A DNA stretch of 36,537 nucleotides from Patescibacteria group bacterium (GTDB lineage Bacteria > Patescibacteriota > Dojkabacteria > JAHIVN01), in NCBI GenBank assembly GCA_018816645.1, contig JAHIVN010000114.1:1-36537 (forward strand), read 5' to 3'. The position numbers and the translations under genes were made by a program. The notes under the pieces are model-generated. The model was not told where the DNA came from. It ran no database searches and was given only the letters and a program-made list of their open reading frames with translations. Of this stretch, positions 1 through 36,537 are shown one piece after another. Positions within the stretch are counted from its first letter, which is position 1. Every line of letters starts with the position of its first letter.

Positions 1-121
1 GCAAGAACGATTAGATGATTTCGTTAAAGTATACAATGAAGAAAGACCTCATCATAGTCTAGATTTGAAAACACCAATGGAACAATATATGATGTTACTT
101 GATAACCACCCGAATTCGTAA
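1..121 (+). CDS. Transposase/integrase C-terminal fragment, cut by window edge
   Basis: Reading from base 2, an open frame of 39 codons runs to a TAA at 119-121. Its protein contains YNEERPHHSLDLKTPMEQY, which matches the YNxxRPHxxLxxxTPxe signature at the C-terminal end of the DDE integrase core in IS3/IS481-type transposases. The start and the catalytic residues lie left of the window, so whether the gene is intact cannot be judged. It reads toward fusA and is followed by a hairpin with a T-run. The bases from 122 to about 250 may hold the right end of the insertion sequence, but the left end needed to confirm terminal repeats is not visible. Confidence 0.8.
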   Translation, partial: QERLDDFVKVYNEERPHHSLDLKTPMEQYMMLLDNHPNS

Positions 122-221
122 CATGTACCCAACCTATACAAGCGTTTGCATTTTTGAGAAATTCTGATATCATCATAAAGACCCCTGTTAGTGAACTTTA
201 AGTTTTTATGCAAATTTAAAG

Positions 222-252
222 GGACATCTAGGAACATAGTGTCCGTTTTTTT
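222..252 (+). terminator. Hairpin plus T-run between transposase and fusA
   Basis: GGACA (222-226) can pair with TGTCC (240-244), leaving a 13-base loop, and a run of seven T follows at 246-252. This is the layout of a modest intrinsic terminator and would stop transcription leaving the transposase before fusA. The stem is only 5 bp, so it could instead be part of the insertion sequence end. Confidence 0.4.
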
Positions 253-259
253 GGCTTAT

Positions 260-265
260 TATAAA
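260..265 (+). promoter_or_regulatory. Possible -10 element of fusA
   Basis: TATAAA at 260-265 lies 13 bases before the ATG at 279. No convincing -35 box is present 16-18 bases upstream. Transcription from here would give a leader of fewer than ten bases, so fusA would be nearly leaderless. This fits the lack of a Shine-Dalgarno sequence but is weak evidence. Confidence 0.3.
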
Positions 266-278
266 TTGTTAATTGCAT

Positions 279-2390
279 ATGATGTCTACTCCGAAATTTG
301 ATTACAAGGCTGTAAACGACCTGAAGCTGTATAGAAATATTGGAATTATTGCTCACATCGATGCAGGGAAAACAACCACGACTGAAAGAGTTCTTTATTA
401 TACTGGAAGGAAACATAAGGTTGGTGAAGTCCATCATGGTGAAGCAGAGATGGATTGGATGGAGCAGGAGCAGGAAAGAGGCATCACGATTCAATCTGCT
501 GCAACTACATGCTTTTGGACGATAAATAAGATTCTTCACAGAGTAAACATCATAGATACGCCTGGACATGTCGATTTTACAGCTGAAGTAGAAAGATCGC
601 TTAGAGTACTTGATGGGGGCATTGTTGTTTTTGATGGGAAAGAAGGTGTTGAGCCTCAGTCAAGCAAAGTTTGGTTTCAAGCTGAAAAGTACAGAGTCCC
701 TAGGCTCTGTTATGTAAACAAATTGGATGCAATCGGCGGAGACTTTGAGATGAGCCTCAAGAGCATACAAGAGGAACTGTCAGATGATGCTGTAGCTGTT
801 CAGCTGCCAATTGGGAAAGAAAGCGCACTAATGGGTGTGGTAGACCTTATCACAAGAAAGGCATATATGTATAAGAGTGAAATGGGAGATGAATTTGATG
901 TAACAGATATCCCAGACGACATGAAAGATCAGGTGGAGAAGTATAGAGAAATACTTCTGGAAAAGGTTTCTGATCTAGATGATGCTATTGCAGAAAAATT
1001 CCTTGAGGGTGGTGAGATTTCGGAAGATGATATTCATGCTGCAGTTCGAAAGGGAACAATTGAGAATAAAGTTTACCCGGTTTTTGCTGGATCCTCTTTA
1101 AAGAACAAGGGGGTTCAGATGCTTCTGGACGGAGTATGCAGATATCTTCCTTCGCCGCTGGACTTACCTCCGGTAAAAGGCATGCATCCTAAAACAGAGG
1201 AAGAAGAAGAAAGAAAAGCTGACGAAAGCGAACCGTTTTCCTCACTTGTTTTTAAGATTGTTATTGATGAGCATGTCGGCACATTGTCTTACTTTAGAGT
1301 GTACTCAGGTAAGCTTGCAGCAGGCACATTTGTTCTAAACAGTACAAAGGGTACAACTGAAAGAATAGGGAGAATTCTTCTTATGCATGCAAATCACAGA
1401 GAAGAAGTGAATGAAGTTAGAACTGGTGACATTGCAGCTATTGTCGGATTAAAAAATACATTGACCGGAGATACTCTTTGTGATTCTTCGGCACCCATAG
1501 TCTTTGAATCAATTTCATTTCCAGAACCAGTGATATCTATGGCGATTGAACCAAAGACAAAAGGTGACCAGGAAAAGATGTCAACAATTCTTCATAAAAT
1601 GTCGCAGGAGGATCCTACGTTTCAATTAAGTGCCAATGAAGAAACGGGACAAACTATCATTTCGGGTATGGGAGAACTTCATCTCGAGATCAAGGTCGAG
1701 AAGATGAAGCGTGACTATGGAATCGAGGCGAATGTCGGGAAACCGCAAGTTGCCTACAAAGAAACTATTACACAAACTATTGAGTCCGAGGGTAAGTATA
1801 TTCGTCAATCTGGTGGACGCGGACAGTACGGACACTGTTATCTAAGACTTGAGCCGCAGGAGAGAGGAAAGGGTTTTGAGTTTGTAGATGAGACAAAAGG
1901 CGGATCAGTCCCAAGAGAATATATCCCTGCCATTGAGAAAGGAGTAAAGAAAGCGATCGAGAGCGGTGTCCTCGGCGGATATCCGGTTGTTGATGTGAAG
2001 GTTGCTGTGTTTGACGGATCTTACCATGATGTTGATTCGTCTAGTGAAGCTTTTATTGTTGCTGCAAGTAAAGGTTTTAAGCAGGGTATGAAAATGGGAA
2101 GTCCGATTCTTCTCGAGCCGATCATGAAGACGACGGTTATTACTCCAACAGAGTATGCAGGAGATATAACTGGAAACATAAGTTCAAAGAGAGGGAAGAT
2201 TTTGGGAATTGAGGATAAAGGGAAGGTTCAGTTGATTAGTGCTGAAATTCCTCTTGCAGAACTTTTTGGATGGGTAAGTGAACTGAGATCTATGACAAAA
2301 GGAAAAGCAAGTCCGAATATGGAACCAAGTCACTACGAAAAGGTCCCGAATAATGTAGCGGATGAAGTGCTAGGAAAAAAGGAGGATTGA
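279..2390 (+). CDS. fusA: Elongation factor G
   Basis: This is the translocation GTPase EF-G, which moves tRNAs and mRNA through the ribosome. The protein is about 703 residues, the family's usual length. Seen motifs are G1 AHIDAGKTT (residues 25-33), G2 RGITIQSA, G3 DTPGHVDF, G4 NKLD and the G5-like [10 protein letters not shown], followed by the normal C-terminal domains (for example GRGQYGH and the [10 protein letters not shown] region). The ATG at 279 is preferred, with 282 almost equally likely; a TTG at 273 would only add two residues. There is no Shine-Dalgarno sequence. rpsL and rpsG, which often precede fusA, are not here; a transposase remnant is. A 254-base gap separates it from tuf. 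Confidence 0.97.
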
Positions 2391-2536
2391 TGTTCGGCGG
2401 CGAATTAAGCTAATAGATTAACGGATGTTGGTAGGTATAGGTGTAATCTAGATGTATTTTGTAAGCTATTAGACTGTTGCAATATTTAGCAGCTTTTGCT
2501 AGAATCCGTTTCGCTTTATCGAGGTTTTGTAGGGAG
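2391..2536. other. fusA-tuf intergenic region with interleaved inverted repeats
   Basis: No gene is visible in this gap. It holds CTAATAG (2410-2416) complementary to CTATTAG (2466-2472), and AACGGAT (2420-2426) complementary to ATCCGTT (2504-2510). The pairs interleave in the order A-B-A'-B', so they could form a pseudoknot but not two nested stems. A small hairpin TAGCA/TGCTA (2487-2491 with 2497-2501) lies inside. No T-run follows, so it is not a standard terminator. The element lies upstream of the likely tuf promoters and could be a 3' structure of the fusA message; the pairing may also be chance. Confidence 0.3.
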
Positions 2537-2565
2537 TTGAGAAGATTTTTGTTTTCTGTTAAAAT
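2537..2565 (+). promoter_or_regulatory. tuf promoter P1 (extended -10)
   Basis: TTGAGA (2537-2542) and TAAAAT (2560-2565) are separated by 17 bases, and a TG at 2557-2558 makes an extended -10. Each hexamer matches five of six sigma70-type consensus bases. The predicted start lies near 2572, giving a leader of about 73 bases before the tuf ATG. Confidence 0.6.
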
Positions 2566-2568
2566 GTC

Positions 2569-2597
2569 TTGACTTATGTTCAGAGTTTAGATAAATT
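2569..2597 (+). promoter_or_regulatory. Possible second tuf promoter P2
   Basis: TTGACT (2569-2574) is followed after 17 bases by TAAATT (2592-2597). The -35 is good (5/6) and the -10 is weak (4/6). Together with the site just upstream this would make tandem promoters for tuf, which would suit a highly expressed gene. Confidence 0.35.
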
Positions 2598-2644
2598 TGA
2601 TTTTACGATTCTTTATATTAAATTAATTATTAGTCTTTTTAGAA

Positions 2645-3826
2645 ATGGCAGATGCAACTTATAAACGTGAGAAACCTCATGTAAATATTGGGACCCTTGG
2701 TCATGTCGATCACGGGAAAACCACACTTCTTCGAGGGATACTAACTGTCTTTGGTGGAGATCGTAAAGAGGAGTGGAAGACGAAGCTAGATAAATCTCCT
2801 GAATCAAAAGCAAAATCAATGACAATTTCAGTAGCACATGTTGAAGCAGAAACTGATAACAGGCACTATGCAATCATTGATTGTCCGGGACATAGGGACT
2901 ACATTAAGAATATGATCACTGGTGCTGCACAGATGGATGGTGCCATTTTGGTCATCAGTGCATCCGATGGTCCTATGCCTCAGACCAAGGAGCATGTTTT
3001 GCTTGCAAAACAGGTTGGAGTGAAAGACTTTGTTGTATACATCAATATCTTTGATGAGAGTATGGATGAAGAACTTATTGACCTGGTTGAAGAGGAAGTG
3101 AGAGATCTGTTGAAAAAATATGAGTTCGAAGGCGACAAGGTAACAGTGATTCGGGGCAATGCATTAAAAGCAGAGAAGGGTGAAGAAGAAGGACTGGAAA
3201 GCATGAAAAAGCTTATGGAGGCTGTGGATAAGGATATTCCTACACCGGACAGACCAGTTGATCAGGACTTCCTTATGGCTATCGAGGATGTGTTCTCAAT
3301 CGAAGGAAGAGGAACTGTTGCTACAGGCAGAGTAGAAAGAGGAAAGGTGAAGGTTAACGATGTTGTTGAGCTGGTTGGTCTCGATGAGAAAAGCAGGGAG
3401 CTGACTGTTACAGGGGTTGAAATGTTCAATAAGTCAATGGATGAAGGAATCGCTGGTGATAATCTAGGTGTTCTTCTGAGAGGTGTAAAGAGGGAAGAAA
3501 TACAAAGAGGTCAAGTGCTGTCAAAGAAAGGCAGCATTAAGCCTCACACACAATTTGAGGCTGAGATCTATATTCTTACAAAAGAAGAAGGAGGACGACA
3601 CACAGCATTCTTCACAGGGTACAAGCCACAGTTTTACGTCAAGACAACGGATATCACTGGAGAGGTTGAACTTCCAAAGGGAACGGAGATGGTAATGCCT
3701 GGAGACCATGTAAACGTAACAGTCAAGCTTATGGTGCCGGTTGCAATCGAGGACAAAATGAGATTTGCTGTACGCGAAGGATCAAAAACTGTCGGTGCTG
3801 GTGTAGTAACAAAGATTATCAAATAG
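2645..3826 (+). CDS. tuf: Elongation factor Tu with altered GTPase motifs
   Basis: EF-Tu delivers aminoacyl-tRNA to the ribosome. The 393-residue length, the P-loop GHVDHGKTT (residues 19-27), [15 protein letters not shown] and domains 2 and 3 ([52 protein letters not shown]) all match bacterial EF-Tu. Several near-invariant G-domain positions differ. Switch I reads K57-S-M-T-I where the family has RGITI; the Mg-binding Thr60 remains. G3 reads CPGHRDY where bacteria have CPGHADY; R84 resembles archaeal/eukaryotic EF1A. G4 reads N134-I-F-D137 instead of NKxD. G5 reads N172-A-L instead of SAL. The frame is clean and lies directly before rpsJ, so this is a conserved protein, not a decayed gene. 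Whether the genome has a second tuf is unknown. Confidence 0.93.
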
Positions 3827-3864
3827 TTGTAAATTAGCATAATTTAATAGCTCTTTAACTTATT

Positions 3865-4164
3865 ATGCAGAAGATACGCATAAAGATAAAAGGTTATGAT
3901 CCTAAAGTTACTGATAATGCCGCTTTACAGATCATAGAGTCGGCTTTGAGAACAGGGGCAAAAACCGTTGGTCCGATTCCTTTGCCCACAAGAAAGAGAA
4001 AGTTTACCTTGAATAGATCACCACATGTGGACGCAAAATCAAAAGAGCAGTTTGAGATGCGGATTCACAAAAGACTGATCGAGATAGTTGAACCAAACAG
4101 TAAGACAATTGATTCCTTAACACACTTGCAGTTAGCTGCAGGTGTTGAGATAGAAATTAAATAA
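3865..4164 (+). CDS. rpsJ: 30S ribosomal protein S10
   Basis: S10 of the small subunit head, 99 residues, close to the usual length of 100-105. The family pattern is clear: IRIKIKGYD near the start, then [13 protein letters not shown] and the loop region, then EIVEP. It follows tuf by 38 bases and probably shares its transcript. There is no Shine-Dalgarno sequence; the ATG follows a T/A-rich stretch. In most bacteria rpsJ leads straight into rplC, but here a strong terminator-like hairpin lies in the 141-base gap that follows. Confidence 0.97.
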
Positions 4165-4171
4165 TAAAATA

Positions 4172-4177
4172 TACAAT
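4172..4177 (+). promoter_or_regulatory. Possible -10 for the rplC unit
   Basis: TACAAT (5/6 match) lies just after the rpsJ stop. A TTGAGA at 4145-4150 is identical to the tuf P1 -35 but is 21 bases away, which is too far for normal spacing. If used, it would give a leader of about 120 bases that contains the hairpin at 4245-4270. Confidence 0.25.
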
Positions 4178-4244
4178 ATTTTGGTCAATACTGTTCTTAA
4201 CTTTCTTAAAAGATGAGGACAAGTTACCAAGTCAGATTTCTGAG

Positions 4245-4270
4245 GAGGGGCTTTTTCCCCTCTTTTTTTT
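4245..4270 (+). terminator. Intrinsic terminator or attenuator between rpsJ and rplC
   Basis: GAGGGG (4245-4250) pairs perfectly with CCCCTC (4257-4262) around the loop CTTTTT, and eight T follow at 4263-4270. This is the clearest rho-independent terminator in the window. It should end the tuf-rpsJ transcript. Only 35 bases separate it from the rplC ATG with no good promoter in between, so it may act as an attenuator in the rplC leader. Confidence 0.75.
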
Positions 4271-4305
4271 GAGTATAGATTAAGTATTTATTTACTTTTG
4301 AAATA

Positions 4306-4929
4306 ATGAGTGCGATTCTAGGATACAAAAAAGACATGACTCAGATTTTCGATTCTAAAGGGAGGGTGGTTCCCTGCACTGTAGTTGATGTCTCTGGTGT
4401 GTATGTCATCGGGAAAAAAACTCAGGAGAAGGATGGATATGAAGCACTGATATTAGGGATAGGAAAAAAGAGAAATCCAAAGAAAACAGAATCTATAAGA
4501 GGTATAAAGGACGTTCCTTTAAAAAGGTATGAGTTCAGACCCGAAAGAACTCGTGATATGAATCTAGATGATTATAACGTAGGTGATGCTGTTAAGATAG
4601 ATATGTTTAAGGAAGGAGATATGGTACAAGTGACCGGTGACTCGAAGGGAAGGGGTTTCCAGGGAGTGGTAAAGAGATATCGTTTTCATGGTGGGCCTCG
4701 TACCCATGGACAGTCAGACAGAGAGCGGGCACCTGGGTCAATTGGTGCGGGCACAGACCCCGGGAGAGTGTTTAAAGGAAAGAAAATGCCCGGCCGGTTT
4801 GGTGGTGCCAAGACTACTTTAAAAAATATTGAGATAGTAAAAGTAGAACCAGGCAAGTCTTTGTTGTGTCTGAAAGGTTCGATCCCTGGAGCTAGGAACG
4901 GACTGTTGAAAATATATAAGCGCCGATAG
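4306..4929 (+). CDS. rplC: 50S ribosomal protein L3
   Basis: L3 of the large subunit, 207 residues, normal length. Recognised by the central RTHGQSDRERAPGSIG and VFKGKKMPGRFGG motifs that reach toward the peptidyl transferase centre, and by KGSIPGARNG near the C-terminus. The Gln methylated by PrmB in E. coli L3 (NQTPG) is replaced (GTDPG), as in many non-proteobacteria. It starts 35 bases after the terminator-like hairpin and begins the long ribosomal unit that runs through map. Confidence 0.97.
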   Translation: MSAILGYKKDMTQIFDSKGRVVPCTVVDVSGVYVIGKKTQEKDGYEALILGIGKKRNPKKTESIRGIKDVPLKRYEFRPERTRDMNLDDYNVGDAVKIDMFKEGDMVQVTGDSKGRGFQGVVKRYRFHGGPRTHGQSDRERAPGSIGAGTDPGRVFKGKKMPGRFGGAKTTLKNIEIVKVEPGKSLLCLKGSIPGARNGLLKIYKRR

Positions 4930-5023
4930 TTCTTTTTGAAAAAGAAACTAAGATCTAAATTTGCTGGTTATTTATAGTCCTTGAAAATATTTGAGGTAAT
5001 AAACAGTTTTTCTTTATAGCTAT

Positions 5024-5569
5024 ATGAAGACATTTGGAAAAGTTTTAGTAGCAATTCTAATAATTTTGTTTACAGCTCTTTTATATTTGTTTGTAAGAAC
5101 ATATCAGGATGTAAAGTACTCGGAAAAGTATATTGATTTTGTGACAAACTCAGCGAACAATATTTTGTCTGAGGTGGAGAAAATCAATGTTGACCTGAAT
5201 GCTCTTGAATATGATGAAACTGATAGTGATTTGACTTCGCTGCAGTCTGGACTGGAAGAACTGAAAAATCTTTCTAAAGATGTCCGGGATGAAGATGAAG
5301 AATATAAGGAAATTTACTCTGCGAATGGTGTGAATGAAGGACTCAACGAATTTTTGACTAGAACTGATAGTCTGATAAGCTCTCTTGAAGTACTCCTGAA
5401 TTCGATGGAGAATCTTGAAAAGAAGGATGATTTCGATAAGAAGCTAGAAACGTACATTGACGAGTCAGATAGCTTAGAAATCGAGTCGGCGGATTTGCAA
5501 ATTGAATTAAATACATATGTTGATAATTATTCTAAGTTTGATGTAGATAGAATTTTAAATGAAATTTGA
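5024..5569 (+). CDS. Membrane-anchored acidic coiled-coil protein inserted between rplC and rplD
   Basis: Function not recognised. The 181-residue protein has one N-terminal hydrophobic segment (about residues 7-25, LVAILIILFTALLYLFV) after a short positive start, then a strongly acidic, leucine-spaced helical region (about 30-175) that looks like coiled coil and should lie outside the membrane. No cysteine or catalytic motif is seen. It sits where L3 and L4 are normally adjacent, and its stop overlaps the rplD start by 11 bases (5559-5569), so it is co-transcribed and probably translationally coupled with L4. A membrane-tethering or stress-sensing role would be guesswork. The frame is open, codon use resembles the neighbours, and no mobile-element border is visible. 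Confidence 0.8.
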   Translation: MKTFGKVLVAILIILFTALLYLFVRTYQDVKYSEKYIDFVTNSANNILSEVEKINVDLNALEYDETDSDLTSLQSGLEELKNLSKDVRDEDEEYKEIYSANGVNEGLNEFLTRTDSLISSLEVLLNSMENLEKKDDFDKKLETYIDESDSLEIESADLQIELNTYVDNYSKFDVDRILNEI

Positions 5570-6440
5570 TCTCTATAACCAAAAAGGAAAAAAGCTTGAT
5601 CGAAAAGTTGATCTGGATGATACGGTATTTGTGTCAAATATAAACCGAGATTTGATGAACCTGGCAGTTTATGTCTACCTCTCAAATCAGAGGCAGTCAA
5701 ATGCAAATACCCAGACTCGTGGAGAAGCAAGAGGTGGGGGAGCAAAGCCTTGGAAACAGAAGGGTACTGGGAGAGCAAGACATGGATCAATCCGAAGTCC
5801 TATCTGGAAAGGCGGCGGAGTTGCATTTGGGCCGAGGAATAACAAAGTTTATAAAAAGACATTGAACAAGAAAATGAAAAAGGCTGCAATCAGGAGTTCG
5901 TTTTCTTTATTTGCAAAGAAGAAAGTTCTAACTGTGTTAGATAGTGTAGAAATTAATGGTGCGAAATTAACACAGCAGGTTTCTGAGATGAACTCCAAAC
6001 TTGCAAGAGGAAAAAAAGTTCTTTATATACATAACGGAGAGAATAGAAATCTATATTTGGGAAGTAGGAACCTACGAAATGTCGGGGTGATCCCAGTAAA
6101 TGAAGCAAATACCTATACACTTTTAAGTTACGACCATCTGGTTATTCTAGAAAATGTTTTGGATACGATATCAAAACTGTGGGCACACGCTCAAGTGTCG
6201 GAAAAAGGTAAGCCAAGAGAAGATGAAAAAGCTAATTTAGTAAAAACTAGAAAAAAGATTGTATCCAAGGAGAAAACCCTAAGTGAGATTGGCTTGACAA
6301 CCCGAATTGCAACTGTTCTTGAGAAACAGGGAATTAAATCACCAAAGGAACTGCAGGAGAGACTCGAGTCTGGGAAAAAGATAGATGGTATTGGTGCAAA
6401 AAGTGTGGAAGAAATTCAGAAAGTTTTAAAGATAAAATAA
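5559..6440 (+). CDS. rplD: 50S ribosomal protein L4 with C-terminal alpha-CTD-like HhH domain
   Basis: L4 lines part of the exit tunnel. Residues 1 to about 207 match L4, including RGEARGGGAKPWKQKGTGRA and FGPRNNKVYKKTLNKK. At 293 residues the protein is some 90 longer than E. coli L4 (201). The extra part is a charged linker (about 212-239) and a domain at 240-293 that resembles the DNA-binding C-terminal domain of the RNA polymerase alpha subunit. TTRIATVLEKQGIKSPKEL aligns with the helix carrying Arg265 (here R249), and GIGAKSVEEI with the GxKKSxxEI loop carrying Gly296, Lys298, Ser299 and Glu302 (here G279, K281, S282). It also resembles the CTD of this genome's own RpoA. It starts inside the preceding membrane-protein gene. 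Confidence 0.95.
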   Translation: MKFDLYNQKGKKLDRKVDLDDTVFVSNINRDLMNLAVYVYLSNQRQSNANTQTRGEARGGGAKPWKQKGTGRARHGSIRSPIWKGGGVAFGPRNNKVYKKTLNKKMKKAAIRSSFSLFAKKKVLTVLDSVEINGAKLTQQVSEMNSKLARGKKVLYIHNGENRNLYLGSRNLRNVGVIPVNEANTYTLLSYDHLVILENVLDTISKLWAHAQVSEKGKPREDEKANLVKTRKKIVSKEKTLSEIGLTTRIATVLEKQGIKSPKELQERLESGKKIDGIGAKSVEEIQKVLKIK

Positions 6441-6441
6441 A

Positions 6442-6744
6442 ATGGCTAAAAATTTAAAGTACGAAATCTTAATAAGACCTGTCCTAACTGAAAAAAGCCT
6501 AAAGCTCATAGAAGAGAAGAATCAATATGTTTTTGAGGTTGATCTTCGGGCGGGCAAGGCTCAAGTGAAGAAGGCAGTTGAGGAAAAGTTCAAGGTAAAG
6601 GTCCAGAAAATTAGAATTGTGAGAATAATTGGTAAGTCTGTGACTTGGGGAAGAAAAAGACTAAGTGGAAGAAGAAAGGATGTTAAGAAGGCCATTGTTA
6701 CTTTAGCAAGTTCAGATAGTATTGCTGATTTTAAAGTAGAATAA
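6442..6744 (+). CDS. rplW: 50S ribosomal protein L23
   Basis: L23 sits at the tunnel exit and docks trigger factor and SRP. The 100-residue protein shows the family signature: ILIRPVLTEKS at the start, then NQYVFEVDLRAGKAQVKKAVEEKF and the basic loop WGRKRLSGRRKDVKKAIV. The ATG lies one base after the rplD stop, so the two are probably translationally coupled. Length is normal. Confidence 0.96.
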   Translation: MAKNLKYEILIRPVLTEKSLKLIEEKNQYVFEVDLRAGKAQVKKAVEEKFKVKVQKIRIVRIIGKSVTWGRKRLSGRRKDVKKAIVTLASSDSIADFKVE

Positions 6745-6751
6745 CTAAAAA

Positions 6752-7603
6752 ATGTCACTAAAAAAACATAAACCAACAACACCAAGCATGAGGCATACGG
6801 TACTGCTTACGAATTCTGTACTGTCAAAGAAAAAGCCTCATAAAAAACTAGTAAGAAAGGTGAAATATAGTGCGGGCAGGAATAAAGGACGCATTTCGAT
6901 GAGACATAAGGGTGGAAGGGTGAAGAGAATGTATAGAGAGCTTGATTTTAAGAGGGATAAAAGAGATGTTGTTGCGCTTGTTGAAGCTATCGAATATGAT
7001 CCGAACAGATCAGCAAATATTGTACTTTTAAAATACAAAGACGGAGAAAGGCGTTATATCGTCCATCCAGCAGGCTTACGTGTAGGTATGGAAGTTGTCG
7101 CAGGAGAAGATATCCCTGTAAGGGTTGGAAATGCTACCAAGCTTGCAAATATTCCGAGTGGATTGAAAGTTCATAATGTTGAGCTGAAGAAAGGGGCTGG
7201 GGCGAAATTGTGTCGTTCTGCCGGCAACTCTGCCCAAGTGATGGGAGGAGACAGAGGCTATATACAGCTCAAGATGCCAAGCGGAGAAATAAGGCTCGTT
7301 TCTGGAGAATGTTATGCCACAATAGGAGAAGTCGGAAATTATGATCATTCTAATGTCAAACTCGGGAAAGCCGGAAGGAAAAGACATAAAGGAATCCGGC
7401 CTACAGTCAGAGGACAGGCTATGGGTGCTCACGAACATCCGCACGGTGGTGGTGAAGCAAAGGATAGAGTGGGAGGACAAAGAAAGAGTGTTTATGGTCA
7501 TAGAACAGATGTCAAAACCAGAAGAAATAAAAGAACAAACAGATATATTATTACCAGGAGGAAAAGTAAAACTAGAAAAGAGGTAAAGAAACTGAGCAAT
7601 TAA
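6752..7603 (+). CDS. rplB: 50S ribosomal protein L2
   Basis: L2 is needed for subunit joining and for the peptidyl transferase centre. The 283-residue protein has normal length and motifs, including GRNKGRISMRHKGGRVKR, the SH3-like centre, and VRGQAMGAHEHPHGGGEA. The last stretch holds the functionally important His of HPHGGGE, but the usual AMNPxDHPHGG reads AMGAHEHPHGG, a local departure from consensus. It follows rplW by 7 bases with no Shine-Dalgarno sequence. Confidence 0.97.
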   Translation: MSLKKHKPTTPSMRHTVLLTNSVLSKKKPHKKLVRKVKYSAGRNKGRISMRHKGGRVKRMYRELDFKRDKRDVVALVEAIEYDPNRSANIVLLKYKDGERRYIVHPAGLRVGMEVVAGEDIPVRVGNATKLANIPSGLKVHNVELKKGAGAKLCRSAGNSAQVMGGDRGYIQLKMPSGEIRLVSGECYATIGEVGNYDHSNVKLGKAGRKRHKGIRPTVRGQAMGAHEHPHGGGEAKDRVGGQRKSVYGHRTDVKTRRNKRTNRYIITRRKSKTRKEVKKLSN

Positions 7604-7619
7604 TTTTTAGATAATTAGT

Positions 7620-7925
7620 ATGTCGCGTTCATCAAAAAAAGGACCATTTGTAGATGAGAAGTTACTTATAAAAGTAATGAAAGCCAATGAAGAGGGCTCA
7701 AAGAAGCCTATTCGGACGTGGAAGAGATCGACTTCTATCTCTCCTGAGATGGTAGGAGTAACCTTCGAGGTTCATAACGGTAGATCATTTTTTCCTGTGT
7801 TTGTCACTGAATCCATGGTAGGACACAAGTTAGGAGAATTTGCTCCTACGAGAAAGTTTTCAGGACATAGTAAAAAAGGAAAGATTGCAAAGTCAACAGG
7901 AACAGTTGGCAGAACCGAGGAATAG
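7620..7925 (+). CDS. rpsS: 30S ribosomal protein S19
   Basis: S19 of the small-subunit head, which contacts S13 and the A-site finger. The 101-residue protein starts [15 protein letters not shown] and contains [45 protein letters not shown], all diagnostic. It lies 16 bases after rplB, in the usual gene order, with no Shine-Dalgarno sequence. Confidence 0.97.
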
Positions 7926-7950
7926 TTTTATATTTTAGCGAACTTAAGCA

Positions 7951-8445
7951 GTGGCTGAGAAAAAGGAAAAAAAGAAAAAAGAAGTGAAAGAGAAGAAGGT
8001 ACAGATGCAAGATGCAGAGGTGAAGACAACGGCTACGGTCAAGAAGTCCGATGACGTTGCGAAATCTGAAAAGGTGAATGTGAAAAAGGACCCTAGTTCT
8101 AAGCAGGAAATCAAAACAGTTTACGCGAGGGCAAAGTATATCAATATGTCAGCTCGAAAGGCCAGACTTGTGATAGACTTGATAAGAGGAAAAAATGCTC
8201 TTGAGGCTGTTCATTTGTTAGAGTTTGTGAACAAAAGTGCGGCTCTTCCAATTCAGAAAGCACTGAACTCTGCAATCTCAAATGCAGATAATAACTTTGA
8301 ATTTGATAAGAAAAGCCTTATAATCGCTGAGGCATTTATTGATGATGCGCCGATACTTAAAAGAGGAAGAGCTGGATCACGAGGCAGGTATAAGAAACTA
8401 TTGAAAAGGAATTGCCATATTACTATTGGCGTAGCGGAAAAGTAA
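7951..8445 (+). CDS. rplV: 50S ribosomal protein L22 with lysine-rich N-terminal extension
   Basis: L22 lines the exit tunnel with L4. The conserved core begins near residue 55 (YARAKYINMSARKARLVIDL) and ends with the tunnel-loop region LKRGRAGSRGRYKKLLKRN and HITIGV. The first 50 or so residues are a low-complexity Lys/Glu/Val tail absent from E. coli L22 (110 residues; here 164). The GTG start at 7951 is used because the frame upstream is closed and the next ATG (near residue 26) would fall inside the tail. That later start would shorten the tail but leave the core intact. Confidence 0.93.
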   Translation: MAEKKEKKKKEVKEKKVQMQDAEVKTTATVKKSDDVAKSEKVNVKKDPSSKQEIKTVYARAKYINMSARKARLVIDLIRGKNALEAVHLLEFVNKSAALPIQKALNSAISNADNNFEFDKKSLIIAEAFIDDAPILKRGRAGSRGRYKKLLKRNCHITIGVAEK

Positions 8446-8475
8446 ATGATTTAAATTGATAAAATTGACAGAAAA

Positions 8476-9117
8476 ATGGGACAGAAGATAAATCCAACGG
8501 GATTTAGGATTGCCATAAACAAGAATTGGGAGTCAGTTTGGTATATGCCAAAAGAAAAGTATGGTAAAACTGTTTTTGATGACTTCCGTATACGCAATTT
8601 ATTGAGAAAAGAACTTAAAGCAGCCGGTGTTGAGCGTGTAATCATTCGCAGATTTGTAAGCAAGATAGAGATTGAGATAAGGGTTGCAAGGCCTGGTGTT
8701 GTGATCGGAAGAGGAGGAGAACAAATCGAGAAAATCAAGGAAAGTATAAATAAAATGCTGAAATCGAAAGTTGAACTAAAGGTAGTAGAGGTAAAGGATC
8801 CTGACACATCAGCTCAGCTGATTGCAGATAGGATAGCCGAACAGCTAGAAAGAAGGATAGTGCCCAAGTTTATTATGTCAAAAGAACTAGAAAAGGCTGT
8901 TAGTACAAACAAAGTTAAGGGTATAAGAATATGGGTAGCAGGAAGAATAAAGGGGGCCGAGATAGCTCGAACAGAAAAGACTGAATGGGGAACCATTCCT
9001 TTACAAACATTGAAAGCCAGGTTGGATTATGCAACAGCTGAGGCTCAAGTTCCAAATGCCGGAAAGCAAGGGATAAAGGTGTGGGTATATAAGGGTAAGG
9101 GAGAGGAAACTGATTAG
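8476..9117 (+). CDS. rpsC: 30S ribosomal protein S3
   Basis: S3 lies at the mRNA entry channel. The 213-residue protein starts [12 protein letters not shown], has the type II KH domain with the GxxG loop ([13 protein letters not shown]), and the C-terminal domain with [30 protein letters not shown] and KVWVYKG. Length is slightly under E. coli S3 (233) because the C-terminal tail is short. Thirty bases follow rplV; no Shine-Dalgarno sequence. Confidence 0.97.
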
Positions 9118-9143
9118 AAATTGAAATTTATTTAGTAAGACCT

Positions 9144-9548
9144 ATGTTAGAACCAAAAAGAGAAAAATACAGGAAGAAATTTAGAGGAAAAAGGAGAGGT
9201 ATGTCTCATAGAGCAAATCGTCTTTCAGTCGGGGAATATGGGCTGAAGGCTATGTCGACAAACTGGATTACATCAAATCAAATTGAGTCAGCTAGAAAGG
9301 CGATAGTGCATTACACAAAGAGAAAAGGTAAGTTGTGGATACGCATTTTCCCTGACAAGTCTTACAGCATGAAGCCTGCTGAGGTCAAAATGGGGGGTGG
9401 TAAAGGAGATGTTGCTGGATATGTTGCTGTAGTAAAACCTGGAAGAATTATGTTTGAATTGGGCGGGGTAGATGAAGAAGTAGCCATTGAGGCCTTGAAA
9501 AGAGCAGGCCAGAAGCTTGCAGTTAAAACAAAAATTATAACGAAGTAG
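9144..9548 (+). CDS. rplP: 50S ribosomal protein L16
   Basis: L16 helps position tRNAs in the A and P sites. At 134 residues it is the usual size. Diagnostic stretches are [19 protein letters not shown] at the start, then [40 protein letters not shown] and [13 protein letters not shown]. It lies 26 bases after rpsC and 5 bases before rpmC. Confidence 0.97.
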
Positions 9549-9553
9549 TATTT

Positions 9554-9904
9554 ATGAAAGCATCAAAATTCAGGAAACAAACAGTTAAAGAACTTAGTGA
9601 TGAAATTGAAAAGGCTCGAAAGGAGAATGAGGAGTTGAGATATAATGTCAGATCGAGAAAAGAGAAGGATTATTCTCAGGTAAAAGAAGGTAGAAAAAAT
9701 GTTGCGGTGATGCTTACAGTATTAACTGAGAAGCTAACGTCAGGTGAGGAGGGAGCCAAAGTAGTAAAAGATGAGGCGGATTTGAAGAAGGAAAAGACAA
9801 CTGTGATATCAGCAAAGAACACTGCTGCTGCGAAGTCTGATTTGAAAGAAACAATAAAACATCAGGATAAAACTTTAAATAAGAAAACAAAAGATGACAA
9901 ATAA
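9554..9904 (+). CDS. rpmC: 50S ribosomal protein L29, C-terminally extended
   Basis: Position between L16 and S17 and the N-terminal helical hairpin (KQTVKELSDEIEKARKENEE, then RKNVAVMLTVLTEK) identify L29, which sits at the tunnel exit near L23. Typical L29 has about 65 residues; this has 116. The extra C-terminal part (from about residue 65) is a Lys/Asp/Thr-rich low-complexity tail without recognised domain. Its end overlaps the start of rpsQ by 11 bases. Confidence 0.88.
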   Translation: MKASKFRKQTVKELSDEIEKARKENEELRYNVRSRKEKDYSQVKEGRKNVAVMLTVLTEKLTSGEEGAKVVKDEADLKKEKTTVISAKNTAAAKSDLKETIKHQDKTLNKKTKDDK

Positions 9905-10172
9905 ACAGGACAAAGAACAAGATAATGTAAAAGCAGCTTCTCCCAAGAGGAAGATATTAAATGGAGTTGTAACAAGCATCAAAATGGATAAGACGATTGT
10001 AGTCAGGGTTGTAAGCAAGAAAATGCACCCTTTATACAAGAAGATATTGAGTTCATCTAAGAAATATCTGGCTCACTCTGACAAAAAGGTAAATGTTGGA
10101 GATGCGATAGAACTTGAGCAGTGTAAGCCGTTGTCGAAATGTAAAAAGTGGAGAGTACTTTCTAAGCAATAA
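9894..10172 (+). CDS. rpsQ: 30S ribosomal protein S17
   Basis: S17 is a primary 16S rRNA binder. The 92-residue protein has a short charged N-terminal tail, then the OB-fold core: RKILNGVVTSIKMDKTIVVR, HPLYKKIL, KKYLAHSDKKVNVGDAIELE and CKPLSKCKKWRV. The start lies within the end of rpmC (11-base overlap), implying coupled translation. Confidence 0.95.
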   Translation: MTNKQDKEQDNVKAASPKRKILNGVVTSIKMDKTIVVRVVSKKMHPLYKKILSSSKKYLAHSDKKVNVGDAIELEQCKPLSKCKKWRVLSKQ

Positions 10173-10190
10173 TTTTTTTGTAGCTTTGTA

Positions 10191-10574
10191 ATGGTTCAAT
10201 CACAAAGTAGGTTAAAAATTACTGACAATACAGGAGTAAAAGAAGTTATGGTGATATCTGTACGAGGATACCAGAAGGGTGGAGGTCATCAAAGATTTGC
10301 CAGCATCGGCGACATAGTAAGTGCTTCAGTGAAAAGAGCACTTCCAGATTCAAGCGTAAATGAACACGAGAAGGTACATGTAGTTGTAGTAAGAACAAGA
10401 AAAGAAGTGAGACGTAACGATGGTTCGTATATCAAATTTGATGATAATGCTGGGGTCATAATTGACCTAAAAAATAAGGCCCCACTTGGAACAAGATTGC
10501 TTGGTCCAGTAGCACGTGAACTTAAAGGGAGAGGTTTTAGCAAGATCATTAGTTTAGCACCTGAGGTTTTATAA
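10191..10574 (+). CDS. rplN: 50S ribosomal protein L14
   Basis: L14 lies at the subunit interface. The 127-residue protein shows MVQSQSRLKITDNTGVKEVM, then GDIVSASVKRALP, VVVRTRKEVRRNDGSYIKFD and GTRLLGPVARELKGRGFSKI. Length matches the family (about 122). It follows rpsQ by 18 bases. Confidence 0.97.
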   Translation: MVQSQSRLKITDNTGVKEVMVISVRGYQKGGGHQRFASIGDIVSASVKRALPDSSVNEHEKVHVVVVRTRKEVRRNDGSYIKFDDNAGVIIDLKNKAPLGTRLLGPVARELKGRGFSKIISLAPEVL

Positions 10575-10594
10575 TAAATTAGCTTTATTCAGAG

Positions 10595-10906
10595 GTGAAG
10601 ATAAAAATAGGCGACAAAGTAAAAGTTCTATCAGGAAAAGACAGAGGGAAAACCGGGAGAGTTGTTGCTTTGTTGATAAATGAGGCAAAATTAGTTGTCA
10701 GTAAAATAAATTATGTAAAGAAGCATAAGAAGCAAACCGGAAATCAGAAGGATCCGGGAGGGATAATTCAAGTTGAAGCTCCCATTAATAGGAGTAAGGT
10801 TATGTTAATTTGTCCTTCCTGCGAGAAGGGAACAAGAGTAGGATTTTCTTTAAAGGGAGAGTCAAAAAAACGAACATGCAAGAAGTGCAATGCACAAATA
10901 GACTGA
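10595..10906 (+). CDS. rplX: 50S ribosomal protein L24 with zinc-ribbon motif
   Basis: L24 starts 50S assembly. The KOW motif is seen in [20 protein letters not shown] and VSKINYVKKHKK; the C-terminal half carries CPSC and CKKC, the four-cysteine ribbon common in many bacterial L24 proteins. Length 103 residues, normal. The start is a GTG; no in-frame ATG lies near. A GAG just upstream is too close to serve as a normal Shine-Dalgarno sequence. Confidence 0.95.
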   Translation: MKIKIGDKVKVLSGKDRGKTGRVVALLINEAKLVVSKINYVKKHKKQTGNQKDPGGIIQVEAPINRSKVMLICPSCEKGTRVGFSLKGESKKRTCKKCNAQID

Positions 10907-10913
10907 AAAATAT

Positions 10914-11576
10914 ATGAACAACCTAAAAGATAAATATAATAAAAATCTGGTAGAAGAATTGAAGACCGAACTAAAAGTTGAGAATGCCATGGCTGTTCCT
11001 GCTCTTATGAAAATTGTTATCAACATAGGGATGGGCGAAGCCGTGAAGAATCCTCAAGCTTTAGAGAAGATGGCTGATGATCTGGCGCTGATAAGCGGAC
11101 AGAAACCGAAAATCACAAAAACCGACAAGGCAATATCAAATTTTGGAATACGTGAGGGGATGGCTGTAGGAATGATGGTAACGTTGCGAAGAGCGAGAAT
11201 GTGGGATTTCTTTGAGAAGTTAGTTTCAATTGTGTTGCCTAGATTGAAAGATTTCAGAGGTGTTTCCAGAAAAGCATTTGATGGATTCGGAAATTATTCT
11301 TTAGGTATAGTTGATCATACTGTGTTTCCTGAAATAGATCCAAATCAAGTTGACAGAATCCGAAGTTTGCAGGTTATAATAGTAACATCAGCACGAACTG
11401 ATAACGAAGGCTTGGCTCTGTTGCAGAAACTAGGAATGCCCTTTGCAAAAGAGCAGGAAATGAAAGCTCTTGAAAGGATGGAGGCATCACTCAAGGAAGA
11501 GAAAAAAGAAGCTTTAAAAATGAAGGAAATGAGAAAAGCCGAAGGTAAACAGGATGCTGAAGACGAAAAAATTTAG
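10914..11576 (+). CDS. rplE: 50S ribosomal protein L5
   Basis: L5 binds 5S rRNA and contacts the P-site tRNA. Residues 1 to about 180 match the family: VPALMKIVINIGMGEA, AISNFGIREGMAVGMMVTLR, PRLKDFRGVSRKAFDGFGNY and HTVFPEID. The last 40 or so residues (Lys/Glu/Met-rich helix) go beyond E. coli L5 (179 residues; here 220) and have no recognised domain. It begins 7 bases after rplX. Confidence 0.96.
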   Translation: MNNLKDKYNKNLVEELKTELKVENAMAVPALMKIVINIGMGEAVKNPQALEKMADDLALISGQKPKITKTDKAISNFGIREGMAVGMMVTLRRARMWDFFEKLVSIVLPRLKDFRGVSRKAFDGFGNYSLGIVDHTVFPEIDPNQVDRIRSLQVIIVTSARTDNEGLALLQKLGMPFAKEQEMKALERMEASLKEEKKEALKMKEMRKAEGKQDAEDEKI

Positions 11577-11593
11577 TTTACTCTGCTTAATTT

Positions 11594-11788
11594 ATGGCTA
11601 AAAAGTCGTTAGTTGAGAAACAAAAGAGATTGAAGGAGAAACCAAAGTATTCATCTAGGGTATATAATAGATGTCTTATTTGCGGGAGGAGGCGAGGATA
11701 TTTTCGATATTTTAGTATGTGCCGTATGTGCATCAGGAAATTGGCCCATAAAGGACAGCTCCCTGGGGTTACGAAATCTAGTTGGTAA
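11594..11788 (+). CDS. rpsZ: 30S ribosomal protein S14, zinc-binding type
   Basis: The 64-residue length and the CLIC...CRMC cysteine pairs identify the short, zinc-containing form of S14 (type Z). [20 protein letters not shown] and [13 protein letters not shown] are the usual C-terminal half. It is in the normal spl/S10 order, between rplE and rpsH. Confidence 0.96.
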
Positions 11789-11814
11789 TAATAAATATTT
11801 TATTTGTATTAATA

Positions 11815-12213
11815 ATGGTAACTGATACAATTGGAGACTATTTAACAAGAATAAGAAATGCTCAGCTTAGGAAGAAGAAAGTTGTCGGTGTCCCTTCGTC
11901 CAAGATTCTGAAGGCAATTTCCAAAATACTCAAAGACGAGGGGTTTATTGCAGAATATGAAGAAGTAGGAGAGAAGTCAGCCCCTCAAAAAAGTATAAAC
12001 TTAACGTTGAGATATTCGAAAGAGCAGCCTGTAATCACAGGGTTGAAAAGAGTATCCAAGCCTGGGGTGAGGACGTATGTTGGGTATCGAAATGTTCCCA
12101 AGATCCTTGGCGGGTTTGGGATTACGATTCTTAGCACTTCGAAAGGTGTAATGACTGGTAAGCAGGCGAGGGAAATGAAAATAGGTGGTGAATATCTTTG
12201 TAAAGTTTGGTAG
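11815..12213 (+). CDS. rpsH: 30S ribosomal protein S8
   Basis: S8 is a primary binder of the 16S central domain. The protein from the ATG at 11815 is 132 residues, matching the family (about 130), and begins MVTDTIGDYLTRIRNAQ, exactly the family start. An upstream in-frame ATG at 11782 would add 11 hydrophobic residues overlapping rpsZ and is rejected. The C-terminal TGKQAREMKIGGEYLCKVW carries the rRNA-binding motif in variant form (TSKGVMT before it). Confidence 0.96.
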   Translation: MVTDTIGDYLTRIRNAQLRKKKVVGVPSSKILKAISKILKDEGFIAEYEEVGEKSAPQKSINLTLRYSKEQPVITGLKRVSKPGVRTYVGYRNVPKILGGFGITILSTSKGVMTGKQAREMKIGGEYLCKVW

Positions 12214-12235
12214 ATTAATTAGTTTGTAAATTTTA

Positions 12236-12814
12236 ATGTCTAGAATTGGCTTAAGTCCATTAGAGATACCTAATGGTGTTGAAGTAAAAATTGAAGAAAC
12301 AAGTATTATGGGGGGACAGAAGGTGATAGTCAAAGGTTTTTTGGGTGAATTGGCGTTGGATATGCGAAAAGGGATTGAGTGCAAGATCAAGGAAAGTATG
12401 ATCACTCTTGAAAGAACTGATGATTCAAAATCGTTGAAATCTTTACATGGTTTGTATAGGACTCTTATAGATAATATGTTGTTAGGAGTCACAAAAGGAT
12501 TTGAGAAGGATCTTGAGATGGTGGGAATTGGTTTTAGGGCTGAAGTGAGTGGACAAGAAATCAAGCTGACGGCTGGAGCAACTCATCCATATATTGTAAA
12601 AGCACCAGAAGGGATACAATTTGAGGTCAATGACAAGGTAAATATAAAGATCAAAGGAATCGACAAGCAGCTTGTAGGTCAGATGGCTGCCAAGATAAGA
12701 GGATTGGCAAAGCCGGAGCCGTATAAAGGGAAAGGTATCAGGTATAAAGATGAATATGTTAGACGAAAGGCTGGAAAAACTGCAAAAGTAAGCGAAGGAG
12801 GAGGAGAGGAATAA
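12236..12814 (+). CDS. rplF: 50S ribosomal protein L6
   Basis: L6 lies near the GTPase centre at the base of the stalk. The 192-residue protein starts MSRIGLSPLEIPNGVEV and contains LHGLYRTLIDNMLLGVTKGF and KPEPYKGKGIRYKDEYVRRK before KAGKTA, the family's signature end. A short Gly/Glu tail follows. It lies 22 bases after rpsH. Confidence 0.97.
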   Translation: MSRIGLSPLEIPNGVEVKIEETSIMGGQKVIVKGFLGELALDMRKGIECKIKESMITLERTDDSKSLKSLHGLYRTLIDNMLLGVTKGFEKDLEMVGIGFRAEVSGQEIKLTAGATHPYIVKAPEGIQFEVNDKVNIKIKGIDKQLVGQMAAKIRGLAKPEPYKGKGIRYKDEYVRRKAGKTAKVSEGGGEE

Positions 12815-12836
12815 TTTTTAAAACTTTAGACATAAA

Positions 12837-13166
12837 ATGAACCGGAGAGCAAAAAGACAAAAAAGAATAAGAAAAAAAATCAAAGGAACAGATACCAAGC
12901 CAAGGATGAATGTGTTCAGATCAAATAAACACATCTACGCTCAGGCGGTAGACGATGTATCTCGTAAAACTTTGGCAAGTGAAAGTGATCTTAAGCTGAC
13001 CAAAGGTAAGAAGGCAGATAAGGCTAAAATTGTAGGGGAGAAGTTGGGAGAGAAATTAAATAAGAAAGGGATAAAGGAGCTTTGCTTTGACAGGAGTGGG
13101 TATAGGTATCATGGTAGAGTTAAGGCACTGGCAGAGGGTTTGAGGAAAAAGGGTGTAAAATTTTAA
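12837..13166 (+). CDS. rplR: 50S ribosomal protein L18
   Basis: L18 binds 5S rRNA together with L5. The 109-residue protein has the basic N-terminus (RRAKRQKRIRKKIKGT), then RMNVFRSNKHIYAQAVDD, a variable middle, and CFDRSGYRYHGRVKALAEGL. Length is normal. It follows rplF by 22 bases. Confidence 0.96.
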   Translation: MNRRAKRQKRIRKKIKGTDTKPRMNVFRSNKHIYAQAVDDVSRKTLASESDLKLTKGKKADKAKIVGEKLGEKLNKKGIKELCFDRSGYRYHGRVKALAEGLRKKGVKF

Positions 13167-13178
13167 GTAGTTATATTA

Positions 13179-13184
13179 TATAAT
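13179..13184 (+). promoter_or_regulatory. Possible internal -10 before rpsE
   Basis: A perfect TATAAT lies 12 bases before the rpsE ATG in the 30-base gap after rplR. No -35 box is apparent at 16-18 bases. If active it would produce an almost leaderless rpsE-rplO-secY-adk-map message. In AT-rich DNA this can arise by chance. Confidence 0.25.
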
Positions 13185-13196
13185 AGAGTTCAACAA

Positions 13197-13820
13197 ATGG
13201 CTACAGAAGGAGCAATCAAGAAAACAGTAGTAAGCAAGGCAAAAGGACCAGATGATAGTAAAGAAAGAAATGAAGGGACGAGTTTAGACGCAAGGAAAAA
13301 GCGCGCTCTAAGTAGGATTCAATCAAGGTCAAGAAGACCTAGGGGTCGTACGAGACAGCGGGAAGATGAGGATCTTGATGTTCGCCTTGTATCGATAAGA
13401 CGTGTATCAAAAGTGAAGGCTGGTGGTAAGAGGCTAAGACTAAGTGTCATGGTTGTGATCGGGGATAAGAAGGGTAACATTGGAGTTGCGATTGGAAAAG
13501 GAAAGGATGTCAGAAGTGCACAGGATAAGGCTGTTAACAAGGCCAAGAAAAACATGTTCAAAGTATTGCTAAAGGGACAAACAATTCCACACGAAGTTAA
13601 ACAAAAATTTAAAGCAGCAAATGTTCTTTTGAAGCCGGCAGTTCCTGGGACAGGGGTAATTGCTGGAGGGGCTGTTCGAGCAGTTGTAGAAGCTGCAGGG
13701 ATAAAAGATATTTTATCAAAAGTGCTGGGAAGTAAAAATACTATTCCTAATGTATATGCCACTTTTGAGGCACTTAAAACATTGAAGTTAAGTAGATTCA
13801 AGGATGATATTTCAAATTAA
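13197..13820 (+). CDS. rpsE: 30S ribosomal protein S5
   Basis: S5 acts in decoding fidelity and mRNA unwinding. The 207-residue protein has a charged N-terminal extension of about 60 residues, then the S5 core: RLVSIRRVSKVKAGGKRLRL, GNIGVAIGKGKDVRSAQDKA, KRTF-like PAVPGTGVIAGGAVRAVVEA and DILSKVLGSKNTIPNVYATF. Its end overlaps rplO by 17 bases. rpmD (L30), which sits after rpsE in most bacteria, is absent, as is characteristic of CPR genomes. Confidence 0.96.
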   Translation: MATEGAIKKTVVSKAKGPDDSKERNEGTSLDARKKRALSRIQSRSRRPRGRTRQREDEDLDVRLVSIRRVSKVKAGGKRLRLSVMVVIGDKKGNIGVAIGKGKDVRSAQDKAVNKAKKNMFKVLLKGQTIPHEVKQKFKAANVLLKPAVPGTGVIAGGAVRAVVEAAGIKDILSKVLGSKNTIPNVYATFEALKTLKLSRFKDDISN

Positions 13821-14262
13821 GTCACCAAAAATTAAGAAAAAGAAAAAAATTGTAGGCCGCGGTTATGGTTCTGGTAAAGGCGGACATACTGTCGGCAAAG
13901 GTATGAAGGGCCAACGCAGCCGAAGTGGCTTCAAGAGACAGAGAGCATGGATAAGGGAAGCAAAGCTCAACTCGCTACCAAAGCTCAGGGGTATCGGTAA
14001 AAGATCGAATAAGAGAAAGTATAAGAAAGCAAAGGAGTCTGTATTCATCCTAAACTTATCTGATTTGGAAAATTTACGGGAAGGTGAAGTTATTACTGTC
14101 CAATACCTCAAGGGAACTGGACTTATCAAGGGGAGTTCAAAAAAAGTTCTGGTAAGAATTCTTGGGAACGGAGATATCAGCAAGAAATTTTCAATTAAGG
14201 GAATTAAAGTCTCGGCAAGCGCAACAAAGAAGATAGAACAGGCAGGAGGAAAAGTTTACTAA
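13804..14262 (+). CDS. rplO: 50S ribosomal protein L15
   Basis: L15 acts late in 50S assembly. The 152-residue protein shows the Gly/Arg-rich start (KKIVGRGYGSGKGGHTVGKG, then MKGQRSRSG) and the folded C-terminal domain with VKVSASATKKIEQAGG in the usual position. The ATG overlaps the end of rpsE by 17 bases, so the start is probably coupled. Confidence 0.95.
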   Translation: MIFQIKSPKIKKKKKIVGRGYGSGKGGHTVGKGMKGQRSRSGFKRQRAWIREAKLNSLPKLRGIGKRSNKRKYKKAKESVFILNLSDLENLREGEVITVQYLKGTGLIKGSSKKVLVRILGNGDISKKFSIKGIKVSASATKKIEQAGGKVY

Positions 14263-14281
14263 GTACTTATAGGGTAAAAAG

Positions 14282-15583
14282 TTGATAAAACGATTTTTCC
14301 AACAATTGAGTCAGATGTTGAAAACCCCCGATATCAGAAAGAAGATCGGGTTTACGCTGCTTATGCTTTTAGCATTTAGGCTGCTTGCTGCGATCCCACT
14401 ACCTGGAATTAATGGTGATGCTTTTAAAGAATTCTTCGGTGATAATCCATTTGGGAATATTTTTACACTTGTGACCGGAGGCAGGCTAGATAATCCTTCG
14501 ATTGTTGCGATAGGACTTGCATCATATATCAATGCTTCTATTATTGTTCAGCTTTTGACAACTGTTATTCCTAGACTCGAAGAGTTGAGTAAGGAAGGAG
14601 AACGTGGCCGGCAGATGATCAGTCAATATACGCGCTATCTGACTGTTCCTTTGTCGATTATGCAGTCGCTTGTCATATACACTATTCTGAAAAAGCAATT
14701 TCCAAATCTGATCGGAGAGCCATCAACCTTAGAGGTTGTGACTATGGTTTTGAGTTTGACTGCAGGAACAGTTCTACTGATGTGGATTAGTGAACTGATA
14801 TCTGAAGAAGGAGTCGGGAATGGAGCTTCATTTATAATTTTTGCTGGTATTATGGCTTCTTTGCCGGGACTTGTTTCTCGGGACATAGATACGATTATTT
14901 TTGATAAGGTTCTTCTAGTAAGCGTGATAATCGGGGCGCTAGTCATGATCGGAGGGATAGTGTTTATCACAGAGGCGACAAGAAAGGTGCCGATCCAGTA
15001 TGCACGCCGTGTAAGAGGCCGCATGTTGTATGGCGGCCAGAGTACATTTCTCCCATTGAAAATAAATCAAGCTGGTGTGATGCCAGTGATATTTGCTGCT
15101 TCTCTGCTTTCGTTTCCACAAATCATTACGCAATTCTTCATAAGTGCATCAAATCCAAGCTCGTTCTTTTATAAACTTAGCGAGAAGTTAACACTTATAT
15201 ACTCCAACGAAAAATTATGGCTTTACAATCTCTTGTACTTTTTATTAATAATAATATTCACATTCTTCTATACTTTTGTTACCCTCAAGCCTGATGAACA
15301 GGCAGAAAACTTGAAAAAATCAGGAGGTTTTGTTCCAGGGATTCGGCCCGGCAAGTCAACTGCGAAATATATTACTAGTATTGTTATAAGACTGACTGTG
15401 ATCGGAGCGCTCTTTCTAGCTACAGTTGCGCTTGTTCCATCGCTGGCAAGAAGAGATACTGATCTCGCCATTTTTTCGGGTATAGGCGGAACAAGTATTC
15501 TTATCGTAGTTGGGGTGATACTAGATTCTATTCGGAGATTGAAATCAATGGTAGTATCAAGGAGTTACGAATCATACAAATAG
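14282..15583 (+). CDS. secY: Protein translocase subunit SecY
   Basis: SecY forms the channel of the Sec translocase in the cytoplasmic membrane. The 433-residue protein has about ten hydrophobic segments and family motifs: RKKIGFTLLMLLAFRLLAAI at the first segment, ARRVRGRMLYGGQSTFLPLK, NQAGVMPVIFA, and GGFVPGIRPGKSTAKYI. The start is TTG at 14282 with AGGG about 9 bases upstream, one of the few places with a Shine-Dalgarno-like sequence. It keeps its usual place between rplO and adk. Confidence 0.97.
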   Translation: MIKRFFQQLSQMLKTPDIRKKIGFTLLMLLAFRLLAAIPLPGINGDAFKEFFGDNPFGNIFTLVTGGRLDNPSIVAIGLASYINASIIVQLLTTVIPRLEELSKEGERGRQMISQYTRYLTVPLSIMQSLVIYTILKKQFPNLIGEPSTLEVVTMVLSLTAGTVLLMWISELISEEGVGNGASFIIFAGIMASLPGLVSRDIDTIIFDKVLLVSVIIGALVMIGGIVFITEATRKVPIQYARRVRGRMLYGGQSTFLPLKINQAGVMPVIFAASLLSFPQIITQFFISASNPSSFFYKLSEKLTLIYSNEKLWLYNLLYFLLIIIFTFFYTFVTLKPDEQAENLKKSGGFVPGIRPGKSTAKYITSIVIRLTVIGALFLATVALVPSLARRDTDLAIFSGIGGTSILIVVGVILDSIRRLKSMVVSRSYESYK

Positions 15584-15629
15584 TAAGTACTCTTTTTTAC
15601 AGTGGAAGTTTTCAGAAGTTTACTTAGAT

Positions 15630-16208
15630 ATGATAATAATTATTTTAGGGCCTCCTGGGTCAGGTAAAAGTACTCAGGCGAAAAATCTTGCTTCAAAGTT
15701 GGGACTGCCTGCTATATCAATGGGGCAGGTTTTGAGAGATGCGAAAGAGGCAAAGACTGTAATTGGACTTGAAGCTGCAAAGTACGCGGAAGATGGTGAA
15801 TTAGTTCCTTCAAAAATTATGGAAGTGCTGACTAGATTTAGGCTAGAAGAGAAGGATTGTGAGAGCGGTTTCATTCTCGATGGCGCGCCGAGAAGGGTGG
15901 AAGAAGCAGTTGTGTTGAACAACTATCTTTCGAAGAACAAGAAGAAAATAGATAAAGTATATTTGGTTTCAGTCAGCAAGGATAACATAATTGATCGTTT
16001 GCTCAAGCGCGTTGTTCTGCCAAAAGACAAGGGAGGGGCTCGGGTAGATGATAATATGCAGGACATAAAGGTTCGTATAAGGGAATACGAAGACAATATA
16101 GAGCCATTAAAATTATATTACGAAGGACTATCTGTTCTAAAGGAAATCGATGGAAATGGGACAGTTGAAGAGATAGCACTTACCTTAGAGAGGGATTTGC
16201 AAATATAA
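15630..16208 (+). CDS. adk: Adenylate kinase, short-LID form
   Basis: Adenylate kinase converts ATP and AMP to two ADP. The P-loop GPPGSGKST is at residues 7-15. The AMP-site motif reads DGAPRRVEEA where the family has DGFPRTxxQA; the key Arg is kept. RVDDNMQDIKVRIREYED carries the R-DD and R-Y residues after a short LID, so the protein is the short form (192 residues) without the zinc-type LID of Gram-positive enzymes. The place after secY and before map is classic. The changed AMP motif could alter nucleotide preference, but this is inference. Confidence 0.93.
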   Translation: MIIIILGPPGSGKSTQAKNLASKLGLPAISMGQVLRDAKEAKTVIGLEAAKYAEDGELVPSKIMEVLTRFRLEEKDCESGFILDGAPRRVEEAVVLNNYLSKNKKKIDKVYLVSVSKDNIIDRLLKRVVLPKDKGGARVDDNMQDIKVRIREYEDNIEPLKLYYEGLSVLKEIDGNGTVEEIALTLERDLQI

Positions 16209-16226
16209 AAGGTCCAGGTTTGTTCT

Positions 16227-16979
16227 ATGACCGTAAGGATAAAAAATAAAAATGAAATAGAGATAATGCGTCAAGGAGGAATTATATTGTCTGGTATTCT
16301 GGAGGAGTTAGCTAAAAAAGCTCGAATAGGTGTTTCAACTGTAGAACTAGACACTCTGGCTGGAGATCTTTGTAAAAAAAACAATGTTAGATCTGCATTT
16401 TTAGGATATAGGAATTATCCAGCAGTTGGATGCTTTGGACTGAATGATACTGTGGTCCACGGTATTCCGTCTAAAAGTGAAATCCTTTCTGATGGAGATA
16501 TTCTAAGTATCGATATGGGGATTGTTCTTGAAGAATATTGTTCAGATATGGCCGTAACAAAGGGAATTGGAGACATTAACGAGAGCGCAGCAAAGCTGAT
16601 CTCTGTTACAAGGCAGTGCCTATACAATTCGATAGAAAAAGCTGTGTTGGGTAATAAAATAGGTGATATAAGCAATGCAATTCAGAACACGGCAGAAATC
16701 GCAGGGTTTAGTGTGGTACGTGAAATGGTTGGTCATGGAATTGGAAAAGAGTTACACGAATCGCCTCAAATTCCAGGTTTTGGAGATAAGGGGCAAGGAT
16801 TGGATTTAGAAGAGGGAATGATTCTTGCGATTGAGGCGATAATAAATGAAGGGGCGCCAGGAATAAATTTTTTAGAAGATGGCTGGACAACAAAAACAAT
16901 GGACGGAAAACTGTCTGCACTATTTGAACATACTGTCTTGGTAACAGGAAAAGGTCCTGAAATACTGACAAAGCACTGA
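16227..16979 (+). CDS. map: Methionine aminopeptidase, type I
   Basis: Removes the N-terminal Met from new proteins using a two-metal site. All five metal ligands can be seen: the two Asp in LSIDMGIVLEEYCSDMAVT, the His in GHGIGKELHESP, and the two Glu in LAIEAIINEG and FEHTVLVT. The 250-residue length fits the type I enzyme. It ends the rplC-map unit; the next gene has its own promoter. Confidence 0.96.
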   Translation: MTVRIKNKNEIEIMRQGGIILSGILEELAKKARIGVSTVELDTLAGDLCKKNNVRSAFLGYRNYPAVGCFGLNDTVVHGIPSKSEILSDGDILSIDMGIVLEEYCSDMAVTKGIGDINESAAKLISVTRQCLYNSIEKAVLGNKIGDISNAIQNTAEIAGFSVVREMVGHGIGKELHESPQIPGFGDKGQGLDLEEGMILAIEAIINEGAPGINFLEDGWTTKTMDGKLSALFEHTVLVTGKGPEILTKH

Positions 16980-17022
16980 TCCTCTGACTCTATATAAATT
17001 TAATAAGAATTAGCAAAAAGGC

Positions 17023-17051
17023 TTGTATCAATTCTATGGCTTTGCTATAAT
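17023..17051 (+). promoter_or_regulatory. Promoter of the infA-rpsI operon
   Basis: TTGTAT (17023-17028) and a perfect TATAAT (17046-17051) are 17 bases apart, and TG at 17043-17044 makes an extended -10. Transcription should begin near 17058, giving a 37-base leader before infA. This is the best promoter in the window and marks a separate transcription unit after map. Confidence 0.75.
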
Positions 17052-17094
17052 CAGATTCAGCCGTTTTCAAATTTTTATTTAAAAGGTGCTATTT

Positions 17095-17337
17095 ATGGCG
17101 AATCTTTGGGATCCAAAAATGAAGATTGAGGTAGATGGGGAGGTTGTGGAGGATATGCCTGGAACAAAATTCAAGCTGAAGGTTCTATTAAAGGGTAAGG
17201 AACAGGAACACGAAGTTGTTGGATATTTGTCTGGAAAGATGAGGAAAAACTACATTAAACTCAAGATAGGTGATAAGGTCAAGGTAGAGATTCCCCCTTA
17301 TGATCTAGAGAAAGGAAGAATAGTCTATAGATACTAG
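17095..17337 (+). CDS. infA: Translation initiation factor IF-1
   Basis: IF-1 blocks the A site during initiation. From the ATG at 17095 the protein is 80 residues. It is an OB fold with [40 protein letters not shown] and [20 protein letters not shown], matching the family throughout. A GTG at 17086 in the same frame overlaps the AAAAGG Shine-Dalgarno-like stretch and is rejected. First gene of the unit that begins at the promoter upstream. Confidence 0.95.
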
Positions 17338-17342
17338 CATTT

Positions 17343-17459
17343 ATGAAAGTCAAAAGCAGTGTAAAAAAGAGATGTGAACATTGTTACATAGTTAGACGTA
17401 AAGGGCGTGTTTACATATATTGCAAGAGGAATCCGAAGCATAAGCAGAGACAGGGTTAA
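17343..17459 (+). CDS. rpmJ: 50S ribosomal protein L36
   Basis: A 38-codon gene starting at ATG 17343 and ending at TAA 17457-17459. The protein begins [20 protein letters not shown] and continues [18 protein letters not shown]. Cys11, Cys14, Cys27 and His33 form the standard zinc site of L36. It lies in the usual place between infA and rpsM, 5 bases after infA. Confidence 0.96.
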
Positions 17460-17484
17460 TTTATAGTTTAATATATATTTTCAG

Positions 17485-17880
17485 ATGGCACTAAAAAGAG
17501 CTAGGATTGCAGGGGTAGATATTCCGCTTGAGAAGAAGATTAAGGTATCACTTACGTATCTGCATGGTTTGGGTGATACACTAGCAAAGAAGATTTTAGA
17601 AGAGGCGAAGGTTGATTCCGAAAAAAGAACAAAAGATCTGAGTGATGCTGAAGTGAGGAATCTCGGATCAGTTATTGAGAGAGACTACAAGATCGAAGGA
17701 GAACTGAGGCAGATTAACTTCAGAAATATCAAGAGACTAAAGGATATCAGGTGTTATAGAGGAATCCGGCATAAACTTGGACTGCCTGTACGTGGACAGA
17801 GGACAAGGACAAACGCTGTAACTCGTAAGGGTAGAAATATCGCAGTTGGAGGTCTCAAGAGAAAATTAGAGAAAACTTAA
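17485..17880 (+). CDS. rpsM: 30S ribosomal protein S13
   Basis: S13 lies in the small-subunit head and contacts the P-site tRNA and L5. The 131-residue protein starts [20 protein letters not shown], holds the helix-turn-helix region, and ends with [20 protein letters not shown] and NAVTRKG, the diagnostic tail. Some Lys-rich residues follow. It lies 25 bases after rpmJ. Confidence 0.97.
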
Positions 17881-17898
17881 CATTTATTATTTCTTTAA

Positions 17899-18351
17899 AT
17901 GGGAAAGCAAAGAATCAATAAAGTAGAAGAAAAATCAGCTAAAGCGGGTCCTGATAAGGTAAAGACTGGTTCTTCCGGATCTCAGAAGAAAAAGAAAAAA
18001 AGCTATCCGAAGGCAAAAGTTACTGTGAACTGCAGCTACAATAATGTTGTCATATCTTTTCAGGATTATTCTGGCAATGTTTTTGCTTGGAGTAGCTGCG
18101 GGTGTGTTGGATTTAAAGGGTCTAGGAAGGGAACTGCGTTTGCGGCAACAAAAGCGGCATATGATGCTTTTGAGAAAGCTTCAAGATTTGGTGTCCAGGA
18201 AGCCTCTATTGTAGTGAAAGGTGTCGGGATGGGGAGAAGATCAGCTGTAAAAGGGCTTAGAACAGCTGGTCTTATTATTACATCTTTGTCTGATCATTCA
18301 CCGGTAGCACATAATGGATGCCGGCCAAGGAAGAAACCAAGGAAAAGATAG
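17899..18351 (+). CDS. rpsK: 30S ribosomal protein S11
   Basis: S11 lines the mRNA exit in the platform. The first 30 or so residues are a Lys/Ser-rich extension. The core then reads KVTVNCSYNNVVISFQDYSG, KGSRKGTAFAATKAAYDAF, VVKGVGMGRRSAVKGL and ITSLSDHSPVAHNGCRPRKK, all typical. 150 residues against about 129 in E. coli. It is 18 bases after rpsM. Confidence 0.97.
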   Translation: MGKQRINKVEEKSAKAGPDKVKTGSSGSQKKKKKSYPKAKVTVNCSYNNVVISFQDYSGNVFAWSSCGCVGFKGSRKGTAFAATKAAYDAFEKASRFGVQEASIVVKGVGMGRRSAVKGLRTAGLIITSLSDHSPVAHNGCRPRKKPRKR

Positions 18352-18374
18352 TTTAATTTTTGATATAAAAGCAA

Positions 18375-18971
18375 ATGGCTCGTGATTTAAGTCCAAAATG
18401 GAAAAGATGCAGAAGGGAAAAGTATTCCTTATTTGATGATGATACCTGGAAGAAAAGACCTACATTGCCTGGGCAGCATGGTATGAGCACTTCGAGACCA
18501 ACTGCATATGCTGTACGTTTCAGAGAAAAGCAGAAGGTCAAGAGGATATATGGTCTTTTAGAAAAGCAGTTTAAAAGGTTCTTCAAACTTGCCGAAAAAT
18601 CAGAGGGTAATACGGGTACTAGGTTGCTTCAGTTGCTTGAACTAAGGCTTGATAATGTTGTTTATCGTTTAGGACTTGCTCCTACGAAAAGAGCTGCACG
18701 ACAGTTGGTAACACATGGTCATATAGATGTGAATGGGAAGAAGGTTGATATTCCGTCATTTATAACTAGTGTAGGAGATGAAATCTATTTGAAATCAAAA
18801 AGCCAGAAAAAAGAGTTCGCAAAGATTCTGTCTGATGGAGCTAAGAAAGTAACATCCCCTGCCTGGCTGAGTAAACTGGCCAGTGGTGGAAAGGTTAAGA
18901 TGGAGCCGTCAAGAGAAATGATCGATAAAGGCATAAACGAAAGCTATGTAGTTGAGTTTTATTCTCGCTAA
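18375..18971 (+). CDS. rpsD: 30S ribosomal protein S4
   Basis: S4 starts 30S assembly and can act as a translational repressor in other bacteria. The 198-residue protein has the N-terminal domain (RKRPTLPGQHG-like stretch KKRPTLPGQHGMSTSRPTAY), LLQLLELRLDNVVYRLGLAP and the S4 RNA-binding fold ARQLVTHGHIDVNGKKVDIP. Only one cysteine (C12) lies in the N-terminal part, so this is the zinc-free form. It ends VVEFYSR, as usual. Confidence 0.97.
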   Translation: MARDLSPKWKRCRREKYSLFDDDTWKKRPTLPGQHGMSTSRPTAYAVRFREKQKVKRIYGLLEKQFKRFFKLAEKSEGNTGTRLLQLLELRLDNVVYRLGLAPTKRAARQLVTHGHIDVNGKKVDIPSFITSVGDEIYLKSKSQKKEFAKILSDGAKKVTSPAWLSKLASGGKVKMEPSREMIDKGINESYVVEFYSR

Positions 18972-19013
18972 TAGAGATTTCAGTGAAAAAAAATTAATTA
19001 TTAAAGTCAGAAT

Positions 19014-19952
19014 ATGTTTGCAGTCGATAAATTTAAGTTCAAAGTTTTAGAGGAGAAAGAAGGTTTGGGTAAATATAGCTTTGGACCTTTTCCAAAGGGG
19101 TATGGGATCACTATAGGAAATGCGTTTAGAAGAATTCTTTTATCGAGTACTGAGGGAGCAGCTATTACAAGTGTTTCCGTTAAAGGAGCAAAACATGAGT
19201 ATTCGACTGTTCCAGGTGTTTTAGATGACGTTCTAAATATCATCCTGAAACTAAAACAGCTTGCTTTTAAGTGTTATAGTACTGAACCTCAAACTTTAGC
19301 GCTAGACGTAAAAGGTAAAAAGGTAGTAACGGGAAAAGATATAAAGCTGACAGCTGAAGTAGAGATAGCTAACCCAGAAATTGAAATAACAGAACTAACA
19401 GAAGCCTCAGCCAAGCTGAATATAGAAATCGTCGTTGAGCAGGGAGTAGGGTATCATGCTAGTGATGAGAGTAAGAGGAAGCAGATTGGAGTGATTCCGG
19501 TTGACTCAAATTTTTCTCCTGTAAAAAAGGTTGTTTTTGAGATCGAGAAAGCTAGAGTTGGTCAACAGACGGATCTAGATGAAATAATACTTACGATAAA
19601 AACAAACGGAGTTGTTGCTCCTAAAGATGTGCTAGATCAGGCGACAAACATCTACAATAAAGTTACATCTAGGCTTGTGACTGCAATCACGGGAGTAGCC
19701 GAAGAAGAACAGGTAGTAGAAGAGGCCTCTGAGAAGGATGAAGAAGAATCACTTAGTTCTGATTTGGACATAGACAAGTTGAACCTTTCAGCAAGACTAA
19801 CACATAGTCTTATAAAATCAGGGTACAAGAATCTGACTGATCTGGAAGGGAAGACAGTAGAAGAAATCATGGAAATCAGAGGGCTAGGGAAGAAGAGTGT
19901 CGAAGAACTGATAGACATTATGAAAAGTTATAAGTTAGATATTAAAGACTAG
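19014..19952 (+). CDS. rpoA: RNA polymerase alpha subunit
   Basis: Alpha dimerises to start polymerase assembly. The 312-residue protein has the N-terminal domain (FGPFPKGYGITIGNAFRRIL, LSSTEGAAITSV, TVPGVLDDVLNIILKLKQL, VEQGVGYHASDESKRKQIGV), a Glu-rich linker (about residues 225-250), and the CTD with LSARLTHSLIKSGYKNLTDL and IRGLGKKSVEELIDIM. In the CTD the Arg equivalent to E. coli Arg265 is kept, but Asn268 corresponds to His, so UP-element contacts may differ. The same fold seems to be appended to L4 in this window. Confidence 0.97.
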   Translation: MFAVDKFKFKVLEEKEGLGKYSFGPFPKGYGITIGNAFRRILLSSTEGAAITSVSVKGAKHEYSTVPGVLDDVLNIILKLKQLAFKCYSTEPQTLALDVKGKKVVTGKDIKLTAEVEIANPEIEITELTEASAKLNIEIVVEQGVGYHASDESKRKQIGVIPVDSNFSPVKKVVFEIEKARVGQQTDLDEIILTIKTNGVVAPKDVLDQATNIYNKVTSRLVTAITGVAEEEQVVEEASEKDEEESLSSDLDIDKLNLSARLTHSLIKSGYKNLTDLEGKTVEEIMEIRGLGKKSVEELIDIMKSYKLDIKD

Positions 19953-19963
19953 GATATCTTTTT

Positions 19964-20542
19964 ATGAGACATCAGAAAAAAAGCCTTAAAAAATTAGGTC
20001 GAACTAAATCACACAGAGAAGCTCTTGTCTCAAATTTAGCAGTATCATTGATCTTGAATGAATATATGGTCACTACTGTAACGAAGGCGAAAGTTTCAAA
20101 AAGTTTTGTAGACAAAGTAATCTCTGCTGGAATGAGAAAAAGAGGAGATTCTACTAAGCGGATGATGCAGCTTTTAAAAAACAAACTAGCTGTTCAGAAG
20201 ATAAAAGATATTTTATTGAAGAGATTTGCTGGACGTAGCGGTGGCTATACAACTATTGTGAAACTTGGGAGGAGAAAAGGGGATGGAGCTGAGATGGCGA
20301 AGCTAATTCTGATAGGATCCGAAGCTGTAAGAAGACCTAAAAAGAAGTCTTCTAAATCGAAGAAAAAAGAAGCAGATCAGAAGCAAACAAAAGAACCAGA
20401 TAAAAAGAATATTCTAGATAGAGTAAAAGGGATAGGGGGTAAATTTACTGATCGTAGCAAGAAAGGATCTGATACGAGAATAGCAAAAGGTGCAGATAGA
20501 ACATCTCCAGAAATTATGGGTAAATCACGTTCTGGTATCTAA
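19964..20542 (+). CDS. rplQ: 50S ribosomal protein L17 with basic C-terminal extension
   Basis: L17 sits near the tunnel exit. The first 115 or so residues match the family: MRHQKKSLKKLGRTKSHREA, VTTVTKAKVSKSFVDKVI, LKRFAGRSGGYTTIVKLGRR. The remaining 75 are a Lys/Ser/Asp-rich low-complexity tail, making the protein 192 residues against 127 in E. coli. AGGA about 9 bases before the ATG may serve as a Shine-Dalgarno sequence. Normal position after rpoA. Confidence 0.95.
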   Translation: MRHQKKSLKKLGRTKSHREALVSNLAVSLILNEYMVTTVTKAKVSKSFVDKVISAGMRKRGDSTKRMMQLLKNKLAVQKIKDILLKRFAGRSGGYTTIVKLGRRKGDGAEMAKLILIGSEAVRRPKKKSSKSKKKEADQKQTKEPDKKNILDRVKGIGGKFTDRSKKGSDTRIAKGADRTSPEIMGKSRSGI

Positions 20543-20562
20543 ATAGATTAATGTTTAAGCTG

Positions 20563-21015
20563 ATGAAAAAGACAACTGCAATTTCGAAAAGTGAAAAGGA
20601 ATGGTATCTCGTTGATGCCAATGGTGTCCGTCTGGGTAGATTGGCTACTACTATAGCACGAATCCTAATCGGTAAAAACAAAGCAGAGTACTCACCTCAT
20701 ATTGACTGTGGAGATAATATAATAGTAATAAACTCTAGGAATTTAAGTGTTCATCCTAAGAAAATCGACAACAAGATATACTGGAGACATTCGGGATACC
20801 CAGGAGGCATCAAGCAGCGGACTCTAGGCGAAATGATGAAACGCAATCCAAATCAAGTTATTGAAATTGCTGTAAAGGGAATGCTGCCAAGAAATAAACT
20901 AGCAAGGCAGATTATAAAGAAACTTTATGTTTATCCAGATGAAAAGCACTCACATGAGGCACAGAAACCTAAAATAATCGAAATATCAAAAAATGGCAGC
21001 AAAGAGCAAAATTAA
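20563..21015 (+). CDS. rplM: 50S ribosomal protein L13
   Basis: L13 is an early 50S assembly protein. The protein carries EWYLVDANGVRLGRLATTIA, GDNIIVINSRNL, YWRHSGYPGGIKQRTLGEMM and VKGMLPRNKLARQIIKKLYV, all diagnostic. The ATG at 20563 (150 residues) gives the same distance to the conserved Trp-Tyr as in E. coli L13; an ATG at 20551 would add four residues and cannot be ruled out. Its end overlaps rpsI by 23 bases. Confidence 0.95.
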   Translation: MKKTTAISKSEKEWYLVDANGVRLGRLATTIARILIGKNKAEYSPHIDCGDNIIVINSRNLSVHPKKIDNKIYWRHSGYPGGIKQRTLGEMMKRNPNQVIEIAVKGMLPRNKLARQIIKKLYVYPDEKHSHEAQKPKIIEISKNGSKEQN

Positions 21016-21415
21016 CAAAAAGACTTTAGGAAAGTATGTTTATGCATATGGCAGAAGAAAAGGAGCAATTGCCTCTGTTAGACTGTTTGAAGGAAAGGGA
21101 ACTGATACAATAAATGAAAAAGAAATTAAGAAGGTCTATACCAGTCAGAGATATCTGAAGGTACTTTACTCCCCACTTGAAGCTACAGAAAACAAGGGAA
21201 AATACTACTTTACAGTAAAGGTTCGAGGAGGTGGCGTAACAGGTCAGTTGAGTGCAATTAAGCTTGCGATCTCAAGAGCCTTGGTTAGATTAGATCAGGA
21301 CTACAAGCTCGAATTAAATAAATTAAAGCTGTTGACAGTTGATTCACGGGTCAAAGAGAGAAAGAAGCCAGGACTCAAGAAGGCAAGAAAAAGAGAGCAG
21401 TACTCCAAGAGATAG
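20993..21415 (+). CDS. rpsI: 30S ribosomal protein S9
   Basis: S9 reaches the P-site tRNA with its C-terminal tail. The 140-residue protein contains YAYGRRKGAIASVRLFEGKG, VRGGGVTGQLSAIKLAISRA, and the tail DSRVKERKKPGLKKARKREQ ending YSKR, the usual C-terminus contacting the anticodon. It overlaps the end of rplM by 23 bases, so translation is coupled. It closes the ribosomal part of the window. Confidence 0.97.
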   Translation: MAAKSKINKKTLGKYVYAYGRRKGAIASVRLFEGKGTDTINEKEIKKVYTSQRYLKVLYSPLEATENKGKYYFTVKVRGGGVTGQLSAIKLAISRALVRLDQDYKLELNKLKLLTVDSRVKERKKPGLKKARKREQYSKR

Positions 21416-21459
21416 TCTTTCATTCCAGCTTATTTCCACACGTCAAATTGTTATTTTAT

Positions 21460-21487
21460 TTGCGAAATTTCTCCCTTTTTGTATAAT
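21460..21487 (+). promoter_or_regulatory. Promoter upstream of the PEGA/DUF4012/greA unit
   Basis: TTGCGA (21460-21465) and a perfect TATAAT (21482-21487) are 16 bases apart. The predicted transcription start near 21494 lies downstream of the alternative TTG start at 21479, which argues that translation begins at the ATG at 21530. Confidence 0.6.
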
Positions 21488-21529
21488 GAGCAGGTAAAGG
21501 AGTTTTTATCTTATAATCTGCCTAAATTC

Positions 21530-22189
21530 ATGAAAAAGCTTGGTTTTTGCTTATTTATCATTATTATCGCCGTAGTGTTAGCGTTACTTCTTCCCTGGGA
21601 AAACTTGAGTGAGTGGAAGGACGGAATCACAGGAAAGGCAGTAGACTATGCATCACTCAAGGTTTATTCTCTTGGAGGTGATATGAAGGTTTATATTGAT
21701 GGTGAAGAAAAGGGTACAGTATCAAGCGAGAGTTCTTATTTGGAGATCTTTCCTATAGAGGTAGGAAAGCATGAGGTAAAGCTTGTCCGCGATGCATCGA
21801 ACGACTCGTTCTATCAGAATTTCTTGAGAACAATATCATTTGAGAAGGGGTTTGATACTGTCATCAGCTGGGAGCTTGGGCCTAGTGAGGATGCTACATC
21901 GGGATGGGTCTTATATGCTCGAAAGAGCGGTGCCGATGAGAGTGATGTAAAGATCAGTCTCGAGTCGATTCCCGATAATTCAAATATTCAGATCAATGAT
22001 GACGTACCAATAGTTTCGCCAATTAGAAGCTATCCATTGACTCTTGATAGACAACATAAGTTAGTTGTAGCAAAGAGCGGTTACCAGTCGATGGAGCTTC
22101 CGGTACTACCCGGAGATGATGAGGAAAGATTATTGCTGAAAGGATACGAGCTTTTTTTAGAAGTAGATTTATATAAATTACCTGTTTAG
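21530..22189 (+). CDS. Membrane-anchored PEGA-domain protein
   Basis: The 219-residue protein has a signal-anchor (about residues 5-22, GFCLFIIIIAVVLALLL) followed by two beta-rich repeats resembling PEGA domains. The first (about 45-85) includes KVYIDGEEKGTV and PIEVGKHEVKLV; the second (about 150-205) includes ISLESIPDNSNIQIND and LVVAKSGYQSMELPV. PEGA domains are small surface or periplasmic modules often linked to cell-envelope proteins. The start was chosen because the frame's earlier TTG at 21479 lies inside the promoter. The next gene begins 5 bases after the stop, so the two are likely to work together at the envelope. Confidence 0.8.
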   Translation: MKKLGFCLFIIIIAVVLALLLPWENLSEWKDGITGKAVDYASLKVYSLGGDMKVYIDGEEKGTVSSESSYLEIFPIEVGKHEVKLVRDASNDSFYQNFLRTISFEKGFDTVISWELGPSEDATSGWVLYARKSGADESDVKISLESIPDNSNIQINDDVPIVSPIRSYPLTLDRQHKLVVAKSGYQSMELPVLPGDDEERLLLKGYELFLEVDLYKLPV

Positions 22190-22194
22190 CGATT

Positions 22195-25100
22195 ATGCCA
22201 GTACTCGAGAAAGTCTCAAGAAATAAGAATATTCCTGTTGCCTTGATCTATGGGGGTGCAAATGTGTTGGGGGAAGAACTTGTGAAGCTGTTGATTGATC
22301 AAGGGGCGTTTGTTATTGTCGTAGATGAGTATAGTAAAAAGAACCAAAAGATGATTGAGCCCGTCGCTGAAAGCGAGCAGTTTTCTTTTGTAGAAATTTC
22401 CGGTGCAGAATCATTAATCGATTCTATAAGCAGAGTAGACTACATTTTCTATTTAAACTATCGTAGTGTTGATCCCGATCAGGTTATTTCGACTACAGAT
22501 TTCCTTAAAAGTTCGAACCGCTTGGATAAGCTTCTCCAGCTTGGTGTCGAGAAAAAATCGAAGTTTCTTCTTGCGTCATCATTGAAACTTGAACAAATTC
22601 TTCAGTCGAGGAAAGAAGATTCTTTTGACGCTTCGCATGATCTAAGCTATACAGTGATCGAGACACAAAGATATGCTGAAAACCTGACATGGGAGTACTA
22701 TAAGCAAGGAGGGCTGAATGCTAGGATTGTTAGAATGGGGGAGATTATCGGGAAGGGAATAAACCTGGAAGATGATACTCTTGTAAATAGGTATATCAAA
22801 GATGCAATAAAGGGAGAAAAACTAGTAGTTGATGGAGATGGATTGGAAAATTTATACTTTGTTCATGTTCTTGATGCTGCGTATGGTCTTGTGAAGGCAC
22901 AGTTTACTTCGAATACTGAAGGTGGACTCTATGCCCTGTATATTCCCAGAGACATCACAGTACTGAATTTAGCATATAAGATTATGGATCTTGAACCACG
23001 TGCTTCGGGGATAGAATTTGTTGAAAAGAAGGGAAAGTCCCACCTTGGTGTATTTGACCCAGGGAGAAACCTCAAAAGTGTAGGTTGGAAGCCAAAGATT
23101 TCTCTAGAAAGGTCTTTAGCACAGACGATAGATTATGCATATAAGATTTTTGGTAAAGTAAAACCTTCTGATAAAGTACATAAGGAAGTCTCCAAAGAAC
23201 GTTTACAGGGAAAGAAAAGAGCAAAGAAATCAATATTCACCTTTATTCGGGATTTCTTTTTTGAGGTAAAAGAGGAAAAAATGCCGGATTCAGTTCTGGA
23301 TAATATACAGTATAGTTCTTACAGTCGAAAAGCTCTTGGAAGCGGGGATGTAAACAAGCAGGAAAACAGGGTTCTGCTTTCAGGAAAGGAATCAGGGAGA
23401 GAAGGAGAGAGGGAAGATGATAAATTTAAGAAGTTAATAAAAAAACGAAGGTTGGATTTGTCGAGTGTGTTTGGCCGGTTAAAACTATCAAGCTTTATCT
23501 TTTTTGTTTTGATTTCGGGGATATTCCTGTCCTTCTATATATTTCTTTTTGCACCGGTACTCAGAAGTCTTGTGTTGAGCAAGGAGATTTTTGACTTAAC
23601 TGGAGAGATTTCAGTAAACCTGACGGAGCATGATTACAAAGATGCTGAAAGAGGTTTGGACAAAGCAGTCTTGTCTCTAGAAAGCCTTGATAAGAATCTG
23701 AGCCGTTTGAACTATGTTTCTTCGTTGGGATTATATGATGGACTGGACAGCTATCGCAAGGATATGTTGAATTCCAAGGATATCTTTGAGGGAAGTAACA
23801 GCATAGTACATGTACTTGCCGAACTTCAGCTATTTGCAGATAACTATCAACAAAATGTGACTCTTGAAGGAAGTGACAATTTAACTCTGACTTCAAGTAC
23901 TCCCAAATATGATTTTGAAGGATTGAAAGATGTTCAAAAAGACTATACCTTTGGTTTGAAGATGATTTCTGCCGAAATCCCTTTGTTCTCAGACGCTAGT
24001 ACCTCTCTTCCTATACTAGGTAGCAGACTGAGCGATTTTCACAATGATATAACTGAAGTAAGGCAGGATATAAGATCCTCCGGAGAGATTCTTCAAGCAA
24101 TTCCAACATTGCTGGGTGTAGAAGAACTTCAAACCTATGCCTTGATCCTGGTAAATGAGGAAAAGTTGACACCCTTGGGAGGGGTTATTGAAGCTGTCGG
24201 GGTTTTTGATATCGAGAATGGAGGAATCAAGAACGTAGGTGTTTTTTCAAAGGATGAATTCGATCTTGACCTGGATAACGACCAGATTGCTTTGATAAAA
24301 AGTCAATTAGGCGAATTGTATCCAAAAGATGGTTTGGGATTCGAGAATCTGACAAGGATATTGGATGATGAAACTTTCATAGCTTTGCTCAACCTTAGTA
24401 TTGAGCGAAAGTATTTGAGTGCTTCTGATCATGTAGTATTGTTAAACTTCAAGGCTTTAGAAGATATTGTTTCGGCAGGAGGGTCAATCGAGCTGTCTGG
24501 GGTTGGAACATTAAATGCATCAAATTATAACCAAGTTGTGAGAGGTGGGGAAATCTCATACAAAGAGTTGCTAGCAAAAACAATGCTAAAACTGCTTGCT
24601 ATAAATGATAAATCCTCTCAAGAGCAGTTGCTTGCGATTAGACAGAATTTTACCGAAAGCAACATGAAACTTTATTCTTCTGAAAATAGTCTTACAAACT
24701 ATTTTGATGAAACAAATATGATCCTGCAGGATCAAAATAGCTTTGATCTAGTTGACCTAAGCTTTGTATCGGATTCTGGAGCTGGACCCTTGGCTGTCGA
24801 AGTCGATGTGGAATCTGTTATGTCAGATCAAGATGTAGAGAGTCGGTATCAGTATACTTTTAGGAATGCTTCTGAAGTAAATTTTGACGGATACTCAATA
24901 TTGTCTTTCGGTTCGAAGTTCGATATTTTAGAGACATCAGCCTCGGGCATTTTAGATAAAAATATCGACACTCTCGATGAAAGACTTCTCGTCAAGCTCT
25001 ATCTTTCGGCTCAAGAGGAGGTTACTCTGACTGTTAGTGGGAAAAGTGAGGGAGTTGTATTACCCAACCAAAGTGAGTATAATTATACGGTAATCTTCAA

Positions 25101-25266
25101 AAAACCACTTGGTTTCTCTTATCAAGAAGTATTTAGTCTAGAGTTCCCCCAGAGCTTAAGACTTTTTTCTGGAGGAGAAGGTGGGCAAGTGGATGGAAAC
25201 AAGATTTTGTTTCAAACAGAGCTTCTTGAAGATGAGTTGTTAAAGTTTTCTTTTACTTCGGTATAA
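22195..25266 (+). CDS. Extended SDR pseudo-epimerase fused to DUF4012-type domain
   Basis: A 1023-residue fusion. Residues 15-320 form an extended short-chain dehydrogenase fold like UDP-glucuronate decarboxylase/epimerases: GGANVLGEELV (20-30), NARIVRMGEIIGKG and VVDGDGLENLYFVHVLDAAY. Aligning TQRYAE (157-162) with the GKRAAE of that family puts Val154 and Gln158 in place of the catalytic Tyr and Lys, and Asn23 replaces a cofactor-loop Gly, so it is probably not an active epimerase. A charged linker (about 335-420) leads to a membrane helix (about 428-455). The external part (460-1023) matches DUF4012 in layout, including LGVEELQTYALILVNEEKL and TPLGGVIEAVGV. DUF4012 proteins are frequent in CPR and Actinobacteria near surface polysaccharide genes; their activity is unknown to me. 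Cytoplasmic SDR plus outer DUF4012 suggests a sensor or scaffold for nucleotide sugars (inference). Confidence 0.78.
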   Translation: MPVLEKVSRNKNIPVALIYGGANVLGEELVKLLIDQGAFVIVVDEYSKKNQKMIEPVAESEQFSFVEISGAESLIDSISRVDYIFYLNYRSVDPDQVISTTDFLKSSNRLDKLLQLGVEKKSKFLLASSLKLEQILQSRKEDSFDASHDLSYTVIETQRYAENLTWEYYKQGGLNARIVRMGEIIGKGINLEDDTLVNRYIKDAIKGEKLVVDGDGLENLYFVHVLDAAYGLVKAQFTSNTEGGLYALYIPRDITVLNLAYKIMDLEPRASGIEFVEKKGKSHLGVFDPGRNLKSVGWKPKISLERSLAQTIDYAYKIFGKVKPSDKVHKEVSKERLQGKKRAKKSIFTFIRDFFFEVKEEKMPDSVLDNIQYSSYSRKALGSGDVNKQENRVLLSGKESGREGEREDDKFKKLIKKRRLDLSSVFGRLKLSSFIFFVLISGIFLSFYIFLFAPVLRSLVLSKEIFDLTGEISVNLTEHDYKDAERGLDKAVLSLESLDKNLSRLNYVSSLGLYDGLDSYRKDMLNSKDIFEGSNSIVHVLAELQLFADNYQQNVTLEGSDNLTLTSSTPKYDFEGLKDVQKDYTFGLKMISAEIPLFSDASTSLPILGSRLSDFHNDITEVRQDIRSSGEILQAIPTLLGVEELQTYALILVNEEKLTPLGGVIEAVGVFDIENGGIKNVGVFSKDEFDLDLDNDQIALIKSQLGELYPKDGLGFENLTRILDDETFIALLNLSIERKYLSASDHVVLLNFKALEDIVSAGGSIELSGVGTLNASNYNQVVRGGEISYKELLAKTMLKLLAINDKSSQEQLLAIRQNFTESNMKLYSSENSLTNYFDETNMILQDQNSFDLVDLSFVSDSGAGPLAVEVDVESVMSDQDVESRYQYTFRNASEVNFDGYSILSFGSKFDILETSASGILDKNIDTLDERLLVKLYLSAQEEVTLTVSGKSEGVVLPNQSEYNYTVIFKKPLGFSYQEVFSLEFPQSLRLFSGGEGGQVDGNKILFQTELLEDELLKFSFTSV

Positions 25267-25314
25267 GATTATATTTCATAGAATTAGTTATTTGAATTTA
25301 ATTATTGTATTGTT

Positions 25315-25791
25315 ATGAGCATAAAAGACAGAAAAAGAGTAATTACTCAAAAAGGGTTGGATAAGCTCAAAAAGGATCTAGAGCACAGGATAACTTTACT
25401 AAGGGAAGAAATCGCAGACAAGTTGGACGAGGCAAAATCTGTAGGAGACCTTTCTGAGAACTCTGCTTATACTGCTGCACTTGAGGACTATCAGCTAAAT
25501 GAAAGCAAGATAAAAGAGTTGAAAGAGCAGATAAGTTCGTATGTGGTTGCTCCGGATAAGTCAGGCGACTCCAAGATCGATATAGGGGATAGTGTGAAGG
25601 TGAAAGACTTGAAAAGTGGAAAAGAACTAGTATTTGCGATCGTTGGTATGGGAGAGGGAGACCCACTCTCAGGTCAAGTCAGTTCGGATTCTGCTGTGGG
25701 TAAAGAACTTGTCGGTAAGATGGTAGGGGATAAGATAAAGGTCGATCTGCCGGTTGGTCAGAGTGAGTATGAAATAATTGAGCTTTTGTAG
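25315..25791 (+). CDS. greA: Transcription elongation factor GreA
   Basis: GreA rescues backtracked RNA polymerase by stimulating transcript cleavage. The 158-residue protein has the N-terminal coiled coil (about 1-75) with VITQKGLDKLKKDLEHRI and the catalytic-tip acidic stretch DLSENSAYTAALEDYQLNES, where families have D-x-x-E-N-A-E-Y, and the C-terminal FKBP-like domain (DIGDSVKVKDLKSGKELVFA, LVGKMVGDKIKVDLPVG). Length matches the family. It lies 48 bases after the DUF4012 gene and faces the minus-strand dikinase genes. Confidence 0.95.
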   Translation: MSIKDRKRVITQKGLDKLKKDLEHRITLLREEIADKLDEAKSVGDLSENSAYTAALEDYQLNESKIKELKEQISSYVVAPDKSGDSKIDIGDSVKVKDLKSGKELVFAIVGMGEGDPLSGQVSSDSAVGKELVGKMVGDKIKVDLPVGQSEYEIIELL

Positions 25792-25809
25792 CAGATACTT
25801 TCTATCTGT
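25791..25809. terminator. Hairpin between convergent greA and the dikinase genes
   Basis: CAGATA (25792-25797) and TATCTG (25803-25808) form a perfect 6-bp stem with loop CTTTC, starting one base after the greA TAG. No T-run follows on either strand, so it is at best a weak or factor-assisted terminator serving both directions. Confidence 0.35.
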
Positions 25810-25819
25810 ATATACTTCA

Positions 25820-26632
25820 TTATTTATCGTTTGTAGTAATAGGCCTGGATTGCAGTATGTATAGTTTGTCTGCCTCAAATGCCCATTCGATATCTACAGG
25901 ATGTTTGAAGCTTTTTTCTATTTGGATTATTGCTTTGACTAATTCCTGGATTTCATTAGCATTCAGTTTTTGATTGTTTGCAATTCGATTTCCAATCCTC
26001 GATTCGGTAAGCTTACCGGTTGGTGATATCGTGAGCTCATTGTGTTGAGCGGCGACTTTTGTCTGATTTATCTTAAAGCAATCTTTATCAACAAAATACG
26101 TATCTGGAGTCATTTCCCCTGAAACAAGGACTATTCCTTGTCCTCTTACTGCTTCAATCAATACTTCTGTTTTTTTGTAGTCTAACGGGTTAGAAGAGAA
26201 TGCAACTCCTGATATCCTGCTGTTTACCATTCTTTGTATGATTACCGACATAGTAATATCTTGAAGACAAGTTCCAGTAGATTTACAATATGCAATCACT
26301 TTCCTTTCTGAAATTGATTCTCTGCATTCCATTATCTTCTCTAGTAGCTCATACCTTCTTACACCTAGGAAACTGCAGAACAGTCCTGCAAAGCTATAAT
26401 CTTTGGAATCTTCTATGTTTGCGCTGCTTCTGACAGCGACCGATGAACAGTTGAGCTGGTCGAATTCCTTTAGGATTATACGAGAGAAATTGCCTATGTT
26501 GGTGTCAGGGGCAATTACAAAACCAGGAGGAACATTCAACCCAGATTTGTGAAGTAAGGAAAGTCCAAGTGCCTTTCCCCCAAGTCCGGCAGTCTGAGGG
26601 ATGCTATCTAATATGTAAATTGGCCTACTCAT
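25820..26632 (-). CDS. Stand-alone ATP-grasp (PPDK_N/PEP-synthase ATP-binding) protein
   Basis: The 270-residue protein equals the ATP-binding domain of PEP synthase, pyruvate phosphate dikinase and rifampin phosphotransferase, and nothing else. Seen in order: GGKALGL with K20 and VPPGFVI, AVRSSANIEDSKDYSFAGLF (R68), SGVAFSSNP, EAVRGQGIVLVSGEMTPDTY and DIEWAFEADKLYILQSRPIT (247-266), the conserved end with the metal- and nucleotide-binding residues. All landmarks are present, so it should bind ATP. It would pass a phosphoryl group to a His domain; that domain is in the gene just upstream (26625-28058), whose stop overlaps this ATG by 8 bases. Substrate unknown. Confidence 0.85.
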   Translation of the reverse strand: MSRPIYILDSIPQTAGLGGKALGLSLLHKSGLNVPPGFVIAPDTNIGNFSRIILKEFDQLNCSSVAVRSSANIEDSKDYSFAGLFCSFLGVRRYELLEKIMECRESISERKVIAYCKSTGTCLQDITMSVIIQRMVNSRISGVAFSSNPLDYKKTEVLIEAVRGQGIVLVSGEMTPDTYFVDKDCFKINQTKVAAQHNELTISPTGKLTESRIGNRIANNQKLNANEIQELVKAIIQIEKSFKHPVDIEWAFEADKLYILQSRPITTNDK

Positions 26633-28058
26633 TTTTGATTATCACACAGCCTTTGTTTGCGTTGACTTCTACGCGATCTCCATCTTGGATTCTTTTTGTA
26701 GCAATTTGTGTTCCGATGATGCATGGAATTCCTAGTTCACGCGAGATTATTGAAGCATGACAGGTAATTCCACCTTCGTCTGTGACTATTGCCCGAACCT
26801 TACCTAGGATAACTAGATAATCTGGGGTAGTCATAGGTGTCACGAGTATGTTCCCGGACTTGACTTTCTTCATTTCTCTACGCGTTTTCACTATACAGGC
26901 AATTCCTATTCTTTTACCTTTGCATGCTGTCTGTCCGTAAATTTTAGTACCAGCTCTTGTTGAAGTATTGATATTTATGCCTGCAGCCTTCATCTTTGTC
27001 TCGATATTTTTTCTGCCTGACAAAAAAGTGATATTTCTTCCGAAGGCTAAAACACACCAGGCTTCCCGTCTTCTGCTGGCTTCATTTAAGTAGGAGGCAT
27101 CTTTTGTTCGGAGGAACTCTTTTATTTCATCGTAACTTAAGTAGAAAATCTCATCCTGCGTGTCCAGTCGTCTGCCGATCTCCTCCAAAAGCGGGCGGTG
27201 AATGAAATGTGTTTTTGAGATGATATCTTTTCTAAATGTTCTGAGAAATATAAACTCTTGAAGTATACAAACGAGTTTCCGGTCTTTTATGCTTATTCCG
27301 GAATTATTTAGGGCCTTACTGAAGGATGACTTTATTCTTTTTTCACGAATTCTGAATCTGACGAGCTCTCTCTCGATGTGGTTATATTTGTCTAGAAGTG
27401 CACAGATAGCATCCTTGAAGTAGTTCAAGGACAAAGGCTTTGAAGTGATGTCCCAAAGCGGCATCGATTCATATTTCCTTTTGAGAATAGCAAGTCGACA
27501 CAAATCTTTTGCGTTCCAGCTTGCGTTTTCCAAGGAGTGGGCTGTTTTTAGAAAATCAAATGTCTCTCCTGTGCCACATGTCGGGATTATAAGTTGTTCT
27601 TGTAGATCAGGTCTTCCGCTTTGCTTCAACGCTTCTTGTACTTTTCTAGTAAGGTAACTTTCGATCGCATGCGGGTATACCAGGTACAATAGAAATTGAC
27701 GATAAGTATTTTGAAAGTCAGAGACGTTTTGTATCAGTTCACTATCGGTTTTTGAGAGTAGATCAGAACTTGTCTTTCGAGAAACCTTTAAAAGGTGTCT
27801 TCCAAGCCTTCGTGCCTTTGGCACAATATTAGATAACGCTTCTTCATCCTGGGAGTATTTTCTACTTATAAACCTTCCTAGCTCTTCCAATTCCTGCTTG
27901 ACGTAGTATACCCCAAACTCCAGGTTTTCACAGCAGAAACTGTTTACCTTGAAGCCGATTTGTCTATGCATTACCTGTCTATTTGTGACAGGAATCTCTG
28001 CCTGGAAGGCAAATGAGCAAGACCGATTTAGTAGTTTCTGCCATGTTTTATTACTCAT
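26625..28058 (-). CDS. PEP-utilizer mobile (phosphohistidine) domain protein with helical N-terminal region
   Basis: First gene of a two-gene minus-strand operon. Residues about 390-477 form the swivelling phosphohistidine domain of PEP-utilizing enzymes: GNILVTPMTTPDYLVIL, then GGITCHASIISRELGIPCII with the catalytic His434. The larger N-terminal part (about 1-380) is mostly helical; its EIFYLSYDEIKEFL near residue 300, followed by the Arg-rich SRRREAW, resembles the segment before the His domain in rifampin phosphotransferase and related PEP-synthase-like proteins. No PEP/pyruvate-binding TIM barrel exists here. With the ATP-grasp protein downstream it would form a complete ATP-dependent dikinase in two polypeptides, permuted relative to rifampin phosphotransferase (ATP, substrate, His). 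The acceptor is unknown. Confidence 0.8.
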   Translation of the reverse strand: MSNKTWQKLLNRSCSFAFQAEIPVTNRQVMHRQIGFKVNSFCCENLEFGVYYVKQELEELGRFISRKYSQDEEALSNIVPKARRLGRHLLKVSRKTSSDLLSKTDSELIQNVSDFQNTYRQFLLYLVYPHAIESYLTRKVQEALKQSGRPDLQEQLIIPTCGTGETFDFLKTAHSLENASWNAKDLCRLAILKRKYESMPLWDITSKPLSLNYFKDAICALLDKYNHIERELVRFRIREKRIKSSFSKALNNSGISIKDRKLVCILQEFIFLRTFRKDIISKTHFIHRPLLEEIGRRLDTQDEIFYLSYDEIKEFLRTKDASYLNEASRRREAWCVLAFGRNITFLSGRKNIETKMKAAGININTSTRAGTKIYGQTACKGKRIGIACIVKTRREMKKVKSGNILVTPMTTPDYLVILGKVRAIVTDEGGITCHASIISRELGIPCIIGTQIATKRIQDGDRVEVNANKGCVIIKNE

Positions 28059-28084
28059 AAACCCATTTTACTAGCATTAGCATT

Positions 28085-28106
28085 TTTTAACATTTTTATG
28101 TTAAAA
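28085..28106. promoter_or_regulatory. Perfect palindrome between divergent dikinase and TrmB-type genes
   Basis: TTTTAACAT (28085-28093) and ATGTTAAAA (28098-28106) are exact reverse complements around TTTT. The site is in the 80-base gap between the two divergent starts. On the plus strand the right arm runs into TGTTAAAAT (28099-28107), an extended -10 like that of tuf P1; on the minus strand the left arm gives a similar TGTTAAAA. It may therefore be an operator covering both -10 elements, a natural target for the TrmB-type protein encoded beside it. Confidence 0.5.
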
Positions 28107-28138
28107 TCGTGTACTTATTTACATAGAATCTATTGGGT

Positions 28139-28906
28139 ATGAAACCCGATTATTTGAAATTAGTGCGCAGGTTGAATAAAATCGGATTGACGGTCCTTGA
28201 GGCGAAGGTGTACCTTCTGCTTGTTAATTTGGGAAGCCTAACAGCAAAAGCGATCTCAAAAGAGTTGGGAGTTTTTCCGCATACTGTATATAGAGAAATC
28301 AAGAAGCTGGAGGAAAAACAGTTGATCACTCTGGAAGAAACAACTCCGATGCAATTTTCCGTACTTCCTCTTGAGCTTGCATTGTCATCGTATCTACGAG
28401 CCAAGTATCTCTCAACTAAGCATGCGTTGGATTTTATCATATCTCAAACAAGACAAGGTTTTGGTGCCGACTATTCTCGTGTGAATGTCTTGGGAGGAAA
28501 GAGTGAGCTTTTTGAAACCTCAGAGAAGCTTATCAATGGAGCTAAGAAGAAGGTTTATATTATCTCAATTGGAGAGCCGTCAACAAAGGAGTTGATACTT
28601 GCAAACAGAAGAGCTGTCGAACGCGGAGTCGTAGTACAATTCATAGCTCATCGTTTTGATGAAAAAAACCAGGAGTTTTTGGAAAATTTGCAGAAGAACG
28701 GCCTGAAGGTTCGCCATTTCCCGGATTGGGGCTTTCATCTAGTAGTAGTTGATGATAAGGACACTTTGCTTTCGATCAATAATGAGAAAGAAATCGATAA
28801 GAGAGTAACTATGTTATTTCGGAACAGAGGATTTTCAAAGGCAATGGGCAGTTACTTTGCATCTGTTTGGGGAAAGGCAACTCCGGTTCGGGGGAGCTCT
28901 TATTAA
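28139..28906 (+). CDS. TrmB-family transcriptional regulator
   Basis: The 255-residue protein has an N-terminal winged helix (about residues 5-75: LTVLEAKVYLLLVNLGSLTA, then KELGVFPHTVYREIKKLEEK) as in TrmB, and a C-terminal domain from about 110 with phospholipase-D-like alpha/beta features (KKVYIISIGEPSTKELILAN, VVVQFIAHRF, GFHLVVVDDKDTLLSI), the layout of the TrmB sensor region. TrmB proteins are sugar-responsive repressors or activators in archaea and some bacteria. The ATG at 28139 is preferred over TTG at 28133, which adds two residues. It is divergent from the split dikinase, with a palindrome between, so regulation of that operon is likely. Confidence 0.82.
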   Translation: MKPDYLKLVRRLNKIGLTVLEAKVYLLLVNLGSLTAKAISKELGVFPHTVYREIKKLEEKQLITLEETTPMQFSVLPLELALSSYLRAKYLSTKHALDFIISQTRQGFGADYSRVNVLGGKSELFETSEKLINGAKKKVYIISIGEPSTKELILANRRAVERGVVVQFIAHRFDEKNQEFLENLQKNGLKVRHFPDWGFHLVVVDDKDTLLSINNEKEIDKRVTMLFRNRGFSKAMGSYFASVWGKATPVRGSSY

Positions 28907-29044
28907 AGCACCTAATTCTATATCTGTTAAAATCTTTTCAACAAATATAGAAGATCTACTTTTTCAGAATTTATTCTTTCCAAAATGATATGGACATGTT
29001 AAACTAATAACTAGTTCAAAGTACTGTCATATCTTTCGGTACTA

Positions 29045-29050
29045 TATAAT
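29045..29050 (+). promoter_or_regulatory. Possible -10 of the PrgI/VirB4 operon
   Basis: Perfect TATAAT; the 16-18-base position upstream has no recognisable -35. It would give a leader of about 74 bases that includes the three-codon frame. Confidence 0.35.
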
Positions 29051-29118
29051 AATTAGGAGCAAAAATGTGTTTTTAAAGATAAATAGGCGCTTAGATATAT
29101 TTTAAGACGAGAGATTTT

Positions 29119-29123
29119 AAGGA
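29119..29123 (+). promoter_or_regulatory. Shine-Dalgarno sequence of the PrgI fusion gene
   Basis: AAGGA with 7 bases to the ATG at 29131. It supports this start and stands out because nearly all the ribosomal genes of the window lack such a sequence. Confidence 0.55.
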
Positions 29124-29130
29124 TTTCCTA

Positions 29131-30894
29131 ATGAAGCAGCATCCTGTCCCAGAAAATATAATGGACGTTGAGTTTAAGCTATTTGGAAGCTTGACTGCAA
29201 AGCAATTCGGTTACATTGTCGCTGGAGGTATTGGAGGAGTAATTTTCTTTTATCTATTTAGAGGGCTTCAGTCAACTTTTCTAGGCTGGATATTTGCCAG
29301 TTTAAGTGTTATGCTGGGCTTATCACTTGCTCTTATAAGGGTAAATGAACAGCCTTTTGAAGTGTGGCTCGGCAACTTTTTAACAGCGATGTTTTCTTCT
29401 CAAAAAAGAGTTTGGCAGAAACAAAAGAAGTCTTCTCACGTCTTATTAGACAAACCGTCTAATGTAGCCGTGGCGGCAAATTTCTCTCAGACAGTTCCTG
29501 GGCAGACCCAAACTCCTGTCCCAGCACCAGTTGGTCTTTCAAATGTGCAGGCAAGTCCTCCAGAACAAAAGAAAGTTGAAGTGAAGGAGGAGAAAGCACC
29601 GATTCCAGAACATCCGTTTAGAGATTTCTCTACGCCAGCGCCGTCCGTGACGAATCAGGATCCGCCACCTCAAATGCAGGCTGCGATTGCTGGTGAACCA
29701 GCTAAAGGGGAAATGTTCAATGTTCCCGGGAGTGCACAAGGATTTGTTAGAATTTCTACAAACCAGGAGCCAAATAGACCTATTTCAGTTCAAGGAAATA
29801 TGAGTAATAGTATGCAAAATAATTCGTCCGGGACCGCTCAGCAGGGGCAACCATTATCAGACAATGTTCCCAACCCGTTACAAAATGATGGGTCGAAAAG
29901 TGGTGTAGGTTCTAGATCTGCTGGTTCAGCTGACCCCTCTAATGATCAGAGTTCTGCGACCGAACCTGATTTCCAAGTTGTAGAGCCCTTACAAAAGGTC
30001 GACAAAGAGCCAGAAACTTTCTTTCTAAATGAACAACTCGATCAGACCGGGCAGAGCCAGTCAGCTCAGAACACCTCAAATGTTCAGGCTACTGAATCGA
30101 AGCCGACAATACAGACAACTCAATCATCACCTTCTGCTGTTGTTCCTGTGCAAGGAGTGCTAGGACAGCAGGATCTTTCTACTCAAAGTAGTCAGCCTGT
30201 CGAGAAGATTGAAAATAAGGGACAACAGTTCAGTGATATTCTTCCTGACAAAAGAGAAGTTATAGACGGTTCCTTGGATGCAAATTCCCAGTCACCTGCA
30301 GGAAATACACAACTCGATGAGCTGGGAGAAGCTAATCAGGCACTAAGACAGAAAGTTGTTGAATTCTCAGAGGAAAAGAGTAAATTGGAAGGAGAACTAA
30401 CTGAAGTGAAAGGAAAATATACAATGCTTGAAAACCAAAACAAACAGATGTTAGCAGATCTGGAGTTGATAAAAAAACAGCTGGAAGCGAAAACACTACC
30501 GGATCTTAAACCATCTATACAGATGGTTCCTGGTGGAGCGGCAGCACAAACAGTTTCGAGTTTACAAGCTGTCCAGCAGGATGGTGATAGCGGTGCTTTG
30601 AGTCCACTGACATATAATGGACCATCGTTATCAAGGAAGCCAAATGTGATAAGTGGTATAGTAAAGTCGAAAAGCGGTAAGCTTCTTCCTGGAGTTGTGG
30701 TTATAGTAAAAAACGAGAAAGGAAGACCAGTCAGAGCTATGAAAACTAACTCGCTTGGACAGTTCGTAACAACTACAGCACTTGATAGTGGAAACTATGT
30801 AATTGAGTTATCTAAAAATGATTTGTCTTTTGGCAGGTATGAGGTCATACTTGAGGGTAATGTTATGCCTACATATGAGTTCCTGTCTTATTAG
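29131..30894 (+). CDS. PrgI-family type IV secretion protein fused to disordered region, coiled coil and Ig-like domain
   Basis: Residues 1-90 match the PrgI family (VirB3-like inner-membrane part of type IV secretion systems): a start HPVPENIMDVEFKLFGSLTA, then two membrane helices (about 25-45 and 50-69). A typical PrgI is little over 100 residues; this has 587. Residues about 100-390 are Gln/Ser/Pro/Asn-rich and likely disordered. Residues 393-455 look like coiled coil (EANQALRQKVVEFSEEKSKL). The end (about 503-587) is a beta-sandwich like carboxypeptidase regulatory domains: ISGIVKSKSGKLLPGVVVIV and TNSLGQFVTTTALDSGNYVI. It heads the cluster, just before two VirB4-type genes, and has a good Shine-Dalgarno sequence. 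Whether the long tail lies inside or outside the cell is unclear. Confidence 0.8.
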   Translation: MKQHPVPENIMDVEFKLFGSLTAKQFGYIVAGGIGGVIFFYLFRGLQSTFLGWIFASLSVMLGLSLALIRVNEQPFEVWLGNFLTAMFSSQKRVWQKQKKSSHVLLDKPSNVAVAANFSQTVPGQTQTPVPAPVGLSNVQASPPEQKKVEVKEEKAPIPEHPFRDFSTPAPSVTNQDPPPQMQAAIAGEPAKGEMFNVPGSAQGFVRISTNQEPNRPISVQGNMSNSMQNNSSGTAQQGQPLSDNVPNPLQNDGSKSGVGSRSAGSADPSNDQSSATEPDFQVVEPLQKVDKEPETFFLNEQLDQTGQSQSAQNTSNVQATESKPTIQTTQSSPSAVVPVQGVLGQQDLSTQSSQPVEKIENKGQQFSDILPDKREVIDGSLDANSQSPAGNTQLDELGEANQALRQKVVEFSEEKSKLEGELTEVKGKYTMLENQNKQMLADLELIKKQLEAKTLPDLKPSIQMVPGGAAAQTVSSLQAVQQDGDSGALSPLTYNGPSLSRKPNVISGIVKSKSGKLLPGVVVIVKNEKGRPVRAMKTNSLGQFVTTTALDSGNYVIELSKNDLSFGRYEVILEGNVMPTYEFLSY

Positions 30895-30919
30895 TTATAT
30901 TTGAATTTCGATTGTTAAC

Positions 30920-31606
30920 ATGGTAGCAATTGTAAAAGGCTTACCGTCAACACAACAGCATCTTGATGTTGCTGATATAAAGGAGGATTTACTTATTCTA
31001 AAGAACGGAGTCGTTTCTCTAATTCTGGAGACTACCTCTCTTAACTTTGACCTTTTGTCTGAGAGAGAGCAGGATGCGAAGATACTGTCATTTTCAGGAC
31101 TTCTAAATTCTCTTTCTTTTCATGTACAGATGGTGATTCGTACACACAGAACAGATCTGAGTGATTATGTAGAACTTTTAGAGGAACAGATGAAAAAACA
31201 AGTGAGCGACGGTTTGCGTAAACAGATGGAGATTTACACACATTTTATTAGAAACTTGACTGTGACAAATGAAGTATTGGAAAAAAGATTTTTTATCGTA
31301 ATCCCGAGTAATACAGGTATGTCTATTAAACCAGGTTTCTTTAAGAAATTATTTGGGAAAGGAAAAGAGGATTTAGTAAATGTTGATCAAGCTATTGATA
31401 GAGCAAAGACAAAATTATTTCCAAGGAGAGATCATATTATTAAACAATTAAAGAAACTGGGACTGTTTGCAAGACAGCTGGGATCGTCTGAGATAGTTAA
31501 ACTTTTCTATGGTGTTTACAATCCAAGTAGACAAGGTCTCGAGAAATTACAGATCACTAGAGCCGATGTAGATGCATCACTTATTGGTACTAAAACCCAG
31601 GCATAA
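30920..31606 (+). CDS. Small protein resembling the N-terminal domain of TraC/VirB4
   Basis: A 228-residue soluble protein without Walker motifs. Its start (QQHLDVADIKEDLLILKNG, then VVSLILETTSLNFDLLSERE) resembles the N-terminal region of TraC/VirB4-type conjugation ATPases, and a membrane helix is not seen. It contains a basic segment IKPGFFKKLFGKGKEDLV near residue 140. It lies between the PrgI gene and the VirB4 ATPase, 10 bases before the latter's chosen ATG. It may assist docking of the ATPase to the membrane PrgI protein, but that is inference from position. Confidence 0.65.
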   Translation: MVAIVKGLPSTQQHLDVADIKEDLLILKNGVVSLILETTSLNFDLLSEREQDAKILSFSGLLNSLSFHVQMVIRTHRTDLSDYVELLEEQMKKQVSDGLRKQMEIYTHFIRNLTVTNEVLEKRFFIVIPSNTGMSIKPGFFKKLFGKGKEDLVNVDQAIDRAKTKLFPRRDHIIKQLKKLGLFARQLGSSEIVKLFYGVYNPSRQGLEKLQITRADVDASLIGTKTQA

Positions 31607-31616
31607 ATATACGAAT

Positions 31617-33599
31617 ATGGCACTATTACCTTTTATAAAAAGCAAAAAAAAGAAAGATCAGCAAAAGCCTGTTGCCAAGATGGGTAGCGAGCAAACTATT
31701 CCAAAGGATGAAAAAACTGTGGATGTACCTCAGAAGCTTGCCCGAGAGGTTGTAGAGAAGGAGTCGTATATTTCGAGCGTAGGGATCGATCTGAAATCTG
31801 AGGATGAGGCGGTAAACAAGTTTCTAAATGGTCTTGTGGATGTAAAAGATATTATAGCCCCGCCAGCGATTGAAGTGGATTTCAATCATATTCTGGTCGG
31901 AGACAAATACTACCGGACATTATTTGCAACAGGGTATCCTAAATTTGTTGGAGCGAATTGGCTGTCATCTCTGATCAACTTTGAGTTTCCTGTTGATATC
32001 AGTACATTCTACTATCCTGTTGATTCAAATCTGGTTATGCAAAGGCTGAAAAGGAAGATCGGAGAAATGGAAGCCACCATAAACATTGACATTGAGGCAG
32101 GTAAGGCTGTTGATCCGAGGGTGAAGGTTGCGTTATCAGATGCAAAAGAGCTTCAGGAGTCTTTGGCAAAGGGAACCGAGAAATTCTTTCATTTTGCTAT
32201 GTACGTTACTATAGGGGCATCATCTCTTGCAGAGCTTGAAAAAGTTTACAAGAATCTGGAACAATCTATGGGAGCGATAGGTGTGGTAGTGAAACCTGCT
32301 ACACTTCAGCAGGAACAGGGCTTTCAGAGCGTGATCCCTTCCGGGCTTGACAAGCTATACTATACAAGAAATATGGATAGTACCTCTCTTGCAACGACCT
32401 TTCCTTTTGTGAGCTCAAATCTGACTATGAATCGAGGGGTGTTGTATGGAGTAAATAAACACAATAAGAGTCTCGTCATTTTTGATCGGTTCAAACTTGA
32501 AAATGCTAATGCAGTCATATTTGCGAAATCAGGAGCTGGCAAAAGCTATCTGGTAAAGTTGGAAGCATTGAGAGGACTTATGTTTGGCATAGAGAGTATT
32601 ATCATTGATCCAGAACGTGAATACGAGAAACTATGCAAGACTATAGGCGGCGAGTATATTTCTTTCTCTCAGGATGGCGAAAAGAAGCTCAATCCTTTTG
32701 AGTTATCTGGTGTATGGGAGGAAGGGGAAGATGAACTGAGGACAAAGATACAGTCGCTTCATGGACTTATCAAGATAATGCTTGGGGGAGCAGTAACAGC
32801 TCAGGAAGTTGCTATTCTAGATCGGGCGCTAATTCTCACTTATAAAGAGAAGGGGATCACCCCAGATCCAGCGACGCATAAAAATGCACCTCCTCTTATG
32901 GAAGACCTGTATAAAGTTCTTCAGGCTATGGCCGAGAAAGAAGCACATTCGATAGCGATACGACTGGAAAAGTTTGTCAGAGGCAGTGCTGCGGGAATCT
33001 TTGATCGTAGAAGTAATGTCAATATCAACAATACTTTTTCTGTTTTCAGCATAAGAGAATTGAGCGACGATCTGAGGCCAATCGCTATGTATATGATGCT
33101 GGATTTTATATGGGGAAAGATAAAGAAGGATCGAAAGAAAAGACTACTTATTATTGATGAAGCGTGGTGGATGATGCAGTATGAAGATGCTGCTAAGTTT
33201 ATCCACTCGATAGCAAAACGAGCTCGAAAGTATTGGCTTGGTCTTACAACTATTACCCAAGATGTCGAGGATTTTCTGGATACTGACTATGGAAAGGCAA
33301 TCATTACCAACTCTGCAATACAGATTCTATTGAAGCAGAGTCCCGCTGCTGTTGACAGGATACAGAAGGTCTTTTACCTTTCAGATGGAGAGAAGGCATT
33401 TCTGTTGTCTTCAGGAATTGGGGAAGGTCTATTCTTTGCAGGCCCAAGTCATGTCGCAATTCAGGTCATAGCATCTGAAAACGAACACCAGCTTATCACA
33501 GCTGATCCTGAGGAGTTAGCTAAGCAGCTAAAACAGTACAGAAGAACCGTAGATGATCCAAAAGGAGCAAAGGCTTCAGGCGAGCATAAGTTTGTTTAG
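31617..33599 (+). CDS. virB4: VirB4/TraC-type secretion ATPase
   Basis: Energises type IV secretion or conjugation-like machines at the inner membrane. From the ATG at 31617 the protein is 660 residues. The N-terminal half (about 40-280) fits the CagE/TrbE/VirB domain; the motor domain has Walker A FAKSGAGKSYLVK (G306-S310), IIIDPEREYEKL, Walker B RLLIIDEAWWMM (D514, E515), RKYWLGLTTITQDVEDFL and the late Gln-containing ILLKQSPAAVDRIQ. All catalytic parts are present. An earlier in-frame start at 31572 would overlap the previous gene and encodes an unlikely N-terminus, so it is rejected. Confidence 0.93.
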   Translation: MALLPFIKSKKKKDQQKPVAKMGSEQTIPKDEKTVDVPQKLAREVVEKESYISSVGIDLKSEDEAVNKFLNGLVDVKDIIAPPAIEVDFNHILVGDKYYRTLFATGYPKFVGANWLSSLINFEFPVDISTFYYPVDSNLVMQRLKRKIGEMEATINIDIEAGKAVDPRVKVALSDAKELQESLAKGTEKFFHFAMYVTIGASSLAELEKVYKNLEQSMGAIGVVVKPATLQQEQGFQSVIPSGLDKLYYTRNMDSTSLATTFPFVSSNLTMNRGVLYGVNKHNKSLVIFDRFKLENANAVIFAKSGAGKSYLVKLEALRGLMFGIESIIIDPEREYEKLCKTIGGEYISFSQDGEKKLNPFELSGVWEEGEDELRTKIQSLHGLIKIMLGGAVTAQEVAILDRALILTYKEKGITPDPATHKNAPPLMEDLYKVLQAMAEKEAHSIAIRLEKFVRGSAAGIFDRRSNVNINNTFSVFSIRELSDDLRPIAMYMMLDFIWGKIKKDRKKRLLIIDEAWWMMQYEDAAKFIHSIAKRARKYWLGLTTITQDVEDFLDTDYGKAIITNSAIQILLKQSPAAVDRIQKVFYLSDGEKAFLLSSGIGEGLFFAGPSHVAIQVIASENEHQLITADPEELAKQLKQYRRTVDDPKGAKASGEHKFV

Positions 33600-33665
33600 A
33601 ATGAAAAATCTGACTCATTAGCTTGTTGCATGAAAATAGTTTAGCCAGCGACAATTCTCTAAGTG

Positions 33666-34214
33666 ATGAAAAACCCAGCTACAATCGATATTCCCTTCCC
33701 ATTATTTCTTGTCATAATAGTAGTTATCTTTTCAATCGTTTTTTTTCTTACAGCTGCGATGGTTCATCTTTCAAAAAAAGTTAGGATCTTGACAAAAATC
33801 AGGTACGGATTTGGAGGGAAGCCGATTTTTTCTATGCTTGTGTTCCTATTTATAGTATTATCGATACCGCTTACACTTTTTGCTTCCTCAAAATCAATCA
33901 ATATGATTCAGAAGGCAAGTGCCCAAAAAGATATTCTTGTCGAAATCCAGGATGTTGGAAAGCTAAATGAGGATCACTTTGTTTCATTTATGACCGTTCC
34001 TTATGTTGACGAAACGGCTTGGGCGGGCAAAACCTATACAGTTAGCTGGGAGATTCGAGGAGAGATCGATTATGAAAAGATGGAAAAGGATGTAAATCAA
34101 TCAAATCCAAGTTACTTCAAAAAACTGCTTCCCAATGGAAAATACCGGGTCAAGGTAGTAGTTGAAAGTGACAATTTTAGAGTGCAAAGATTTGAAGATT
34201 TCGTTTTAGAGTGA
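33666..34214 (+). CDS. Two-helix membrane protein of the secretion cluster
   Basis: Function not recognised. The 182-residue protein has two hydrophobic segments (about 11-34 and 53-75), then an outside-facing, beta-rich C-terminal part (about 80-182) with TYTVSWEIRGEIDYEKM and LPNGKYRVKVVVESDNFRVQ. The second segment is followed by Ala-Ser-rich residues but no cleavage site is obvious. A GTG at 33663, directly before the ATG, is an equal start. It lies between virB4 and the CAP gene (7-base gap), so it is probably a structural part of the machine. Confidence 0.7.
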   Translation: MKNPATIDIPFPLFLVIIVVIFSIVFFLTAAMVHLSKKVRILTKIRYGFGGKPIFSMLVFLFIVLSIPLTLFASSKSINMIQKASAQKDILVEIQDVGKLNEDHFVSFMTVPYVDETAWAGKTYTVSWEIRGEIDYEKMEKDVNQSNPSYFKKLLPNGKYRVKVVVESDNFRVQRFEDFVLE

Positions 34215-34221
34215 AAAATCT

Positions 34222-35670
34222 ATGGATGAACTTATCAAAAGCAACGTGATCAAGATCAAAAGATTTGTGACTTCCAGATTCTTGTTGGGGGCAGTTCTTG
34301 TTGTATGTATTTTTAATCTGCTCGCGACAAGAATTCTTCCAAAGGATATATTTCTTGTATATGCATCAAATATTAATGTTAGTGAACTTGTAAATTATAC
34401 AAATGCTGAGAGAAGTGCAAGGAATCTTGGGACTTTGACTGTCGATTCGAGATTGGTATCGGCTGCCTATGCCAAAGGACAGGATATGCTTGAAAAGGAT
34501 TATTGGGCTCATTATGGGCCAAACGGAGAGTCTCCCTGGATATTTATCTCTCAGGCAGGATACTCCTATGTATATGCTGGAGAAAATCTTGCAAAGGACT
34601 TTTCGAGTGCAGCCCCGATCCATAGTGCCTGGATGGCAAGTCCGACTCATAGAGATAATATCATCAATGTGAATTATACAAATATTGGGATAGCTGCAGT
34701 AACTGGGGATTTTCAGGGGCAGGAAACAACCATAGTAGTTCAAATGTTTGGTTCACTTGAGCTACAACAGTCAGTTCTCCCAGCCGAAAGCCAGCTTCCA
34801 ACTACTGGAGATGAGGATTTATTCGACAACCCAAGTTTGAAACTAGAACCGCCAACCCTGACAAGTCCAACTGATGGTGAGATATTAATGGATGCTGCGT
34901 TTACTGTTCGTGGAGTATCTGAAAAAGCCCGGGAAGTGAGAATATATGACAGCAGTGATAGGAAAGGGGACGCTGACGTGAAGGACGATGATAATTTTGA
35001 GTTTATTACAACTGAGCCTTACGATGAGGGGAAGCACATTCTTTCAGCAAAAGCACTGAGAGATGGAAAGGTTGCCAGTGACAGCTCAAACAAGGTCATA
35101 ATAACTGTGGATACTATTGCTCCAAGTTTTATCGTAGACAGTGCTGAGGTAGAATACTACGAAATCAACGACCTTGGGAGAAAATACCACTTTCTGATAG
35201 AAGTCCAAGATAATCCAAGTGAGGTAAAGGGAAAATATGATGATGATGTGATTATATTTGCTCTTGTCGATGAATCGTGGAAAGCCTCCTTACTAATTGA
35301 TCCTGCGAACTTACATTCATTGTACCTGTCTGCACTCGACAAAGCCGGAAATTCAACTGAAACGGAATTTTCAGCTAGTGAGTTGGAAGAACTTCTACAA
35401 AAACTGGGTCCTGATTTAAGTGGTGATCTGTCGGTGAAATCTCAAAAGTGGTTCCTTGATGATATATGGGAGAGGATCTTTACAAGGACGCTTCGAGGAC
35501 AAGTGAACTTTTTCATCACTCTCATTATGATAATTATCCTTATCGTTGAGCAGATTATGCTTGCAAAGACAGGACTTACTAAGGGGGCGTCAAATAACTA
35601 TTTGCATATTCCTGTTTTTATAGTTTTGCTTTTTGCGAGTCTTTTAGGTGGCGGAGGCGAGATTCTTTAA
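34222..35670 (+). CDS. CAP/SCP-domain surface protein with Ig-like domain and C-terminal membrane helix
   Basis: 482 residues. An N-terminal membrane segment (about 19-36) is followed by a CAP (cysteine-rich secretory protein/SCP-like) domain at about 50-175: VNYTNAERSARNLGTL, KDYWAHYGPNGESPWIF, YAGENLAKDF and HSAWMASPTHRDNIINVNYT. The conserved His and Glu positions of the CAP cavity are present. Residues about 205-300 look like a bacterial Ig-like repeat (LTSPTDGEILMDAAFTVRGV), with a second beta-rich part to about 385. Two hydrophobic stretches near the end (about 432-448 and 459-475) flank TKGASNNYL. Such a CAP protein within a VirB4 cluster suggests a role in the cell surface of the apparatus, perhaps adhesion or wall processing. 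Confidence 0.83.
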   Translation: MDELIKSNVIKIKRFVTSRFLLGAVLVVCIFNLLATRILPKDIFLVYASNINVSELVNYTNAERSARNLGTLTVDSRLVSAAYAKGQDMLEKDYWAHYGPNGESPWIFISQAGYSYVYAGENLAKDFSSAAPIHSAWMASPTHRDNIINVNYTNIGIAAVTGDFQGQETTIVVQMFGSLELQQSVLPAESQLPTTGDEDLFDNPSLKLEPPTLTSPTDGEILMDAAFTVRGVSEKAREVRIYDSSDRKGDADVKDDDNFEFITTEPYDEGKHILSAKALRDGKVASDSSNKVIITVDTIAPSFIVDSAEVEYYEINDLGRKYHFLIEVQDNPSEVKGKYDDDVIIFALVDESWKASLLIDPANLHSLYLSALDKAGNSTETEFSASELEELLQKLGPDLSGDLSVKSQKWFLDDIWERIFTRTLRGQVNFFITLIMIIILIVEQIMLAKTGLTKGASNNYLHIPVFIVLLFASLLGGGGEIL

Positions 35671-35696
35671 TATTTAACTCTTTTAAGAGAGTAAGC

Positions 35697-36515
35697 GTGT
35701 TCAAGTACATAATTACGAATAGAAGAAGTATCTTTTATGCACTGCTGGTTGGACTGGGTTTGCTATTCGGGCTACAGGTTTTAAAAGACTATGGAACCAA
35801 GGAGTTTCTATATGCAATATGTGGCACTGCGTTAGTGGTTTTTTTGGAGATATATCTTAACTGGCGCTATGCAACAAAGGTTCTCCGGCAAGTAGATATG
35901 CCCTCAGTGAATGTCTATTCGCTCTGGGGACATCTGTTAAATCATATAATGCTTCCGTTATTACTACTATTTTCGGTTTCAGGTTTTATATTTTTTCATA
36001 AAGATGATTTGATAAGGATTATTGTTATAGCTTTGATGTCAGTTGTATTTGTGATTCTATTCATAAACATACGTTCATATTATGAAGACGAATTCAAAAC
36101 CGAGGAAAAAACTCGGTATGTATATGAAGTAATGAAGCTGATAATATTTTTCTTTGGGCTGAATCTGATCATAAATCTCGAGGTTTTCTGGGGGCTGGAT
36201 ATCTGGATAAGCGCTTTTCTGGTATCATTACTTGTTACAATACTTGGTATGCTTCTTATATACAGAAAGAGTCAACTAGGGATAATCCAAGGAGGGTATG
36301 TGATTGGCTCAGCTGTTGTTGTCGCATTATCATTTTTGGTCCTGCATAGCGCTGGTGTGATAATGCTTGGTGTTAACGTAACAGTCTTCCTACTTTTTTA
36401 TTTCTTATTTTCTATCTTGAATCATCGGCTTGATAGAACCCTAACAAAGGGAATATTTTTAGAATATGTTCTAATTCTTCTGTTTGCATTTTTACTATTT
36501 TGTGGTATTAGTTAG
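35697..36515 (+). CDS. Polytopic membrane protein
   Basis: Function not recognised. The 272-residue protein has about eight or nine hydrophobic segments over its whole length, for example FYALLVGLGLLFGLQVL, YAICGTALVVFLEIYL and LIRIIVIALMSVVFVILF, with a basic loop (LNWRYATKVLRQVD). No cofactor or transport motif was seen. The start is GTG at 35697; no ATG in frame would keep the first helix. It follows the CAP gene by 26 bases, so it is probably co-transcribed. Position fits the integral membrane channel gene (VirB6-like) of a type IV secretion cluster, but the sequence does not prove it. Confidence 0.65.
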   Translation: MFKYIITNRRSIFYALLVGLGLLFGLQVLKDYGTKEFLYAICGTALVVFLEIYLNWRYATKVLRQVDMPSVNVYSLWGHLLNHIMLPLLLLFSVSGFIFFHKDDLIRIIVIALMSVVFVILFINIRSYYEDEFKTEEKTRYVYEVMKLIIFFFGLNLIINLEVFWGLDIWISAFLVSLLVTILGMLLIYRKSQLGIIQGGYVIGSAVVVALSFLVLHSAGVIMLGVNVTVFLLFYFLFSILNHRLDRTLTKGIFLEYVLILLFAFLLFCGIS

Positions 36516-36537
36516 TTCTTATTTTTTAGATCTATAA

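Follow-up and report, generated by a model that had tools for sequence, protein, structure and literature searches.

A NusA-type module resembling the RNA polymerase alpha C-terminal domain at the end of ribosomal protein L4 in a family of Dojkabacteria

Background

Few ribosomal proteins are as conserved as L4, which in E. coli works together with NusA on the transcription of its own operon. The two proteins act at the S10 attenuator, a form of control confined to some gammaproteobacteria (PMC10931766), and it can therefore serve only as an analogy for Dojkabacteria. The globular domain of L4 lies on the surface of the 50S subunit and has a protein-binding interface at its C-terminal side (PMC10931766). 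On the transcription side, the AR2 domain of E. coli NusA is a recruitment platform for the RNA polymerase (RNAP) alpha-CTD, NusG-NTD and SuhB, and also masks KH1 (PMC7171158), while in Mycoplasma pneumoniae a flexible C-terminal extension of NusA touches ribosomal proteins in the expressome (PMC8116511). In E. coli the RNAP interface also includes ribosomal protein S2 (PMC6566652). We found little in the published literature on the contacts that couple transcription to translation in CPR bacteria, and a literature search with few subscription papers found no precedent for a fusion between L4 and an alpha-CTD. The protein described here, an L4 that ends in a NusA-type module with an alpha-CTD-like fold, is a variant without known published precedent.

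Results and discussion

The stretch of DNA that we analysed (36,537 nucleotides; the window) is part of a Dojkabacteria MAG. The L4 gene, the parts of its product and the gene used for comparison are the following.

5559-6440, + strand: rplD, ribosomal protein L4, 293 aa with an appended C-terminal module (open reading frame; PF00573 and PF03118)
5559-6173, + strand: L4 core, residues 1-205 (PF00573; AlphaFold model similar to ribosomal L4 chains)
6174-6278, + strand: Lys/Glu-rich linker, residues 206-240 (poor conservation; low pLDDT)
6279-6431, + strand: alpha-CTD-like (HhH)2 module of the NusA-type subfamily, residues 241-291 (PF03118, pLDDT, Foldseek, indel, tree)
19014-19952, + strand: rpoA with its own CTD (19731-19925), comparison gene (Pfam)

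The open reading frame encodes an L4 with the full domain above cut-offs, scoring 195.6 bits with PF00573 (Ribosomal_L4; cut-off 25.8) over residues 17-205 and 194.6 bits with the rplD model TIGR03953 (cut-off 130.1), and it has the expected S10 operon position before rplW. Since rplW starts at 6442, directly after the L4 frame, no frameshift or readthrough is required. Past the core, the protein continues for 88 residues; the earlier note had counted about 90, and the coordinates it gave for the domain, 6241-6440, are correct, with the folded part now delimited to 6279-6431. PF03118 (RNA_pol_A_CTD) matches residues 237-291 with 27.1 bits (cut-off 23.8, E 3.6e-6), and the tail searched alone reaches 31.1 bits. 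The L4 proteins of the two other genomes of the family give independent matches of 41.1 and 37.8 bits, which rules out chance. The best solved relative of the module is the Thermus alpha-CTD (1doq, E 1.1e-5), and a profile built from L4 and NusA modules finds the same structure at E 1.4e-13. Within the window's genome, RpoA and L4 are the only proteins matched by PF03118 (E up to 0.001).

An AlphaFold2 model of the full-length protein, built on 26 L4 sequences, resembles ribosomal L4 chains and has four helices at residues 241-290. The pLDDT of the module is about 93 (89-94), compared with about 50 over linker residues 211-240, where a weak helix (224-234) is predicted; modelled by itself, the module has a lower confidence (mean pLDDT 74). 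Foldseek searches with the module model rank alpha-CTDs first (probability 0.97-1.00, TM by target 0.78), with E-values near 0.1, as weak as one would expect for a domain of about 50 residues. The structure prediction thus returned the alpha-CTD fold and, along with the PF03118 score, bears out the fold proposed in the earlier note. We consider it confirmed that L4 ends in a folded alpha-CTD-like module and that the observation is real.

To see how widely the module occurs, we relied on MAGs for all counts, with a sample of three for the window's family. The L4 query matched in 78 of 86 genomes of the class Dojkabacteria, and PF03118 was found on L4 in all three genomes of the family, which represent two genera, and in 0 of the 75 other class genomes with an L4 match. 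Most of these other L4 proteins are 203-240 aa long, and the longer ones that were read have Lys-rich tails or extra length at the upstream end. Elsewhere in the phylum, none of 20 long L4s examined among about 150 L4 matches listed carries the module, the extra length being low-complexity tails or N-terminal sequence. A PF03118 search of 87 phylum-wide genomes gave, among the matches listed, no further one attributable to L4 by open reading frame length and position, and among 80 contig loci surveyed the L4 module is present only in L006, whose sequence is identical to the contig of genome G002. CPR L4s often end in long C-terminal tails, but with all 20 of the long L4s examined lacking the module we rejected the idea that it is simply a common CPR tail.

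The frequency of such tails does indicate that the L4 C-terminus tolerates additions, and together with the small sample of three MAGs it lends something to the view that the module was captured once by rplD and has been tolerated as a selectively neutral tail with no function of its own. The pattern of conservation argues otherwise. Whole L4 proteins are 49-58% identical across the two genera of the family; by region (n=3), identity is 56-65% in the core, 14-29% in the linker and 33-45% in the module. The difference between module and linker indicates that the module is constrained; its core residues are invariant in all three proteins, and reading frame and fold are intact. We regard a neutral tail as improbable. 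The linker, for its part, is variable and probably flexible.

The residues of the module were compared with the set through which the alpha-CTD contacts UP elements (R265, N268, G296, K298, S299, E302). As the earlier note had claimed, the equivalents of R265, G296, K298, S299 and E302 are present (R249, G279, K281, S282 and E285 of L4), and they are kept in all three family proteins, which would be compatible with a module that binds DNA in the manner of the alpha-CTD and makes L4 a DNA-contacting regulator. However, the sixth residue, absent from the note's list, is the one that differs. Asn268 of the alpha-CTD is important for UP-element binding, and its position is T, S or G in the three L4s while it is N in 42 of 49 RpoA modules; furthermore, several of the residues that L4 shares with the alpha-CTD are part of the HhH motif in general and also occur on S2 and NusA modules. 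Because Asn268 is not kept, we did not file the L4 module as a DNA-binding alpha-CTD, and DNA binding of this kind seems very unlikely. Of the earlier suggestion that the module binds nucleic acid or links L4 to transcription, the link stays plausible while UP-element-like DNA binding is disfavoured.

A role outside transcription, in which the module binds rRNA or a nearby ribosomal protein and so stabilises the 50S subunit or helps its assembly, is a less remote prospect and in our opinion the second candidate, possible if not probable. Nucleic acid binding is common among (HhH)2 domains, the equivalents of R265, K298 and S299 are kept, and the net charge of the L4 modules is +1 to +5, where RpoA modules average -1.2 and NusA modules 0. 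Dojkabacteria have also lost the ribosome-assembly factor der and nearly lost era and rbfA (PMC12641178). On the other hand, the module diverges faster than the rRNA-binding core of L4, the variability of the linker is easier to reconcile with a mobile domain than with a fixed contact to rRNA, and the nearest relatives of the module are found on a transcription factor.

This last point comes from comparison with the other modules of the class. The loss of one residue ahead of the second HhH, giving a 12-residue spacing, is shared by all three L4 modules and by 8 of 9 NusA modules, one of the eight (G043) being divergent with its gap one column off, and it is found in 0 of 49 RpoA and 0 of 35 S2 modules. 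Scored against profiles whose training sets contained no L4 module, the L4 modules gave 51-74 bits with NusA, 42-51 with S2 and 35-39 with class RpoA. In a 74-row tree they group with eight NusA modules at a support of 94/93, just under the threshold of 95, from 60 alignment columns. By itself such a short alignment makes the module tree weak evidence; indel and profile scores agree with it. In AU tests, neither the L4+NusA clade (p 0.479) nor a single L4 origin (p 0.273) was rejected. By these sequence comparisons the L4 module appears closest to the NusA-type subfamily, with the C-terminal NusA modules from other families of Dojkabacteria as nearest relatives, and not to the RpoA CTD of the window's genome.

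The earlier note had seen a resemblance to that RpoA CTD in particular. A partial duplication of the cell's own rpoA is suggested by the common fold and by the presence of rplD and rpoA in the same ribosomal gene cluster, but sequence comparisons speak against it: all 49 RpoA modules lack the deletion, profile scores are lowest with RpoA, and the AU test rejected a tree in which L4 is constrained with the family's own RpoA modules (p = 0.019), with a p of 0.059 for L4 placed with all class RpoA modules. The special likeness is not supported, and we give an origin from RpoA hardly any credence. A second RpoA CTD was considered as the donor and rejected, the long open reading frames matched in other genomes having proved on reading to be NusA and S2. 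In families f10-f12 (G032-G042) the PF03118 search of the genomes found no domain, so the RpoA CTD there is lost or too divergent.

Reading and Pfam searches found similar modules elsewhere in the class on RpoA, NusA, ribosomal protein S2 and FtsE; a hand tally by coordinates gave about 44 genomes with a module on S2, about 11 with one on NusA and 4 with one on FtsE. The S2 pattern is broader than the L4 case and we found no description of it in the literature: in many families of Dojkabacteria S2 ends in an alpha-CTD-like module that lies behind a long charged linker. Examples are L121 (1537-2688, - strand; the module scores 58.8 bits with PF03118), L125 and L133, and some 40 other genomes of the class have it as well. 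Four genomes of the class (L208:440-1687, L209, L211 and L232) have a weak alpha-CTD-like module at the C-terminus of FtsE, the cell-division ABC ATPase; one of the four belongs to the window's family (G001).

In the window's family, S2 is without the module, and so is NusA, which in the three family genomes and in G003, from the neighbouring family f2, has a Lys/Glu-rich tail at its end. We noted that the S2 and NusA proteins of the family end in long low-complexity tails rich in Lys, Ala and Glu (L203-L205, L164, L167 and L169). The analysis thus shows a family in which L4 has a NusA-type module while NusA itself has none. In a four-gene tree the family forms a single clade (100/100) that branches basally in a larger group (98/99), to which the families whose NusA carries the module also belong, and the families of that larger group other than the window's often have the NusA module. 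Given this basal position, the 60 columns and a support just under 95, it is as possible that the family's NusA never had the module as that it lost it, and the transfer could have gone in either direction. L4 may instead have received the module from another lineage.

Other features of the operon upstream of L4 were also recorded. A conserved RNA stem with internal loops is found between rpsJ and rplC (4179-4232), followed by an intrinsic terminator (4242-4270). The stem is present in the three family genomes (f1) and in G003 (f2), and a weak counterpart occupies the equivalent position in G004 (f3). No Rfam match was over the cut-off, and mimicry of 23S rRNA was discarded, the element having no convincing sense-strand likeness to the 23S rRNA of G002. 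The element (4179-4270) looks like a candidate ribosomal-protein attenuator within the S10 operon. Since G003 and G004 have the element without the L4 module, the two are not tied, and any link of the element to L4 is conjecture. Between rplC and rplD there is also an open reading frame of 181 aa (5024-5569) that overlaps the start of L4. Its product has a single hydrophobic segment on the N-terminal side and after it what is probably a coiled coil. It is conserved among the family members at 62% and 45%, and a frame of the same size lies at the equivalent place in G003 (L130:2965-3501). Pfam gave no confident match for it.

As to function, perhaps rplD acquired the module from a NusA gene, by relocation or by copying, and on L4 it would act as a tethered protein-docking domain, as AR2 of NusA does in E. 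coli. The transcription complex would in this way recruit free L4 or a nascent 50S subunit, which would serve either co-transcriptional assembly or an L4-dependent control of the L4 operon. By analogy, a tethered docking module seems the most likely role, ahead of rRNA binding, and we put it forward tentatively; the case for an AR2-like action is made from the fold of the module and from its position. Against the analogy, AR1 and AR2 of E. coli match the Dojkabacteria modules with 17 bits at best, and the L4 modules are slightly basic where the AR domains are acidic. With a NusA-type module on L4 and a NusA lacking it, the family looks like a case of natural domain relocation, one that points to a direct link between L4 and transcription. 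This suggests, and does not prove, a physical tie between RNA synthesis and protein synthesis in this family.

A broader and rather doubtful extension of the docking role is that one exchangeable docking module of alpha-CTD/NusA type is used on RpoA, NusA, S2 and here L4, so that the ribosome itself would bear an RNA-polymerase-type module and the job of the NusA module would have moved to L4. If true, the module would be used on both sides of the transcription-translation interface in Dojkabacteria. The modules on S2, NusA, FtsE and RpoA are candidate contact points for transcription-translation coupling in CPR bacteria.

Comparison with known systems

An extra C-terminal domain on L4 and S2 has been curated in NCBIfam, as NF051449 ("50S ribosomal protein L4, sunset domain variant") and NF051451 (S2). 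The window's L4 scores 155.9 bits with NF051449, where the cut-off is 385, and covers only positions 1-220 of its 285; the C-terminal sunset part is unmatched, and we rejected a sunset domain on this protein. The alpha-CTD of RNA polymerase (PF03118; 1doq, 1lb2) is similar to the L4 module in fold and in most hallmark residues, but the L4 module is without Asn268, belongs to another subfamily by indel and tree, and is attached to L4. Dojkabacteria S2 is, like L4, a ribosomal protein with a C-terminal PF03118 module, which differs in having the 13-residue spacing of RpoA and is not of NusA type. The AR1 and AR2 domains of E. coli NusA are, like the L4 module, tethered C-terminal helical domains, and AR2 is a docking platform (PMC7171158); they differ in being acidic, in being carried by NusA and in matching weakly in sequence. 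The C-terminal (HhH)2 modules of Dojkabacteria NusA belong to the same subfamily as the L4 module, have the same deletion and are likewise placed at the C-terminus behind a charged linker, but their host is a transcription factor, whereas here it is a ribosomal protein.
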